DNA from: Dehalococcoidia bacterium
GTDB taxonomy: Bacteria > Chloroflexota > Dehalococcoidia > Bin125
NCBI GenBank assembly: GCA_022828105.1
Contig: JAJEJC010000003.1
Span: 1-64,000, forward strand
Length of the DNA stretch: 64,000 nt
Direction: 5' to 3'
Shown: positions 1 through 64,000 of the stretch, one piece after another
Layout of the letters: every line of letters begins with the position of its first letter
Numbering within the stretch: position 1 is the stretch's first letter
The notes under the pieces: generated by a model
Database searches by the model: none
Seen by the model: the letters and a program-made list of their open reading frames with translations, nothing else
What the model was told of the DNA's origin: nothing
Translations under genes and position numbers: made by a program

Positions 1-2
1 TC

Positions 3-314
3 GGTGCCGACCGGGCCTACGACACGCGCGATTTCGTCTGGGACCTGCGCGGCCTGGGCGTGACGCCGTACATCGCGCAGAACGCGCGGGGGCGGCGCAG
101 CGCGATCGACCGGCGTACGACCCGTCATCCCGGCTACCGCCAGGGTCAGCGCCGGCGCAAGCGGGTTGAGGAGGTCTTCGGCTGGATCAAGACCGTCGGC
201 ACCGGCGGCAAGCTGCGCTACCTGGGACGGTCCCGCAACAAACTCTGGTTCGAACTGACCGCCGCCGCCTACAACCTCACCCCCCTGGCCCGACTCGAGG
301 CGGCCGCCGCGTAG
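3..314 (+). CDS. IS5-type transposase, C-terminal fragment cut by the window edge
   Basis: This frame is open from the first bases of the window, so the 5' part of the gene lies outside. The visible 103 residues carry an Asp-containing GADRAYDT segment followed by a basic stretch and RKRVEEVFGWIKT, which matches the last Asp and the Glu region of DDE transposases of the IS5 group. The C-terminus NLTPLARLEAAAA is a normal end for this family, so the visible part shows no damage. Whether the element is complete cannot be judged, and I could not identify its terminal inverted repeat downstream of the stop. It marks the left edge of an accessory region. Confidence 0.8.
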   Translation, partial: GADRAYDTRDFVWDLRGLGVTPYIAQNARGRRSAIDRRTTRHPGYRQGQRRRKRVEEVFGWIKTVGTGGKLRYLGRSRNKLWFELTAAAYNLTPLARLEAAAA

Positions 315-554
315 CCGAACCGTGGGGACGGCTCAGACGCCGATCTCGCGTCAAGAGGCGCACCCTCCGACCTACAGGACCGCCGCACCATTCGGTGTCG
401 CAACGCGATCTGCCGTCCAACGCATGCCGATCTGGCTTCATCTATCCATAGCTCAGCAGCCTGCTAGGGTCCTTTGGGCGAAATCCATCGCAAATCCTCT
501 TGATCGTCGAGCAGTCCGACGACGAGCTGCGCCTGATGATAGATGGAGAGTGAC
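315..554. other. Intergenic stretch after the transposase
   Basis: No convincing gene is seen here. Short open frames on both strands (for example an arginine-rich frame on the plus strand from 322) have no recognisable domain. The right end of the insertion sequence should fall in this stretch, but its inverted repeat cannot be recognised without the left end. Confidence 0.4.
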
Positions 555-1319
555 GTGAACCCCAAGAACATCAGACGCGCCTTCTACGGCCACGCGTCCG
601 TCCAAGACCTCCCAACACCCAGGCCGAAGTCCGCGTTCCCATCGTCGTCCACTCTGACGCACGCGCTGATCGCTGCTGGGGTCACCCGGCTCGTCTTGAT
701 GATCGGCAGCCAATGCGCCGACGCCGCCGGCTAACGTCGGACGGTCTCCACCGAAATCCGCATCGCCGCCCACAAGGCCGACGACGGGTCGGTCGAGTTC
801 GCCTGGCAGCGATCTCACCCGAACACCATCTGGACCGACCGCGAGTTCGTCGGGCGGTTGCCCGCCGAAGGCCTCGGCTTCCACTTCGGCGAGCCGGTCT
901 GGTACGTCTCCCGCCGGCTGACCGTCGAGGTTACAATCGCGCTCGAGGGCGAGCGTCTCGCGGCCGTCAGCAACCAGTACTTGCCCGCGCTGCGCAAGCC
1001 GCTCTCGCTCGCCGACTGGCCCGCGGCCTGGTACGGCATCAGCATCACGGCCACGCGCGACCGCGCGCATCCCTGTGATGTCATCCGGATCGAGCAAGGC
1101 GGCCTCTGGGCCGTCCGCTTCCCCGCCGTGGGGGAGCAGACCGACATCACCTACGAACGCATCGTCTACGTTGCCAGCGCGACGCTGAGCGACCAACCGG
1201 ACATCGTCGTGGACCGGAACGTCGGCTTGGAGCTCCAGGACGTGACGTTCGTCGCTGAGGGCTGCGTCGAGGCGTTCTGGACCCTGGAGCGATTAGATTG
1301 GCCGACTCACTCGCGATGA
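555..1319 (+). pseudogene. Decayed secreted-protein-like gene with an in-frame stop
   Basis: From 735 to 1319 one frame encodes a protein-like sequence: EIRIAAHKADDGSVEF, then a variable part, then RRLTVEV. I associate the pattern R-I-A-x-x-x-x-x-DG-x-x-EF, followed by a conserved hydrophobic strand, with a small repeated domain found in exported proteins of Actinobacteria and Chloroflexota. The same frame continues upstream to about 543 but is broken by a TAA at 732-734, just after a hydrophobic segment (LIAAGVTRLVLMIG) that could be a worn signal peptide. A GTG at 555 follows a GGAGAG motif. No good start codon lies between the stop and the domain; the first ATG is at 858, inside it. A short gene starting there cannot be excluded. 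Confidence 0.35.
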
Positions 1320-1506
1320 ACGAACCGATCTCGGTCGTTATCATTCGACGAGATATGGTGCGACACCAAGACCGCTGGCAGCCGGAATGCGGGCTGCTCG
1401 ACGGCGATCCTCGCCAGGCCAAGTCCGATGATGGACCTTCAGGTCAGGCGCCGTCGGTACCACCCACCGAGGCAATCGACACTGCTGTCGAGGAGAGAAG
1501 CTCAGC

Positions 1507-2415
1507 TTGCCAGTAGGGGCGGACTCCATGAACAACCAGGACGAACTCCAGATTGCTGGCTACTACGACAGCCTCTCTGCGGTGTCGCGATTCATAAGGA
1601 TGTACCACGGACAGACCCTGCTTGGAAGTGGAACCTGCTTCTTCGTGATGTCTCAGGACGGACCGGTACTGGTCACCAACCGCCACAACTTCACCGGGCG
1701 TGACAATTTCACCGGGGAAGTGCTGCACCGGCAAGGCGGCATACCGGACCACGCCGTGGTGACAATGCATGGTCCCGGTGAGGTGCACTACCACATCGAC
1801 TTGACGGACCACACGAATCCGGAAGCGCCCGCTTGGACCGAACACCCGACATTGGAAGTTAGGGCGGACATCGTCGCCCTGCCAGTCAAGGAGATGACGA
1901 ACATCGTCGGAGAGATGAACAGCGTCTCCTTGAAGGGTGACTGGCATCGATGGGACATCGGCAGCGAACTGCATGTCATCGGCTACCCGTACGGGCAGAT
2001 CGGCGGACCATTTCCGATCTGGTCGAAGGGGTTCATCGCGTCCGAACCCGATGTTGACATCTCAGGTTTGCCGGTGTTTCTCATCGACTGTCGGTCGCGC
2101 CCCGGTCAGTCTGGTTCTCCTGTGTTCGCGCACTTTCGCGCGGGAGCCGTCGTCGAGCATGAGGGACAGAGTTGGCAGGCGAAAAGACCGATAAACTACT
2201 TCGTCGGTGTCTACTCCGGCAGATTGCGCGCTGACTCGGACCTCGGCCTGGTGTGGAAGCGTAGTTGTGTCGAAGAGCTCGTGAACCACGCAGTAGCTCA
2301 CGGCACCCAACACCGAATGGAGCTACGCCGCCACCAGTTCTCGGCAGCCTTCTATAGGAAACTGAACCTCGATCGATACGTCCGGAAGGATTTCGATGAA
2401 GCCGAATGGGCGTAG
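1507..2415 (+). CDS. Trypsin-like serine protease domain protein
   Basis: A 302-residue protein with an apparent chymotrypsin-fold catalytic triad: His60 in LVTNRHNF, Asp121 in RADIVALPV, and Ser202 in RPGQSGSPV. The order and spacing fit S1-type or HtrA-like proteases without a PDZ domain. No signal peptide or membrane segment is visible, so the protein is probably cytoplasmic, which is unusual for a housekeeping trypsin and common among defence-associated proteases. The TTG start at 1507 is chosen because GAGGAGAG lies just upstream; an ATG at 1528 is the alternative. Codon use is less GC-biased than in the core genes further right. It precedes a TOPRIM gene on the same strand, with about 290 bases between them in which no gene is seen. 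The substrate is unknown. Confidence 0.7.
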   Translation: MPVGADSMNNQDELQIAGYYDSLSAVSRFIRMYHGQTLLGSGTCFFVMSQDGPVLVTNRHNFTGRDNFTGEVLHRQGGIPDHAVVTMHGPGEVHYHIDLTDHTNPEAPAWTEHPTLEVRADIVALPVKEMTNIVGEMNSVSLKGDWHRWDIGSELHVIGYPYGQIGGPFPIWSKGFIASEPDVDISGLPVFLIDCRSRPGQSGSPVFAHFRAGAVVEHEGQSWQAKRPINYFVGVYSGRLRADSDLGLVWKRSCVEELVNHAVAHGTQHRMELRRHQFSAAFYRKLNLDRYVRKDFDEAEWA

Positions 2416-2707
2416 GTGAAGAAAGCTATCTCGTGGCGATCCCAGGCGCGAGGTTCGATGACGAGTTCGCCCTTTCGTCTGGGAAGTCCGGGAAGTCCGG
2501 CCGAACCTTGCGGCGGACTCTCGTCTGTTGCGGACACTCACGAGCTGGATGAGGCACGGCTGGTCCAGTCGGCTGGCATCGATCGCAACCCCATCGACCA
2601 ACGCCCCTTCTGTGTCGAGTCGACGGAGGATCGAGCGGCGCTAGCGGACGTTGTCGAGAGCACATAAGCCTGATCCACCGCGCGGCGCAGGCCCATACGA
2701 TCACACC

Positions 2708-4429
2708 ATGATCCAGATTCCGCCGCAACCGGGCCAACTCATTCTCGACCATGTGGCGGTGCGCTTGCGACCGCTTCTGACCCGGGAGGAGTTTCTTGAG
2801 TTTTGCCAAGAGCGCAATCTCAAAGTCTCGGCCGAACTGCTGCAACATCTCGAGGAACAGCGCGTGTTCACGCCGCTCATTCGCGTCTACCGGCCGCGCG
2901 GCGACAGGCGGATTCTCCATGTCGACGACAAGCCCACGGCGCCCGACTTCGCCGCCGGCTGGGTCGTCGACTGCAGCGCTCCCGGCGCGAACTACTCGCT
3001 GCCGGCCATCAATGATCCTGAGACCATGCCCTTCTATTCGGAGTTTCAGATATGGGCCCTCGAATGGGTGCTCGCGGAGACGAGCGTCACCTTCCAACTG
3101 AACGAGCTCGCCGGACCGGGGGCTCAGGAAGCGGACTGGGACAAACGCTTGGTTCGGCTGCGCGCGCTGGCGAACGATCGTGTCGTGCGCCTGTGCGCCG
3201 ATGCCGAGCTGACCGCCATCCCGATCCTCTGCCAGGCGATCTCCAACCGCTATCTGCCGCACGCGCTCAGTAATCAGCGCAGCTACCAGGTGAGGGACGC
3301 GCAGCACTTCAGCAACGAGTGGATGGTCTTCGGTAGTGGATCATGGGACTGGCAGGGGTGCCGCAAGGAGTGGGATCCCGCCGCGTCCGTCGCGCCCTTT
3401 GCGCTGGGCGAGGAGTCCCTCGAACGCGCCCATTGGCGGATGGTGAGCGCGATGCATCGGTGCGATCCGTTGTGGCGCTGGCGAAACCTGCTGCAGTTCG
3501 TCGACCAGCGCAAGCGCGATGAGTTGCGCGGGGACGCCCTGCGGGCCGAGCTCTACCGCCAATGCGCGGAGATGCTCCGGCGACTGCACCGAGACCTCTA
3601 CGGGATTGATCTCGGACCGCCCGAAGACGCGCTCCGGGGCGAGTCATCGCTGATCCCAGAGCCCGCCGTGCGCGAAGACCCGCGCGAGCATCTGCAATTC
3701 GTCGCGAACCAGTACGACCTCAATCCGCAACCCAAGGCGGTACTCCTAGTCGAGGGCGAGAGCGAAGTCGTGTTCACTCGCTCGATATTCCGAGAGCTGT
3801 TCCACATGCATCAGGGGGTGTCGGGGATTGAGATCCTGAACCTCGGCGGCGTCAATCAGGCAACCGGCAACAGGCGGGACGACCGATTCCACGCCATCTT
3901 CCGGCTAGTCGATTATCTGCTCGATCACCAAACACTCGTGTTCCTCATGCTCGACAACGAAAACCAGGCGAACAAGCTCAAGGAAGCTTCCGCCCACAAG
4001 CGATCGATCTTTGGAGTCCGGCAGCGGGTGATATCCCCGGACCGGATTCACTTGTGGCAGCAGAACTTCGAGCTAGACAACTTCACGGACGAAGAACTCG
4101 TGAGGGCGATGGCGGTCGCAGCGGAACATCGCGCGGAGTTTGATGCTGCGGACATCCGAGCGGTACGGTCCGCATGGCAGACGAAGAGCCTGGCCCACGT
4201 CTATAGGACTCGCACTGGCGCTGACCTCAAGAAACCAGACCTGGCCCAAGCACTGGCGGAGGTGGCAATCGCATCGCCCAGATTCGCAGATGGCTTCCAG
4301 CGACCGATCGTCGACTTGCTGCTGCGCGTTCGTCGCGAGGCGTCGAGAAATCCGTTGCCATTGACGCGGGAAGTCTGGGAGCAGAATCAGGATTCGCTCG
4401 ACTCCGAAGACACCACGTCGGAGCTGTGA
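2708..4429 (+). CDS. Large standalone TOPRIM (OLD-nuclease-like) protein
   Basis: A protein of 573 residues from the ATG at 2708; an in-frame TTG at 2651 would add 19 residues. The C-terminal half has a TOPRIM-like pattern: AVLLVEGESE (Glu349), then LGGVN (379-383), then FLMLDNEN with Asp416 and Glu418. This resembles the Glu and Asp-x-Asp metal-binding elements of OLD-family nucleases, although the third element is DNE rather than DxD. No Walker A motif is visible in the roughly 340-residue N-terminal part, which I do not recognise. The protein would therefore be a TOPRIM nuclease without the ABC-type ATPase of Class 1 or 2 OLD proteins. It lies between a trypsin-like protease and a small putative nuclease in an accessory region, so a phage-defence role is plausible but unproven. 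Confidence 0.6.
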   Translation: MIQIPPQPGQLILDHVAVRLRPLLTREEFLEFCQERNLKVSAELLQHLEEQRVFTPLIRVYRPRGDRRILHVDDKPTAPDFAAGWVVDCSAPGANYSLPAINDPETMPFYSEFQIWALEWVLAETSVTFQLNELAGPGAQEADWDKRLVRLRALANDRVVRLCADAELTAIPILCQAISNRYLPHALSNQRSYQVRDAQHFSNEWMVFGSGSWDWQGCRKEWDPAASVAPFALGEESLERAHWRMVSAMHRCDPLWRWRNLLQFVDQRKRDELRGDALRAELYRQCAEMLRRLHRDLYGIDLGPPEDALRGESSLIPEPAVREDPREHLQFVANQYDLNPQPKAVLLVEGESEVVFTRSIFRELFHMHQGVSGIEILNLGGVNQATGNRRDDRFHAIFRLVDYLLDHQTLVFLMLDNENQANKLKEASAHKRSIFGVRQRVISPDRIHLWQQNFELDNFTDEELVRAMAVAAEHRAEFDAADIRAVRSAWQTKSLAHVYRTRTGADLKKPDLAQALAEVAIASPRFADGFQRPIVDLLLRVRREASRNPLPLTREVWEQNQDSLDSEDTTSEL

Positions 4430-4699
4430 CCGCGACTCGACTGCACCAGAACACCGCAAACGGACAACACGGTCTCGCCAGTACTTCCAGTGGGGCCTTC
4501 CCCATCCGTTCAGCTTCCTCTTGTCGGACCTGCCGACGCTCAACGACCTCGGCCTGCATCGGTTCGCAATGCCTCAGGCGGCTCACTGTTCGGGCAGTCA
4601 TTGCTTCGAGGCCAGTGCACCAGCAGATACGATGGCCGAACAGGCAGGCTCAACGGGCGGCGATACCACCGCTGATTGAGCGGCGACGGGAGTTGGGTT

Positions 4700-5305
4700 G
4701 TGACGCTGCCGAGTGAACAAGAATTGCGTTGCGCCGAGGCTGTGTGCAGCTGTCTGAGGGAGCGAACTGGCCGACCCTGGAAAGTAGCCGAGTGGAATGA
4801 CGGGTTCGAGAACAGCGCGCCAAGTTTCGACCTCCGACTGAGCGACGGATTGGAGAGTCTCTTGGTCGAGATCACCCGCTTATCCGACGGGCCAGCATTC
4901 AGCAGGCACGATGAGAACCTACAGCGCTTGTTTCGGGCGCTCTCACCAGACCCGGAGAGAAGCTATTGCGTGTTCCTGCCGCCGCCCCACCTGTTGCGTC
5001 TGGACCCGCGACAAGTGAGGCAGCTACGGCGCGCCATCAGGCGTGCGGCACCTGGACTTCGTGTCGGTGACAAGGCGCATGTCGCTGTTCCGCGTCGAGG
5101 GATTTTGAAGTTCATGCGGGAATGCGCACCCGGCTACCTGGCGTGTCATCACGATGTCACTTGGCCGCTCAGCGAGTTCTCGTCAGAGGTTAGCGGCGTC
5201 TACTTTCTGCAAGACGATTGGAGGCACGATCACCAGTTCGCGACTGCTGAGCGCCAGTCGGAGTTTCAACGCGTTCTGCTCAGAGCGTGCTCGCAGAGCC
5301 GCTAG
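4700..5305 (+). CDS. Hypothetical protein, possible PD-(D/E)XK-type fold
   Basis: A protein of 201 residues, counted from the GTG at 4700, which follows GGGAG; an in-frame TTG at 4676 is the alternative. I do not recognise the family. Near residues 45-65 there is SFDLRLSDG followed by LLVEITRL, a strand-turn-strand with Asp and Glu-x-Thr that resembles a degenerate PD-(D/E)XK core. The middle is rich in Arg and Leu (LDPRQVRQLRRAIRR). The gene starts 270 bases after the TOPRIM gene on the same strand; no gene is visible in that gap. Its less GC-biased codon use matches the rest of the island. Function unknown; the nuclease suggestion is weak. Confidence 0.4.
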   Translation: MTLPSEQELRCAEAVCSCLRERTGRPWKVAEWNDGFENSAPSFDLRLSDGLESLLVEITRLSDGPAFSRHDENLQRLFRALSPDPERSYCVFLPPPHLLRLDPRQVRQLRRAIRRAAPGLRVGDKAHVAVPRRGILKFMRECAPGYLACHHDVTWPLSEFSSEVSGVYFLQDDWRHDHQFATAERQSEFQRVLLRACSQSR

Positions 5306-5383
5306 CAGTGTCCGGTACCAGTCGAATGGCACGAGGAGTGGGAACTCCAACGGCTCAGGGATCCCGCCCAAGGGCGAGGCGGG

Positions 5384-5713
5384 GTGTCGGTTCTTGGCTT
5401 CGTCGGAGACTTTGTAGAATCGGCTGCGATTCGCGGCGTCCAACAGGCGGTCGAACATGGGAAGGCCAAGCTCCAGCGAGGCAGAGACAGGGCCAAGGCC
5501 GCTGTGGCTCTCCACGCTGGGGAACACCAGCACATGCTCTCGACGACGCAGTTCGAGAGTGCAATCGCCGGTCTCTCAGGTGCCGACGTCTGGCCGCTCG
5601 ATTCAGTGTTCCTGATTGACGGCGACCGCGTGCATGGATGCTTCAACTACAACCACAGCGATGTGCCGGTGCAGCGATATCGGGGCCGGCCGCATTCGCT
5701 CTGTCAGACGTGA
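5384..5713 (+). CDS. Uncertain small ORF in the gap before the Uma2 gene
   Basis: The interval 5306-5753 contains no gene that I can support firmly. The best candidate is this 109-residue frame, starting with GTG after GAGGCGGG. Its middle (AAIRGVQQAVEHGKAKLQRG) would be helical and charged. No domain is recognised. A minus-strand frame (5183-5533) also looks partly protein-like but overlaps the preceding gene heavily. Both may be remnants. Confidence 0.22.
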   Translation: MSVLGFVGDFVESAAIRGVQQAVEHGKAKLQRGRDRAKAAVALHAGEHQHMLSTTQFESAIAGLSGADVWPLDSVFLIDGDRVHGCFNYNHSDVPVQRYRGRPHSLCQT

Positions 5714-5753
5714 CGATCGCCAGACTGTTACTCTGCCTACTCGGAGGGCTCTG

Positions 5754-6458
5754 ATGGTCACCGCCAAAGAACTGCCGCAGGTCGTCAACGGCCGCATCCG
5801 CTTGCCCGATATTCCCGAACGGAACCCGGACGAAGTGACGACCTACGACTCTCTACATCACGAGGGTAACGCCTTTCACCTGCGGCAGCACCTCGTCGCT
5901 CAGGGCGCTGATCCCGAGCGGCTGCTGGTCACAGCCGATCATTGGATCGTGCAAGACGCGGAGGACTTCCTGCGCCGTCGGCGCTACCCCGACCTGATGG
6001 TCGCCTTCGACGTCGATCTTGAGGCTCACAAGGGGAGCAACGGCTACATCATTGCCGAGCAAGGCAAGCCCCCGGACTTCGTCCTGGAAGTGGCCTCGCA
6101 GAGCACAGGCCGCATCGATGTCGGTCCGAAACGCGACGACTACGAGTCGTTCGGCATCCGCGAGTACTGGCGCTTCGACGAGAGCGGCATGTTCCACGGC
6201 GTGAGGTTGGCTGGAGACCGGCTGACGGAGGGCACATACGAACCAATCGAGATACAGGAACATGACGACGACAGGCTTCGGGGCTACAGCGTCGCGCTGG
6301 GTGTTGAACTGGAATGGCGAAACGGCCGACTTGGCTGGCTCAATCCACGGACGGGTCAGCATATTCCCACCTTTCTCGAAGAACGCGCCCGCGCTGAGAA
6401 CGCTGAAGCACATCTGAGGAGACTGGAAGAGGAGTTACGCCGATTCCGCGGGGAGTGA
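5754..6458 (+). CDS. Uma2 family endonuclease (DUF820)
   Basis: A 234-residue protein with the Uma2 core: RYPDLMVAFDVD, then PPDFVLEVASQSTGRID, then KRDDYESFGIREYWRFD. These supply the Asp, Glu and Lys positions of the PD-(D/E)XK-type fold found in this family. The C-terminus is a charged helix (RARAENAEAHLRRLEEEL), probably a coiled coil for self-association, as is usual in the family. The ATG at 5754 follows GGAGGG. Uma2 proteins are abundant in Chloroflexota and cyanobacteria, and their biological role is poorly known. It is the last gene of the accessory island; about 140 bases without a gene separate it from the next, minus-strand block. Confidence 0.85.
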   Translation: MVTAKELPQVVNGRIRLPDIPERNPDEVTTYDSLHHEGNAFHLRQHLVAQGADPERLLVTADHWIVQDAEDFLRRRRYPDLMVAFDVDLEAHKGSNGYIIAEQGKPPDFVLEVASQSTGRIDVGPKRDDYESFGIREYWRFDESGMFHGVRLAGDRLTEGTYEPIEIQEHDDDRLRGYSVALGVELEWRNGRLGWLNPRTGQHIPTFLEERARAENAEAHLRRLEEELRRFRGE

Positions 6459-6599
6459 CCATCCCTAGCAGAGCACATATTCTTCCGCTCAAGGGTCGAG
6501 ATTGAGATGCTCAGACACGCTCAACTTCCTATGTCGACAACCCACTCAAAAGTTCGCAGTTCGGTACACGACGGTCCACCACCTCTATGCAAACACGCG

Positions 6600-7490
6600 C
6601 TAGTTGCCGGAGAGGCCGAAGGCTTCGAGGTAGAGTTCGCGGCCTTGCTCCGGCGTCGCGCCCTGGCCGAGCCAGCCGTCACCGACCCGGATCTCAAAGT
6701 GCAAGTGGACGTCGTTCTCGTCGGTGTAGACCTCGCGCTGTCCGGATTCTCCGGCGAAGCCGATGACCTGGCCCTGTTGCACCCGGACGCCGACGGCGAT
6801 TCCCTGGGCGATGGCGGAGAGATGAGCGTAGCGAGTGACGACGCCACGGCCGTGGTCGATGTACACCTGGCGTCCGCGCAGCTCGTCGAGGATCTCTTCG
6901 CCCTCCCAGTTGGCGGCCTCGAAGCGGGCCCAGTCGGCGGGCGTGATGTCGATGTAGTCGAGGTCGGCGCGGATTACGAGACCGTCCTTGGCTGCAAGGA
7001 TGGGGGTGAACTCGTCGATCAGCACGCATGAGGCCCACTCGTAGAAATCCAGCCCTTCGTGGACGCCGTCATTGCGGTAGGCGCGATTCGCGCCTGGCAG
7101 ATGCCCCTCATGGCGCGAGATGCAGGCATCGGCGATCGGCACAATGAAACCCAGCAGCGGATCGTCTGCGGGTTCGTCGACTGCCGACTGCGAATGCGGC
7201 GATTCCTGTTCCTGTTGGACGGACTGCGCTTGCGTCGCCGCCTGCTCGGCCGGTTCATCGAGCGAGCGTTGCTGCTCGTCGGCCTGAGCGGCCGCTTGCG
7301 CAGCAGGCTGGGGTTGCTGTTGCTGAGCCGCCTGTTGCTCCACTTGCTCGACGGCCTGAACTTCGTCAGCGTCGCCCGCCATGACGGGCGGCGGGTCATC
7401 GGAGTCGGTGGCCTGGACGACGGCGATTACCGCAGCGGCGATGAAGATGACGGCGGCGAGGGAGATGTAGAGCCAGGTCGGGCCAATCAA
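6600..7490 (-). CDS. Membrane-anchored M23 family metallopeptidase (LytM-like)
   Basis: The protein begins with one transmembrane helix (WLYISLAAVIFIAAAVIAVV), continues with a long Gln/Ala/Glu-rich linker, and ends in an M23 domain. The zinc ligands are seen as HEGLD (H-x3-D) and HLHFE (HxH), together with VVTRYAHLS. M23 enzymes cut peptidoglycan stem or cross-bridge peptides outside the membrane. The start is uncertain: the only usable codon downstream of the neighbouring gene is the TTG at 7490, right at the membrane helix. A longer frame reaches 7700 but would overlap the metal-binding gene by more than 100 bases. An Arg-rich stretch just upstream of the helix suggests the true N-terminus may be longer. 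Confidence 0.7.
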   Translation of the reverse strand: MIGPTWLYISLAAVIFIAAAVIAVVQATDSDDPPPVMAGDADEVQAVEQVEQQAAQQQQPQPAAQAAAQADEQQRSLDEPAEQAATQAQSVQQEQESPHSQSAVDEPADDPLLGFIVPIADACISRHEGHLPGANRAYRNDGVHEGLDFYEWASCVLIDEFTPILAAKDGLVIRADLDYIDITPADWARFEAANWEGEEILDELRGRQVYIDHGRGVVTRYAHLSAIAQGIAVGVRVQQGQVIGFAGESGQREVYTDENDVHLHFEIRVGDGWLGQGATPEQGRELYLEAFGLSGN

Positions 7491-7578
7491 CCAGCCGGAC
7501 TGGCGCTCGGGGTACGCATGCCTCCGATCGCGGCGATGGGGCTGGCGCCCGGATCCACTTCCCTGGTCGGTCCAGGGG

Positions 7579-7797
7579 CTATCGGAGCGGCGGATAGCCT
7601 TCCTCCTCGAGGGCGGCGTCGATCTGGTCGGTCGTCGTGAGGGCGGCGTCGTAGTCGACGTCGACGCGGCGTTCCTCCACGCTGACTTCAACGCGGGCAA
7701 CGCCGCCGAGCTTCGAGAGCGCGCCGGTGATCGCGTTGGCGCAGTGGTCGCAAGAGATATCGGGCGCGGTGCGGGTCAGCGTGGTGGTCTCGGCCAT
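7579..7797 (-). CDS. Heavy-metal-associated (HMA) domain protein, CopZ-like
   Basis: A 72-residue protein that is a single HMA domain. The metal-binding pair is Cys16 and Cys19 in ISCDHCANAI, followed by the usual helix and strands (VARVEVSVEERRVDVDYD). Such proteins carry Cu(I) or similar soft metals in the cytoplasm. The ATG at 7797 is preferred because GGGAAA precedes it; an in-frame GTG at 7821 is possible. No copper ATPase or metal regulator is next to it in the window. It lies between gatD and the M23 peptidase on the same strand. Confidence 0.8.
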   Translation of the reverse strand: MAETTTLTRTAPDISCDHCANAITGALSKLGGVARVEVSVEERRVDVDYDAALTTTDQIDAALEEEGYPPLR

Positions 7798-7836
7798 AGC
7801 GGTTTCCCGTTCAAGATGCACTGGTTCGACTCTAGG

Positions 7837-8613
7837 TTATGCGAAGCGCCGCCCGATCGCCGACTCGGCCGGCGAGAATGCGGCGCGCAGGGCCTCGGCA
7901 TGGGCGCGAAGTGCAGCACGATCGTCGAGCGGACTCAGCGCCGGCGCGTCCGAGCCGTATCGGCGCTGCAGGGCGAGCGCAATCAGGCGATCGGCGAGTC
8001 GGGGATTCTTGGGCAGCACGGCGCCGTGCAGATACGTGCCGAAGGCGTTCCTGCGCCGCGCGCCTTCGAGTCCGTCGCCGCCGTTGTTGCCGAATCCGCT
8101 GACGACGCTGGCGAAGGCCTGCTGTCCCTCATTGAGATACGTGCGGCCGCCGTGATTCTCGAAGCCAACCACAGTCTCGCCCTCCCAGATTGCGACGACG
8201 TTGCCCACGCAGCGCTGGATCGACGGTCCGGGATGGGCGGCGACGGCATCGAAGATTGCGATGCCTTCCATGATCTCGCCGTCCCAGCCTCGATAATGCT
8301 GACCAAACAGTTGAAATCCCCCGCAGACGGCAAGAACGACGCCGTCGTCCTCGATGTAGTCGCGCAGGGCGGCGCCGCGCCGATGGAGATCGGACTGGAC
8401 GCGGCGCTGTTCGCGATCTTGGCCGCCGCCGACGAGGATGATGTCCGTATCGTCGGGGGACCAGTGATCGCCGATCACGACCGGCGTGATCTCGGCGTCG
8501 ATGCCGCGCGCCTGGCAGCGCCGTTCGAGGGCTCGCGCATTGCCGCGGTCGCCGTAGAGGTTGAGCAGCTCGGGATAGAGCACCGCGACGTTCAAGCGCC
8601 AGTTGGCCGACAT
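7837..8613 (-). CDS. gatD: Lipid II isoglutaminyl synthase, glutamine amidotransferase subunit
   Basis: A 258-residue CobB/CobQ-type class I glutaminase. The nucleophile is Cys97 in LAVCGGFQLFG and the histidine is His196 in TYLHGAVLPKNP. The N-terminal LYPELLNLYGDRGN is characteristic of GatD. With MurT it amidates the D-Glu of the peptidoglycan stem peptide, supplying ammonia from glutamine on the inner face of the membrane. The start ATG shares one base with the murT stop (TGATG), so the two are translationally coupled, as expected for subunits of one complex. Confidence 0.92.
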   Translation of the reverse strand: MSANWRLNVAVLYPELLNLYGDRGNARALERRCQARGIDAEITPVVIGDHWSPDDTDIILVGGGQDREQRRVQSDLHRRGAALRDYIEDDGVVLAVCGGFQLFGQHYRGWDGEIMEGIAIFDAVAAHPGPSIQRCVGNVVAIWEGETVVGFENHGGRTYLNEGQQAFASVVSGFGNNGGDGLEGARRRNAFGTYLHGAVLPKNPRLADRLIALALQRRYGSDAPALSPLDDRAALRAHAEALRAAFSPAESAIGRRFA

Positions 8614-9995
8614 CAGGCCACATCCCACAATCGGGAGGCGCCCATCCGGCCGAAGCGCTGGCGCACCTCGAGCATGGCCGTGTATGTGGGCAAGATGACC
8701 AGTTGCTCGTGCTCAGGCACACCGCTGAGCGCACGACTCAGCGCCTCGCCCGTGTCCCTGGTGACCTCAGCGCGAGGCGCCGGGAATCCGGCGTACTCCA
8801 GCCGCAGGGCCATGTCGGCCGCCCGATCGCCGCCGACGACCACGGAGCGGCAGTGCGGCGCCTGAGACTCCCAGTCAACATCCCAGATCCAGGAGACGTC
8901 GACGCCGTCGGCGACGCCGTCGTTGAGCAGGATCAGCAGGTGGTGGCGCTCGCCCGGCGCTTGCAGGGTGCGCAGCGCCTGATTGAGGCCGGATGGATTC
9001 TTGCCCAGCAGGACACGGACGCGCCGCTGGTTGACGAGCAGGTCTTCCTGGCGTCCGAAGGCGGCTTGATGGGACTCGAGCGCACTGCAGATGGTGTCCG
9101 GCGGGACGCCGAGCGCGGTTGCGGCGGCGGCGGCGGCGAGGGCGTTGTAGACGCTGTACAGGCCCTCAGCCGGCAGGCTGAGCGTGCGCTCGCCCGCGGG
9201 AAACCGCAGCGTGAAGCTGACGCCCTGTTCGGCGTTGTCAATCTGGTCGGCGGCGACCTGCGGAACCGGCCGTCTGGCGCCGGCATCGGTGTGCCAGCGG
9301 CCGAGCTGGGCGAAGTAGCGCCGCGTGTACCGAAACTCGTCCTGCGTCTCAGGGTCCCAGACGGCGTCCATGATTTCGCCCTCGGGCGCGGGTGGCACGT
9401 CCGGGTCCTCGATGCCGTAGCGGACGGATGATCCGGACCACTGCGATTCAAGCGACGCGATCAGCGGGTCATCGATGTTGAGCGCGAGCGTCGCGTCGCC
9501 GGGAAAACCGCCAAGCGCCTCTGTCCAGCGCCGGGCGATGGTCTCGATCTCGCCGTAGCGGTCGAGCTGGTCGCGCATCAGATTGGTGAAGACCGCGACC
9601 GAAGGCGGGGCGGCGGCGGCAATCGCCGAGAGGGCGGCTTCATCGGCCTCGAACACGGCGGTCGTGCGCCGGGGCAGTGTGCCGAGCAAGCTGGCGGCTT
9701 CGACGAGGGAGGCGGTGACGCCGCGCATCAGATTGGAACCGGATCGATTGTGAATCACGGCGCGGTCGTCGGCTCGGAGGATGCGGGCAAGCATCGCCGC
9801 GCTGGTGGTCTTGCCGTTGGTTCCGGTGATTAACGCGGTTGCTGAGAGCTGGCCGGCCAGGGCGCCTGCCGCGCCGTCATGCAGACGCTCGACGACAAGT
9901 CCGGGCAGCGCGGTGCCGCCGGAACCGAGCGAACGCATCGCAAGCCGAGTGGACTTGCCTGCGAGGATGGCGGCGGTGAGTCGAGGAGAGGTCAC
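8613..9995 (-). CDS. murT: Lipid II isoglutaminyl synthase, MurT subunit
   Basis: A 460-residue Mur-ligase-like protein. The ATP-binding GTNGKTTS is at residues 58-65, and the C-terminal DUF1727 part includes VADGVDVSWIWDVDWE, which holds the Asp known to complete the GatD catalytic triad. The region where MurT proteins normally carry a four-cysteine zinc ribbon (about residues 209-242) keeps its frame here (FRYTRRYFAQLGRWH, GARRP) but has none of the cysteines. The GTG at 9995 is chosen from family length. gatD follows with a one-base overlap. The enzyme should still amidate lipid II; the missing ribbon is an oddity. Confidence 0.92.
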   Translation of the reverse strand: MTSPRLTAAILAGKSTRLAMRSLGSGGTALPGLVVERLHDGAAGALAGQLSATALITGTNGKTTSAAMLARILRADDRAVIHNRSGSNLMRGVTASLVEAASLLGTLPRRTTAVFEADEAALSAIAAAAPPSVAVFTNLMRDQLDRYGEIETIARRWTEALGGFPGDATLALNIDDPLIASLESQWSGSSVRYGIEDPDVPPAPEGEIMDAVWDPETQDEFRYTRRYFAQLGRWHTDAGARRPVPQVAADQIDNAEQGVSFTLRFPAGERTLSLPAEGLYSVYNALAAAAAATALGVPPDTICSALESHQAAFGRQEDLLVNQRRVRVLLGKNPSGLNQALRTLQAPGERHHLLILLNDGVADGVDVSWIWDVDWESQAPHCRSVVVGGDRAADMALRLEYAGFPAPRAEVTRDTGEALSRALSGVPEHEQLVILPTYTAMLEVRQRFGRMGASRLWDVA

Positions 9996-10020
9996 GGCTT
10001 CGACTGTATCGCCCCAACGA

Positions 10021-11202
10021 TCATGCGCCTGAGCTGGGATCGAGCCGCGGCGAAGGTCCCTGGCCCAGCGCCTTGAGGATCTGTTCGAGGCCGACGACGC
10101 CCAGCAGACGGCCCCGCTCGACAACCGGCAGGACGAACGTGCGCTCACGCTGCAGGCGGCGCAGGGCTTCGTCGGCTCGAGCGTCCGGGCCCAGTGGCTG
10201 CACCTGGTTGGCGTCGAGCATGATGTCGCGCAGGCGGTCGCTCTGATAGCGCTCTTCGTCGAGCAGGATGATCTGCACCGCCGAGGCGATACCGACGGCG
10301 ACGCCGCCCTCGGTGACGATGAAGACGTCCTGCTGATCGAGCTGCGAGCGGGATGGGGCCAGGATACGTACGGCGAGTTCCGCCTCGGCGGTGCGCGCAA
10401 TGGGCGGCTCGAGCATTAGTTCGCCCACGCGCAGCCCGGCGAGATCGCGCTCGAGATCAGCCGCTTTCACTCCCTGTGCGGCCTGAGTCATGAGCAGGAA
10501 GCCAATCAGCGCGACCCAGAGCGAGTTGAGTCCGGCGTCGAAGATCGCGGCGTCGGTGACGATGCCGCCGACGCCGTAGAGGATCATGATCGCGCCGAGG
10601 GTCTGGCCCAGACGCGCAGAGGCGCGAGTGGCGCGATGACGAGAGCCGGTGATCCGCCAGACCAGGGAGCGCAGCACCCGTCCGCCGTCGAGCGGGAAGC
10701 CGGGCAGCATGTTGAAGCCGGCGAGGAAGCAGTTGAGGATGCCGAGGACGAACACGATGTTGTGCAGCGCGGTATCGGGCGTCAACGCCACAATCGCAAT
10801 GATCAAGAAGACCAGTCCAAGGACGAGCGAGGCGAGCGGCCCGACGATGGCGATCCAGAACTCCTGGCCTGGGCGCTGGGAGTCCTCTCGAATCAGCGAG
10901 ACACCGCCGAAGAAGAAGAGCGTGATCGACGAGACTTCCATGCCGTATCGTCGCGCCATGACTGAATGGGCGAGCTCGTGGATGAGCAGGGACAGGAAGT
11001 AGACCAGCCCTCCGACGACGCCGTACAGCCAGGGCTCAGCGCCGCCCAGACCGTCCAGGTCGTCGGGCAGGATCCGCGCCTGGGTCGCGATGACGAATAC
11101 GAGCAGCGCGAAGACGAGGAAGAAGGACAGGTCGAGCCGAATCGGAATACCGAGTATCTGTCCGACCTTGATGCCGTTGCCGCCGAAGAATCCGAATCGC
11201 AT
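10021..11202 (-). CDS. Site-2 protease family (M50) zinc metalloprotease with CBS domains
   Basis: A 393-residue membrane protein with about six hydrophobic segments. The zinc site is HELAH in LLIHELAHSVMARRYGM, and the distal ligand is in LPGFPLDGGRVLRS. Two CBS-like modules follow the membrane part (LRVGELMLEPP and LRDIMLDANQVQPLG). This is the SpoIVFB-like or Rip3-like arrangement, which cuts transmembrane substrates such as anti-sigma factors in response to a ligand bound by the CBS pair. It lies 25 bases before murT on the same strand. The substrate cannot be read from this context. Confidence 0.9.
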   Translation of the reverse strand: MRFGFFGGNGIKVGQILGIPIRLDLSFFLVFALLVFVIATQARILPDDLDGLGGAEPWLYGVVGGLVYFLSLLIHELAHSVMARRYGMEVSSITLFFFGGVSLIREDSQRPGQEFWIAIVGPLASLVLGLVFLIIAIVALTPDTALHNIVFVLGILNCFLAGFNMLPGFPLDGGRVLRSLVWRITGSRHRATRASARLGQTLGAIMILYGVGGIVTDAAIFDAGLNSLWVALIGFLLMTQAAQGVKAADLERDLAGLRVGELMLEPPIARTAEAELAVRILAPSRSQLDQQDVFIVTEGGVAVGIASAVQIILLDEERYQSDRLRDIMLDANQVQPLGPDARADEALRRLQRERTFVLPVVERGRLLGVVGLEQILKALGQGPSPRLDPSSGA

Positions 11203-11277
11203 ACATCCAGCATATGAACCTGGGAGCGGAGCGGTAACGCAGCGCCCATTCGTGAGTTGCTCAGGACTCCAGAAGGG

Positions 11278-12045
11278 CTAGATAGCGAGGAGTTGTTTCG
11301 CTTCGAGCGCGCTTGTCAATCCTGCGAGCGTCGGCAGATGAATGTCGGGCTGCACAGCGGGATCCGCCTTGTCTCCGACCTGGATGCAGGCGGCGAAGTC
11401 GGCGTGACGGGCGCCGAGGATGTCGGCCTCGGGCGTGTCGCCGACGAATGCGGCCTGTCCGGCCTCAAGGCCAAGCGCGTCCAGCGCCGCCTCGAATATC
11501 GCTTGGCCGGGTTTCCAGCTCAGAACTTCGTCGGACCAGATCCAATGGTCGATCCAGCGGTCGAAGCCGCGCTCGATCAGCGCGCGCTCGACGCGGCGTC
11601 CGGGCGCAAGGCCTGTGTTGGAGACGACCGCGAGTCGCAGTCCATACTGTTTCAGGCAATCGAGTTCGGCCTCGACGCCGCTGATGATGTCGGGCTGCTC
11701 CCAACTCGCGCTCTCGCCGATTGCCTCGTTCAGCGCCGCGAGCAACTCGTCGCTCTCCAGCGTGTTCGGGCACTGACGGAGCATGGAGCGCCGGACGGCA
11801 TTGATGCGATCGTCGCCGGAGAGGTCGATGTTGGATTGGTGGGCGACGACCAGCTCGTCGATCGCCTCGCGGATAGCCAGCGGCACCGCCGCAGCAGCGC
11901 CGGAGCCTGCCCCTGCCTGCTCGTAGGCCCGGCACAGCATTCGCTCGCGGCGTCGCATGCGACGCCGGCCGCCGCCGGGCGCGTCAACGATCAGCGTGCC
12001 CCAGAGGTCAAGGGCGACGGCGTGAATCCGGCGGCGTTGGGGCAA
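11278..12045 (-). CDS. HAD family hydrolase
   Basis: A 255-residue haloacid-dehalogenase-type hydrolase. Motif I is LDLWGTLI, where Trp replaces the usual Phe of DxFGTL, with the nucleophile Asp. Motif II is VVSNTG, Lys is in SWKPGQAIF, and motif IV is FVGDTPEADI. An alpha-helical cap separates motif I from motif II. Phosphatase or related activity on a small molecule is expected, but the substrate is unknown. The start is a TTG at 12045, 24 bases after tatA; no better start lies before motif I. Confidence 0.8.
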   Translation of the reverse strand: MPQRRRIHAVALDLWGTLIVDAPGGGRRRMRRRERMLCRAYEQAGAGSGAAAAVPLAIREAIDELVVAHQSNIDLSGDDRINAVRRSMLRQCPNTLESDELLAALNEAIGESASWEQPDIISGVEAELDCLKQYGLRLAVVSNTGLAPGRRVERALIERGFDRWIDHWIWSDEVLSWKPGQAIFEAALDALGLEAGQAAFVGDTPEADILGARHADFAACIQVGDKADPAVQPDIHLPTLAGLTSALEAKQLLAI

Positions 12046-12069
12046 TGGTTGGGCGTCAGTGGTTCGGCG

Positions 12070-12303
12070 TCAGGAGGACGACGACGGCTTGTCTTCGTCG
12101 GACGAGCTTGAGCTGACGGTGGCTTCGTCCGCGGCTCCGTCTTCGCCTTCCTCCCCAAGGGGACTCTTGGCTTCTTCGCGGAACTCACGCAAGCCGGTGC
12201 CGAGCGCCTTGCCGACGCCCGCGAGACGACCGGCGCCAAAGACGACGAGCACGACGATGACAACAACGATTGCTTCGACAGGACCAAACCCGATCAGTGC
12301 CAT
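12070..12303 (-). CDS. tatA: Twin-arginine translocase subunit TatA/TatE
   Basis: A 77-residue protein with the TatA layout: a short N-terminal transmembrane helix (VEAIVVVIVVLVVFGAGRL), then the amphipathic helix (VGKALGTGLREFREEAKS), then an acidic and Ser-rich tail. It forms the pore of the Tat pathway, which exports folded proteins. A likely client in this window is the peptide-binding protein at 39.8 kb with SRRSLLRAS. tatC is not in the window. About 175 bases without a gene separate it from the upstream XdhC gene and probably hold its promoter. Confidence 0.88.
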   Translation of the reverse strand: MALIGFGPVEAIVVVIVVLVVFGAGRLAGVGKALGTGLREFREEAKSPLGEEGEDGAADEATVSSSSSDEDKPSSSS

Positions 12304-12479
12304 ACCGAACTCCTGCTGCGCCGCCTGCGCTCAGCGCGCGCCGCTCGTTGGCTGCGGCGTGTCGCCTCGGTCTACCTCGCCGGCGGAACAACGTCGACGA
12401 GGCCCGGTACGGGCGGCTGTGACTTAGCTTATCAGCCTCCCGGCTGAGCGGTTCAGCCTGCCGGCTGGGCGGCGCTTGC

Positions 12480-12797
12480 TTATGCTTCCAGCCTCTCGAC
12501 GAAGATGCGCATGATGCCGCCGCAGATCTTGTCCTCGCCATCGACCGGCTCGGTCAGATCGACCGTGACGATCCGGGCCTCGCCGTCCTCGAGCGCGTCC
12601 ATCGCTTCCTGCCAGACCTCGGCCTCGCCACAGCCGCCGCCGATCGTGCCGACGAACGTGCCGTCTTCGCGCACGAGCATCTTGGCTCCGGTCTTGCGCG
12701 GCGTCGAGCCCAGGGTCTGCGCGACGGTGGCAAGCGCCACGGGCGCGCCTCCCTCGAACGCGGTGGACATCGCTTCAAAGACCTCATCGTGCGGCAT
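12480..12797 (-). CDS. XdhC/CoxI family protein, N-terminal domain only
   Basis: A 105-residue protein equal to the XdhC_CoxI N-terminal domain: GSTPRKTGAKMLV, the glycine-rich GTIGGGCGEAEVW, and ICGGIMRIFVERL near the end with the conserved cysteine. In XdhC this domain helps to deliver sulfurated molybdenum cofactor to xanthine-dehydrogenase or CO-dehydrogenase-type enzymes. The Rossmann domain that usually follows is encoded separately just upstream, 28 bases away. No molybdenum hydroxylase is in the window. Confidence 0.85.
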   Translation of the reverse strand: MPHDEVFEAMSTAFEGGAPVALATVAQTLGSTPRKTGAKMLVREDGTFVGTIGGGCGEAEVWQEAMDALEDGEARIVTVDLTEPVDGEDKICGGIMRIFVERLEA

Positions 12798-12825
12798 GGT
12801 GTTCCCCTGCTTCTTACTGATCAGT

Positions 12826-13662
12826 CTAGCGGCGCGTCGTCGCCAGCAAGCGTCCGTACTCCGACATCGGCTGCGCGCCTCCTCCGCGCCGAACGAGAAT
12901 GATCTCTCCGAGTACCGACACCGCGATCTCCTCGGGGGTCTCCGCGCCGATGTCGAGGCCGATCGGGGTGAACACCTTATCGAGTTCGTCCTTGTCGACG
13001 CCTTCTTCGGCCAGATGCTGGAGGACGGTGCGGGTGCGCCGCTTGGAGCCGATCATCCCGACGTAACCGGCATTGCGCTCGGCGACCGTGCGCAGGGCGA
13101 GCTCATCGACCTTATGGCCGCGCGAAACCAGCACGATGTAGGTGTTGGCGGTGATCGGAAAGCGTTCGAGCTCTTCGGCGAAGTCGCCGCAGATGACTCG
13201 AGCCTCGTAGGGAAAGCGCTCTTCGTTGGCATAGTCTTCACGGTCGTCGATGATTGCGACCTCCATGCCCAGCATCGCGCCGAGCTGGCCGACCGCGAGG
13301 CCGACATGTCCGCCGCCGACGACGAGCAACGTGGCGGCCGGCTCGATCACCTCAACCAGGATTTCGACGATGGCGTCGGCCGCTTCGATCGCGCGGCGGC
13401 CTTCGACGAACTCACCGGCCGGCGTGAATGCGCAGGTCTGGACCAGGTGGCGTGGGATGGCGTCGCGTGCGAACTCGACAACGGCAGCCTCGAGCGGTCC
13501 GCCGCCGAGATCCCCCAGCAGACGGTCGGCGTAGACGAGCATCTTGGCGCCCAGGGCGACGTCGACGCCGTCGCTTGCGCCCATGACGGTGCAGGAGGCG
13601 ACGGCCGGCCCCTCGCGGGCGGCCGTGAGCAGTGCGCGTGCAACCTCTGCGGGGTTTGTCAT
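12826..13662 (-). CDS. XdhC/CoxI family protein with Rossmann domain
   Basis: A 278-residue protein. The first ~110 residues resemble a shortened XdhC N-terminal domain. The rest is the XdhC Rossmann domain, with TLLVVGGGHVGLAVGQLG as the nucleotide-binding loop and AIIDDRE, VLVSRGHKVDE and YVGMIGSKRR as the conserved family segments. The C-terminal FTPIGLDIGAETPEEIAVSV is the standard family ending. Its likely role is insertion of matured molybdenum cofactor. It precedes the short CoxI-domain gene in the same operon, so the two products may act together. Confidence 0.9.
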   Translation of the reverse strand: MTNPAEVARALLTAAREGPAVASCTVMGASDGVDVALGAKMLVYADRLLGDLGGGPLEAAVVEFARDAIPRHLVQTCAFTPAGEFVEGRRAIEAADAIVEILVEVIEPAATLLVVGGGHVGLAVGQLGAMLGMEVAIIDDREDYANEERFPYEARVICGDFAEELERFPITANTYIVLVSRGHKVDELALRTVAERNAGYVGMIGSKRRTRTVLQHLAEEGVDKDELDKVFTPIGLDIGAETPEEIAVSVLGEIILVRRGGGAQPMSEYGRLLATTRR

Positions 13663-13691
13663 GGCTAGAGGATACGTCCCGAGTGATGTGG

Positions 13692-14777
13692 TCAGACGTT
13701 GAAGAGGACGTGCAGCACGTCGCCGTCCTGGACCTTGTAGTCCTTGCCCTCAGTGCGGGAGAGGGCTCGCTTCTTGGCCTCGGCCTCGGCGCCCGATGCG
13801 CCGACGGCGGAACCGCATTCGAGCAGGTCGTCCCAGCGCACGACTTCGGCGCGGATGAAGCCGCGTTCCATGTCGGTGTGGATGCGTCCGGCAGCCTGCG
13901 GCGCGGTGTCGCCGGAGCGGGTCGTCCAGGCTCGACACTCGTCCGGGCCGACGGTGAAGAAGGACCGCAGGCCGAGCAGCCGGAACGTCTCTTGCAATGC
14001 CGTCTCGACCGCCCCGGCGCCGACGCCGAGTTCTTCCCGGTAGGCGGCAGCCTCGTCATCGTCGAAGTCGAGCAGCTCTTCCTCCAGCCTGGCGGAGAGC
14101 GCGATGCCTTCCCCGCCGCCTGCCGAGGCCGCGTCTTCGTCGACATTGAACACGGTCAGCATCGGTCGCTCGGTGAGAAAGCGATAGTGGCGGATGTCGG
14201 CCCGTTCGAGCTCCGAGATCGGCGCGTCGAGCAGCGTGCCGCCGTCGGCAAGATGAGTCTGAAGCCGGCTGAGCAGGTCGACCTCGCGGTCGGCCGCGAC
14301 GCGCTCAGCGGCCTTCATCGACTTGGTCTCCTGAGCGATGCGCTGCAGCCGTTTCTCGATCAGCGCGAGGTCGGCGAAGGTCAGTTCGAGCTGCATCGCC
14401 TCGATGTCGCCGTTGGGATCCACCCGCTCAGCCGGATGGGGGACGGCGTCGTTGTCGAAGGCTCGGACGACGTGGACGAGGGCGTCGAGCTGGGCGAGCC
14501 GGTCCAACAGTCGGGAAGAGGGCGGCTCGTTGCCGCCGCCGAGCGCTCCGGAGAATCCTGCGCCGGGAAAGTCGATCACGTCGAGCACGGCGGGCGTGGT
14601 CTTCTTCGGCTCGTAGAGCCGGGAGAGGCGGTTGAGGCGGACATCAGGCGCCGGCACGACGCCTTCGTGCGGCTCCTGGTGGGCGGCGAAGCCGGTCGGC
14701 CGGCCTGCGCCGGTCAGCGCGTTGAACAGGGTCGTCTTGCCCGATCGCTCGAAGCCGATCAGCCCGATCGTGGTCAT
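13692..14777 (-). CDS. ychF: YchF/OLA1-like translation-associated P-loop NTPase
   Basis: A 361-residue protein with the YchF layout: an N-terminal P-loop, a coiled-coil insertion, FNVDE in place of the NKxD specificity motif (which in this family favours ATP), and a C-terminal TGS domain (GFIRAEVVRWDDL to DGDVLHVLFNV). The P-loop reads GFERSGKTTLFNAL, where most members have GLPNVGKST. The position after the Walker lysine is Thr, which is acceptable for nucleotide binding. The GAGFSGALGGGN switch region is present. It lies 29 bases from the xdhC gene. Confidence 0.85.
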   Translation of the reverse strand: MTTIGLIGFERSGKTTLFNALTGAGRPTGFAAHQEPHEGVVPAPDVRLNRLSRLYEPKKTTPAVLDVIDFPGAGFSGALGGGNEPPSSRLLDRLAQLDALVHVVRAFDNDAVPHPAERVDPNGDIEAMQLELTFADLALIEKRLQRIAQETKSMKAAERVAADREVDLLSRLQTHLADGGTLLDAPISELERADIRHYRFLTERPMLTVFNVDEDAASAGGGEGIALSARLEEELLDFDDDEAAAYREELGVGAGAVETALQETFRLLGLRSFFTVGPDECRAWTTRSGDTAPQAAGRIHTDMERGFIRAEVVRWDDLLECGSAVGASGAEAEAKKRALSRTEGKDYKVQDGDVLHVLFNV

Positions 14778-14824
14778 GGCCGTATCGTTGCACGGCCGCG
14801 GTCAACGGTCAGTCGCGCAGGGCG

Positions 14825-15337
14825 CTATCGCTGGCTCTCGGGATCGAACTCGGTCACACCCAGGCCCGGACGCTCGGGCACTGCAAGCGCCTCGCCGACC
14901 AGCAGGATCGAGTCGCGCATTGCCGCCCAGTCGACGCTTGCGGCGGCGTCCTGCGGCGATTGCCAGCGGTAATCCTGGTGCTCTTCCGAGAGTGTTGGCT
15001 CGGCATCGGTCGCGACGAGTGCGACGAACGCCGGCACAAGATAGATGCTGTCGTTTTCGGGGTTGTAGAAGATCTCGGGGCGATCGATGCGGAACCAGCG
15101 CGCAACCGGGACCGCGGTCTCTTCCTGCAACTCACGCAGCGCCGCCTGCCAGGCGGTCTCCCCTCGGCGTTCTTCGATGTGACCGCCGACGGTCTGCCAG
15201 GCCCCGGCAAAGCGGTGGCCGTCGGGCCGCTGGAGCATGAGCAACTCGATCCCGTCTTCGTGCGGGAGCGTACGCGCGACGTAGACGGCGATGATGTTGC
15301 TGCGAATCCGGGGCACGAGCCGCGCTACTCCGCCCAT
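14825..15337 (-). CDS. NUDIX hydrolase
   Basis: A 170-residue protein with a readable Nudix box beginning GGHIEERRGET and ending ALRELQEETAV, which supplies the Glu residues that bind Mg. It begins with IIAVYVARTL and ends with the family's usual hydrophobic helix. Such enzymes hydrolyse nucleoside diphosphate derivatives; the substrate is not evident. Its start overlaps the end of the TrmO-like gene by 13 bases, suggesting co-transcription. Confidence 0.88.
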   Translation of the reverse strand: MGGVARLVPRIRSNIIAVYVARTLPHEDGIELLMLQRPDGHRFAGAWQTVGGHIEERRGETAWQAALRELQEETAVPVARWFRIDRPEIFYNPENDSIYLVPAFVALVATDAEPTLSEEHQDYRWQSPQDAAASVDWAAMRDSILLVGEALAVPERPGLGVTEFDPESQR

Positions 15338-15834
15338 TTCGGAATGGTCGCGTCGTAGGAGTCGTAGAAGGTCACGTACGGCTTGATGTCGAGGATCGGA
15401 GTGCCGTTGACGAGATCGAGGCCGACCACCCTGGCGATCGGGCCGTCGACCGACTCGAGCGGGCAGATCGAGATCGAGATCGGATTCGGGCGGTGCGCGG
15501 TGCGGGTGGCGAAGACGCCAACCTCGGGCGTGTCGGACCCGCCAGAGGGATGCAGCTTGAGTAGCGCCCGCCCCTCATCCGTTACGTCACCCATCCAGCC
15601 GATCACGAACAGGTGGGAGAAGCCGGCAAGCCCCTCCAGGGCCGGCTCGAACTCGGGTCGAAAGACGAGCTCGGAGCGGACCTGCGCCCAGACCCGCCCG
15701 GAGGTGTCGTTGATCGCGTTGCGTACGACGGCGACCGGCGCGAGGTCTTCGATCCGGTCCGGCAGATTGTGCAGGGCGGCGTCGCGAGCGACTGATGGAT
15801 CGACCAACCGAAGCCGCTCTCTCCAGCTTGTCAT
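15325..15834 (-). CDS. TrmO/TsaA-like tRNA m6t6A37 methyltransferase family protein
   Basis: A 169-residue protein from the ATG at 15834, matching the single beta-barrel domain of the TrmO family: LEGLAGFSHLFVIGWM, GVFATRTAHRPNPISIS and ILDIKPYV. In E. coli TrmO, S-adenosylmethionine is used to methylate t6A37 of tRNAs. The RPNPIS loop replaces the usual RPNPIG. The reading frame extends much further upstream, but the upstream part is Arg-rich and lies over the gyrB start, so the internal ATG is taken. Upstream is a 194-base gap shared with the divergent gyrB. Confidence 0.85.
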   Translation of the reverse strand: MTSWRERLRLVDPSVARDAALHNLPDRIEDLAPVAVVRNAINDTSGRVWAQVRSELVFRPEFEPALEGLAGFSHLFVIGWMGDVTDEGRALLKLHPSGGSDTPEVGVFATRTAHRPNPISISICPLESVDGPIARVVGLDLVNGTPILDIKPYVTFYDSYDATIPKWAE

Positions 15835-15956
15835 GAGGGCCTCGATTCGCAGTGCTTGCCGCTGTCTGCCCGACGTGTATCCCCAGTGTTTCGCCTTGCA
15901 AATCACGCAGGATTCGCGATGTTCCCAGCGTGCCGGCAGTGATAACGTGGACGTAG

Positions 15957-18134
<2,178 letters not shown>

Positions 18135-18138
18135 GCCG

Positions 18139-18798
18139 GTGTCCGGCGGCTCGCGTCCTCTCGTTCGCATTCCTCCCGCCCTGGAACGCTGGTGGCGCGG
18201 ACAACCTCGCCTGGCGCTGGAGGACTCGCCCGCGGCGCAGCTCGTGTCGTTGACGGCGATGGCGCCGGTTGAGCGGCTCATGGTCCTGGGGCCGGCCGCG
18301 CCTGCGCTGGCGGCGCTGCTCGCTGATACCGCCGACCTGGAACCGACTCCGCTGGCCGTCCTGACCGACGGGCGGGCGGGCGAGGAGGTACCGGGTGTTG
18401 CAACGATCCGCGCAGAGGCGCACCGGCTGCCATTGGACGAGGGCAGCATCGACTTCGCTGTACTGCCGCACCAACTCCGAGGCTGGGACGACGCCTACAC
18501 ACTGCGGGCGCTGGAGGAGCTGTGGCGGGTGCTGGCGCACAACGGGGTCGCCGTGATGTGGGAGATCGCGGCATCACGGTCGGACACAGTCAACGCGGTC
18601 TGGTCGCAGGCGTTAGGGCGCAACGGGACGACTCCGGCCCTGCGCACGTTCGGTCAGGTGGGAAAGCTCGCCTACGATGCCGGCTTCGCCTGGGTGCAGA
18701 CGCTGCCCCTGCGTCCCTTCCTGTTTCCGCCCGGACCCAGGCTGACCGTGCTGGTGCGCAAGGAGCACTACACGCCGGACGTCGTCGGCAGAGAGTAG
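18139..18798 (+). CDS. Putative SAM-dependent methyltransferase (Methyltransf_11-like)
   Basis: A 219-residue protein whose GTG start lies 4 bases after the gyrB stop. The layout is that of a class I methyltransferase: a hydrophobic first strand (RLMVLGPAAPALAALL), a middle strand (HRLPLDEGSIDFAVLPHQL) and a helix-strand ELWRVLAHNGVAVMWEIA like the post-motif of Methyltransf_11. The glycine-rich SAM loop is poor (LGPAAPAL), so SAM binding is uncertain. It is co-transcribed with gyrB and ends 3 bases from the convergent nadD. The substrate is unknown. Confidence 0.6.
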   Translation: MSGGSRPLVRIPPALERWWRGQPRLALEDSPAAQLVSLTAMAPVERLMVLGPAAPALAALLADTADLEPTPLAVLTDGRAGEEVPGVATIRAEAHRLPLDEGSIDFAVLPHQLRGWDDAYTLRALEELWRVLAHNGVAVMWEIAASRSDTVNAVWSQALGRNGTTPALRTFGQVGKLAYDAGFAWVQTLPLRPFLFPPGPRLTVLVRKEHYTPDVVGRE

Positions 18799-18801
18799 CG
18801 C

Positions 18802-19440
18802 CTACCGGTACAGGCGATGTTCGCGGACGTAGTCGAGGACGGATGCCGGCACGTCGTCCGAGACGTCTTCGGCCTGGCGGATGCGATCGCGGATGTCGGA
18901 GGCGGAGAGGTCGATCGGCTGCATCGGCACCCAGTCGAGCCAGCGGCCGAGCCCGGGCACGAGGCGGTCGAGTTGGCGGCGTTCGAGTTCTGCTCCGGGT
19001 CGGACCGCGGCCGCGATCCGGGCGCAGGTGAGGATCTCGTTCGGTTTGTGCCAGTGCGGGAGGTCGAGCACGGCGTCGGCGCCCATGATCCACCAGAGCT
19101 GGCTCGCGCCGCGATCGCGCAGTTCCCGCACGGTGTCCAGCGTGTAGGTCGGGCCATCGCGCCGTACCTCAATGTCGGACACCTCGAGTCCGCCGCGGCG
19201 GGCCCGGGCGGCCTCAACAGTCATAGCCAACCGATGCGCCGCCGGGGTGACGCTGCGGTCGTGTTTGCGCCACGGATCGCCGGCCGGGATCAGGATCAAC
19301 CGGTCGAGCTCAAGCGCCTGGGCCGCAGCGTCGGCGAGATGCAAGTGGGCGCGGTGCAGCGGATCGAAGGTGCCGCCCAGCGCGCCGACACGCTCGTGCG
19401 GCTCGAACTGCAGATCCGAGAGTCCAGCGAGTCCCGTCAC
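18802..19440 (-). CDS. nadD: Nicotinate-nucleotide adenylyltransferase
   Basis: A 212-residue nucleotidyltransferase that joins ATP and nicotinate mononucleotide in NAD synthesis. The signature GGTFDPLHRAHL (GxFxPxHxxH) is near the N-terminus. The KxDRSVTPAAHRLAM and TYTLDTVREL segments and the C-terminal ISxTxxR-like LSASDIRDRIR are present. The GTG at 19440 lies just after the obg stop (19446), with GAGG as ribosome-binding site in the gap; a longer frame upstream lies over obg and is rejected. obg-nadD is a frequent bacterial neighbourhood. Confidence 0.93.
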   Translation of the reverse strand: MTGLAGLSDLQFEPHERVGALGGTFDPLHRAHLHLADAAAQALELDRLILIPAGDPWRKHDRSVTPAAHRLAMTVEAARARRGGLEVSDIEVRRDGPTYTLDTVRELRDRGASQLWWIMGADAVLDLPHWHKPNEILTCARIAAAVRPGAELERRQLDRLVPGLGRWLDWVPMQPIDLSASDIRDRIRQAEDVSDDVPASVLDYVREHRLYR

Positions 19441-19445
19441 GGCCT

Positions 19446-21005
<1,560 letters not shown>

Positions 21006-22409
21006 CTAGAGATGCAGGCGGGAGCGAATCTCGGAGATCTGCTGTAGCCACCACTGGGACTCGGCGTCGGTGGGTTGAGCCAGCAGGCGCTCGACCTTGT
21101 CGCGGCCATGAAGGACCGTGGAGTGGTCTCGGCCGCCCAGGGCCTCGCCGATCGCGTGCAGCGACAGGTCGGTGTGCCGGCAGGCCAGGTACATGACGAT
21201 CTGGCGAGCTCGCGCCGTGCGCCGGTCCTTGCGCGACGAAGTGAATAGGTCGGGCGCGACGCCGGTCAGATCGGCCGTGGCGGCGATCAGTTCCGGCACG
21301 GTCGGCTTCGCCTTGCGCAACTCCTCGGGCGCGTGCCCGGCCAGCGCCTTCATCACGATTGCCGGCGTCACCGGGCTGCGCTCCATCTCGGAGTACATGC
21401 GGACGCGCTGCAGCGCGCCGAGCAGTGCACGGACATTGCTGCCGCCGCGCTCGGCGACCATCAGCAACGTGCCGTCGTCAATCTCCATCTGCCAGTTGCT
21501 CAGGGTGCGCTGCAGGATGGCGATCCGCAACTCCAGGTCGGGGGGATTGATCTCCACGACTAACCCGCCCTCGAACCTCGTCACCAGCCGCTCGCCGAGA
21601 CCGGTGAGCAGGCGCGGCGGCATGTCGGAGGCAATCACAATCTGGCGGTCGCGCTGATGCAGCGCGTTGAAGACGTTGTAGAACTCATCCTGTGTCTGGA
21701 CCTTGCCGCCGAGCTTCTGCACGTCGTCGATGATCAGCACCTCGGCCGACTCATACTTCTCCTGGAATGCGGCTCGTTCGCCCGCGCCGACGCTGTTGAC
21801 AAACTGGCGTACGTAGGATTCGGTGTCGACCAGGACGGTGTAGTGGCGCTGCATCGTGACGTGGGCGATGGCGTGCAACAGGTGGGTCTTGCCCAGGCCG
21901 GAGTTGGCGTAGATGAAGAGCGGATTGGTGTCTTCGCCCGGATGGAAGGCGACGCGCCGCGCGGCGGTGACGGCGATCTGGTTGGAAGCGCCCTCAACGA
22001 AGCGATCGAACGTTGCCTGGCCCAAGACTGACGGGCGGCTGCGGGCCGGTTGGATCGGCTGGCTGCGCCCGGCATCCGCGCCCTGTCCCGAGGACAGATT
22101 CAGTGCCGGCGCGCCCGGCTCTGGTCGCGGAGCGACGCGCAGTTCGATTTCCATGCTCCGCCCTGCGGCCTCTCTGACGGCGGAGGCCAGGTGCGGGTAG
22201 TAGCTGCCGCGCAGGGTTTCAAGCTTGAACACGGTCGGCACGCCGACGTGAAGCACGCCGCCGCGAATCTCGACTGCGTGTGTGTCGGAGAACCAGGTCT
22301 CGAAGGTGTCGCGGCCGAGGGAGTTGCGTAGCAGTTCAAGTGCGCGTTGCCAGATCGCGCGCGGATCGGAGTGGGGATCGTTGAACGAGCGAACTGATCT
22401 CGAGACCAT
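21006..22409 (-). CDS. dnaA: Chromosomal replication initiator protein DnaA
   Basis: A 467-residue protein. Domain I begins IWQRALELLRNSLGRDTFETWF, domain II is a short Pro/Gly-rich linker, and the AAA+ domain has YANSGLGKTHLL (Walker A, with the less common ANSG start) and EVLIIDDVQ (Walker B). The DNA-binding domain carries the DnaA signature HAIGEALGGRDHSTVLHGRDKV. The ATG at 22409 follows AGGAGG with a 10-base spacer. A reasonable promoter is visible upstream. It is divergent from coaX, and obg-nadD follow on the same strand after 282 bases. Confidence 0.96.
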   Translation of the reverse strand: MVSRSVRSFNDPHSDPRAIWQRALELLRNSLGRDTFETWFSDTHAVEIRGGVLHVGVPTVFKLETLRGSYYPHLASAVREAAGRSMEIELRVAPRPEPGAPALNLSSGQGADAGRSQPIQPARSRPSVLGQATFDRFVEGASNQIAVTAARRVAFHPGEDTNPLFIYANSGLGKTHLLHAIAHVTMQRHYTVLVDTESYVRQFVNSVGAGERAAFQEKYESAEVLIIDDVQKLGGKVQTQDEFYNVFNALHQRDRQIVIASDMPPRLLTGLGERLVTRFEGGLVVEINPPDLELRIAILQRTLSNWQMEIDDGTLLMVAERGGSNVRALLGALQRVRMYSEMERSPVTPAIVMKALAGHAPEELRKAKPTVPELIAATADLTGVAPDLFTSSRKDRRTARARQIVMYLACRHTDLSLHAIGEALGGRDHSTVLHGRDKVERLLAQPTDAESQWWLQQISEIRSRLHL

Positions 22410-22507
22410 GCCGTTCGACCCTCCTGATAGCAACGCGTCCGCCACGCGGTGGGGGAGATTCCGGGCAACGACCAGATACGATGAAGTTCGATGGGGTCGC
22501 TTGAGGG

Positions 22508-22536
22508 AACATACTAAGCACTCGCTGTGGTGACAA
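22508..22536 (-). promoter_or_regulatory. Putative sigma70-type promoter of dnaA
   Basis: On the minus strand TTGTCA (22536-22531) is followed after exactly 17 bases by TATGTT (22513-22508). The -35 matches TTGACA in 5 of 6 positions and the -10 matches TATAAT in 4 of 6. It points to dnaA and leaves about 100 bases of leader before the ATG. Confidence 0.45.
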
Positions 22537-22636
22537 CAGGCGACGCCGCATTCGGTTGCGAAGACCGCACGACAGAGCGGCTCATCCACATGCTCCCCAA
22601 TTCCTCCACCGCGACGTGCGATCCCCTTGACAATCT

Positions 22637-22657
22637 CTGCCAGCCACTCTCTGGCAG
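22637..22657. repeat. Perfect 7-bp inverted repeat between dnaA and coaX
   Basis: CTGCCAG, a 7-base spacer, then CTGGCAG. It begins four bases after a TTGACA hexamer. It may be an operator or an RNA hairpin in the coaX leader. Confidence 0.4.
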
Positions 22658-22820
22658 CCGCGGCGATGTTGCCTGGCTCAGCGGGTGGCGAGAGGGGCGC
22701 AGTGTGGTCGGGCGCGTAGAATGCACGAGATCGGAAACGCGAATCGCGCGGCGTCGCGATCGCGGATACGCCACGCGGCGCCGGCGAAGGCTCGGCGGCG
22801 GATGACGAGGGGATCGAATC

Positions 22821-23597
22821 GTGCTGATTGCGATCGACATCGGCAACACCACCCTCCAGATCGGCGTGTTTAACGATCGTAAAATTGTCCACACTTGGCG
22901 TCTCGCCACGCACCACGATCGATTGTCCGATGAGTACGGCATCTTCGTCGCTTCGCTGTTGCGCTACGAGGGCATTCGGATCGAGCAGATCGACGGCGCG
23001 ATCATCTCCTCCGTGGTGCCGGCGCTGGCGCCAGTCTTCCAGGAGGTCTGCCGCCGATTCCTGCGCACCGAGCCGCTGTTGGTCTCGCCACACATGCGCA
23101 AACCGGTCCGGGTCGCGATTGAACACACCGAGGAATTGGGCGCCGACCGAATCGTCGACGCGGTGGCGGCGGTCTCCCGCTACGGGCCGCCGCCGCTGAT
23201 CGTGGTCGATTTCGGCACGGCGACTGTGTTCGACGCAATCAATGAACAGGGCGTCTACATCGGCGGCGCGATTTCGCCCGGCATCGGCATCTCCACCGAG
23301 GCGCTGTTTGACCGCGCCAGCCGGCTGGCGCGGATTGATCTCGAGCGCCCTCCGGCGGCGATCGGCACGCGCACCGAGACGGCGCTGCAGAGCGGCATCC
23401 TGTTCGGTTACGTGGGCCTGGTCGAGGGCATCATCGGCCGCTTCCGCCAGGAGTTGGGCAACGCACGGGTCGTGGCCACCGGAGGCTGGGCGCCACGCAT
23501 TGCGGAGGAGACGCAGATCCTCGATGTGGTTGACGAGGATTTGATCCTCTGGGGACTGCGCGAACTCTACTACTACAACGCTGAAGGCACGCCATGA
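22821..23597 (+). CDS. coaX: Type III pantothenate kinase
   Basis: A 258-residue ASKHA-fold kinase catalysing the first step of CoA synthesis. Signatures: IAIDIGNTTLQIGVF (phosphate 1 loop), HMRKPVRVAIEH, LGADRIVDAVAA, VVDFGTATVFDAI and GGAISPGIGIS. The start is GTG at 22821. The next gene, coaBC, overlaps its stop by 4 bases (ATGA), so CoA genes form one operon read divergently from dnaA. Confidence 0.95.
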   Translation: MLIAIDIGNTTLQIGVFNDRKIVHTWRLATHHDRLSDEYGIFVASLLRYEGIRIEQIDGAIISSVVPALAPVFQEVCRRFLRTEPLLVSPHMRKPVRVAIEHTEELGADRIVDAVAAVSRYGPPPLIVVDFGTATVFDAINEQGVYIGGAISPGIGISTEALFDRASRLARIDLERPPAAIGTRTETALQSGILFGYVGLVEGIIGRFRQELGNARVVATGGWAPRIAEETQILDVVDEDLILWGLRELYYYNAEGTP

Positions 23598-24841
23598 GTG
23601 CGGCCGACGCCGTACCCGCGCCCATGCCGCTGCGCGGCCGTCGGGTCACGCTGGGCGTGACCGGCTCCGTCTCCGCTTACAAGAGTGTGGAGGCGGCGAG
23701 GCGGCTGGAGGATGCAGGGGCGCTCGTCGATGTCGCGCTCACACCGTCGGCAGCGCGGTTCATCCCGCCGCTCACCTTCCGCTCGCTGGTGCAGGGCGAG
23801 GTGGCGGCGGACCTCTGGGACCCGTCCGCCCCGGCCGAGCAGCACGTGGCGATGGGCCGACGGGCCGACACGATGCTGGTCGCGCCGGCCTCGGCAACGA
23901 CGATCGCCAAGCTGGCCCAGGGCCTCGGAGACAACCCGGTCACCTTGACTGCGCTGGCAACGAGCGCGCCGCTGGTCGTCGCGCCGGCGATGGACTCGGT
24001 GATGTACGCCCAACCTGGAGTACAGGCGAACCTGGAGTTGCTCAAGGCACGGGGCGTGTTCATTGCCGGTCCGGCAATCGGCCGGCTGGCGTCGGGCGGC
24101 AGCGGCCTGGGACGGCTGATCGAGCCGGTTGAGTTGGCGGCGGCGGTGCGCTCGGCAATCGGCCGCACGGTCGGCGACCTGCGCGGGCGGCACATCATCG
24201 TGACCGCCGGGGGCACGCGCGAGCCGATCGATCCGGTGCGCTTCGTGGGCAATCATTCGAGCGGCAAAATGGGCGTCGCGGTGGCCGAGGCGGCCCGCGA
24301 CCAGGGGGCGGCGGTGACGCTGGTCACCACTCAGTCTCCGCCAGCGGGCAGTTACGGCATCGTTGTGCGCCGTGTCGACACGGCGCTGGAGATGCAGGAA
24401 ACGATCCGGAAGGCCGCGCGCGGCGCCGACGCGCTGGTCATGGCGGCGGCGGTGGCCGACTACCGGCCTGCGGAGGCGGCCGAGTCGAAACTCAAGAAGC
24501 AGGACGCCGAAGAGCCCGGCATGGTGCTGGAGCTGGTCGAGAACCCGGATGTGATCGCGTCGATCGATGCCCCGCACCTACTCAAGGTCGGGTTCGCGGC
24601 GGAGACCGATGACCTGATCGCCAACGCCCGGGCCAAGATCGAGAAAAAGGGTCTCGCCTTCATTGCGGCGAATGACGTCACGGAGTCCGACGCCGGATTC
24701 CAGGCAGAGACCAACCGGGTCGTGCTGCTCGACGCTTCCGGCGAGGCGGAGCGGCTACCGCTGCTGCACAAGTACGACGTGGGCGTCAGAATCCTGGAGC
24801 GGCTGAAGTCGCATCCGCGCTGGCCAGCGCGTCAGCGCTAA
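23594..24841 (+). CDS. coaBC: Bifunctional phosphopantothenoylcysteine decarboxylase / phosphopantothenate-cysteine ligase
   Basis: A 415-residue fusion of CoaC (flavin-dependent decarboxylase, about 1-185) and CoaB (ligase, about 190-400). CoaB looks intact: TAGGTREPIDPVRFVGNHSSGKMG, AAAVADYRP and the following Lys-rich loop. The CoaC half keeps the catalytic His84 but differs at other key positions: PASATT instead of PASANT, PAMD (Asp134) where family members have the catalytic Asn, and RLASGGSGLGR (Ser167) where most have the reactive Cys. Some lineages may use Ser here, so activity is uncertain but not excluded. It overlaps coaX by 4 bases. Confidence 0.93.
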   Translation: MSAADAVPAPMPLRGRRVTLGVTGSVSAYKSVEAARRLEDAGALVDVALTPSAARFIPPLTFRSLVQGEVAADLWDPSAPAEQHVAMGRRADTMLVAPASATTIAKLAQGLGDNPVTLTALATSAPLVVAPAMDSVMYAQPGVQANLELLKARGVFIAGPAIGRLASGGSGLGRLIEPVELAAAVRSAIGRTVGDLRGRHIIVTAGGTREPIDPVRFVGNHSSGKMGVAVAEAARDQGAAVTLVTTQSPPAGSYGIVVRRVDTALEMQETIRKAARGADALVMAAAVADYRPAEAAESKLKKQDAEEPGMVLELVENPDVIASIDAPHLLKVGFAAETDDLIANARAKIEKKGLAFIAANDVTESDAGFQAETNRVVLLDASGEAERLPLLHKYDVGVRILERLKSHPRWPARQR

Positions 24842-24876
24842 GGCCTCCCAACCCTGGATGAGCTCCATGGTTGCGC

Positions 24877-25197
24877 CTACTTCAGCTTGACTGCGGTGCC
24901 GTACATGTAGACCTCCGCCAGGTTCTGGCCGATGTCGCTGGACGCCATGCGGGTCATCACGATGGCGTCGGCGCCCAACGACTCGGCTTCGGCGACGAGA
25001 TCGGCCAGGACCTGCTCGCGGGTTTCTCGCATCAGGCGCTTGTAGGCGTGAATCTCGCCGCCAAAGAGGCTCTTGATGCCGGCCAGGATGTCGCGTCCCA
25101 CGTTGCGCGAACGCACGGAGTTGGCCGAGACGAGCCCGTAGACTTCGTCGATCTCGCGGTTGGCCACGGTCGGGGTTGTCACGATCAGCATCTTCAA
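24877..25197 (-). CDS. YbjQ family (DUF74) heavy-metal-binding-like protein
   Basis: A 106-residue protein covering the whole YbjQ domain: MLIVTTPTVANREIDEVYGLVSANSV, shown here as segments TPTVANREIDEVYG and VRSRNVGRDILAGIKSLFGGE, then LVAEAESLGADAIVMTRM and a final VYMYGTAVKL. These proteins form pentamers; their role is not settled. Its ATG overlaps the stop of the upstream PAP2-like gene by 4 bases. Confidence 0.88.
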   Translation of the reverse strand: MKMLIVTTPTVANREIDEVYGLVSANSVRSRNVGRDILAGIKSLFGGEIHAYKRLMRETREQVLADLVAEAESLGADAIVMTRMASSDIGQNLAEVYMYGTAVKLK

Positions 25198-25907
25198 CTC
25201 CTCGCAAACAGATTTCGCAGATGCGGATTCAGCTTATGGAGCCAAACGGAAAGCAGCCACGCAGCGGCGCAGACGGCGATGCCGGCGACGGCGTCGAGCG
25301 TCCAGTGATTCGCGGTGGCGACCACGGCCCAGCATTGGGTCAGCGGGATCGCGATCGCCAGGAGCCGAGCGCTCGGGCGGGTCGACACGCGCCAGAGCGC
25401 GATTCCGGCCAGCAACGCCCAACCAACGTGCAGCGAGGGCAAGGCGGCATAGGGATTGACGAACAGGCCGACCTCCTGCGCCTGGTAGGCGGGCGCGGCG
25501 CGCAGCGCAAGGGTGTCGATGTAGCCCAGCTCGGGCATCAGGCGCGGCGGTGCGGTCGGGAACAGGTAGTACGAGACCATGCCCGCGGCCGCCGAGATCA
25601 GCAGCGCGTTGCGGAACAGCCGCCAGACGCCTCGGTCGAGACGCCAGAGCCAGACGGCGAAGACGATTAGCAGCGGCATGTGGCCCCAGAAGTAGGCGCC
25701 GTTGGCGAGGTCGATCAGCAGGTCGGAACCGAGGATCGCCTCATGGATCGCCGTTTCCCAGTCGAGCCGCAGCCTGACTTCGAGTTCGAGGATGTCGCGG
25801 GCGCGCTGAAACGCCTCCGCGGCGCGGTCGGAGACGGCGCCGCGGACGAGGTAGTAGACCAGCGCGGCTACGGCCACGGCCGCCAGTTCGCGTAGGAATT
25901 CCCGCAT
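25194..25907 (-). CDS. PAP2/AUR1-like membrane phosphatase or inositol-phosphate transferase
   Basis: A 237-residue protein with about six hydrophobic helices. The conserved phosphatase motifs are FPTAPPRLMPELG, then PYAALPSLHVGWAL (His of motif 2), then TANHWTLDAVAGI (His and Asp of motif 3). This order is typical for the PAP2 branch that includes AUR1-type inositolphosphotransferases. It probably acts on a lipid phosphate at the membrane. The start at 25907 is the ATG nearest the first helix; the much longer frame upstream lies antisense to pepA. ybjQ follows with a 4-base overlap. Confidence 0.85.
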   Translation of the reverse strand: MREFLRELAAVAVAALVYYLVRGAVSDRAAEAFQRARDILELEVRLRLDWETAIHEAILGSDLLIDLANGAYFWGHMPLLIVFAVWLWRLDRGVWRLFRNALLISAAAGMVSYYLFPTAPPRLMPELGYIDTLALRAAPAYQAQEVGLFVNPYAALPSLHVGWALLAGIALWRVSTRPSARLLAIAIPLTQCWAVVATANHWTLDAVAGIAVCAAAWLLSVWLHKLNPHLRNLFARS

Positions 25908-25997
25908 TTGGCCACAGTATTCGGGCTGATCGTTAGGATGATCTGGATTGCCTCGACGCTGTGTCGAGGCCCAACGCGGACGCCTAGAGAGACTCCC

Positions 25998-27497
25998 ATG
26001 GACATCCACGCCAGCGGTCAGCCCGCGCTCGACGCCGAGGCCGACCACCTGTTGATCTTCGCCACCAAGGACGATGACATGCTCGAGGGCGGCGCGCTTC
26101 GCCAGCTCAATGACGCCCTCGACGGCGGACTCGCGCCGCTCGCGGCTTCGGGGGAGCTGTCTGGCGCGGTCAATGAGACGGTGGTGGTACACAGCTTCGG
26201 CAAGACCACCGCGCCGCGCGTCGTAATCGTCGGACTCGGGCCGGCCGAGCGGATGGGACTGGATGAGATTCGTCATGCAGCGGCCACGGGAGGGCGCAAG
26301 GCGCGCTCGCTCGCTTCGGGCACGCTTGCGGTGTCCGTCGACGGCGAGGAGTGCGGCCTGAGCGCGGAAGAGATCGCGGGCGCGATCGCCGAGGGCCTGG
26401 ACATGGGCCTCTACCGGTTCGACCGCCACCAGGCGCCGAAGCAGACGCCCAACGTGCTCGAGCGCGTCACGCTGCACTCGGACAGCGTGGACGCCGTCGA
26501 GGCAGGTATCGCCGCGGGTCGATCGCTTGCCGGGGCGGCGAACTTCGCCCGCGACTTGGCCAACGAGCCGTCCAATCTGCTCACCCCGACCGAGCTGGCC
26601 AGTCGCGCTGAGGCCTGGGCCGGCCAGCATGACGTCGAGATCGAAGTCATGGACGAGGCCGCCGCCGCCGAGCTGGGTATGGGCTCGTTCCTCGGCGTGG
26701 CCAAGGGGTCACATCAGCCTGCCAGGTTCCTGATCCTGCGCCACCGAGGCGGCGCGGACGAGCCCGGACTCGGCTACTGCGGCAAGGGCATCACCTTCGA
26801 CACCGGCGGCATTTCGATCAAGCCGGCCGCCAACATGGAGGCGATGAAGCAGGACATGTCGGGCGCGGCGGCGGTGGTTGCCTCGATGGGCGCGATCGCC
26901 GACCTCAAGCTGCCGATCAACGTGACCGCGCTCGCGCCCTGCACCGAGAACATGCCCGGCGGCAACGCGATCAAGCCGGGCGACCTGTTGACCGCGATGA
27001 ACGGCGCAACGATCGAAGTGATCAACACCGACGCCGAGGGCCGGCTGGTCCTGGCCGACGCGCTCTCCTACGCGAACCACCTGGGACTCTCGCCGCTGAT
27101 CGACGTGGCCACGCTGACCGGCGCGGCCGCCGTCGCCCTCGGCGACGTCGCGACGGCCGTGATGGCCAACGACGATGATCTCGCCGCTGAAGTGATCGCC
27201 GCGGGCAAGGTCGCCGGCGAGAAGTTCTGGCAACTGCCGATGTTCGACGAGTACGACGAACAGCTTCGCAGTCAGGTCGCCGACGTGAAGAACACCGGCG
27301 GTCGGCTGGCCGGCGCGATCACGGCGGCCAAGTTCCTGCAGCGCTTCGCCGGCGAGACGCCCTGGGCGCATCTCGACATGGCCGGTACCGACGACGCCGC
27401 GAAGACGCGCGGCACGCAGGTGAAGGGCGCGAGCGGCGTGCCGGTACGATCGCTCGTTCGCTTCGCCGAGGCCCGCGCGGCCGCCGGCGCGTCTTAA
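25998..27497 (+). CDS. pepA: Leucyl aminopeptidase (M17)
   Basis: A 499-residue cytosolic aminopeptidase. The metal-binding and catalytic core is complete: GKGITFDTGGISIKP (Lys and Asp ligands), DMSGAAAVV and the M17 signature NTDAEGRL. The N-terminal macro-like domain covers about the first 170 residues. The ATG at 25998 is chosen over an earlier in-frame ATG at 25908 because family alignment begins there and AGAGAG precedes it. It is followed after 32 bases by a ferredoxin-thioredoxin-reductase-like gene. Confidence 0.95.
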   Translation: MDIHASGQPALDAEADHLLIFATKDDDMLEGGALRQLNDALDGGLAPLAASGELSGAVNETVVVHSFGKTTAPRVVIVGLGPAERMGLDEIRHAAATGGRKARSLASGTLAVSVDGEECGLSAEEIAGAIAEGLDMGLYRFDRHQAPKQTPNVLERVTLHSDSVDAVEAGIAAGRSLAGAANFARDLANEPSNLLTPTELASRAEAWAGQHDVEIEVMDEAAAAELGMGSFLGVAKGSHQPARFLILRHRGGADEPGLGYCGKGITFDTGGISIKPAANMEAMKQDMSGAAAVVASMGAIADLKLPINVTALAPCTENMPGGNAIKPGDLLTAMNGATIEVINTDAEGRLVLADALSYANHLGLSPLIDVATLTGAAAVALGDVATAVMANDDDLAAEVIAAGKVAGEKFWQLPMFDEYDEQLRSQVADVKNTGGRLAGAITAAKFLQRFAGETPWAHLDMAGTDDAAKTRGTQVKGASGVPVRSLVRFAEARAAAGAS

Positions 27498-27529
27498 CCT
27501 GAACAGACCACGCAGGGAAAGGCCGCACC

Positions 27530-27871
27530 ATGGCTGAGTTCGAACGCCTCACCGATCTGCCCGAGGAAGAGGAACGCGCCCTGCGCGACCAGTACCGGGC
27601 CGAAATGACCGAGCTCGCCGACAAGTTCTGCGAGGAGCGCGGCTACATCCTGATGAACGCCGACCAGACGATCGAGGACTTCGTCAGCATGCGCCTGCGC
27701 TTCGGCAAGTTCTACTGTCCCTGCCAACCGGCCAACAACGACGACACGATCTGCGTCTGCGAGCCGGTGCTCAACGGCCTGGTCGACTTCGAGGGCACCT
27801 GCTTCTGCAACTTCTTCACCTTGCCCGAGGGCAAGACCGCGATCAAGGACGAGGTGGCGCTGGACCTGTAA
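27530..27871 (+). CDS. Ferredoxin-thioredoxin reductase catalytic chain-like protein
   Basis: A 113-residue protein with three C-x-C pairs: Cys63/Cys65 in FYCPCQP, Cys75/Cys77 in ICVCEP, and Cys91/Cys93 in TCFCNFF. This resembles the CPC, CPC, CHC pattern of the catalytic beta chain, which holds a 4Fe-4S cluster and a redox disulfide and reduces thioredoxin. A further Cys34 lies near the N-terminus. Spacing between the second and third pairs is longer than in plant-type enzymes. No variable (alpha) chain or ferredoxin is next to it. It probably belongs to the bacterial and archaeal FTR-like group. Confidence 0.75.
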   Translation: MAEFERLTDLPEEEERALRDQYRAEMTELADKFCEERGYILMNADQTIEDFVSMRLRFGKFYCPCQPANNDDTICVCEPVLNGLVDFEGTCFCNFFTLPEGKTAIKDEVALDL

Positions 27872-27880
27872 GGACGAACG

Positions 27881-27910
27881 CTAGTTGTGGTGCTGCTAGT
27901 TGTGATGCTG
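27881..27910. repeat. Tandem 15-bp repeat at the end of the EthD-like gene
   Basis: CTAGTTGTGGTGCTG is followed directly by CTAGTTGTGATGCTG, with one mismatch. Read on the minus strand, each copy ends in codons for Gln-His-His-Asn and a stop, so the 3' end of the gene appears to have been duplicated. Confidence 0.6.
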
Positions 27911-28240
27911 GAAGATCGGTAGCGGGGCCAACGGGGCGTAGATCTCCACCGAGAGTTCGTAGACCTGATCTGCCCACGAGTCCCAGTCCCTGCGCGCAAC
28001 CTGGGCCTGCTCGGAGGAGAGGGCGGCCTGGACGACGGTCTCGTCCTCGAAGGTGTAGCCCATCAGGTGGGCGCCGGCGATGGGATCGGCGGCGCGCACG
28101 CGGAAGGCGGAGACGATGCCCGGGATCTCCAGCACGTGAGGCAGGTGCGTGCGTCGGTGCCAGTCCTCGAACTGGTCCAGCACGGTGGGGTCGAGCCGCG
28201 CCCGCACAATCATGATCGGATGCCGCATCAAGACCGTCAT
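27896..28240 (-). CDS. Small dimeric alpha/beta-barrel (EthD-like) protein
   Basis: A 114-residue protein. The segment FEDWHRRTHLPHVLEIPGI resembles the start of EthD-type and related dimeric ferredoxin-fold domains, in which a helix with His leads into the first strand pair. The later part has LMGYTFEDETVVQAAL, the usual second half. Function unknown. The ATG at 28240 is close to the promoter side shared with rpsO, which is divergent. Its 3' end is duplicated in a short tandem repeat and lies 24 bases from the convergent FTR-like gene. Confidence 0.55.
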   Translation of the reverse strand: MTVLMRHPIMIVRARLDPTVLDQFEDWHRRTHLPHVLEIPGIVSAFRVRAADPIAGAHLMGYTFEDETVVQAALSSEQAQVARRDWDSWADQVYELSVEIYAPLAPLPIFQHHN

Positions 28241-28443
28241 GCCCCGCAGTGTCGCATACGCCACCCTGCCGGAGCAGGCCCGAATGCGCGTCTGGTAACG
28301 TCTAGGCAACGAACAGACAGCGGCAACGCAGCGGCGGGGAACGGACGGCTTGGAGAGCCGCCGATGGACGCCACCACAGGCAGACCGATTACACACCCCG
28401 GCAATCCCGTCGCGCCCAACTCGCCCTATGGCGCGGAGCAGAC

Positions 28444-28710
28444 ATGCTGAGCAAGCAAGAGAAATCGGCAATCGTGGCCCGATTCGGGCAGCACGAGCAA
28501 GACACCGGCTCGCCGGAAGTGCAGATTGCGCAGCTCACCCAGCGCATCTCGCGGTTGACCGACCATCTGCGCGAGCACCGGCACGACTACCACACGCGTC
28601 GGGCGCTGATGAAGTTGGTCGGCCAGCGCCGGCGCCAGCTTCGCTACCTCAATCGCGAGGACGTGAACCGCTACTCCACGCTGGTCAACGAGCTGGGCTT
28701 GCGACGCTAG
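28444..28710 (+). CDS. rpsO: 30S ribosomal protein S15
   Basis: An 88-residue protein with the full S15 sequence: DTGSPEVQIAQLTQRISRLTDHL, shown in parts here as DTGSPEVQIAQLT and RISRLTDHLREHRHD, then RALMKLVGQRRRQLRYL. It binds 16S rRNA in the central domain of the 30S subunit. The upstream gap has a small hairpin (CGGCT, loop TGGAG, AGCCG, around 28347-28361) that could serve in S15 leader control, as in other bacteria. pnp follows after 162 bases. Confidence 0.96.
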   Translation: MLSKQEKSAIVARFGQHEQDTGSPEVQIAQLTQRISRLTDHLREHRHDYHTRRALMKLVGQRRRQLRYLNREDVNRYSTLVNELGLRR

Positions 28711-28824
28711 GCGTTCGAGGCAGCCGACTGCGCCGGCGGCGGACGCTCATCGCAGCGGGAGTCGCCAGAGGCGCGGCAACAGCACCGCCTTCAGATTCTC
28801 GTAGTTCCACAAGGCGCAAATCAG

Positions 28825-28862
28825 GCCGGTGAGAGACCGGCAGCACAGGAAAGCACAGGAAC
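28825..28862 (+). promoter_or_regulatory. Hairpin and direct repeat in the pnp leader
   Basis: GCCGGT, loop GAGAG, ACCGGC (28825-28841) forms a perfect 6-bp stem. It is followed by two copies of AGCACAGGAA in tandem, ending at the pnp ribosome-binding region. pnp mRNA is often self-regulated through a leader stem that RNase III cuts; that role here is inference. Confidence 0.4.
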
Positions 28863-28872
28863 CATCCCAGAC

Positions 28873-31599
28873 ATGGAAATCACCACCAGAACCGTCCAGC
28901 AGGAAATTGCCGGACGCACCCTATCCATCGAGACCGGCAAACTGGCGAGCCAGGCCGGCGGCGCGGTGACCGTGCGCTACGGCGACACGATGATGTTGGG
29001 CACGGCCACGGCATCCAAGCCTCGGCCCGGAATCGACTTTTTCCCGCTCTCCGTGGAGTTCGAGGAGCGGCTCTACGCGGCCGGCCGGATTCCCGGTTCG
29101 TTCTTCCGCCGCGAGGGTCGCCCGACGACGACGGCCGTGCTCTCGGCGCGGCTCACCGACCGGCCGATTCGCCCGCTCTTTCCCAAGGGCTACAACGACG
29201 ACACCCAGCTGATCATCACGATCTTTGCGGTCGATATGGAGAATCCGCCCGACACGCTGGGCACGATTGCCGCCTCGGCGGCGCTCTGCGTGTCGGACAT
29301 CCCGTTCGACGGCCCGGTGGCTTCGGTTCGCATCGGCCACGTCGACGGCGAACTCGTGCTGCAGCCGACCTTCGCGCAGCTTGAGGAGTCCGATCTCAAT
29401 CTCGTCGTCGCCGGCACCAAGGACGCGATCACGATGGTCGAGGCCGAGGCGGGCGAAGTGCCCGAGGCGCTGCTGGTCGAGGCACTGGCCCTGGGCCAGG
29501 AGGCGATCACCACGATCTGCGAGATGCAGGAGGCGCTGGCCGCCGAGGCACAGCCGGTCAAGCGGGCGTACACGCCAGAGGCGGTCGAGGCAGACATCCT
29601 CACCGAAGTCGAGCAGCGCGCCGGCGACGACCTGCGCGCGGCGTTGCGCGAGGCGGAGGACAAGGCCGACCGCGACAGCCGCCGCGCCGGAGTCAAGGCG
29701 TCGTTGCTGGAGTCGCTCGGTGACGAGGCGAACGCCGACGCGTACGCCGAGGCCTTCGACGCGTTGGAGAAGCAGGTCGTCCGCCGCGGCATTCTCGACG
29801 ACGGCGTGCGCGCCGACGGTCGCGGCCTGAGCGAGGTTCGGTCGCTCTCGGCCGAGGTCGACCTGGTCCCGCGCACCCACGGTTCCGGCCTGTTCCAGCG
29901 CGGCGAGACGCAGGTGCTGAGTTTCACGACGCTGGCCGGTTCGGGCATGGCGCAGCGGCTCGACGACCTCACCCCCGAGGATTCGAAGCGCTTCATGCAC
30001 CACTACAACTTCCCGCCCTTCTCGACCGGCGAGACCGGTCGGGTGGGCAATCCCTCGCGCCGCAGCATCGGACACGGAATGCTGGGCGAGCGGGCGATGG
30101 CCGCGATCCTCCCGCCGTCTGACGAGTTCCCGTACACGATCCGAATCGTGTCGGAGGTGCTCGCCTCCAACGGTTCCACATCGATGGCCTCGGTCTGCGC
30201 CTCGGTCCTCTCGATGATGGACGCCGGCGTCCCGATCAAGACGCCGATCGCCGGAATCGCCATGGGGCTGATCAAGGAAGGCGATGAGGTTGCGATCCTG
30301 ACCGACATCGTCGGTATGGAAGACCATCTCGGCGACATGGACTTCAAGGTCGCCGGTTCCCGCGACGGCGTGACGGCGCTGCAGATGGACATGAAGGTCA
30401 AGGGCATCGACCTGGAGATTCTCAGTCGGGCGCTTGACCAGGCGCGCGATGCGCGGCTGGAGATCATGGACGTGATGACCGAGTGCATCGCGGCTCCCCG
30501 CGAGCAGATGTCGCCGCACGCACCGCGCATCCTGCGGATCGACGTGCCGCAGGACAAGATCGGCCAACTGATCGGTCCGGGCGGTCGCAACATTCGGGCG
30601 CTGCAGGACGACACCGGGGCCGAGATTTCGGTCGAGGACGACGGCGCGGTGTTCATCACCGCCGTTGACCAGGCCTCGGGTCAGGCCGCCTTCGATCGCG
30701 TCTCGGCCATGACCCGCGACATCGAGCCGGGCCAGATCTACACCGGCAAGGTCGTGCGCATCCTGCCCTTCGGCGCGTTCGTCGAGATGGTGCCGGGCAA
30801 GGACGCGCTGGTCCACATCTCCGAACTCGCCGACTACCGCGTCGACAAGGTCGAGGACATCGTCAGCGTCGGCGACGAAATGCAGATCATCGTGATCGAG
30901 GTGGACAACCTCGGCCGCGTCAACGCCTCCCGCAAGGCGTTGCTTAACGGCGACACGGACTCCAGTCCCCGCGACCGCGAGCCGCGCGAGCGTCGCAGCC
31001 GCGATGACCGGCCGCCCCGCCGCGAGGCGCGGGACGCACGTGAGTCGCGCGAACCAAGAGAGCCACGAGAGCCGCGCGAACCCCGACAGCGCCGCCCGCG
31101 CGTGGCTCGCGACCAGGAAGCGGTAGACCCGGAGCCAACCGTCGAGCCGGCGCCGAGCCCTGCGCTCGAGGCGCCAGTGGTCGATGAACCACCAATCCCT
31201 GACGAGGAGCCGGTCGTCGCCCAGGCAGAGGCTCCCTCCGAAGCCCACGCCGAGACCCCCTCCGAGACCGAGGCCGACGGTTCGGCCGCCGTGGCGCCGC
31301 CGCGCGAAGGCGCGCCGCGACGCCGGCGTCGGCGGCGTCGCCGCAACACCGGACAACAGGGTTCGGGCAGCGACGGCCAGTCCGGTCAGGACACCCAGCG
31401 CGAGGGAGCGTCGAGTTCCGACAGCGCAGCGGTTGGCGGCGGCGAGCAGGAGGAGCGGCAACCCGACTCCAACATCGCGCCCCGCCGCCGCGGCGGCATC
31501 CTCTCGCGCGTCAACATTCGCCGCGGCCAGCCCGAGTCGGACGGCCCGCCCCCGCCGCCCCCGCCGCCGCGCAGCGACTTCGGCGCGCCCAGCCGGTAG
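28873..31599 (+). CDS. pnp: Polyribonucleotide nucleotidyltransferase with long basic C-terminal tail
   Basis: A 908-residue PNPase; the usual length is about 700. The first ~690 residues are standard: two RNase PH domains (FFRREGRPT near 78-86; [22 protein letters not shown], in part, near 354; [10 protein letters not shown] near 397), a KH domain ([16 protein letters not shown]) and an S1 domain (about residue 620 to 693). After the S1 domain comes about 210 residues of predicted disorder: Arg/Glu/Pro repeats (EPREPREPR), an acidic Pro-rich part, an Arg run, and a final [12 protein letters not shown] with polyproline. It degrades RNA 3' to 5'. It follows rpsO, the usual partner. Confidence 0.95.
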
Positions 31600-31632
31600 C
31601 AGCGCGGCAACAGCGTTCAGCGCAGGTGAACC

Positions 31633-32439
31633 ATGCCCCGCCCAGTGATCCGAGTCGTGATGAGCGGCGCCGGCAACATGGGCCGCCAGATCATGGCCGC
31701 CGTCGAGTCAGCCGACGACCTGGAGTTGGTCGGCGCGCTCGACGGACTCTCAGGCACGGATTCGGTCGAGGTCGCAGGCCGGGATGTCCCGCTCAGCAAC
31801 TCGCTCGACGCGCTGCGCGAATGGACGCCCGATGTCGTGATCGACTTCTCCAACGCGGAGTGGACCGTGGCGCTCATCCCAGCCGCGGTCGAAGCGGGCG
31901 TGCGACCGGTGATCGGCACCAGCGGACTCTCTGACGAGGTGATCGCGGACGCCGAACGCCGGGTCAACCAGGCCGGTCTGGGCGGGGTGATCGCGGCCAA
32001 CTACGCGCTCGGCGCGGTGCTGATGATGCACCTCGCCAACGTCGCCGCGCCCCTCTTTGACTCAGTCGAGATCATCGAGCAGCACCACGACGGCAAGGTC
32101 GACGCGCCCTCCGGTACCGCAGTCGCCACGGCGCTATCGATGCGCGCCGCCCGCAACCGCGATTTCAACCGCAAGCAGGCCGAGCGCCACAACGTCGAGG
32201 GCTTCGACTCACGCGGCGCCGAACTTGGCGGCGCGTCGCTGCACTCGGTGCGCTTGCCCGGGTTGGTCGCGCACCAGGTGATCGTCTTTGGCGGCAACGA
32301 CGAGACGCTCACCATTCGCCACGACTCGATGAGCCGCGCATCGTTCATCCCCGAAATCCTCCGCGCCGTCCGAGCCGCGCCCGAGCTCGATCGGCTTGTG
32401 ATTGGGCTGGATCGCCTGCTCGGCTTGCGAACCGACTGA
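31633..32439 (+). CDS. dapB: 4-hydroxy-tetrahydrodipicolinate reductase
   Basis: A 268-residue enzyme of lysine and diaminopimelate synthesis. The nucleotide-binding loop is VVMSGAGNMGRQIM. The substrate-binding signature is IIEQHHDGKVDAPSGTA, with the catalytic His pair and Lys. The C-terminus shows the usual EVIFG-like VIVFGGNDETLTIRHDS. The ATG follows AGGTGA. It heads a dapB-asd-dapA run; asd begins 52 bases later. Confidence 0.95.
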   Translation: MPRPVIRVVMSGAGNMGRQIMAAVESADDLELVGALDGLSGTDSVEVAGRDVPLSNSLDALREWTPDVVIDFSNAEWTVALIPAAVEAGVRPVIGTSGLSDEVIADAERRVNQAGLGGVIAANYALGAVLMMHLANVAAPLFDSVEIIEQHHDGKVDAPSGTAVATALSMRAARNRDFNRKQAERHNVEGFDSRGAELGGASLHSVRLPGLVAHQVIVFGGNDETLTIRHDSMSRASFIPEILRAVRAAPELDRLVIGLDRLLGLRTD

Positions 32440-32491
32440 CTCGACTCCACAGACAGACCGCGAACAACAGACAGCAACAGGGAGTGAAACC

Positions 32492-33517
32492 GTGGGACGT
32501 GAACTGACCGTTGCCCTTGTGGGCGCGACCGGCGTGGTCGGGGCCGAGTTTCTCAGGTGCATGGAAGAACGCCAGTTCCCCGTCAAGGAGCTCCGGCTGC
32601 TCGCGACGAAGCGCTCCGAGGGACGCGAACTCACATTCCGCGGCGAGACGCACGTGGTCCAGGAGACCACGCACGACGCCTTCGACGGCGCGGATGTCGC
32701 ATTCATCTCCGCCTCTACGGCAGCCTCCAAGGAGCTCTGCCCGGTCGCAGCCCGGAAGGGCGCGGTCGCCTTTGACGACTCCTCTGCCTTCCGCCAGCAG
32801 GAGGGTGTGCCGCTGGTCGTGCCTGAGGTCAACCCCGAGGACCTGCGGCAACACAACGGGATCATCGCGACCCCCAACTGCACCACGGTTCCGCTGGTGC
32901 TCTCGCTGCACCCGTTGATCCAGGATCGCGCGGTGACGCGGATCATCGCCGACACCTACCAGGCGACTTCCGGCTCGGGCGGCGCCGCGGTGACCGAACT
33001 GCGTGAGCAGAACGAGGCAATCGTGGGCGGCGTCGAGATCGGCGCGGAGCAGTTCAACGAGTATCCCAAGCAGATCGCCAACAACGCCCTGCCGCAGGTC
33101 GATGTCTTCCTTGACGACGGCTACACCAGGGAAGAGTGGAAGATGCTGGTGGAGTCGCGCAAGATTCTGCACCAGCCCGAGTTGCCGCTCTCCGCGACCT
33201 GCGTCCGCATCCCGACCGAACGCGCCCACGCGATCGCGGTCCACGCCGACTTCGACCGGCCGATCACGCCCGAGGAAGCGCGCCGGCGCTGGTCGGCCCA
33301 GCCGGGGCTGAGCGTGATCGACGGCCGAGCCGCCGGCGCGTGGCCGACGCCGCTCGACGCCGACGGGATCGACGACACGCTGGTCGGCCGCGCCCGCGTC
33401 GACGTGACCAACCCCAACGGACTCGCCTGGTGGGTCGTCGCCGACAACCTGCGCAAGGGCGCGGCGCTGAACATCATCCAGATGGTCGAGTGGATGCTCG
33501 ACGACGGTTGCCTGTAG
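32492..33517 (+). CDS. asd: Aspartate-semialdehyde dehydrogenase
   Basis: A 341-residue NADP-dependent enzyme making aspartate semialdehyde, the branch point to lysine, threonine and methionine. The Rossmann loop VALVGATGVVGAEF is at the N-terminus. The nucleophile is Cys130 in IATPNCTTVPLV, where the usual motif is PNCSTI. YQATSGSGGAA and the His-containing RIPTERAHAIAV are present. The GTG at 32492 follows GGAG; an upstream extension in the frame lies in the intergenic stretch and is rejected. Confidence 0.95.
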   Translation: MGRELTVALVGATGVVGAEFLRCMEERQFPVKELRLLATKRSEGRELTFRGETHVVQETTHDAFDGADVAFISASTAASKELCPVAARKGAVAFDDSSAFRQQEGVPLVVPEVNPEDLRQHNGIIATPNCTTVPLVLSLHPLIQDRAVTRIIADTYQATSGSGGAAVTELREQNEAIVGGVEIGAEQFNEYPKQIANNALPQVDVFLDDGYTREEWKMLVESRKILHQPELPLSATCVRIPTERAHAIAVHADFDRPITPEEARRRWSAQPGLSVIDGRAAGAWPTPLDADGIDDTLVGRARVDVTNPNGLAWWVVADNLRKGAALNIIQMVEWMLDDGCL

Positions 33518-33616
33518 CGGTTGCGACGCCTGAAGACAGCGCGCGATGTCGGCGAACCCGCTTCTCCGACCTAGTAGCCTTGTTGGTCAGACTGTGACCG
33601 ACGGAAAGCCCGAATC

Positions 33617-34534
<918 letters not shown>

Positions 34535-34541
34535 CTCTCGG

Positions 34542-35036
34542 ATGAAGTCGGACGCGGCCGAGGCCTGGGGCTACGCGCTGCTGCTGACGCGGCGGGTGCT
34601 GACAACGGCGCTGGCCGGCGCGACCGAGGCGCAGCTACACCAGGCGACGCCGCTCGGCTCGCTCGCAGACTGCGCGATCGAATCCTGCAGCGCCGAGGCC
34701 AGCCTGATCTGGCCCGAAGACCTGCCGCCTGCCCAGCTCGATCTACCGCAGACGCCGGTGCAAGTGCTCTACGCGCTGGTGCGGCACCGCGCCGTCACCG
34801 AAGAGATCCTGATGCAAGCGTCGGACGAGACGATGCAACAGGCCTGGTGGACGCGGGCCAGGCGTCTGGCGCAGGACCCGGAACAGACGCTGACCGAGTC
34901 CTTGCAACAGCTCGCACTGCAGGAGTTCGCGTCGGCAGTTAAGGCGACCATGATCCGCACGCGGATCGACACCGAGTGGTCACCGCAACTCGACCTCCAG
35001 GAACGCGCCCAGTCGGCCATCGCCGCGGCACGCTGA
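34542..35036 (+). CDS. Hypothetical protein downstream of dapA
   Basis: A 164-residue protein, mostly alpha-helical by composition, with no signal peptide or membrane segment. I do not recognise it. It has Leu- and Ala-rich helices and a conserved-looking VLYALVRHRAVTEEIL segment, loosely like helical-bundle proteins, but no diagnostic motif. It starts 7 bases after the dapA stop, so it is co-transcribed with the lysine genes. A stem-loop lies just after its stop. Confidence 0.6.
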   Translation: MKSDAAEAWGYALLLTRRVLTTALAGATEAQLHQATPLGSLADCAIESCSAEASLIWPEDLPPAQLDLPQTPVQVLYALVRHRAVTEEILMQASDETMQQAWWTRARRLAQDPEQTLTESLQQLALQEFASAVKATMIRTRIDTEWSPQLDLQERAQSAIAAAR

Positions 35037-35042
35037 ACCGAG

Positions 35043-35060
35043 CGCCGCATACAAGCGGCG
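35043..35060 (+). terminator. Stem-loop after the dapA operon, no U-tract
   Basis: CGCCGC, loop ATACAA, GCGGCG: a perfect 6-bp GC stem starting 6 bases after the stop of the last gene. The sequence after it is not T-rich, so intrinsic termination is doubtful; it may instead protect the 3' end. Confidence 0.4.
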
Positions 35061-35193
35061 TGCAGTCACTCACTCGAGGTGTTCAGCTCCTTGATGATGT
35101 CTCGCGCCAGCCATTCCTTGACTTCGCGGCGTCCCGCTTTCGCTGCGGCAACGTAGCCTGCGTTCAGAGTTATCAATGGACGGAGCAGGCTGA

Positions 35194-36756
35194 ATGACGT
35201 GGGAACGCGAGATTGCGGAGATTGCGAAGCGGAAGGAACTGGCCCAGGCACGGGGCGGGCCGGAGGGCGTCGAGCGTCAGCGGCGGCGGGGCAAACTGCT
35301 GGTCAACGAGCGAGTCGACGGCTTACTGGATCCGGGCTCGCTGCAGGAGTTTATGTCGCTGGTCGGGCGGCCCGACTATGACGAAGCGGGCGAACTGGTC
35401 GCCTTCACACCTAAAGGCGCAATCGAGGGCTTCGGCAAGGTCAACGGACGCAAGCTGATTGTCTCGGCGGGCGACTTCACAGTGCGCGGCGGCTCGGGCG
35501 GCGGCGACGGATCGGACGGGCTGGGATCGGAGAAGCGATCCAACCAGCGCGCGCTCGAGTGGCGCGTGCCGTACGTGCGGTTGCTCGACGCGGCTGGCGG
35601 ATCGGTGCGCGGCTTCGAGACGCTGGGCCGCACGTATCTGCCCGACGGCAACATGTGGTCGACCATCGACACCGACCTGCTGCGCGAGGTGCCGGTGGTC
35701 TCGGCGGTGATGGGATCGGTCGCCGGCCTGCCGGCGGTCAACGCCTGCATGGCTCACTTCACGATCATGGTCAAGGGCATCTCGCAGCTCTTCCCCGGCG
35801 GGCCGCCGGTGGTCAAGGCGGCGCTGGGCTACGACGTGACCAAGGAGGACCTGGGCGACGAGCGGATTCACGTGTACCAGTCCGGCTCGGTCGACAACCT
35901 GGCCGAGGACGAGGAGGACGCCTTCCGCCAGATCCGGCAGTTCCTCAGCTACCTGCCGCAGAGCGTGCACGAGATGCCGGAGCGGGTGGAGCCGAGCGAC
36001 GATCCGAACCGTCGCGAGGAGCGGCTGCGTCGTCTCGTCCCGCGCGACCGGCGGCGCGCCTACGACGGACACCGGGCGATCAACTGGTGCGTTGACCAGG
36101 GCTCGTTCTTCGAGATCGCGCCCTTCTACGGGCGCTCGCGGATTACCGGCCTGGCGCGGATTAACGGCTATCCGGTCGGCGTGATGGCGAACAATCCGAT
36201 GCACGAGGGCGGCTCAACCGACGTCAAGGGCGGGAGCAAGGTGATCCGCCTGATCCAACTCTGCGACACCTTCCACCTGCCGCTGATCTCGTTTGCTGAC
36301 GAGCCCGGCTTCATGGTGGGGGTCGAGTCGGAGAAGCTGGGCATCGAGCGGGCAGGGGCGAGGCTGGTAATCGCCACGTGCCAGTCGCGGATGCCCTGGG
36401 CGACGGTCGTGATGGGCCGGCTGTTCGGCGTCGCGGGGCAGTGCCAGCACCGGCCGACGGGAATGTTCCAGCGCTGGGCCTGGCCCTCGGGCCGCTGGGG
36501 TTCGATGCACATCGAGGGCGGCGCACTGGCCGCCTACCGGCGCGAGATCGACGAGTCGGACGATCCCGACGCGAAGCGGGCAGAGATCGAGCAGCGCTTG
36601 CAGGACCTGGCCTCGCCCTTCCGCACGGCCGAGGCGACCGGCCAGGACATCATCGATCCGGCCGATACACGCCCGCTGCTCTGCGACTTCGTCGAGGACG
36701 CACAAGCGATCCTGAAGACGCAGTTGGGTCCGTCGCCGTATCCATACATGCCGTAG
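35194..36756 (+). CDS. Acyl-CoA carboxylase carboxyltransferase subunit (propionyl/acetyl-CoA type)
   Basis: A 520-residue biotin-dependent carboxyltransferase with both crotonase-like halves. The N-terminal half has RRRGKLLVNERVDGLLDPGS and an SAGDFTVRGGS variant of the SxDxTVxGGS motif. The C-terminal half has NGYPVGVMANNP, KVIRLIQLCDTFHLPLISFADEPGFMVG (in parts here) and AGARLVIA. It moves carboxyl from biotin to an acyl-CoA. No biotin carboxylase or carrier gene is adjacent, so the partner is elsewhere. The start follows GGAGCAGG. The next gene begins 17 bases later. Confidence 0.9.
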   Translation: MTWEREIAEIAKRKELAQARGGPEGVERQRRRGKLLVNERVDGLLDPGSLQEFMSLVGRPDYDEAGELVAFTPKGAIEGFGKVNGRKLIVSAGDFTVRGGSGGGDGSDGLGSEKRSNQRALEWRVPYVRLLDAAGGSVRGFETLGRTYLPDGNMWSTIDTDLLREVPVVSAVMGSVAGLPAVNACMAHFTIMVKGISQLFPGGPPVVKAALGYDVTKEDLGDERIHVYQSGSVDNLAEDEEDAFRQIRQFLSYLPQSVHEMPERVEPSDDPNRREERLRRLVPRDRRRAYDGHRAINWCVDQGSFFEIAPFYGRSRITGLARINGYPVGVMANNPMHEGGSTDVKGGSKVIRLIQLCDTFHLPLISFADEPGFMVGVESEKLGIERAGARLVIATCQSRMPWATVVMGRLFGVAGQCQHRPTGMFQRWAWPSGRWGSMHIEGGALAAYRREIDESDDPDAKRAEIEQRLQDLASPFRTAEATGQDIIDPADTRPLLCDFVEDAQAILKTQLGPSPYPYMP

Positions 36757-36773
36757 CGGCCAAGGAGAGGGCC

Positions 36774-37754
36774 ATGCCTATGCAGATCACGATCCACGTT
36801 GGCACGATGGGGCAGGGGCCGTTTCGCTCGCTCGACGGCGGGCAGACGTGGCAGATGGGGCGTGGACAGGTTGAGGCGGCGGTGCGCTCGATCGCCGTCT
36901 TCCCCAACCGGCCCCAGCGGCTCTTGGCCGGCGCGGACCATGCGCTGCTCGCCTCCGAGGACAGCGGCGAGAGCTGGCAGGTCGTGGCGGGCTACGAGGG
37001 CGGCGAGCAAATCTGGTCGATCACCATTGATTCGTCGAACCCCGACACGATCTTCGCCGGTGGACATCCCGGCTTGCGGCGGTCGCGCGACGGCGGGGCG
37101 ACCTGGGAAGACCTGGCGCTCGACATCCGGCGCGACGCCCGGGCCGGGATACCGCGTACGACGTCGGTGGTGATCGATCCGCTCGACTCGCGACGCATCT
37201 ATGCCGGGATCGAGGTCGACGGCGTACACAAATCGCTGGACGGCGGCGACACATGGTCGCGCGGCAACCCGATAGGCGCCGAGTTCTTCCAACAGGACGT
37301 GCATCACATGGGGCGCGCGATCGGGCCCGAGGGCGCGGTGATGTATGCAACCAACCCGTTCGGTGTGGCGCGCTCCGACGACGAAGGCGAGTCGTGGCAG
37401 CAGCACGAGTTTGCGGCGCTGCGCGAGGGGACGCTGCGAGTCTATTGCCGCGGGATGCTGGTCAAACACGACGACCCCAACACGATTTTCGTGGCCGGCG
37501 GCGACACGAGCCCGGGCGAATCCGGAGTGATCCAGCGCTCGACCGACAGCGGCGCGAGCTGGGCGCCGTGCGAGTTGTCGAACCCGGCCAACTCGATGTT
37601 CTATTGGCTGGCCAGCCATCCCGACGCGCCCGACACGATTGCCGCGGCGACGCTGCACGGCTACGTCTATCTGAGCGAGGACGGCGGCGCGTCATGGCGC
37701 AAGCTGGAGCGCGAGTTCGGCGAGATTCGCGCTCTGGCGTTGTCGACGGCCTGA
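36774..37754 (+). CDS. Seven-bladed beta-propeller with Asp-box (BNR) repeats
   Basis: A 326-residue protein with seven Asp boxes: SLDGGQTW, SEDSGESW, SRDGGATW, SLDGGDTW, SDDEGESW, STDSGASW and SEDGGASW. This predicts a complete propeller of the sialidase/VPS10/photosystem-assembly-like type. No signal peptide is seen, so it may be cytoplasmic. Catalytic residues of sialidases are not evident. It is 17 bases downstream of the carboxyltransferase and probably co-translated, though many such proteins in Chloroflexota have no known function. Confidence 0.8.
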   Translation: MPMQITIHVGTMGQGPFRSLDGGQTWQMGRGQVEAAVRSIAVFPNRPQRLLAGADHALLASEDSGESWQVVAGYEGGEQIWSITIDSSNPDTIFAGGHPGLRRSRDGGATWEDLALDIRRDARAGIPRTTSVVIDPLDSRRIYAGIEVDGVHKSLDGGDTWSRGNPIGAEFFQQDVHHMGRAIGPEGAVMYATNPFGVARSDDEGESWQQHEFAALREGTLRVYCRGMLVKHDDPNTIFVAGGDTSPGESGVIQRSTDSGASWAPCELSNPANSMFYWLASHPDAPDTIAAATLHGYVYLSEDGGASWRKLEREFGEIRALALSTA

Positions 37755-37827
37755 TCGCTCCAACCGCTCCGGGCCAGATCCCGCGATACAGTGAATCGCA
37801 CATCGCTATCCAGTGGGAGGCAAGTTC

Positions 37828-39621
37828 GTGCGCGCGTTGCTGACGTTCCTGATCGCCGCTGCAATCGGTTTCGGTCTGCTGTTGGTCGGCTGTGGCGGTG
37901 AAGAGGAGCCGCCGCAACCGCAAGCGCCAACCGAGCAGGAGTCAACGGCCCACGATGAGTCGCAGTCGGCCGCGGGCCAGGCGCAACGCGCCCAGTCGTC
38001 GACCGAGGCGGCGGCAGATGACAAGCAATCCGCTGCGCAGGACGCCGCTGACCAGGAGTCGGCTGAGCCGGCCGACCCGCTGCTGGCCGATGCAATTGCC
38101 GCGATGGAGGCCTGGACCGCCGGTCTGGAGACGATGGTCCTGGATGTGACCGTCGAGTTCAGTCTGTTTGGGTTGGGGGCCGAAGTCGAGGCGGTTGGCG
38201 TGTATCGAGCCGAACCGCTCGGCGTTCTGATCACCATGGACGTGTCGGCGCTGTTGGGAGTGGCTCAGGCGTTTTCCGACCCGGATGATGAGCAGTTGGA
38301 CGAGCCGCTCGTGCTCCAGCTGTTGGTGGACGACACGACCGCCTACCTGTCCTTGCCCGGTCTCGGCGGCTGGGTCGAGCAGAGCGATGTCTCCGAGGGC
38401 GCACTCGGCGCGCTGTCCGTGTTGCCCGGCGGCGATCCGACCTCGCTCGTCGACCCGTCCGGATTGAGGCAAACGTTGGGCTGTGTTGAGGCTGCGGGCG
38501 GAGTGGTGACCCTTGGCCAGCACGACGGAGTGGACATCTGGCTGATCGACTGCACCATCGACGTGGTGGCCGCAATGGCCGAGGCGGAGCGATTCCTGCA
38601 GGAAATGGGCGTCGATCCGATCGAGGCGGGGATCGAGTCACTGCACATACGCATGGCAATCAGTCGCTCGAGCGGCGCGCCGCTGTTTGTCGAATCGACC
38701 TCGACGTTGGCCGATCCGTTCGGTCTGAACACTGGCGATGACGCCGATGAGCAGGAAGATGCGGCCTCACAAGTCACCTCGGTGGCTACGCTGCGGAGCT
38801 GGAACGAGCCGGTCGAGTTTCCGACGCCGGAGCCACTGATCGACGCCGCCGTGTTCGACAGCTTCTTCGGCGAAGATGAGGCATCCGACTCGGCCAGCGA
38901 GCCAGGCAGCGGAGCGACGTTGGCGTCGAGCGAGTTGTTGACCGCCGACGAGCTGATCGCGCTGGCCTCGGAATGGTTGGGCACGGTCGATGAGCTGCAA
39001 GTGCTGGTCGAAGCGCGGGCTTTCGTGGGCGACGATCCGCGCGAGGCGTCAACGGTGATTTCCAGTTCGCGATCCCGAGGCATCATCGAGGTGACGACGG
39101 TCCTTGATCAAACACACAGCTTCGGACTGCTCTGGAACCGAGACGGCATCTGGGTCGGCGAGGGACGCTCGGAAGACTTCAGCTATCAGCCATCGTCGCC
39201 GGAGTTGCAGGGCTTCGCCGGGCTGACCGTGGACGAGTTCCTCGCCCAGCCGGACATCGACAACATCGGGACCTACGCGACGGTGCTCGACCTCTCCTGG
39301 TTGACGCGCACGATTGAGGGTGGTGGGCCGCCGATCTACGAGCTGGTCATCGAAAGCGGCCCGCGCTGGCCGGGCGACGACTTCTTCACTGAACTCGTCG
39401 ACCTGATCAAGGCCGAGGCGTCCGAGTTCCTGGCCGAGAGTTCGAGCATCGAGTCGATTGAATACTTCTCGACGGTCCTCACGATCAACGGCGCGAGCGG
39501 CGAGATCATCAGTCAGAACATCACCGCCGAGTTTCAGACCGACGAGGTCGGTATGCGGTTCACCGCCAGCATCTTCCCGCTTGCCGGCGGACCGATTGAG
39601 TTCTCGAATCCGGCCAACTAG
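37828..39621 (+). CDS. Lipoprotein with two LolA/LppX-like domains
   Basis: A 597-residue exported protein. The signal ends in GLLLVGCGGEEE, a clear lipobox. A disordered Gln/Ser/Glu-rich linker covers residues ~25-75. Two similar beta-rich segments follow (about 90-325 and 380-597); the first has VTVEFSLFG, TTAYLSLPGLGGWVEQ and a later Cys pair. They resemble LppX/LprG or DUF6612-type lipid-binding folds, by pattern only. The GTG at 37828 is preferred to the one at 37813 because GGAGG lies 7 bases before it. It is followed by the peptide-binding protein gene. Confidence 0.7.
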   Translation: MRALLTFLIAAAIGFGLLLVGCGGEEEPPQPQAPTEQESTAHDESQSAAGQAQRAQSSTEAAADDKQSAAQDAADQESAEPADPLLADAIAAMEAWTAGLETMVLDVTVEFSLFGLGAEVEAVGVYRAEPLGVLITMDVSALLGVAQAFSDPDDEQLDEPLVLQLLVDDTTAYLSLPGLGGWVEQSDVSEGALGALSVLPGGDPTSLVDPSGLRQTLGCVEAAGGVVTLGQHDGVDIWLIDCTIDVVAAMAEAERFLQEMGVDPIEAGIESLHIRMAISRSSGAPLFVESTSTLADPFGLNTGDDADEQEDAASQVTSVATLRSWNEPVEFPTPEPLIDAAVFDSFFGEDEASDSASEPGSGATLASSELLTADELIALASEWLGTVDELQVLVEARAFVGDDPREASTVISSSRSRGIIEVTTVLDQTHSFGLLWNRDGIWVGEGRSEDFSYQPSSPELQGFAGLTVDEFLAQPDIDNIGTYATVLDLSWLTRTIEGGGPPIYELVIESGPRWPGDDFFTELVDLIKAEASEFLAESSSIESIEYFSTVLTINGASGEIISQNITAEFQTDEVGMRFTASIFPLAGGPIEFSNPAN

Positions 39622-39759
39622 ACCCGTTACCAGATAATCGCCGGCACACGCCTGTCTCCAGAGTGCTAGCCTGCCTTGCACCGTCGCGGCGCGTGTGGCG
39701 AGAACATCGTGCAGGGCCCATCTGCCCGTGATACGCGCGCCGAGGGAAAGGACGACCGA

Positions 39760-41589
39760 ATGGCGACCCGCAACTATTGGACTCGGATGAAGCGCAGCAA
39801 GATGTCGAGGCGCTCGTTGTTGCGAGCCTCGGCGCGCGCCGGAGTTGGCGCAGCCGGTCTCGCGCTCGTGGGCTGCGGCGACGACGATGACGACGGCCAG
39901 GCCGCAGCACAGGTTCAGCAACAGGCTGACCAGCAGGAAGCGATGGCCGATCAGCAGGCCCAACAGCAGGATCAGCAGGACGCCGCGCAACAGGCGCAAC
40001 AGCAACAGGCAGCGGTAGCCCAGGCGCAGGCCGGCGGACCCGCGATTGCGCCGATTTACAACGCCGGACTGCACCTCAACACCACCGGTATCGACCCGCA
40101 CACCGGAACCTCGGGCACCGACGCCTATTACTTCCAGCCGTTCTACGACTACCTCGTCATGCATGACACGCAGAACAACCAGCTCACGGAGATTTCGCTG
40201 GCCGAGGCCTGGGAGTTCCCCGACAACACGACGATCATCTTCTCGCTGCGCGACGGCGTGACCTTCCATAACGGCGAGGCGTTCTCGTCCGAGGACGTGC
40301 GACTCAACCTCGAGCGCGTGACCGGACATCCGGCCTCGACGCCGAAGGCCAACTTCGAAGTCGTGCACACCGTCGAGACACCGGACGAGCGCACCGCGAC
40401 CTATCTGCTCACGGAGCCGTCCGCGGCCGTCATGCATCTGCTCGGCGACCGCGCCGGCGCGATGATCCACGTGCCGACCGCCGATGAACTAGGCGATGAG
40501 TACGGCCTCAACCCGGTCGGCACCGGACCTTACTCGTTCGTCGAGTGGGTCGACCAGTCGCACGTGCTGGGCAAGCGCAACCCCGATCACTGGATGCTCG
40601 GCCCGGCGCCTGGTTCACAGACCGGCAGCCCGGTGCCCTACTTCGATGAGCTGAAGTACAACATCATCACCGAGAACTCGACGCTGATCGCGACCGGTCT
40701 GGCCGGTGACCTCGACACGATGTTCATCCCCGAGCCGCAGTTCAATCCGCAGGTCGAGGAGCATCCCGACTGGCGCATCGTGGAGATGCAGGGCGCGTTC
40801 GTCTCGGAGATTCTGGTTTTCAACTCGAAGAAGCCGCCGCTGGACAACATGAGCCTGCGTCTCGCGATCATGCACGCCGTCCACCCCGAGGCGGTGAACC
40901 AGGCCGTGCACAACAACCTGATGATCCAGGCGTTCGGGGGACAGTGGCCGAACGGCACGCTGGCCTACAGCGAAGTGCCCAGCAATCCGCAGGTCGCTTT
41001 CCCGGCGATCGCCGACCGGCGCGCGCGAGCGCAGGAGCTGCTGGCGCAGTCCGGCGTCGACGTTGAGGCGCTGAACGCCGAGGGCGGCATTTCGCTCACG
41101 ACCTACGTCAACCAGGTCAAGATCGACGCCAGCCAGGCCTACGCCAACCAGATCAAGGAAGTGCTCGGCATCCAGGTCAACTTCGAGCCGCTCGAGCTGG
41201 TCGAGTTCATCCCCGCCTTCTTCGAGAACGGCGAGTACCACATGACCCTGACCGGCTGGTCGCGTTACCCGGAGCCCGACTGGATCGCCTCGCTTGCCTA
41301 CACCGAGAGCGGGGTCTACAACCCCACCGCGGCGCAGGACGTGGCGAGTCCGATCCATCCCGATCTCGACCAGCTCGTCTCCGACGGGCGCTCGACCTTC
41401 GATGTCGAAGAGCGACGCCAGATCTACGGCAAGATCAACGACATCATCGTCGGCGAGGGTCACTTCTACACGATGCTCTACGGCGTCAACTTCACCGGCG
41501 TGCGCAATGCCATCCAGAACGCTGAGGAGACCCTCTTCAACGGTGAAGGCAAGTGGCAGACGCGCTGGCTGCACAGCGACGAGGCCTAG
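39760..41589 (+). CDS. ABC transporter substrate-binding protein, family 5 (peptide/nickel type)
   Basis: A 609-residue protein. The N-terminus has a twin-arginine motif with a lipobox: SRRSLLRASARAGVGAAGLA, followed by LVGCGDDDDD. A long Gln/Ala-rich linker (about residues 48-95) precedes the SBP_bac_5 domain: SLAEAWEFPDNTTIIFSLRD (in parts), GVTFHNGEAFSSEDV, NPVGTGPYSF. It delivers oligopeptides or related ligands to the two permeases downstream. The ATG at 39760 follows GGAAAGG. The signal implies folded export by Tat, for which tatA is in this window. Confidence 0.9.
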   Translation: MATRNYWTRMKRSKMSRRSLLRASARAGVGAAGLALVGCGDDDDDGQAAAQVQQQADQQEAMADQQAQQQDQQDAAQQAQQQQAAVAQAQAGGPAIAPIYNAGLHLNTTGIDPHTGTSGTDAYYFQPFYDYLVMHDTQNNQLTEISLAEAWEFPDNTTIIFSLRDGVTFHNGEAFSSEDVRLNLERVTGHPASTPKANFEVVHTVETPDERTATYLLTEPSAAVMHLLGDRAGAMIHVPTADELGDEYGLNPVGTGPYSFVEWVDQSHVLGKRNPDHWMLGPAPGSQTGSPVPYFDELKYNIITENSTLIATGLAGDLDTMFIPEPQFNPQVEEHPDWRIVEMQGAFVSEILVFNSKKPPLDNMSLRLAIMHAVHPEAVNQAVHNNLMIQAFGGQWPNGTLAYSEVPSNPQVAFPAIADRRARAQELLAQSGVDVEALNAEGGISLTTYVNQVKIDASQAYANQIKEVLGIQVNFEPLELVEFIPAFFENGEYHMTLTGWSRYPEPDWIASLAYTESGVYNPTAAQDVASPIHPDLDQLVSDGRSTFDVEERRQIYGKINDIIVGEGHFYTMLYGVNFTGVRNAIQNAEETLFNGEGKWQTRWLHSDEA

Positions 41590-41637
41590 GCGATCGTCCC
41601 CTCCCGCTCCTCTAGTGAATAGAGGCTGAACACCCTG

Positions 41638-41687
41638 CCTTCCTCTCCTCCCGCAACGCGGGGGGAGATGCCGAAGGCAGAGGGGGG
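41638..41687 (+). repeat. REP-like dispersed repeat, copy A
   Basis: A G-run-rich element, CCTTCCTCTCCTCCCGCA then CGCGGGGGGAGATG, CCGAAGG and CAGAGGGGGG. The same order of blocks occurs in reverse orientation at 53524-53579. It lies in the gap between the binding-protein gene and the first permease. Confidence 0.6.
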
Positions 41688-41734
41688 AGTGGGAGCATCC
41701 GCAGATGACGCACAGGGAGAGCTAACTCGCTGCC

Positions 41735-42688
41735 ATGTGGACGTACATCACGGTCCGGGTGCTGCAATCGATCGTCGTGGTCATCATGGTCGCGATTGCC
41801 TCGTTTGCTATCTTCCGCATCCTGCCCGGCGACCCGGTGGCAGCGCTCTCGGGCGAGGGCGAAGCGATCTCGCCTGAGCGACGCGCCCAGGTTGAGGAAC
41901 AGCTTGGGCTGAACAAGTCGGTGCCCGAGCAGTTCGGCAAGTGGATCGGCGACATCGTCACCTCGGGCGATTTCGGCAGTTCAGTCTTGACCAACCGCTC
42001 GATCGGCTCAGAGCTCATCCAACGTCTGCAGAACACGCTGCACGTGGGCTTTGCAACGATCATCGTGGGGATGGTGATCGGGATCCCGGCTGGCGTGCTC
42101 TCGGCGATCAAGCCGAATTCGCTCGCCGACCGGCTGGTGACGATGCTCTCGGTGGGCGGCGTCGCGATTCCCGACTACCTGACGGGCCTGATCCTGATCC
42201 TGCTCTTCGTCGTGACCTGGGATGTTCTGCCGGCGGCCGGATTCGCTCGCATCTGGGACGATCCGGCAGCCTCGATCAGATCGTTGATTATGCCCACGCT
42301 GGTGGTCGGCTGGGTGCTCTCGGCGATCGTGGCGCGGCAGACTCGCTCCTCGATGCTGGAAGTGATGCGTCAGGATTATGTCCGCACGGCGCGAGCCAAA
42401 GGGCTGCGCGAGCGTCGCGTCATCGCGCTGCACGCGCTGCGCAACGGATTGTTGCCGGTGGTCACGATCGTCGGGCTGCTGCTCGCCCGGGTCTTCGCCG
42501 GCGCCGTGATCGTTGAGCAGATTTTCAACATCCCGGGCATGGGTCGCTGGCTGGTGCAGGCGGCGCTGCAGCGCGACCTGCTAATCGTCCAGGCGATGAT
42601 CCTGGTGATCGCGATCGCGATCGTGATTGCCAACCTGCTGACCGACATCTCCTACGGCGTGCTGGATCCGAGGATCCGCTATGGCTGA
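41735..42688 (+). CDS. ABC transporter permease, DppB/OppB type
   Basis: A 317-residue integral membrane protein. It begins with the DppB-type helix (YITVRVLQSIVVVIMVA) and the LPGDPVAAL loop. The EAA motif for ATPase contact is VMRQDYVRTARAKGLRERRV, shortened here as DYVRTARAKGL. Six membrane helices are expected. It forms the transmembrane channel with the next permease, whose start overlaps its end by 8 bases. No ATPase gene follows. Confidence 0.92.
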   Translation: MWTYITVRVLQSIVVVIMVAIASFAIFRILPGDPVAALSGEGEAISPERRAQVEEQLGLNKSVPEQFGKWIGDIVTSGDFGSSVLTNRSIGSELIQRLQNTLHVGFATIIVGMVIGIPAGVLSAIKPNSLADRLVTMLSVGGVAIPDYLTGLILILLFVVTWDVLPAAGFARIWDDPAASIRSLIMPTLVVGWVLSAIVARQTRSSMLEVMRQDYVRTARAKGLRERRVIALHALRNGLLPVVTIVGLLLARVFAGAVIVEQIFNIPGMGRWLVQAALQRDLLIVQAMILVIAIAIVIANLLTDISYGVLDPRIRYG

Positions 42689-43622
42689 GCAGGCAACGGC
42701 GGAAACCACCGCTGCGGGCTACCCGGTTCCGGACGAGGCGAACCGGCTTGAACCCTTGCGCATCTTCATGCGCCGCTTCCTGCGCGTGCGTCTGGTGCGG
42801 CCGGCCCTGTTCATCCTGGTCGTGTTCGGGATCATCGCCATCTTCGTCGATGTCTTCCCGGTGCCGGGCTTCGAGGAACAGGCGACGGACGAGAACGGCC
42901 TCTACGTCTCCTGGCAGTCGCCCAACGGCGATCATCCATTCGGCACCGACAAGATCGGCCGCGACACCTTCTCCCGCGTGCTGCACGCGACCAGGGCGGC
43001 GCTGGCCGTGGGCTTCGGCGCTTCGCTGTTCGGGGCGATCTTCGGTTTGCCGATCGGGATCGCGGCGGGCTACGCCCGCGGTGTGATCGATGAGGCGTTG
43101 ATGCGCTTGATGGACGCGGTGCTCGCCTTCCCCGGGTTGATCCTGGCGCTGGCCCTGGTCTCGGTACTGGGACGCGACATCATCAACATCATCGTCGCCG
43201 TCGGGATCGCCAACATCCCCTGGGTCGCGCGGATTGCGAGGTCGATGGCCCTCTCCGTGCGTGAGCAGGACTATGTCCTCGCCGGCCAGACCGTGGGCGC
43301 CAGCAATCTGCGGATCATGATGCGCTACGTGCTGCCCAACAGCTTCCAGCCGGTGATTGTCCAGGTCTCGCTCGGCGCGGGATTCGCGATTATTGCCGAA
43401 GCCGGCCTGTCCTTCCTCGGTCTCGGCATTCGACCGCCCGAGCCGACCTGGGGCGGGATGGTCTCGGAGGGCCGCCAGGTGATCATCACCGGCAGCGGCT
43501 GGTGGCTCTGGGTCTTCCCCGGCGCATGTATCGCGCTCCTGGTCTGGAGCCTCAACATCATCGGCGACGGGCTCCGCGACGTCCTCGACCCACGCCTGCG
43601 CGGCGCGCTCGAAGGCGATTGA
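42681..43622 (+). CDS. ABC transporter permease, DppC/OppC type
   Basis: A 313-residue integral membrane protein. HPFGTDKIGRDTFSRVLHATR and ARGVIDEALMRLMDAVLAFPGL (quoted only in part in the family sense) are standard DppC features, with EQDYVLAGQTVGAS as the EAA loop and a C-terminal RDVLDPRLRG. It pairs with the upstream permease. The transporter's two ATP-binding subunits are not in the window: the next genes are on the opposite strand and unrelated. Confidence 0.92.
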   Translation: MAEQATAETTAAGYPVPDEANRLEPLRIFMRRFLRVRLVRPALFILVVFGIIAIFVDVFPVPGFEEQATDENGLYVSWQSPNGDHPFGTDKIGRDTFSRVLHATRAALAVGFGASLFGAIFGLPIGIAAGYARGVIDEALMRLMDAVLAFPGLILALALVSVLGRDIINIIVAVGIANIPWVARIARSMALSVREQDYVLAGQTVGASNLRIMMRYVLPNSFQPVIVQVSLGAGFAIIAEAGLSFLGLGIRPPEPTWGGMVSEGRQVIITGSGWWLWVFPGACIALLVWSLNIIGDGLRDVLDPRLRGALEGD

Positions 43623-43633
43623 CCGTTCCCGTC

Positions 43634-44407
43634 TCAAATCCCTGATACCGCCAGCATTCGCCAGACCCCGAGGCGCAGCCCGACCAGCGCCAGCGCGCGC
43701 CGGACGACGACGCCGCGTTCGACGCGGAACGCGACGTTGGCGCCGCTGCTCCCGCAGTTGACGATCTGCGCGGAGCCTGCCGGGGCGTCGAGCCGATCGT
43801 CGCCGACGCCGCGCATCGCCTCGGCCATCTCCGCCGCCGACTCGATCGTGAACACGACGCCCGGCGGTCCGACAAGCGTGAAGGGATAGGCCAGCGAATC
43901 GGCATACGCCTCAATTCGGCGCGAACCTAACAGTTCGAGCGCAGACTCGACCGCGTCAACAGCCGCTGCCTGCTGCGTTGAGAAGTCGACGCCCTCGACG
44001 AAGCTGTCGGTCTTGAGCTGCGCCTGCATGCCCCAGCCGTCCTCGGTCCTGGTCATCACGTAGACGATCCGGTTCGATGCCATCGCGCGGCCGCCGGCGT
44101 TATAGCGAGTCCAGCCGCCGGCGATGTGCGCCTTGACATCCGACGCCTGCACGACCGCGGGCGGCATCGATTCGCTGCGCGCCCAGCCGGTCGCTTCGAG
44201 ATCGTCCCAGAGCGGTTCGGCGAGATACTCCTCGGCCGTGTTGAACACCCGAGTCGGCGGGCGCCAGTGGACCGTGCTGTCCGGCGCGGCCGCCGAGACT
44301 CGCGCGTGCGGCCACGAGTTCACCCCTGCCCAGCCCTCGGTGTCCCGAGCGTTGAAGGTCTCGAGGAATGCGAAGTAGGCCGCCTCCGGCGACTCGTAGT
44401 GCCCCAC
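43634..44407 (-). CDS. NTF2-like protein, tandem paralog 3 of 3
   Basis: A 257-residue protein from the GTG at 44407, chosen because the other two paralogs begin at the same alignment point (GHYESPEAAYFAF, GSYESAEAAYWAF, GNHATPTAAYWSF). Each appears to hold two NTF2/SnoaL-like halves; here the first has HIAGGWTRYNAGGR and the second begins near LELLGSRRIEAYADSLAYPF. It is the most divergent copy, having lost DGxEI-type residues. Function unknown; NTF2 folds serve as enzymes or small-ligand binders. It lies 10 bases after paralog 2. Confidence 0.65.
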   Translation of the reverse strand: MGHYESPEAAYFAFLETFNARDTEGWAGVNSWPHARVSAAAPDSTVHWRPPTRVFNTAEEYLAEPLWDDLEATGWARSESMPPAVVQASDVKAHIAGGWTRYNAGGRAMASNRIVYVMTRTEDGWGMQAQLKTDSFVEGVDFSTQQAAAVDAVESALELLGSRRIEAYADSLAYPFTLVGPPGVVFTIESAAEMAEAMRGVGDDRLDAPAGSAQIVNCGSSGANVAFRVERGVVVRRALALVGLRLGVWRMLAVSGI

Positions 44408-44417
44408 GGAACGCTTC

Positions 44418-45176
44418 TTACCCGTTGGGCCGCACGGCCGATACGGACGACGCAGCCCAGACGCCGTCGCGCTCGACGACCAGGAAGCACTGCTCGAAGT
44501 AGACTCCGCCCTGCGTAATCGACTGTTCAACCAGCGCGGCGCCCGGACCCGTCGCCGCGATCCGCGTCTCGTGTGAGATCGGCGTGGGAGCGCTGAAAAA
44601 CGGTCGATACGCCTGATCCACCGCCTCGCGCGTTTCGTAACACTCGATCTGTCCCGGTGCGAAGACAATCAGGTTCGGGTAATGGAAGCAGTCCAGCCAG
44701 GCATCGACTTCGCCGGCTGCCAGCGTGGTCATCATCCGCTCGACGAGCCCCATCGCCGCTTGGCTGGGCTCGCGTGCGGCCTCCCCGCTCAGGCAGTCAT
44801 CGACCCCGAATGCCCCTTGAATGCCCCAGCCGTCTTCCATCTCCGAGGCGATGTAGAGAAGTCGATTCCGGCTGATTTCGGAGCCGTCGGCGCGGAACCG
44901 GGTCCAGCCGCCGGCGAAGTGGACCTTGTCGGGCGAGCGATGCATCACACGCGGTGTGATCGGCTGGGTCCAGGCCCAGCCGGCGCGATCGAAGGCCTCC
45001 CACGAGGCGGAGGCTTCGAACTCCTCTGCCGTGTTCGTGATGCTCGGCGCGATAGTCGCAGCCGAAGCTCGCACATGCGGATAGGACATCACGCCTGCGC
45101 GACCCGAGGCCGAGCGGGCGTTGAAGGTCGTAAAGAAGGCCCAGTAGGCGGCCTCGGCTGATTCGTACGATCCCAT
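44418..45176 (-). CDS. NTF2-like protein, tandem paralog 2 of 3
   Basis: A 252-residue protein from the ATG at 45176. Shared features with its neighbours: AAYWAFFTTFNAR, HFAGGWTRFRADGSEI, EDGWGIQ and AWLDCFHYPNLIVF. The repeated HxAGGWTR and Y-P-x-x-L/I-V/I segments suggest two similar alpha+beta cone domains. No signal peptide is seen. The 26-base gap to paralog 1 and the 10-base gap to paralog 3 suggest one operon. No function can be assigned. Confidence 0.68.
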   Translation of the reverse strand: MGSYESAEAAYWAFFTTFNARSASGRAGVMSYPHVRASAATIAPSITNTAEEFEASASWEAFDRAGWAWTQPITPRVMHRSPDKVHFAGGWTRFRADGSEISRNRLLYIASEMEDGWGIQGAFGVDDCLSGEAAREPSQAAMGLVERMMTTLAAGEVDAWLDCFHYPNLIVFAPGQIECYETREAVDQAYRPFFSAPTPISHETRIAATGPGAALVEQSITQGGVYFEQCFLVVERDGVWAASSVSAVRPNG

Positions 45177-45202
45177 GGCTGGCCCCTTGCTGCGCGGGTC
45201 GG

Positions 45203-45994
45203 TTAGCGGACGGCAGTGACGGCGAGGATCTTCCATTCGCCATCGCGCTCGGCGACCAGAAACGCCTGCTGGAAGCTCTCGTCGCCGCGCGTGATCGATT
45301 GCGCCACGGTGACGCCGCTGTCGCCGGCGGCGAGTACCTCGGCGCTGTAACTGATCGGCAGCGGCTGCCCGGCCCAGTCTCCGTAGGCGGCGCGCATCGC
45401 GTCGACATCGTCCATCGTGTTGACTTCACCCGGCCCGCCGATCAGGGTGAGCGGATAGTGGAAGCAATCGAGCCAGGGCTCGACATCGCCCGGTTCGAGC
45501 GTCTGCATCAGCCGCGCCAATGCGCCGAGCGCGGCGTCGGACTCCCCGCTGCGGTCCGCGCCAGCGCGATAGCCGTCGACGCCGAAGCGGGCCTGGATGC
45601 CCCAGCCCTCGTCGGTGAGGGTCATCACGTAGAGCACGCGGTTGGTGAGGATCTCGGAGTCGTCGGCGCGATAGCGGGTCCAGCCGCCGGCGAGATGGAC
45701 CTTCTCCGAAGACGAGTGCACCACGCGCGGCGTGAGTCCCTGCGTCCGCACCCAGCCGGTGGCCTCGAAGCGTCCCCAACCGGCATCCGACGCCATTGCG
45801 GCATAGTCCCCGGGAGTCGGATAGGCGCCCGAGGCAGTGCGCGCGCCGGGCTGCGCGTTGCGCACCCGATGCAGGGCGGCCGAGACGCGAACGTGCGGGT
45901 ACGACATCGCGCCCGCCCAGCCGTCCGCATCCTTGGCATTGAAGCGTTCGAAGAACGACCAGTACGCCGCCGTCGGTGTGGCGTGATTACCCAT
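45203..45994 (-). CDS. NTF2-like protein, tandem paralog 1 of 3
   Basis: A 263-residue protein; the ATG at 45994 is preceded by GGGAGGT, the strongest ribosome-binding site of the three copies. Shared motifs: AAYWSFFERFNAKD, HLAGGWTRYRADDSEI, DEGWGIQARFG, PWLDCFHYPLTLIGGPGEV. It has a short insertion near residues 45-60 that the others lack. It is probably the first gene of a three-gene operon. Function unknown. Confidence 0.68.
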   Translation of the reverse strand: MGNHATPTAAYWSFFERFNAKDADGWAGAMSYPHVRVSAALHRVRNAQPGARTASGAYPTPGDYAAMASDAGWGRFEATGWVRTQGLTPRVVHSSSEKVHLAGGWTRYRADDSEILTNRVLYVMTLTDEGWGIQARFGVDGYRAGADRSGESDAALGALARLMQTLEPGDVEPWLDCFHYPLTLIGGPGEVNTMDDVDAMRAAYGDWAGQPLPISYSAEVLAAGDSGVTVAQSITRGDESFQQAFLVAERDGEWKILAVTAVR

Positions 45995-46047
45995 GGCAGA
46001 CCTCCCATCCGCCACCGAGGATAAGGGTCGTCAGGTCTGGGAGCGGG

Positions 46048-46668
46048 TTACTGCGCCCACTGACCGTAGTTCTCGTGACCGAGCGCATCGTTGTTCGGGT
46101 CGACGAGCGGATCGACGGCGGGCAAGGTCTGCAGCCAGGTCCAGACATCGGCGATATCGGCGACCGATACGTCCTCAGCCGGGAATTCCTGCATGATGCC
46201 GCGAGGCTGTCGGTATTGCGCGATCACGCCCTGGATGTCAAGGCCGGTTTGCGCGATGGTCGGTCCGACCAATCCCTCGCCGACTTCACCGTGGCAGACC
46301 TGGCAGCCGTTGGCGACATACAGTTCCGCGCCGCGCAGTGCGTTGGCGGCGGCGCGGACCGCGTCTTCGCCGCCCCACTCGTCGTCGCTCAGGTTCTCAA
46401 TCGGCAGCGGCTCGGCCTCAGCGCAGGTCTCCGGCGGCCGCTCGGTCAGCGAGAGCGAGGGATGGTCTTCCTTGCCGTCCTCGATGCAGAACAGCCCTGT
46501 TTCCCAGCCCTCGACGGCGGCCAGCTCAGAGAGCGCCTTGGCTTCAACGACGTTGCGGTCGGCGCCCTTGTGGATGGCGAATCCGACCAGCGCCACGATC
46601 CCCGCGGTCAGCAGGGCAAACACGATGATGATGCCGAACGACTGAGGTATGCCGGTGCGACTGGGCAT
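46048..46668 (-). CDS. Membrane-anchored c-type cytochrome
   Basis: A 206-residue protein. One N-terminal transmembrane helix (FGIIIVFALLTAGIVALVGFA) anchors it. The single haem site is CQVCH in NGCQVCHGEVGEG near residue 123. A possible distal Met is in RGIMQEFPAEDVS. It should carry electrons on the outer face of the membrane. The ATG follows TAGGA. A 125-base gap with inverted-repeat-like GCACGTGC separates it from the crotonase gene. Confidence 0.85.
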   Translation of the reverse strand: MPSRTGIPQSFGIIIVFALLTAGIVALVGFAIHKGADRNVVEAKALSELAAVEGWETGLFCIEDGKEDHPSLSLTERPPETCAEAEPLPIENLSDDEWGGEDAVRAAANALRGAELYVANGCQVCHGEVGEGLVGPTIAQTGLDIQGVIAQYRQPRGIMQEFPAEDVSVADIADVWTWLQTLPAVDPLVDPNNDALGHENYGQWAQ

Positions 46669-46793
46669 AGATTCCTACTTCGTCTCGCTGCTTCGCTTCC
46701 GCGCACGTGCAGCCCAAACGGATGCACGCGCACGACTCCGAGACATCCTACCGCAGCATCTGGTTAGGTGGAATTGGAGGATTGCCGCTCGTC

Positions 46794-47681
46794 CTAGCTG
46801 CCCGGAGCGGACGGGCGCGACTTGGCCGCGCCGTAGTCCTGGAAGGGACCGTCGCGCCAGTCGAGGGCGGCCTTGAGTCCCTTCTCACGCGCGATGCGGC
46901 CAAAGTCGCCGGCGGAAGGACGATAGGTCGACAGCGCCTGGATGTCGGCGCCGACCTGCAACGCGGTGCGGAATCCCATCACTTCGTAGGCGCGGTTGAG
47001 GCCGCGCTTCGACATCTGGACCATGTCGGGGGCGATATTGGCAATCCGCTCGCCCATCCGCTCGGTCTCCTCGGCGAGCTGCTCGACCGGAAACGCCCGA
47101 TTCGCCCAGCCCAGTTCGACCGCTTCGAGCCCCGTCACCGAGTCGCCGGTGTAGAGCAACTCGCGCGCCTTGCGCATGCCCATGTGCCAGGGATGGTAGA
47201 GGATGTCGACCGTCGTCATTGCGCGAACCGGCGGATACCCGATGATTGCGTCCTCGGCGACGTACATCAGGTCGCACATCGAGGCCAACTCGGAACCGCC
47301 GGCCAGCGCGTAGCCGTGCACCTGAGCGATCACCGGCTTGGTCAACTCCCAGATCTGCCAGTAGCCGGAGAGCAGGTGTTGCGGCCACTGGCCCTGGCCT
47401 GGATGGATCGGTCCAACCGAGGGCAGGCCGGAGCGGTAGTCGAGGTAATCCGACTCGGACAGGTTTGGCACCGGGGTGATGTCGTAGCCGGCCGAGAACG
47501 TGCGCCCCGAGCCGCGAATGATCACGACGTGCACGCCCTCGTCGGCCTCGGCGACCTTGAGCGCGTCGAACAGCTCTGCTCGCAGCCGATGGCTGAGCGC
47601 GTTCATCTTCTCCGGACGGTTGAGCGTGACGATGCCCAGTCGGCCTTTGGTTTCGTAGAGGATGTCTTCGTACTCGGTCAT
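46794..47681 (-). CDS. Enoyl-CoA hydratase/isomerase (crotonase) family protein
   Basis: A 295-residue crotonase-fold protein. The oxyanion-hole regions are FSAGYDIT (62-69) and GYALAGGSELA, where Glu131 matches the first catalytic Glu of enoyl-CoA hydratase. The second catalytic Glu is missing: the loop is IGYPPVRAM, with Pro151 in its place. The C-terminus is longer than in simple hydratases (GRIAREKGLKAALDWRDGPF), as in some ring-cleavage or isomerase-like members. The exact reaction is therefore open. ATG at 47681. Confidence 0.85.
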   Translation of the reverse strand: MTEYEDILYETKGRLGIVTLNRPEKMNALSHRLRAELFDALKVAEADEGVHVVIIRGSGRTFSAGYDITPVPNLSESDYLDYRSGLPSVGPIHPGQGQWPQHLLSGYWQIWELTKPVIAQVHGYALAGGSELASMCDLMYVAEDAIIGYPPVRAMTTVDILYHPWHMGMRKARELLYTGDSVTGLEAVELGWANRAFPVEQLAEETERMGERIANIAPDMVQMSKRGLNRAYEVMGFRTALQVGADIQALSTYRPSAGDFGRIAREKGLKAALDWRDGPFQDYGAAKSRPSAPGS

Positions 47682-47778
47682 GGAGGTTCTCCTGAGGCTT
47701 CGCCCCGGGTGGACGCCACTCATGCAGCGTCATGGGGACGTGTTCGTTTCGCAGGCTATCCGACCGACAGCGGCGAGT

Positions 47779-48735
47779 TCACTCGTCCACGCTAACGACA
47801 CTCAGAATCTGCGCGAGCGGCGCAGCGCCGCGAATGACTCCCACGTAGACGCCGTCGCGGTCGAGCACATACAGCTCGGGCAAGCCGTCAACGCGGTAGT
47901 GTTGCGCCACCGCGCCGCTTGAGTCGACCAGGTGCAGCAGGTTCGACCCTGTGTGTTGGACGAACGCCTCGGCGCCGCCCTCCTCGACCTCATACACGTT
48001 GACGCCAATCACCTGCACGCCGCTGTCTCTGGCGGCGATCCCGGCGAGCTGGCTGAGCGTTTCGTCCACGAAGGGCGCCCAGGAGGCCCAGAACACGATC
48101 AGCGTGAGTTGACTCGCACCCTCGCGGGCGCTGGACAGCGACACCAACGATCCATCTTCGGCGCCCAGCACTGGTAGCAGAAACTCGGGCGCGGGCTTGC
48201 CGACTTCCAGCCGATGTGCGCCGGGAACCATCCCGCTGGCGAGCGGCCAGAGTTCGGGGTGGGGCGCGACAGGCAGTTGCAGCCGGACCGAGGAACTGAC
48301 GATCCAGTAGTTGGCCTCAGCGGTATCAATGTCGAAGACCCAGTCGTGTGCGCGCAGTCCTCGCGCGACGCCCTCGATCCGCACTCCGAGCCCGTAGCGC
48401 ATCTGGTTGCCGCTGCGATTAGCGCGCAAGTAGATCTCGACTTCGGGTGCGACCGACAGGTCATTGGAACGCAGCCAGCGCCCCTCGGGCGCTTGCGACA
48501 TGGTTACTCGGCGCCGTTCTGGACACTGTCGGGTCGTTCGGCCGTCAGGGTCGTGCAGATCGGCGCAGAACTCGGCAGTGCCCTGATCGGAGACCCAGAT
48601 CGCGACGCTGGCGCGCAGCGCTGGAGACTGCGCCTGGGCGGGCGAGAGCAGGACCAACACTCCGCCGAGCGCGACGACACAGGCGAGCAGGGCGAGGAGC
48701 GCCGCCGAGCGGCCGAACAGGCGGTGGGTGCGCAT
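47779..48735 (-). CDS. Exported TlpA/ResA-like thioredoxin-fold protein lacking the CxxC pair
   Basis: A 318-residue protein with a signal peptide or anchor (LLALLACVVALGGVLVLL). The first half (about 40-175) is an unknown beta-rich domain with two cysteines. The second half is a redoxin: LEVGKPAPEFLLPVL, LTLIVFWASWAPFVDE, VQVIGVNVYEVEE and GLPELYVLDRDG. The expected WCxxC is replaced by WASWAPF, so no dithiol chemistry is possible at that site. Its ATG shares one base with the stop of the CopD-like gene. Confidence 0.75.
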   Translation of the reverse strand: MRTHRLFGRSAALLALLACVVALGGVLVLLSPAQAQSPALRASVAIWVSDQGTAEFCADLHDPDGRTTRQCPERRRVTMSQAPEGRWLRSNDLSVAPEVEIYLRANRSGNQMRYGLGVRIEGVARGLRAHDWVFDIDTAEANYWIVSSSVRLQLPVAPHPELWPLASGMVPGAHRLEVGKPAPEFLLPVLGAEDGSLVSLSSAREGASQLTLIVFWASWAPFVDETLSQLAGIAARDSGVQVIGVNVYEVEEGGAEAFVQHTGSNLLHLVDSSGAVAQHYRVDGLPELYVLDRDGVYVGVIRGAAPLAQILSVVSVDE

Positions 48736-49268
48736 CAGGCGGGCAGCATCGAGAAGTTGTGGTTGCCCAGGAACGCGCCCGCGCCGGCGACCAGCAGCGT
48801 CATCAGCAGCCCGGAGATCGACAGGGCAATGGTGATGGTGCGGACGCGACGCAGCTCGGGCGTGTCTTCATCCTCCTCGGCGGTCTGCCGAGCGAGCTCG
48901 AGCTGTCGCGGTCCGAAGACGAACTGGTGCAGGCCGATCAGCGCGATCATGACCGCCCAGAGCGCCATCTTGATCACGAAAATGTAGCCCCAGCGCGCCG
49001 CGTAGAGGTCGGAGCCAAAGTTCTCCACCTGGTCCAGTCGCGGATCGATCATCGCGCCGCCCGAGATCACGATCACCACCATCGCCGCGATGCCCACGCG
49101 CCCGAAGCGCATCGTGAATCCCTCAAGCGCGTCGAGCCAGACCGTACGATCGCCGACGGCCCGCAGAGCGGGAATCACGCAGGCCGCGGTGACGATCTGT
49201 CCGCCCAGCCAGATCGCCACGCCGATCACGTGCAGCCAGACAAGGATCGAGATGACCGTTTCAGACAT
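48735..49268 (-). CDS. CopD-like membrane protein
   Basis: A 177-residue protein with four hydrophobic helices. LHVIGVAIWLGGQIVTAACVIP is typical of the start of CopD/DUF4149-type proteins, with conserved His and Trp. RWGYIFVIKMALWAVMIALIGLHQF gives a later helix with His. It may move copper or haem-related ligands, or anchor partners. It is translationally coupled with the TlpA-like gene (TGATG) and lies 43 bases after purA. Confidence 0.75.
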   Translation of the reverse strand: MSETVISILVWLHVIGVAIWLGGQIVTAACVIPALRAVGDRTVWLDALEGFTMRFGRVGIAAMVVIVISGGAMIDPRLDQVENFGSDLYAARWGYIFVIKMALWAVMIALIGLHQFVFGPRQLELARQTAEEDEDTPELRRVRTITIALSISGLLMTLLVAGAGAFLGNHNFSMLPA

Positions 49269-49311
49269 CACGCAACTCCGATTCCGTCTCCCACAGAGAG
49301 AGTCAGGGTAA

Positions 49312-51281
<1,970 letters not shown>

Positions 51282-51282
51282 G

Positions 51283-52275
51283 ATGGCCAGACCATTCCTC
51301 AAGTGGGCGGGCGGCAAGACGGCGTTGCTGCCGCAGTTGCTCGATGCCGCGCCTGGGCAGATCGACACCTACTACGAGCCGTTCCTGGGCGGCGGCGCCC
51401 TGTTCTTCGCGCTCCAGGCCGAAGGGCGCTTCGAGCGAGCCGTCCTCTCTGACAGCAACAAGGAACTGATCAACGCCTACAGGCAGGTCCGCGACAACGT
51501 CGACGGCCTGATCCGGGCGTTGCAGGTGCATCAGCGCAAGTACCGCGCCGCCGAGGATCGGGCGGAGTACTACTACAAGATTCGCGCCAAGCGGCTTACT
51601 TGCAGCCTTGGTGGCGCTGCCAACCTGATTTTCATGAACAAGACGGGCTACAACGGGCTCTATCGCGTCAACAGCAAGGGACGATTCAACGTCCCCCACG
51701 GCCGCTACGAGAATCCCACCATCTGCGACGAAGCAAGTCTGCTAGCAGCATCGGAAGCGCTTCAAGGGGTCAAGCTGGTGTTCGGAGATTTTTCGTCTGC
51801 TCCCCGTAGGGCCGATGTCGGCGACTTCGTCTACTTCGACCCGCCCTACGTCCCGCTTAGCGACACCTCAAACTTCACGTCGTACACGGCTGGAGCATTC
51901 TCCGGGCCAGAGCAAAAGCGACTGGCGCTGACTGCGGCCGGTCTGGTACGACGAGGAGTGAATGTGGCACTGTCCAACTCTGGCCATCCAGATATCGTCG
52001 CTCTCTACTCTGCCGCGGACTTCGAACTCACTAGTGTCGATGCACCTAGGTTGATCAACTCAGACTCGGCAGCAAGAGGCTCGATCTCGGAACATTTGAT
52101 TCGAGAACGGCAGGAGGTGATCTTTCGACCTCGTGTCACGTCGTTTACCCAAGCTGATACCCGAACCCGCACATTTTCTAGGCGCCATCCACTTCTAGGT
52201 CGAAGAAGAACTGCAACCACGTCTCCAGCTCTTCCAATCCAACCGCGCTCCCTCTGGCGCGCAAGTAAGCGGTGA
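51283..52275 (+). CDS. D12-class DNA adenine methylase (Dam-type)
   Basis: A 330-residue N6-adenine methyltransferase of the Dam/DpnII type. Motifs: PFLKWAGGKTALLPQLL (residues 4-20), EPFLGGGALFFAL (32-44), NLIFMNKTGYNGLYRVN, and FDPPY at 185-189. The family's fold ends near residue 282 (ERQEVIFRP). The last 45 residues run antisense into the adjacent nuclease gene and look like chance Arg/Thr-rich sequence. Codon use is GC-rich like the host in the first third and becomes less so after about 51590. It starts 1 base after the DUF402 stop, and converges with two PD-(D/E)XK genes. Probably the modification half of a restriction system. Confidence 0.9.
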   Translation: MARPFLKWAGGKTALLPQLLDAAPGQIDTYYEPFLGGGALFFALQAEGRFERAVLSDSNKELINAYRQVRDNVDGLIRALQVHQRKYRAAEDRAEYYYKIRAKRLTCSLGGAANLIFMNKTGYNGLYRVNSKGRFNVPHGRYENPTICDEASLLAASEALQGVKLVFGDFSSAPRRADVGDFVYFDPPYVPLSDTSNFTSYTAGAFSGPEQKRLALTAAGLVRRGVNVALSNSGHPDIVALYSAADFELTSVDAPRLINSDSAARGSISEHLIRERQEVIFRPRVTSFTQADTRTRTFSRRHPLLGRRRTATTSPALPIQPRSLWRASKR

Positions 52276-52561
52276 AGCCAGGGGAGTAGCCGTCGCCCGC
52301 AAAGACCAACAGTCCACGGATCGGCCACGCTTCCATATCCTCCAATGTGGCTAGCGCTCTCTCTTCTGCGGTTCCTTGTTCACTCTGGAACATACATGAG
52401 ATACCTAGCCGCAAGCGCTGCCTCGGGTCGGATACCACGACATCGACCGTCCTCTTCCGTCCCCATATCTTTCTGCCCATTGACACTCTGGTCTTAGTCT
52501 CGAGCCCTAGGTTTCGGGCCAAGTCAGCAACGTGCGATACGACTTCCCAGTGGTTCTTCAT
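52178..52561 (-). CDS. Degenerate PD-(D/E)XK-fold paralog next to Dam
   Basis: A protein of 127 residues from the ATG at 52561, where the alignment with its neighbour begins; an in-frame TTG at 52579 is possible. It aligns end to end with the next gene: GRKIWGRKRTVDVVVS against GDRIWGPRRHVDVVLS, then LGISCMFQ against LGIECKYQ, then GTAEERALATLEDMEAWPIRG against GTVEEKISLTVEDMEDWPIRG (in parts). The first Asp is kept, but the catalytic Glu is Ser and the Lys is Met, so it cannot cut by this site. The downstream 98 bases overlap the methylase gene on the other strand. A regulatory or DNA-binding subunit is a reasonable guess. Confidence 0.75.
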   Translation of the reverse strand: MKNHWEVVSHVADLARNLGLETKTRVSMGRKIWGRKRTVDVVVSDPRQRLRLGISCMFQSEQGTAEERALATLEDMEAWPIRGLLVFAGDGYSPGFTAYLRARGSAVGLEELETWLQFFFDLEVDGA

Positions 52562-52575
52562 CCCCCGATCCGCCT

Positions 52576-53001
52576 TCAATCGCTGCCATTCAAGAGCAAC
52601 TCAGCCTGCTGTGCTCTCTCTCTCGGCAGTCTGAAGTAGAAACGAAGCCATTCAGCGAGCCGCTTGAACTCGACAATGTGGCCCCGTCCCTTCAGAAATG
52701 GCCTGAAGTCCCGAGAAAATCCATCGCCGTGCAAGACAACGATTCCTCGAATCGGCCAATCTTCCATGTCTTCGACCGTGAGCGAGATCTTCTCTTCAAC
52801 AGTGCCCTTCGCCCTCTGATACTTGCACTCGATGCCGAGCATTCGTTCAGTGTCCGGCTTGCTGAGCACGACATCGACATGACGTCGTGGTCCCCAAATG
52901 CGATCGCCCATGACTACTTGGCGCTCGACCTCCAGGCCTAGCGCCTCACCTACCATTGCCACTGCTCTCTCGAGGTCGGCCCCCGACTTAATCTCAATCA
53001 T
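52576..53001 (-). CDS. PD-(D/E)XK nuclease, putative restriction endonuclease
   Basis: A 141-residue protein. The catalytic core is Asp43 in RRHVDVVL, and Glu58-Cys-Lys60 in MLGIECKYQ, with Gln62 following, which is a complete PD-(D/E)XK pattern. GTVEEKI after it is a likely structural helix. The size is small but comparable to minimal restriction enzymes. It is followed by the degenerate paralog on the same strand, 14 bases between the stop and the preferred start, and is convergent with a Dam-type methylase. A MaoC gene lies just downstream in sequence, 9 bases from the start codon side, transcribed in the same direction. Confidence 0.82.
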   Translation of the reverse strand: MIEIKSGADLERAVAMVGEALGLEVERQVVMGDRIWGPRRHVDVVLSKPDTERMLGIECKYQRAKGTVEEKISLTVEDMEDWPIRGIVVLHGDGFSRDFRPFLKGRGHIVEFKRLAEWLRFYFRLPRERAQQAELLLNGSD

Positions 53002-53010
53002 GGCCCCAGC

Positions 53011-53475
53011 TTACTCCGGGCGCTTCGGGATCATCACTGCCCGATGGAACGACAGGACCTCCGTGCCGTCCTGATTGGCGGCGGTGGTGTGGACGGTGAC
53101 GATGCCGCGGTCGGGCTGGCTCTTGCTCTCGCGGACCTCCAGCACCTCGGTGCGGGCCTGGAGCGTGTCCCCGTGGAAGACGGGAGCCGTGTGGCGCAGG
53201 TCCGAGGTGGCGAGATTGGCGATTGCCTTGCCTGAGATCGTCGGCACGGTCATCCCGAAGACCAGCGAGTAGACGAACGGGCCCGAGACCACGCGTTGAC
53301 CGAACTGCGTGTCCTCGGCGAACTGCTTGTTCGTGTGCAGCGGGTGATGATTCATCGTCAGCATGCAGAACATCAAGTCATCGGCCTCGGTCACCGTGCG
53401 CGCGGGCCAGTGCTCGATCACTTCGCCGACCTCGAACTCGTCGAGGTAGCGTCCGTACAGTTCCTTCGTCGGCAT
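53011..53475 (-). CDS. MaoC family hydratase (mesaconyl-CoA-hydratase-like pattern)
   Basis: A 154-residue single hot-dog domain. The catalytic loop is MLTMNHHPLHTNKQFA, where His follows the NxxPLH pattern; Asn stands where many (R)-hydratases have Asp. This NxxPLH form is seen in mesaconyl-CoA or methylmalyl-CoA dehydratase-like MaoC proteins. LRHTAPVFHGDTLQARTEVLEV supplies the PV..GDTL block. It probably hydrates or dehydrates a branched or dicarboxylic acyl-CoA. The upstream acyl-CoA dehydrogenase is on the same strand, separated by a REP-like repeat. Confidence 0.85.
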   Translation of the reverse strand: MPTKELYGRYLDEFEVGEVIEHWPARTVTEADDLMFCMLTMNHHPLHTNKQFAEDTQFGQRVVSGPFVYSLVFGMTVPTISGKAIANLATSDLRHTAPVFHGDTLQARTEVLEVRESKSQPDRGIVTVHTTAANQDGTEVLSFHRAVMIPKRPE

Positions 53476-53523
53476 GGTCGTATCCCTCTCTGCGTCGTGT
53501 TGTTCTGCGCGGCGTCGGGCGTG

Positions 53524-53579
53524 CCCCCCTCTGTCCCTTCGGGACATCTCCCCCCGCCCTGCGGGGGGAGAAGGGAAGG
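53524..53579 (-). repeat. REP-like dispersed repeat, copy B
   Basis: Read on the minus strand: CCTTCCCTTCTCCCCCCGCA, GGGCGGGGGGAGATG, TCCCGAAGGGA, CAGAGGGGGG. It has the same block order as copy A at 41638-41687 and contains internal dyads (CCCCCCGC/GCGGGGGG-type and TCCCGAAGGGA). It fills the gap between the acyl-CoA dehydrogenase and MaoC genes. Confidence 0.6.
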
Positions 53580-53582
53580 TTG

Positions 53583-54770
53583 CTACTCGACCTTGTACAG
53601 CTCCAGCAGGCGCCGCGCGATCACGATGCGCTGGATTTCGTTGGTGCCCTCGGCGACGGCCATCAGCGGGGCGTCACGGTAGAAGCGCTCAACCGGCAGC
53701 TCCTTGGTGTAGCCGACGCCGCCGTGCACGCGCATGGACTCGAGGCTGCATTCGAGCGCCACTTCGGTCGCGAAGAGCTTGGCCATGCCGACGTCGAGGT
53801 CGGAGCGCTGGCCCGAGTCCTTCTTGCGTGCGGCGTCGCGCGTGAGTAAGCGTGCGGCCCGAATCTTGGTCGCCATCTCGGCCAGTTTGAGCTGGATCGC
53901 CTGGTGCTGCGCAATCTGCTGACCCATCGTCTCGCGCTGCTGCGCATAGACAATCGCCGCGTCGAACGCCGCCTGTGCGACACCGGTCGCGCGAGAGGCG
54001 ACGTTGATCCGGCCAATCTCCAGGCCGGAGATCATCTGCTGGAAGCCGCGACCCTCAGACCCGCCGAGCAGGTTGTCGGCCGGCACTCGGGCGTCCTCGA
54101 GGAACAGCTCGGCCGTCTCGGGACCCTTGTAGCCGAGCTTGTCGATCGTCCGAGCGACTGAGAATCCCGGCGTGTCCTTCTCGACCAGGAAGGCGGAAAT
54201 CCCGCGATGCCGAGGCTGCGCCGACGGATCGGTCTTGGTCATCGCCAGGTAGACGTCGCCGCGGTCGCCGTTGGTCACGAACAGCTTGTTGCCGTTGAGG
54301 ATGTAGTCGTCGGCGTCGCGCGAAGCCGTGGTGCGGATCGCCTGCGCGTCGGAGCCGGCGTTGGGCTCGGTGATCGTGAAGCAGCCCTGCTTCTCGCCCG
54401 TCGCCAGGCCGGGCAGGAAGCGGTCTTTCTGCTCCTGCGTGCCGTGTTCGTCGATGATCCAGCCGTCGATCACGTTGGTATTGATGATCCCGGCCAGTCC
54501 CATCCAGCCGCGCGAGATCTCCTCGATCACCGCCGAGTACGTCTCGAACGACAGCCCCAGGCCGCCGTGCGACTCCGGGAACGTGATGCCGAAGATGCCC
54601 ATCTCGCACATATCGGCGTGGATCCTGGCCGGGAACTCGCCCGAGTGCTCCAGCTCGGTCGCGTTGGGGATGACCTGCTCGTCCACCCAGCGGCGTACGT
54701 TGCGCGTGATCTCCACGCCCGTCTCGCCGTCGCCGGCGATGATCTCCCGCACATCGGACACCCCAGCCAT
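53583..54770 (-). CDS. Acyl-CoA dehydrogenase
   Basis: A 395-residue FAD-dependent dehydrogenase. Signatures: CFTITEPNAGSDAQAIRT (FAD/substrate loop), ELFLEDARVPADNLLG, MQxHGGxGYT-like SMRVHGGVGYTKELP, and VAEGTNEIQRIVIAR with the catalytic Glu position of short-chain enzymes. It oxidises an acyl-CoA to the enoyl-CoA and passes electrons to ETF. It is upstream of the MaoC hydratase on the same strand, a natural next step, and divergent from the four oxidase-like paralogs. Confidence 0.92.
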   Translation of the reverse strand: MAGVSDVREIIAGDGETGVEITRNVRRWVDEQVIPNATELEHSGEFPARIHADMCEMGIFGITFPESHGGLGLSFETYSAVIEEISRGWMGLAGIINTNVIDGWIIDEHGTQEQKDRFLPGLATGEKQGCFTITEPNAGSDAQAIRTTASRDADDYILNGNKLFVTNGDRGDVYLAMTKTDPSAQPRHRGISAFLVEKDTPGFSVARTIDKLGYKGPETAELFLEDARVPADNLLGGSEGRGFQQMISGLEIGRINVASRATGVAQAAFDAAIVYAQQRETMGQQIAQHQAIQLKLAEMATKIRAARLLTRDAARKKDSGQRSDLDVGMAKLFATEVALECSLESMRVHGGVGYTKELPVERFYRDAPLMAVAEGTNEIQRIVIARRLLELYKVE

Positions 54771-54874
54771 GAGCGCGCTCCAATCCGCCGCTTGCTGACC
54801 TGGCGGCGTTGCGAACCCAGTGTATGCGCGGTACGGTCAGCCCCGACTCCAACAGTCGAGAGGGTCAGTGTCGG

Positions 54875-56056
54875 ATGCCTTCCACGTTGGCCGCGCAACT
54901 GCGCGAGTGGCGCGAGCGGACCGAGTCGATCGACTCGGTGCTCCGCGGGCAAGCCGATCGCAACGAACAGCTCCGTCATCTCTCAGCGGCGACCATGGAC
55001 GCGCTGCACAACATCGACGCGTTTGGCATTTGCACACCTGAGGAGCTTGGCGGCTCCGACCTGCATCCGGTTGCCCAGTTGGAGGTCGTCGCCGCCGTCT
55101 CCTGCTCCGATCCGGCGGCCGGCTGGAACCTGATGAATGGTTGCCAGGAGTCGGCCTGGCTCGCGACACGGCTGCCCGAAGCGACGGCTCAGCGGTTGTT
55201 CGACCCGAAGCGAAGCGATTGGCGCTTTCCCGTCGCTGCCGGCGGACTTGCCCCCGTCGGCGAAGCGCGCCCCGTCGAGGGCGGTTGGATCGTCAACGCA
55301 CGGTCCGCCTGGGCGTCGGGCATCCACACCTGCGACTACGTACTCATTCACAGTTACGTCACCTCGGACGAACCGGCGCCGACGAGCGAACGGCCGCGCG
55401 TAACGGTCGCTGCTCCGCGAGAGCAGGTCGAGATAGAAGACTCGTGGCACACGCTGGGGATGCGCGGCACCGGCTCTGCCCACTACCGATTCGACGACCT
55501 CTTCGTGCCGCACGAGATGGAACTGGCGAACCTGGAACTGCCGCCGCTGCGCGGCGAGGGCTTTGTCACCCGGCCGAATCCGATCTTCCTCGTTCCGGCG
55601 ATGTGCGCGACCAGCCTCGGCATTGCGCGCAGAGCGCTGGAGGAGTTTGCAACCCACGCGCCGTCGGGCCAACGACGCGCCTACCGAGGCTCAATCGCGG
55701 AGCGCGAGCGGGTCCAACACGACATTGGCGAGGCACAGGCCATGCTCGACGCGATCGAGGGATATGGGCGCAATCTTTGTGAGCAGTTGCACGACACGCC
55801 CCTGGATTCAACGGAGCAAGCCGTCAGGCTGGGCGATCACGCACGCTCCGCCTATCGCTGGTGCAACCAGACCACCGAGCGGATCGTGAAGACCGTGCAC
55901 GATCACATGGGCGGCGCCGACGTGTTCGAATCGAGCATGATCCAGCGCCTGCTGCGCGACATCCAGACCTCGTCCCAACACGTGATGCCCGGAGACAGCG
56001 CCTACGTCCGCCTGGGTCGGCACCGGCTGGGGCTCGAGGTTGCGCCGGGAATCTGA
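54875..56056 (+). CDS. Acyl-CoA-dehydrogenase-fold monooxygenase-like protein, copy 1 of 4
   Basis: A 393-residue protein of the group that includes two-component flavin monooxygenases such as HsaA and DszC. Features: WRERTESIDSVL at the N-terminus, FGICTPEELGGSDLHP, the flavin-loop-like DSWHTLGMRGTGSAHYRFDDLFVP (in parts), and a C-terminal LLRDIQTSSQHVMPG helix. The base of true acyl-CoA dehydrogenases is absent. Copies 1 and 2 are the closer pair. ATG at 54875. No flavin reductase is in the window. Confidence 0.85.
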   Translation: MPSTLAAQLREWRERTESIDSVLRGQADRNEQLRHLSAATMDALHNIDAFGICTPEELGGSDLHPVAQLEVVAAVSCSDPAAGWNLMNGCQESAWLATRLPEATAQRLFDPKRSDWRFPVAAGGLAPVGEARPVEGGWIVNARSAWASGIHTCDYVLIHSYVTSDEPAPTSERPRVTVAAPREQVEIEDSWHTLGMRGTGSAHYRFDDLFVPHEMELANLELPPLRGEGFVTRPNPIFLVPAMCATSLGIARRALEEFATHAPSGQRRAYRGSIAERERVQHDIGEAQAMLDAIEGYGRNLCEQLHDTPLDSTEQAVRLGDHARSAYRWCNQTTERIVKTVHDHMGGADVFESSMIQRLLRDIQTSSQHVMPGDSAYVRLGRHRLGLEVAPGI

Positions 56057-56100
56057 ACGCCCCGCGTACCCTAGACGCAGCCAGCGGAGCGAGGGGATCC

Positions 56101-57276
56101 ATGACCAGCACATTGGCCGACCAGCGGGCGGAGTGGCGCGAGCGGATCGCTGCGATCGGCGACACACTGCGGGCGGAGTCACAGACCAACGAGGAGTTGC
56201 GCCAACTCTCGCCCGCAACCGAGGCGGCGCTGCGCAGCGTGGACGCTTTCCAGCTCTGCTCCCCCGAAGAGTTGGGCGGAATCAACGCGCATCCTCGACT
56301 GCAAACGCAGGTGATCGCCGACATCACGGCGCACGACTCCTCTGCCGGCTGGTGCGCCCTGATCGGCGCGCACGAGTCGGCCTGGCTCGCCTCGCGCCTG
56401 CCCGACAGCGCCGTCGAGCGGATTTTCGCCAACGCCGACCAACGCTGGCCGGTGACCAGCGGCTCGATCGCGCCTGAGGGCGAGGCCGAGCAGGTCGAAG
56501 GCGGCTGGATGGTCACGGGTCGCTGGGGCTGGGCCTCGGGCATTCACCACTCGGATTACGTCCTCGCTCAGTGCCGGATTCCCTCGCAGGAGCCGGAGCC
56601 GGGCAAGCCGCCGCCGCTGGTCACGGTCGCGGCGCCCAGGGAAGATGTGGTCGTCGAGGACACCTGGCACACGATGGGCATGCGCGGCACGGGATCGACC
56701 CACTACCGCTACGAGAACGTCTTCGTGCCTGACGAAATGTGCCTGGCGGGCTTCGAGCGGCCGCCGCTGCGCGGCGACGGCTGGCTGGCGCGGCCGACCG
56801 TCACGTTTCTCACCGCAGCCGGCTATGGCTTTCCGCTCGGCATCGCCAAGCGAGCCGTTGAGGAAATCACCGCCCAAGCCACGGCGCACACGCGCACCGG
56901 CCAGCGCGCGTCCATCTCCGAGCAGCAGCACTTCCAGGGAGACCTCGGACGCTGCGTGGCCCTGGTCGAGGCGATGGAGGGCTACGGCCACCACCTCTTC
57001 GACGAACTGCTCAGCGCGCCGGTCGACTCGCTGGACGCTGCCGTGCGGATGGACGACCGCGCCCGCGCCGCCCTGCGCTGGGCGCACCAGGCCGCCGAGG
57101 ACGTCGTCCGCACCGTCCACGAGCACGCCGGCGGGCCCGCCGTCTACAGCGACAACGTGCTCGCCCGCCTGCTGCGCGACATCCAGACGGTCAGCCAGCA
57201 CGTAATCCAGACGCAGTCCGCCTACATCCGCCGCGGCCAGCACCAGCTGGGCATGTCGGTCCGCCCGGGCCTCTGA
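56101..57276 (+). CDS. Acyl-CoA-dehydrogenase-fold monooxygenase-like protein, copy 2 of 4
   Basis: A 391-residue paralog of copy 1. Matching segments: FQLCSPEELGGINAHP, SAGWCALIGAHESAWLA, EDTWHTMGMRGTGSTHYR and RLLRDIQTVSQHVIQTQSAY. It follows copy 1 after 44 bases and has ATG at 56101 just after GGGGATCC. The substrate is unknown. Strong similarity to copy 1 with an intact frame suggests recent duplication with both copies kept. Confidence 0.85.
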   Translation: MTSTLADQRAEWRERIAAIGDTLRAESQTNEELRQLSPATEAALRSVDAFQLCSPEELGGINAHPRLQTQVIADITAHDSSAGWCALIGAHESAWLASRLPDSAVERIFANADQRWPVTSGSIAPEGEAEQVEGGWMVTGRWGWASGIHHSDYVLAQCRIPSQEPEPGKPPPLVTVAAPREDVVVEDTWHTMGMRGTGSTHYRYENVFVPDEMCLAGFERPPLRGDGWLARPTVTFLTAAGYGFPLGIAKRAVEEITAQATAHTRTGQRASISEQQHFQGDLGRCVALVEAMEGYGHHLFDELLSAPVDSLDAAVRMDDRARAALRWAHQAAEDVVRTVHEHAGGPAVYSDNVLARLLRDIQTVSQHVIQTQSAYIRRGQHQLGMSVRPGL

Positions 57277-57299
57277 GACTTGTTACGAAGGCATCCTGC

Positions 57300-58475
57300 A
57301 TGGTGATCGAGATGGACCGCAGCCTGAGACGCGAGCTTGCCGACTGGCGCGAACGAGTCGAGTCGATCGCGCCGATGCTCCGTGCGCACGGTCCCGAGTC
57401 GGTGGAGTTGCGCACGCTCGCCCCGGCGTCGGTCGCCGCGCTCGATGAGATTGAAGCGTTCAAACTCTCGGGACCGCGTGAAGTCGGCGGGCTCGACGCG
57501 CATCCGCGCACGCAGCTCGAGGCGTTCACCGATCTGGCCCGCGCCGATATCTCGGCCGGCTGGTGCACGATGGTCCAGTCGATGGTCGCCGGTCTCGCGG
57601 GCGCGCATCTGCAGGAGGGCGCGGTCTTCGATGCGGCTTTCGGGGACGGTTATCCCAGGTTCTCGGGCACGGCGAATCCCGAGGGCACGGCGCAGCCGGT
57701 CGACGGTGGTTGGCTCGTCAATGGGCGCTGGTCGTACGCCTCGGGGATCCGACACTGCGGCTGGACGCTGGCCGGCGTGAAGCTGCTGGACGAGCAGGGG
57801 GAGCCGCGTATCGGCCCCAATGGACGCCCGATCGATACCGCGATGGCCATTCCCACCAACCTGGTGGAGATCGAGGACAGCTGGCACGTGACGGGACTGT
57901 CGGGCACGGGCAGTCCGCACTATCGGGCGCAGGATCTATTGCTGAGTGCCGACCATCGGATGCCCTTCGGCGGCGGCGACCCGGTACGCGGCGGCGCGTG
58001 GTTCAGCATTCCGATGACGACGTTCCTCGTCGTCGGCGTGACCGCGTCCTGCATCGGCCTGGCCGAACATGCGCTGGAGTTGTTCCGCGAATACGCGAGC
58101 CTCGAGCGATTCTCGACGGGCAAGGCGCTTGGCGTGCGAACGACGATTCGACACGATTACAGCGTCGCGGCGCATGGGGTCGCGGCGGCGCGGATCTACG
58201 CCGCAGAAGTGCTGACCGCAGCCTGGGAACAGCGCCAGCGCGGGGAGCAGATCTCCCGCGCCGACGAGTCGCGCATCCGCGCGATGGGTTCGTGGGTCGG
58301 CGACCAGTGCCTCGATGCGGTGCGCTTCGCCTGGCGCGCGTTGGGCGCGTCCGCGAACTTCGTCGGTCACCCAATGGACCAACTGCACCGCGACATGCTG
58401 GCCGCCGCCAATCACGTCATCGTCTCGGAGATCAACTACGAACTGGACGGCGCACGACGGCTCGCGCAGGACTAA
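57300..58475 (+). CDS. Acyl-CoA-dehydrogenase-fold monooxygenase-like protein, copy 3 of 4
   Basis: A 391-residue paralog. Features: FKLSGPREVGGLDAHP, SAGWCTMVQSMVAGLAGAHL, SYASGIRHCGWTLAGV, EDSWHVTGLSGTGSPHYR and a C-terminal LHRDMLAAANHVIVSEINY. The ASGIRHCGW segment links it with copy 4 rather than copies 1 and 2. It starts 23 bases after copy 2. The ATG at 57300 has an in-frame ATG four codons later; either could be used. Confidence 0.85.
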   Translation: MVIEMDRSLRRELADWRERVESIAPMLRAHGPESVELRTLAPASVAALDEIEAFKLSGPREVGGLDAHPRTQLEAFTDLARADISAGWCTMVQSMVAGLAGAHLQEGAVFDAAFGDGYPRFSGTANPEGTAQPVDGGWLVNGRWSYASGIRHCGWTLAGVKLLDEQGEPRIGPNGRPIDTAMAIPTNLVEIEDSWHVTGLSGTGSPHYRAQDLLLSADHRMPFGGGDPVRGGAWFSIPMTTFLVVGVTASCIGLAEHALELFREYASLERFSTGKALGVRTTIRHDYSVAAHGVAAARIYAAEVLTAAWEQRQRGEQISRADESRIRAMGSWVGDQCLDAVRFAWRALGASANFVGHPMDQLHRDMLAAANHVIVSEINYELDGARRLAQD

Positions 58476-58484
58476 TCTGCTCCC

Positions 58485-59678
58485 ATGAGCCGCACCAGCC
58501 CTGAACGGCAACGTGAACGTTCCGACTGGATTGCGCGGGCGGAAGCCGTCGGCCCGGCGCTGAACGAGCATGCCGACGCCTCCGCAGCCGCGAAGACGCT
58601 CGCCCCGGAGTCTGTGACCGCGCTTGAGGACGCCGGGTTCTTCGCCATGGCCTCACCGCAAGAGGTCGGCGGCTTCGATGTCCACCCCGCAACCCAGGTC
58701 GAGGCGTTCGAACAGCTCGCCTCGGCCGACGTCTCCAGCGGCTGGGTCGCGATGATCCAGGCGGAATCGTCCGCTCTGGCCGCCTCGCACCTGCCGGAGG
58801 GCGTCGGTCTCGAGACCGTCTTCGGCGATGCGTTCCCCCGAATCGCCAGCACGGCCAATCCCGAGGGGGTCGCCACGGCCTTGCCCGATGGCAGATTCCG
58901 GCTCAACGGGCGCTGGTCATTCGCCAGCGGCATCCGACACTGCGGCTGGGTGCTGGCCAACGCGATCGTGCACAAGGAGGACGGCTCGCGGCCCAGCCGG
59001 GACGACGCGCTGCCGCCGGTCGTCGGATCGCTCGCGCCGATGGAACAGGTGCAGGTGGAGGACAGTTGGGACGTGATGGGGTTGGAAGGGACCGGGAGTT
59101 GTCACTATCAGCTCCACGACGTGATTGTCGAGCGGCCCTTCATGACCTCGTTCGGCGGCGTGCATTCCTACCGCGGCGGTCCCTGGTTCTCGAATCCCAC
59201 GATCACCTTCCTCAGTCCCGGTCACACCGGTATCGCGTTGGGGTCTGCCAGGCGAGCGCTTGAGCTGCTCAGCGGCGAGATCAGCAACCGGACGCGGTTC
59301 GGACAGGCGAGCTCGGTCGCTGATCGCGGGGCGTTCCAGCGAGATTTCGGCGAGGCGTCCTGCCGCTACGAGGCGGCGCGGGCGTACGCGCTCTCCACCC
59401 TGGACGACGCGATGGCGCAGCGCGAAGCGGGCGAGCCGATCGAGCCGTCCTACGACGCGCGAATCCGCGCGATGGTCACCTGGGTCACCGATACCTGTGT
59501 CGACGTGGTTCGCTTTGCGCACCACCAGGGCGGCGGCGCAGCCGCGTTCAGAGACAGCCCGCTGCAGCAGGCCCTGCGAGACATCCTCGTCGCCAGCCAG
59601 CACATCTACGTGTCGGACGTCGCCTACGAGCGCACCGGCGCGTTCCGCCTGGGCAGAACGGCGCCCGGCGGCTTCTAG
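58485..59678 (+). CDS. Acyl-CoA-dehydrogenase-fold monooxygenase-like protein, copy 4 of 4
   Basis: A 397-residue paralog. Features: FFAMASPQEVGGFDVHP, SSGWVAMIQAESSALAASHL, SFASGIRHCGWVLAN, EDSWDVMGLEGTGSCHY (the first His of WH is Asp here) and LRDILVASQHIYVSDVAYE. It starts 9 bases after copy 3 and ends with a 4-base convergent overlap with the CitE gene. It is the most divergent of the four. Confidence 0.85.
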   Translation: MSRTSPERQRERSDWIARAEAVGPALNEHADASAAAKTLAPESVTALEDAGFFAMASPQEVGGFDVHPATQVEAFEQLASADVSSGWVAMIQAESSALAASHLPEGVGLETVFGDAFPRIASTANPEGVATALPDGRFRLNGRWSFASGIRHCGWVLANAIVHKEDGSRPSRDDALPPVVGSLAPMEQVQVEDSWDVMGLEGTGSCHYQLHDVIVERPFMTSFGGVHSYRGGPWFSNPTITFLSPGHTGIALGSARRALELLSGEISNRTRFGQASSVADRGAFQRDFGEASCRYEAARAYALSTLDDAMAQREAGEPIEPSYDARIRAMVTWVTDTCVDVVRFAHHQGGGAAAFRDSPLQQALRDILVASQHIYVSDVAYERTGAFRLGRTAPGGF

Positions 59679-60565
59679 CGCGCCAACTCCATTGCGGCGA
59701 TCTGCTCGGACCAGACGAGGACGTTTTCGGCCTGCTCGAGGACTGGCTTGTCGATCATCTGGCCGTCAAGGGCGACTGCGCCGAGGTTCTGTTCGACGCC
59801 GTCCTGGTAGGCGTCGACGACCCTACGTGCCCAGTCGACATCCTCGGCCGGCGGGGTGAACATGCGATTGGCCGGGCCGAGCTGATCGGGGTGAATGCAG
59901 AACTTGCCCTGGAAGCCGATTTCCTTCATCCGCCGCAGTTCGTCTTTGTAGCCCTCAGGGTCGCGGATGTCGGTCCAGGGCGTGTCGAGCGGGACGATGC
60001 CGGCCGCGTGCGCGGCGTTGACCGAGGCGCGGCGGGCCAGTTCCAGCTCCGCCCCGCCCTTGGTCCGCCGCACGCCGATGCTGACGGCGTAATCCTCGCC
60101 GCCGACACAAATGCCGACCAGCCGCTCGGAGGCTGCGCAAATCGCGTAGGCGTTCGCCACCGCGTGTGCGTTCTCGATCCAGGCGGCCAGCTTGACCTGA
60201 CCGTCGGGCAGGCCGCGCGCGCGTTCCAGCAGGGTCAGGTAGTCGTCGATCCGCTGGATGTCGCGGGCGCACTCGATCTTGGAGACGCTCACGCCGTCCA
60301 GCCAGGGCTGCGTGATGGCGTGCAGCTCCTGCTCGATTAGACCCGTGTCGTAGCCGTTGGTACGCACGAACACCTGTCGGCCGCGCTTTGGGAAATCGGG
60401 CAGCACGCGGCAGAGCAGATCGCGCGCCGCCGGCTTGTCGTCCCAGGCGACCGAGTCCTCCAGATCGAAGCAGAGCACATCCGCTTCGGCCTCCCGCGCC
60501 TTCTCGATGAACCGCTCGCGAATGCCCGGCACCGACAACATCGATCGCATCACGGTGGCTGCCAC
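59675..60565 (-). CDS. HpcH/HpaI aldolase / citrate lyase beta (CitE)-like protein
   Basis: A 296-residue TIM-barrel CoA-ester lyase of the CitE family. MRSMLSVPGIRERFIEKA is the usual start. LCFDLEDSVAWDDKPAAR holds Asp and Glu, VFVRTNGYD holds the CoA-site Arg, WIENAHAVANA holds the metal Glu, GGEDYAVSIGV the metal Asp, and FCIHPDQLGPANRMFTP the end. It probably cleaves or forms a malyl-type CoA ester. GTG at 60565 shares one base with the stop of the upstream degenerate paralog (TAGTG), with GGAGGAG as ribosome-binding site. Confidence 0.9.
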   Translation of the reverse strand: MAATVMRSMLSVPGIRERFIEKAREAEADVLCFDLEDSVAWDDKPAARDLLCRVLPDFPKRGRQVFVRTNGYDTGLIEQELHAITQPWLDGVSVSKIECARDIQRIDDYLTLLERARGLPDGQVKLAAWIENAHAVANAYAICAASERLVGICVGGEDYAVSIGVRRTKGGAELELARRASVNAAHAAGIVPLDTPWTDIRDPEGYKDELRRMKEIGFQGKFCIHPDQLGPANRMFTPPAEDVDWARRVVDAYQDGVEQNLGAVALDGQMIDKPVLEQAENVLVWSEQIAAMELAR

Positions 60566-61266
60566 TACGATTCCTCCTCCTGCTCGTCCTGCTCCGAGTC
60601 CGGCCGCGTGAAGACTGCCTGAAGCCCGGCAAGGTCCTGCGGATCGCCGGTGGCGCAACCGCGCATGCCGAGCGACGCCGCGTACGCGGCGTCGCTCGGC
60701 GATCCGTAAACCACCGGCAGATCGTACGCGGCCGCCGCCAACACGACCTGTGAGCTTGAGGCCGCCACCGTGGGACTGTCGGGCGGGACGCCCAGCGACC
60801 CGGCCAGTTCGACATGGTCGAAGGCGATCCAGGTCATTCGGTCGGCGGAGTCGCGCATCGCCGCCAGCGCGTCGGACATGATGTTGATCGCGCGCGGGTC
60901 ATGGAAGCCGACTGCCATGGCGGTCAGTCCGGGTCGGATGCCCGCTCGGATCTCAAGCTCTTCCAGCACGCCCTCGAGGTAGCGCAGCTGGTCGACGCTC
61001 GCCGCCGCCTGTACCGCCACTCCGTACACCCCCGGCCGCAGCGTCGACTGCAGATACTTCCGAGCCAGCCCCGAATCAAGCGGCGGAATCACGACGTAGA
61101 CCGGCGGACCAAGCTCGATCGCGGCCGCCACACGCTCGCCCGCGTCCCCGTACTCGCTCTCGTCCTGCGGAAACACGATGATCAGCGCGTCGGCATGTTC
61201 GACCTCCGCCTCGCTCGGCAGCGGAGCATCCGGCAGCACGGCGAGCAGGGCGCGGACGTCATCCAT
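60565..61266 (-). CDS. Degenerate CitE/HpcH-like protein
   Basis: A 233-residue protein that follows the order of CitE without its active site. VAVQAAASVDQLRYLEGVLEELE matches the region before the metal Glu, which is replaced in GLTAMAVGFHDPRAIN. RMTWIAFDHVELAGSLGV matches the GGEDYAVSIG region, and LGMRGCATGDPQDLAGLQAVFTRP matches the IHPDQ end, where His is lost. The N-terminal FVPG block is absent. Fusion of its stop with the start of the active-looking CitE gene suggests that the two products work together. Confidence 0.6.
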   Translation of the reverse strand: MDDVRALLAVLPDAPLPSEAEVEHADALIIVFPQDESEYGDAGERVAAAIELGPPVYVVIPPLDSGLARKYLQSTLRPGVYGVAVQAAASVDQLRYLEGVLEELEIRAGIRPGLTAMAVGFHDPRAINIMSDALAAMRDSADRMTWIAFDHVELAGSLGVPPDSPTVAASSSQVVLAAAAYDLPVVYGSPSDAAYAASLGMRGCATGDPQDLAGLQAVFTRPDSEQDEQEEES

Positions 61267-61289
61267 GGCGGCGATCCACCTTGCAGTCG

Positions 61290-62612
61290 TCAGTTGGGGC
61301 TGAATCCGTCGATCCGCTCGAGCAGCTCATCCTGCCCGTCGAACGGACCGACGACAGCGCCGGCGAGATTGTCTTCGCGCACGACTCGTTGTGCAACGCG
61401 CTGGATGTCGGTCGTCGTGACCGCCTCGTATCCGGCGATCGTCTCCTCGACCGACTCGATGAACCCATTCGAGAGCAGCATCCCGCCGGCCCGGTGGCAC
61501 CAGCTCGCCGCCGCATCCAGCCCCAGCCGGAACGAGCCGACGGCGTGCTCGCGCACCCGCTGCAGTTCCTCCGCCTCGACCGGTTCCGCCGTCAGCTTGC
61601 GCAGCTCGTCCAGGGCGACATCGACGGTTTCCAGCACGTGCTCCGCCGTCACGCCTGCCATGATCGACAGGTGGCCCGCGTCGTCGAACGCCGTCGGATG
61701 CGAGCCGACCGAATAGGCCAGTCCGCGCTTCTCGCGAATCTCGGTGAACAGCCGAGAAGTCATTCCGCCGCCCAGCACCTCGTTGAGCAGCGTCATCGCG
61801 TAACGATCCGGATCCAGTCGGTGAATCGACCGCAAGGCCAGCGCCAGGCTGCACTGCTCAAGGTCGCGCACTTCAACCTGCGCCGGCTCGTCCGACATTG
61901 CGTCCCGGGCTGCCGACCGTGTCGGCCAGGCCTCGCCAGCGCCATCCGGCCAACCGTCGCCCCAGTGACGCTCGGCCAGCTCGACCACTGCTTCCCGCTC
62001 GACATTGCCGGCGACTGAGAGCACGATGTTGGATGGTCGGTAGAACGTCTGGATGTGCTCGGCCAGGTGCTCGCGAGTCACCGCCCCGACCGACTCGAGA
62101 TCACCCGCGATCTCCCAGCCCAACGGCTGTTCGCCGTACGTCGCCTGGGTCAGCAGTTGCGACACGCGTTGTCCCGGCTGGTCGTGGGCGCGGCGAATTT
62201 CCGAGCAGATCACGGTCCGCTCGCGCTCAATCTCCGACTCGGCCAGCAATGAATGCCGCACCGAGTCGGCCAGCACGTCCATCGCCAGCGACAACCGATC
62301 GAACGGCACCCGGTTCCAGTAGCAGGTCAGTTCGCGCGAGGTGAACGCGTTCAGCGATCCGCCCGCGCCCTCGATTGCGGCCGAGATCGCCGTCGGCTCC
62401 GGGCGCGACTCGGTGCCCTTGAACAGCATGTGCTCGAGATAGTGCGACAGCCCCAGCGTCTCGCGCGCTTCGTCGCGTGAGCCGACGCCGACGTACGCCG
62501 CCAGCACCGCTGCCTGCGAGTGGGGAATCGCACTTACCACCACGCGAAGTCCGTTGCCGAGCGTGGTGATCGCCGGCTCAATCGACGCCTGGGGTGCGGT
62601 GGGATTCGGCAT
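61290..62612 (-). CDS. M16 family (pitrilysin-like) metallopeptidase
   Basis: A 440-residue protein from the ATG at 62612; an ATG five codons earlier (62627) is possible. The inverted zinc motif HxxEH is in LGLSHYLEHMLFKGT, and the distal Glu is in ERERTVICSEIRRA. The second domain holds EVLGGGMTSRLFTEIREKRGLAYSV (in parts), which binds substrate. This is the full one-chain bacterial YmxG/processing-protease-like form. Its start faces the divergent gene at 62672 with only 59 bases between. Confidence 0.9.
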   Translation of the reverse strand: MPNPTAPQASIEPAITTLGNGLRVVVSAIPHSQAAVLAAYVGVGSRDEARETLGLSHYLEHMLFKGTESRPEPTAISAAIEGAGGSLNAFTSRELTCYWNRVPFDRLSLAMDVLADSVRHSLLAESEIERERTVICSEIRRAHDQPGQRVSQLLTQATYGEQPLGWEIAGDLESVGAVTREHLAEHIQTFYRPSNIVLSVAGNVEREAVVELAERHWGDGWPDGAGEAWPTRSAARDAMSDEPAQVEVRDLEQCSLALALRSIHRLDPDRYAMTLLNEVLGGGMTSRLFTEIREKRGLAYSVGSHPTAFDDAGHLSIMAGVTAEHVLETVDVALDELRKLTAEPVEAEELQRVREHAVGSFRLGLDAAASWCHRAGGMLLSNGFIESVEETIAGYEAVTTTDIQRVAQRVVREDNLAGAVVGPFDGQDELLERIDGFSPN

Positions 62613-62671
62613 GGGCTGTCTCAGCATACTCGCGCCTGCCTATGCTCAATCCAGCCGGGAGAGGGCGGGCG

Positions 62672-63508
62672 ATGCAGGCATTCGTCGAGGCGCGCTACGA
62701 GTATCACTGGGCGCCGCTGCTCGGATGCCTGGTCGGACAGCTCGACCATCTCGGCGCTTCCCAGCCGAGCCACGTGATCGGCGCGGCGACCGGAATCAGT
62801 TTTCAGCCGCCGCAGGACGCCGAGCTTCCAGCCCTGCTTGAAGAAGGACTCGCCGCCCTGGGCGTCTCCGCCCGGATCACGAACTTCAGTTGCCCCAATC
62901 GACTGCAGCGATACCGCGCGCGCCGGCGCATCCGCCACGAGCTGCGAGCCGGCCGAGCGGTCACGACCCATGGCGTCGGCGTCTCCGCGTTCGGTCCGGT
63001 CTGGGGATTGATCGTCGGCGTCGACGACGAGCGCGGCGCATGGCGACGCGACGGCCCGATGACCGAGCAGGTCTCGCCCTGGCTTGCCGAGTCCGAATTC
63101 AACGCCGCCCCGGTAGTGATCGCGATCGCCGCCCGCCGCAGCGGAGCGCCCGCGGTCGAGCGCATCGAACAGGCCGCCGCCGACGCGCTGACCGGTTCGC
63201 TCGATCGCGTGCGACGCGACCTGCGCGACAGGACCGAACTGCTGGACAGCGCCGTTGAGCTTGAGCCGCAGCGGTTCTCCTATGAGGCCCAGGCGCTCGC
63301 GGCGACCTGGGGAGAGGCGGCAACGTTCTGGCGCGAGGTTCGCGACGACCGCTATTCACCGATGGCCCAACAGATGGCGGTGACGCTCTCTCGCTACGCG
63401 ACCCTCTTCCCCTACCCAATGGGCGGCCAGCCGAACAGTCCCGGCGTGCGCAGTGCCGCAGTCCACATTCTGCACGAGGCGGCCGACGCGCTGAACAGCT
63501 CCCGTTGA
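62672..63508 (+). CDS. Hypothetical protein between M16 peptidase and pyrG
   Basis: A 278-residue protein that I do not recognise. The ATG at 62672 follows GGGAGAGG. The first half is beta-rich (VIGAATGISFQPP, VTTHGVGVSAFGPVWGLIVGVDDERGAW in parts) with Cys and His near the N-terminus (YEYHWAPLLGCLVGQLDHLG). The second half is helical and Arg-rich. The layout loosely recalls the two-part BtrH-type acyl-transfer proteins, but no diagnostic residue set is clear. It is followed after 33 bases by the MoaD-like gene. Confidence 0.55.
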   Translation: MQAFVEARYEYHWAPLLGCLVGQLDHLGASQPSHVIGAATGISFQPPQDAELPALLEEGLAALGVSARITNFSCPNRLQRYRARRRIRHELRAGRAVTTHGVGVSAFGPVWGLIVGVDDERGAWRRDGPMTEQVSPWLAESEFNAAPVVIAIAARRSGAPAVERIEQAAADALTGSLDRVRRDLRDRTELLDSAVELEPQRFSYEAQALAATWGEAATFWREVRDDRYSPMAQQMAVTLSRYATLFPYPMGGQPNSPGVRSAAVHILHEAADALNSSR

Positions 63509-63541
63509 TACACTCCCAACGAAGCCGCAACGGAGTCCGCG

Positions 63542-63793
63542 ATGGCCATCAGCGTCAAGCTCTTCATGACTCTGGTTCCGCTCTCCAAATCGAAGAAGTC
63601 CAGCCTCTCCGTCGACTGGTTTGACGGGATTACCACGCAGCACATTCTCGCCTCCGAGGAATTCTCCGAGCAGGATCAGGAAGCAATCGCGGTCGTGATC
63701 AACTCCGTCCAGGCGCAGCCGGACGATCCGCTCAACGACGGCGACGAAGTCGACCTGCTTGTCAACTTGCAGGGTGGATCAGCGAGACAGTGA
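63542..63793 (+). CDS. Ubiquitin-fold (MoaD/ThiS-like) small protein
   Basis: An 83-residue beta-grasp-like protein: [13 protein letters not shown] as first strand, [23 protein letters not shown] in the usual last part ([11 protein letters not shown] is the ThiS/MoaD-type turn before the final strand), then NLQGGSARQ. The Gly-Gly is at residues 78-79, but four residues follow it, whereas MoaD and ThiS end in GG. The protein would need trimming to be activated, or it may not act as a sulfur carrier. Its stop overlaps the pyrG start by 4 bases (GTGA). Confidence 0.65.
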
Positions 63794-64000
63794 GCAGCGG
63801 CGACCCGTCAGCGAGGTACATCTTCATCACCGGCGGTGTCATCTCCTCCGTCGGCAAGGGCATCACCACCGCGTCGCTGGGGCGATTGCTCCAATCGCGC
63901 GGACTCTCCGTCACCGTCCAGAAGCTCGATCCCTATCTCAACGTCGACCCGGGCACGATGTCGCCCTACCAGCATGGAGAGGTCTACGTCACCGACGACG
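63790..64000 (+). CDS. pyrG: CTP synthase, N-terminal part cut by the window end
   Basis: The first 70 residues of CTP synthase, from the GTG at 63790. [17 protein letters not shown] is the ATP P-loop region, and [21 protein letters not shown] and VTDD follow as in the amidoligase domain (quoted in parts). The enzyme makes CTP from UTP and glutamine. The gene overlaps the MoaD-like gene by 4 bases, so they are co-translated. The remainder lies outside the window. Confidence 0.95.

What the first reader, a model, noticed from the sequence alone, without database searches (positions are those of the whole stretch)
51283..53001. Compact restriction-modification-like locus with an intact and a dead PD-(D/E)XK subunit
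A Dam-type methylase is convergent with two small tandem PD-(D/E)XK paralogs. The first (52576-53001) keeps Asp43, Glu58 and Lys60. The second (52178-52561) aligns end to end with it but has Ser and Met at the Glu and Lys positions while keeping Asp and Gln. Keeping both copies intact in frame suggests a heteromeric nuclease with one catalytic and one non-catalytic subunit. Known heterodimeric type II enzymes (BbvCI, Bpu10I) have two catalytic subunits, so this arrangement would differ.
Basis: partly seen in the sequence, partly recalled or inferred. Interest (0 to 1): 0.75.

Follow-up and report, generated by a model that had tools for sequence, protein, structure and literature searches.

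The report
GATC restriction locus with pseudo-nuclease paralog
A small bacterial restriction-modification system carries, right after its normal DNA-cutting enzyme, a second copy that has lost its cutting residues but is still preserved by selection; it probably binds DNA or the live enzyme, and it exists with and without the live copy in sister species, so it is not simply half of an obligatory two-part nuclease.

Summary
R1 (52576-53001, -) and R2 (52178-52561, -; possibly from TTG 52579) are tandem PDDEXK_11 (PF20472) paralogs convergent with a DpnM/Dam-type methylase (51283-52275, +). R1 keeps D43-E58-K60; R2 has S and M for E and K.

R1 plus methylase is an ordinary type II R-M arrangement: of 80 homologs from many phyla, 71 lie beside a D12 methylase and 78 are single. 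The tandem with a dead copy was found only in one Dehalococcoidia genus (3 of 15 genomes). There a fixed chromosomal slot (DUF402-M-[R]-MaoC) holds R1 alone, R1+R2, an R2-like copy alone, or nothing. R2 is not a pseudogene (dN/dS about 0.12-0.15). Its start overlaps R1's stop in all three tandem loci, which suggests coupled translation. Both proteins are predicted to keep the nuclease fold.

An obligate live/dead heterodimer is weakened: R1 occurs without R2 (G012), R2-like proteins occur without R1 (G006, G008, G014), and a 95%-identical R1 is paired with R2s only 37% identical. Best reading: R1 is the restriction enzyme and R2 a retained pseudo-nuclease modulator, analogous to Sau3AI's dead domain. 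The mechanism itself is untested.

The parts
51283..52275 (+). M: Dam/DpnM-type D12 N6-adenine methyltransferase; GATC-contact residues (YNGLxR...NVPxGRY) and DPPY kept; the tail 277-330 overlaps R2
   Evidence: GATC specificity inferred from DpnM/Dam homology
52576..53001 (-). R1: intact PDDEXK_11 nuclease (D43, E58, K60, Q62), presumed type II restriction endonuclease
52178..52561 (-). R2: pseudo-nuclease paralog (E58S, K60M, R34K, G7H in R1 numbering; D and Q kept); possible start at TTG 52579
52576..52579 (-). TTGA overlap of the R1 stop with a possible R2 start (GTGA in G005; 14-nt overlap in G007): possible translational coupling
52178..52275 (.). 3' overlap of convergent M and R2; low synonymous divergence between G000 and G007 here (pS 0.21 against 0.82 elsewhere in R2)
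53011..53475 (-). MaoC-like dehydratase gene directly upstream of R1 (9-nt gap); one fixed border of the R slot in the genus
   Evidence: identified by sequence resemblance
50736..51281 (+). DUF402 protein gene ending 1 nt before M; the other fixed border of the R-M slot

Best explanation
This is a compact type II restriction-modification locus. M methylates adenine at a palindromic site, probably GATC. R1 is the restriction enzyme and probably works as a homodimer. R2 descends from the same nuclease family; it lost the catalytic Glu and Lys but kept the fold, and is still under purifying selection and probably co-translated with R1. The most likely role of R2 is a non-catalytic accessory that binds the site and/or pairs with R1 and so tunes restriction (dampening, nicking or allosteric site sensing), comparable to the dead nuclease domain of Sau3AI. 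Shown here: the R-M linkage, the motif loss, the selection, the start/stop overlap and the fixed slot. Inferred: GATC specificity, homodimerisation, DNA binding by R2 and modulation of R1.
For: PDDEXK_11 genes lie next to D12 methylases in 71 of 80 loci across many phyla and in 28 of 31 full-length class-level loci found without motif bias. M is closest to DpnM (E 9e-61) and keeps the Dam GATC-contact residues. R2 keeps 29 of 37 family-invariant positions but lost E58 and K60. R2 in G000 against G007: pN 0.17-0.20, pS 0.64-0.82. R2 start overlaps R1 stop in 3 of 3 tandem loci. Both models are confident PD-(D/E)XK folds (pLDDT 88.7 and 91.4). Sau3AI precedent.
Against: R2-like proteins persist without R1 in G006, G008 and G014, so R2 may have a job unrelated to R1. 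R2 branches are long, which fits relaxed constraint. G000 and G005 R1s are 95% identical but their R2s only 37%, which is not what a tightly co-evolved complex would show. No test of dimerisation, DNA binding or the recognition site was possible. GATC is not avoided in the genome.
Confidence: 0.45

Rival explanations
1. Obligate heteromeric nuclease: R1 and R2 form a heterodimer in which only R1 cuts, giving a nickase or an asymmetric enzyme.
For: Adjacent genes with overlapping start and stop in three genomes; R2 under purifying selection; same fold.
Against: R1 without R2 in G012 and intact single R elsewhere; R2-like without R1 in three genomes; R1 95% identical with R2 37% identical between G000 and G005; a single methylase with a probably palindromic site, whereas Type IIT systems usually have two (PMC4081073).
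Confidence: 0.2
2. R2 is a decaying former restriction gene: an older resident R gene inactivated by substitutions and on its way out, with R1 a second, working copy.
For: Four relatives keep M with an empty R slot; R2-like copies show different losses at E58/K60 (S/M, A/M, V/R, Q/R, or E with R60) and long branches; broken R or M-R loci exist elsewhere in the phylum (L044, L180).
Against: R2 is open in every genome that has it, with pN/pS about 0.24 at saturated synonymous distance; 28-30 of 37 family-invariant positions are kept.
Confidence: 0.2
3. R2 is an R1-independent, methylation-sensitive DNA-binding protein (a repurposed non-cutting restriction enzyme) acting with M on gene expression, replication or M itself.
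For: Solo R2-like genes directly beside M in G006, G008 and G014 with no other family member in the genome; fold and conserved D43/R40/W36 kept; G014 against G008 solo pair has pN 0.37, pS 0.70.
Against: No binding data; R2 proteins are acidic to neutral except G008 (pI 4.7-6.2), though R1 is similar; G014 and G008 keep the Glu and could still be active.
Confidence: 0.12

Closest known systems
Type II R-M systems with a PDDEXK_11 (PF20472) nuclease and a D12 (Dam/DpnM) methylase
   Same: R1 and M, gene neighbourhood, intact motif, size
   Different: The extra tandem copy without catalytic residues; in other genomes R is single
Sau3AI (GATC; two MutH-like domains, C-terminal one catalytically dead and effector-binding; PMC548270)
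   Same: Live plus dead duplicate of a PD-(D/E)XK unit beside a GATC-type methylase; dead copy retained
   Different: Sau3AI is one polypeptide of MutH type; here two separate proteins of another family, and the dead one also occurs alone
Type IIT heterodimers BbvCI, Bpu10I (PMC4081073, PMC6326814)
   Same: Two different subunits of one restriction enzyme encoded at one locus
   Different: Both BbvCI/Bpu10I subunits are catalytic, the site is asymmetric and two methylases are usual; here one copy is dead and there is one methylase
Catalytically dead paralogs that regulate a live enzyme (e.g. AdoMetDC prozyme, PMC5201418)
   Same: Live/dead paralog pair with the dead one retained by selection
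   Different: Unrelated enzymes; here regulation is not shown and the dead copy also exists alone

Membership tests
PDDEXK_11 (PF20472) | Match above Pfam cut-off (23.7 bits) | tested here: met
   R1 68.7 bits, R2 59.3 bits
Type II R-M system | Nuclease gene linked to a methyltransferase of the same locus | tested here: met
   Convergent with D12 M; linkage conserved in 71 of 80 loci
Type II R-M system | Nuclease cuts the site that the methylase protects | not testable with these tools
   No biochemical data; GATC not avoided neither supports nor excludes it
Dam/DpnM GATC methylase | Dam family score, DPPY motif and GATC-contact residues | tested here: met
   TIGR00571 252 bits; alignment to 2dpm and 2g1p. 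Specificity itself untested
Type IIT heterodimeric REase (BbvCI, Bpu10I) | Two different catalytic sites | tested here: not met
   R2 lacks Glu and Lys in all three tandem loci
Type IIT heterodimeric REase (BbvCI, Bpu10I) | Usually two methyltransferases for an asymmetric site | tested here: not met
   One methylase gene at the locus, Dam-type; whether another methylase elsewhere in the genome takes part was not tested
Sau3AI-like | MutH-type nuclease duplicated in one chain, second domain dead | tested here: not met
   Two separate ORFs and PDDEXK_11, no MutH match in Pfam; only the live/dead logic is shared
MutH-like mismatch-repair nickase | Organism relies on MutH with a MutL lacking its own nuclease motif | tested here: not met
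   MutS and MutL are present in the genus and MutL has DQH(A/G)AHE and CPHGRP, the nuclease-type motifs
Pseudogene | Disrupted frame or neutral evolution | tested here: not met
   Open in all genomes that have it; dN/dS about 0.12-0.15

The most novel reading that the evidence does not exclude
A restriction enzyme lineage has become a pseudo-nuclease that works beside a GATC-type methylase as a non-cutting reader or modulator of the same site, paired with the live enzyme in some species (possibly making a natural live/dead nicking heterodimer) and acting without it in others.
Probability: 0.25. Interest if true: 0.75.

Novelty: new variant of a known kind. Interest (0 to 1): 0.45.

Why it matters
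Retained dead paralogs of stand-alone restriction enzymes appear to be rarely described; the literature searches here found none of this family. If R2 modulates R1 or reads the methylation state, it would show a route from restriction to regulation, and the genus offers a natural series (R1 alone, R1+R2, R2-like alone, methylase alone) at one chromosomal slot in which to test it. A natural live/dead pair could also be a compact nicking enzyme.

Tried and rejected
Viral contigs with A2: no relative found. No PDB relative by sequence. GATC avoidance: none, and the same with or without R. MutH-like role: considered because of a possible GATC nickase, made unlikely by a nuclease-type MutL. Recent duplication of R1 into R2: rejected, 43% identity within G000 and R2 groups apart from R1. 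Single origin of all R2-like genes: neither shown nor rejected (AU p 0.34). Assembly artefact: unlikely, the tandem occurs in three separate MAGs. The neutral no-stop simulation was weak (P 0.01-0.10) and is not relied on.

Full report
Observation. The three ORFs are as described. R1 and R2 both match Pfam PDDEXK_11 far above its cut-off and are 48% identical over 112 residues without a gap. R1 has D43, E58, K60 and Q62; R2 has D, S, M and Q at those places. In a 74-row alignment the 70 intact members are invariant at D43, E58, K60 and Q62; the four rows lacking both E and K are R2 of the window and its relatives in G007, G005 and G006. They also all differ at G7 and at R34, the latter invariant in the intact set. 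AlphaFold models of R1 (pLDDT 88.7) and R2 (91.4) have the same order of elements and match PD-(D/E)XK nucleases. So the second copy is, by prediction, a folded pseudo-nuclease.

The methylase. M is a Dam-family enzyme, closest in the PDB to DpnM. The segment that contacts GATC in Dam and DpnM (YNGLxR, NVPxGRY) and DPPY are kept (the role of these residues is from general knowledge). GATC specificity is therefore likely but untested. GATC is abundant and not avoided, equally in genomes with and without R.

Family context. A scan of GTDB genomes gave 80 loci from Chloroflexota, Hydrogenedentota, Acidobacteriota, Myxococcota, Verrucomicrobiota and others: 71 have a D12 methylase in the fetched stretch and 78 have one R only; the two exceptions are the genus relatives G005 and G007. 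That scan used patterns around the intact motif. HMM searches without that bias over the phylum and the class and inspection of the loci showed single R genes, and all 31 full-length class-level ones outside the family keep Glu and Lys (for L157, where the motif was misread by the script, the same contig as L064 shows LGIECKHQ).

The genus. Fifteen genomes of the genus are held. The locus is a fixed slot: purA, DUF402, M, [R slot], MaoC, acyl-CoA dehydrogenase. The R slot holds R1+R2 in G000, G005 and G007; an intact single R in G001, G003, G010 and G012 (and in G017 of a sister genus); a single R2-like gene in G006, G008 and G014; and nothing in G004, G009, G011 and G013, where M is followed by MaoC with no R gene between. 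G002 had neither. In G012 the sequence right after the R1 stop is the antisense of an M C-terminus (my reading of the sequence), so R2 is absent there, although its R1 is nested among those of the tandem loci. The relatives carry names such as Dehalococcoidia or Chloroflexota bacterium.

Is R2 maintained? Between G000 and G007 R2 has 78% amino-acid identity over the 127 aligned codons, dN/dS 0.12-0.15 (R1 0.05, M 0.20). Outside the overlap with M synonymous sites are saturated (pS 0.82) while pN is 0.20. R2 evolves faster than R1 but is clearly constrained. In each tandem locus a start codon of R2 overlaps the R1 stop (TTGA in the window, GTGA in G005, a 14-nt overlap in G007), which fits translational coupling. 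R1 is unusually conserved: 95% identical between G000 and G005 at pS 0.78, where flanking genes have pS 0.38-0.52.

What it does. The pair looks like a live enzyme and a dead, coupled paralog. An obligate heteromer is disfavoured: R1 lives without R2, R2-like genes live without R1, and nearly identical R1s sit next to R2s with 37% identity. A single palindrome-type methylase also differs from Type IIT systems, which have two catalytic sites and usually two methylases (PMC4081073). The closest precedent is Sau3AI, in which a duplicated nuclease domain lost its catalytic residues and became an effector-binding domain (PMC548270). I therefore favour a modulating or site-binding role for R2, with decay of an older R gene, an obligate heteromer, and an R1-independent reader as rivals. 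A MutH-like nickase role is unlikely because MutL in the genus carries nuclease-type motifs.

Limits. Trees of these short, fast sequences cannot settle whether R2-like genes have a single origin. Selection was measured on few pairs with saturated synonymous sites. G008 and G014 keep the Glu and have Arg for Lys, so loss of activity there is uncertain. No complex could be modelled. Function of R1, R2 and M rests on homology.

Noticed in passing
G000 contig C1 (window plus L129-L132); L147-L148 for G014: CAGCTG is strongly under-represented (14 seen, 64 expected in 144 kb; 5 against 23 in G014; milder in G001 and G011), which may point to a PvuII-type restriction system in the genus.
   Followed up: no
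52111-52275: The C-terminal tail of M (residues 277-330) overlaps R2 antisense; its counterpart in G007 is alike and synonymous divergence in the overlap is low, so the tail may be functional.
   Followed up: partly
L182 (G458) and L047 (G364): More distant PD-(D/E)XK genes next to Dam-type methylases have altered motifs (IRCRSQ, IQCKWQ), so degenerate partners may occur in another subfamily.
   Followed up: no
L044 (G374) and L180 (G447): Frameshifted R (and in G374 also M) genes: examples of decaying PDDEXK_11 R-M loci.
   Followed up: partly
51283-53001: The R-M genes have low GC3 (0.64-0.68) against 0.86-0.90 for flanking genes, as expected of acquired DNA, although the locus position is fixed across the genus.
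   Followed up: partly
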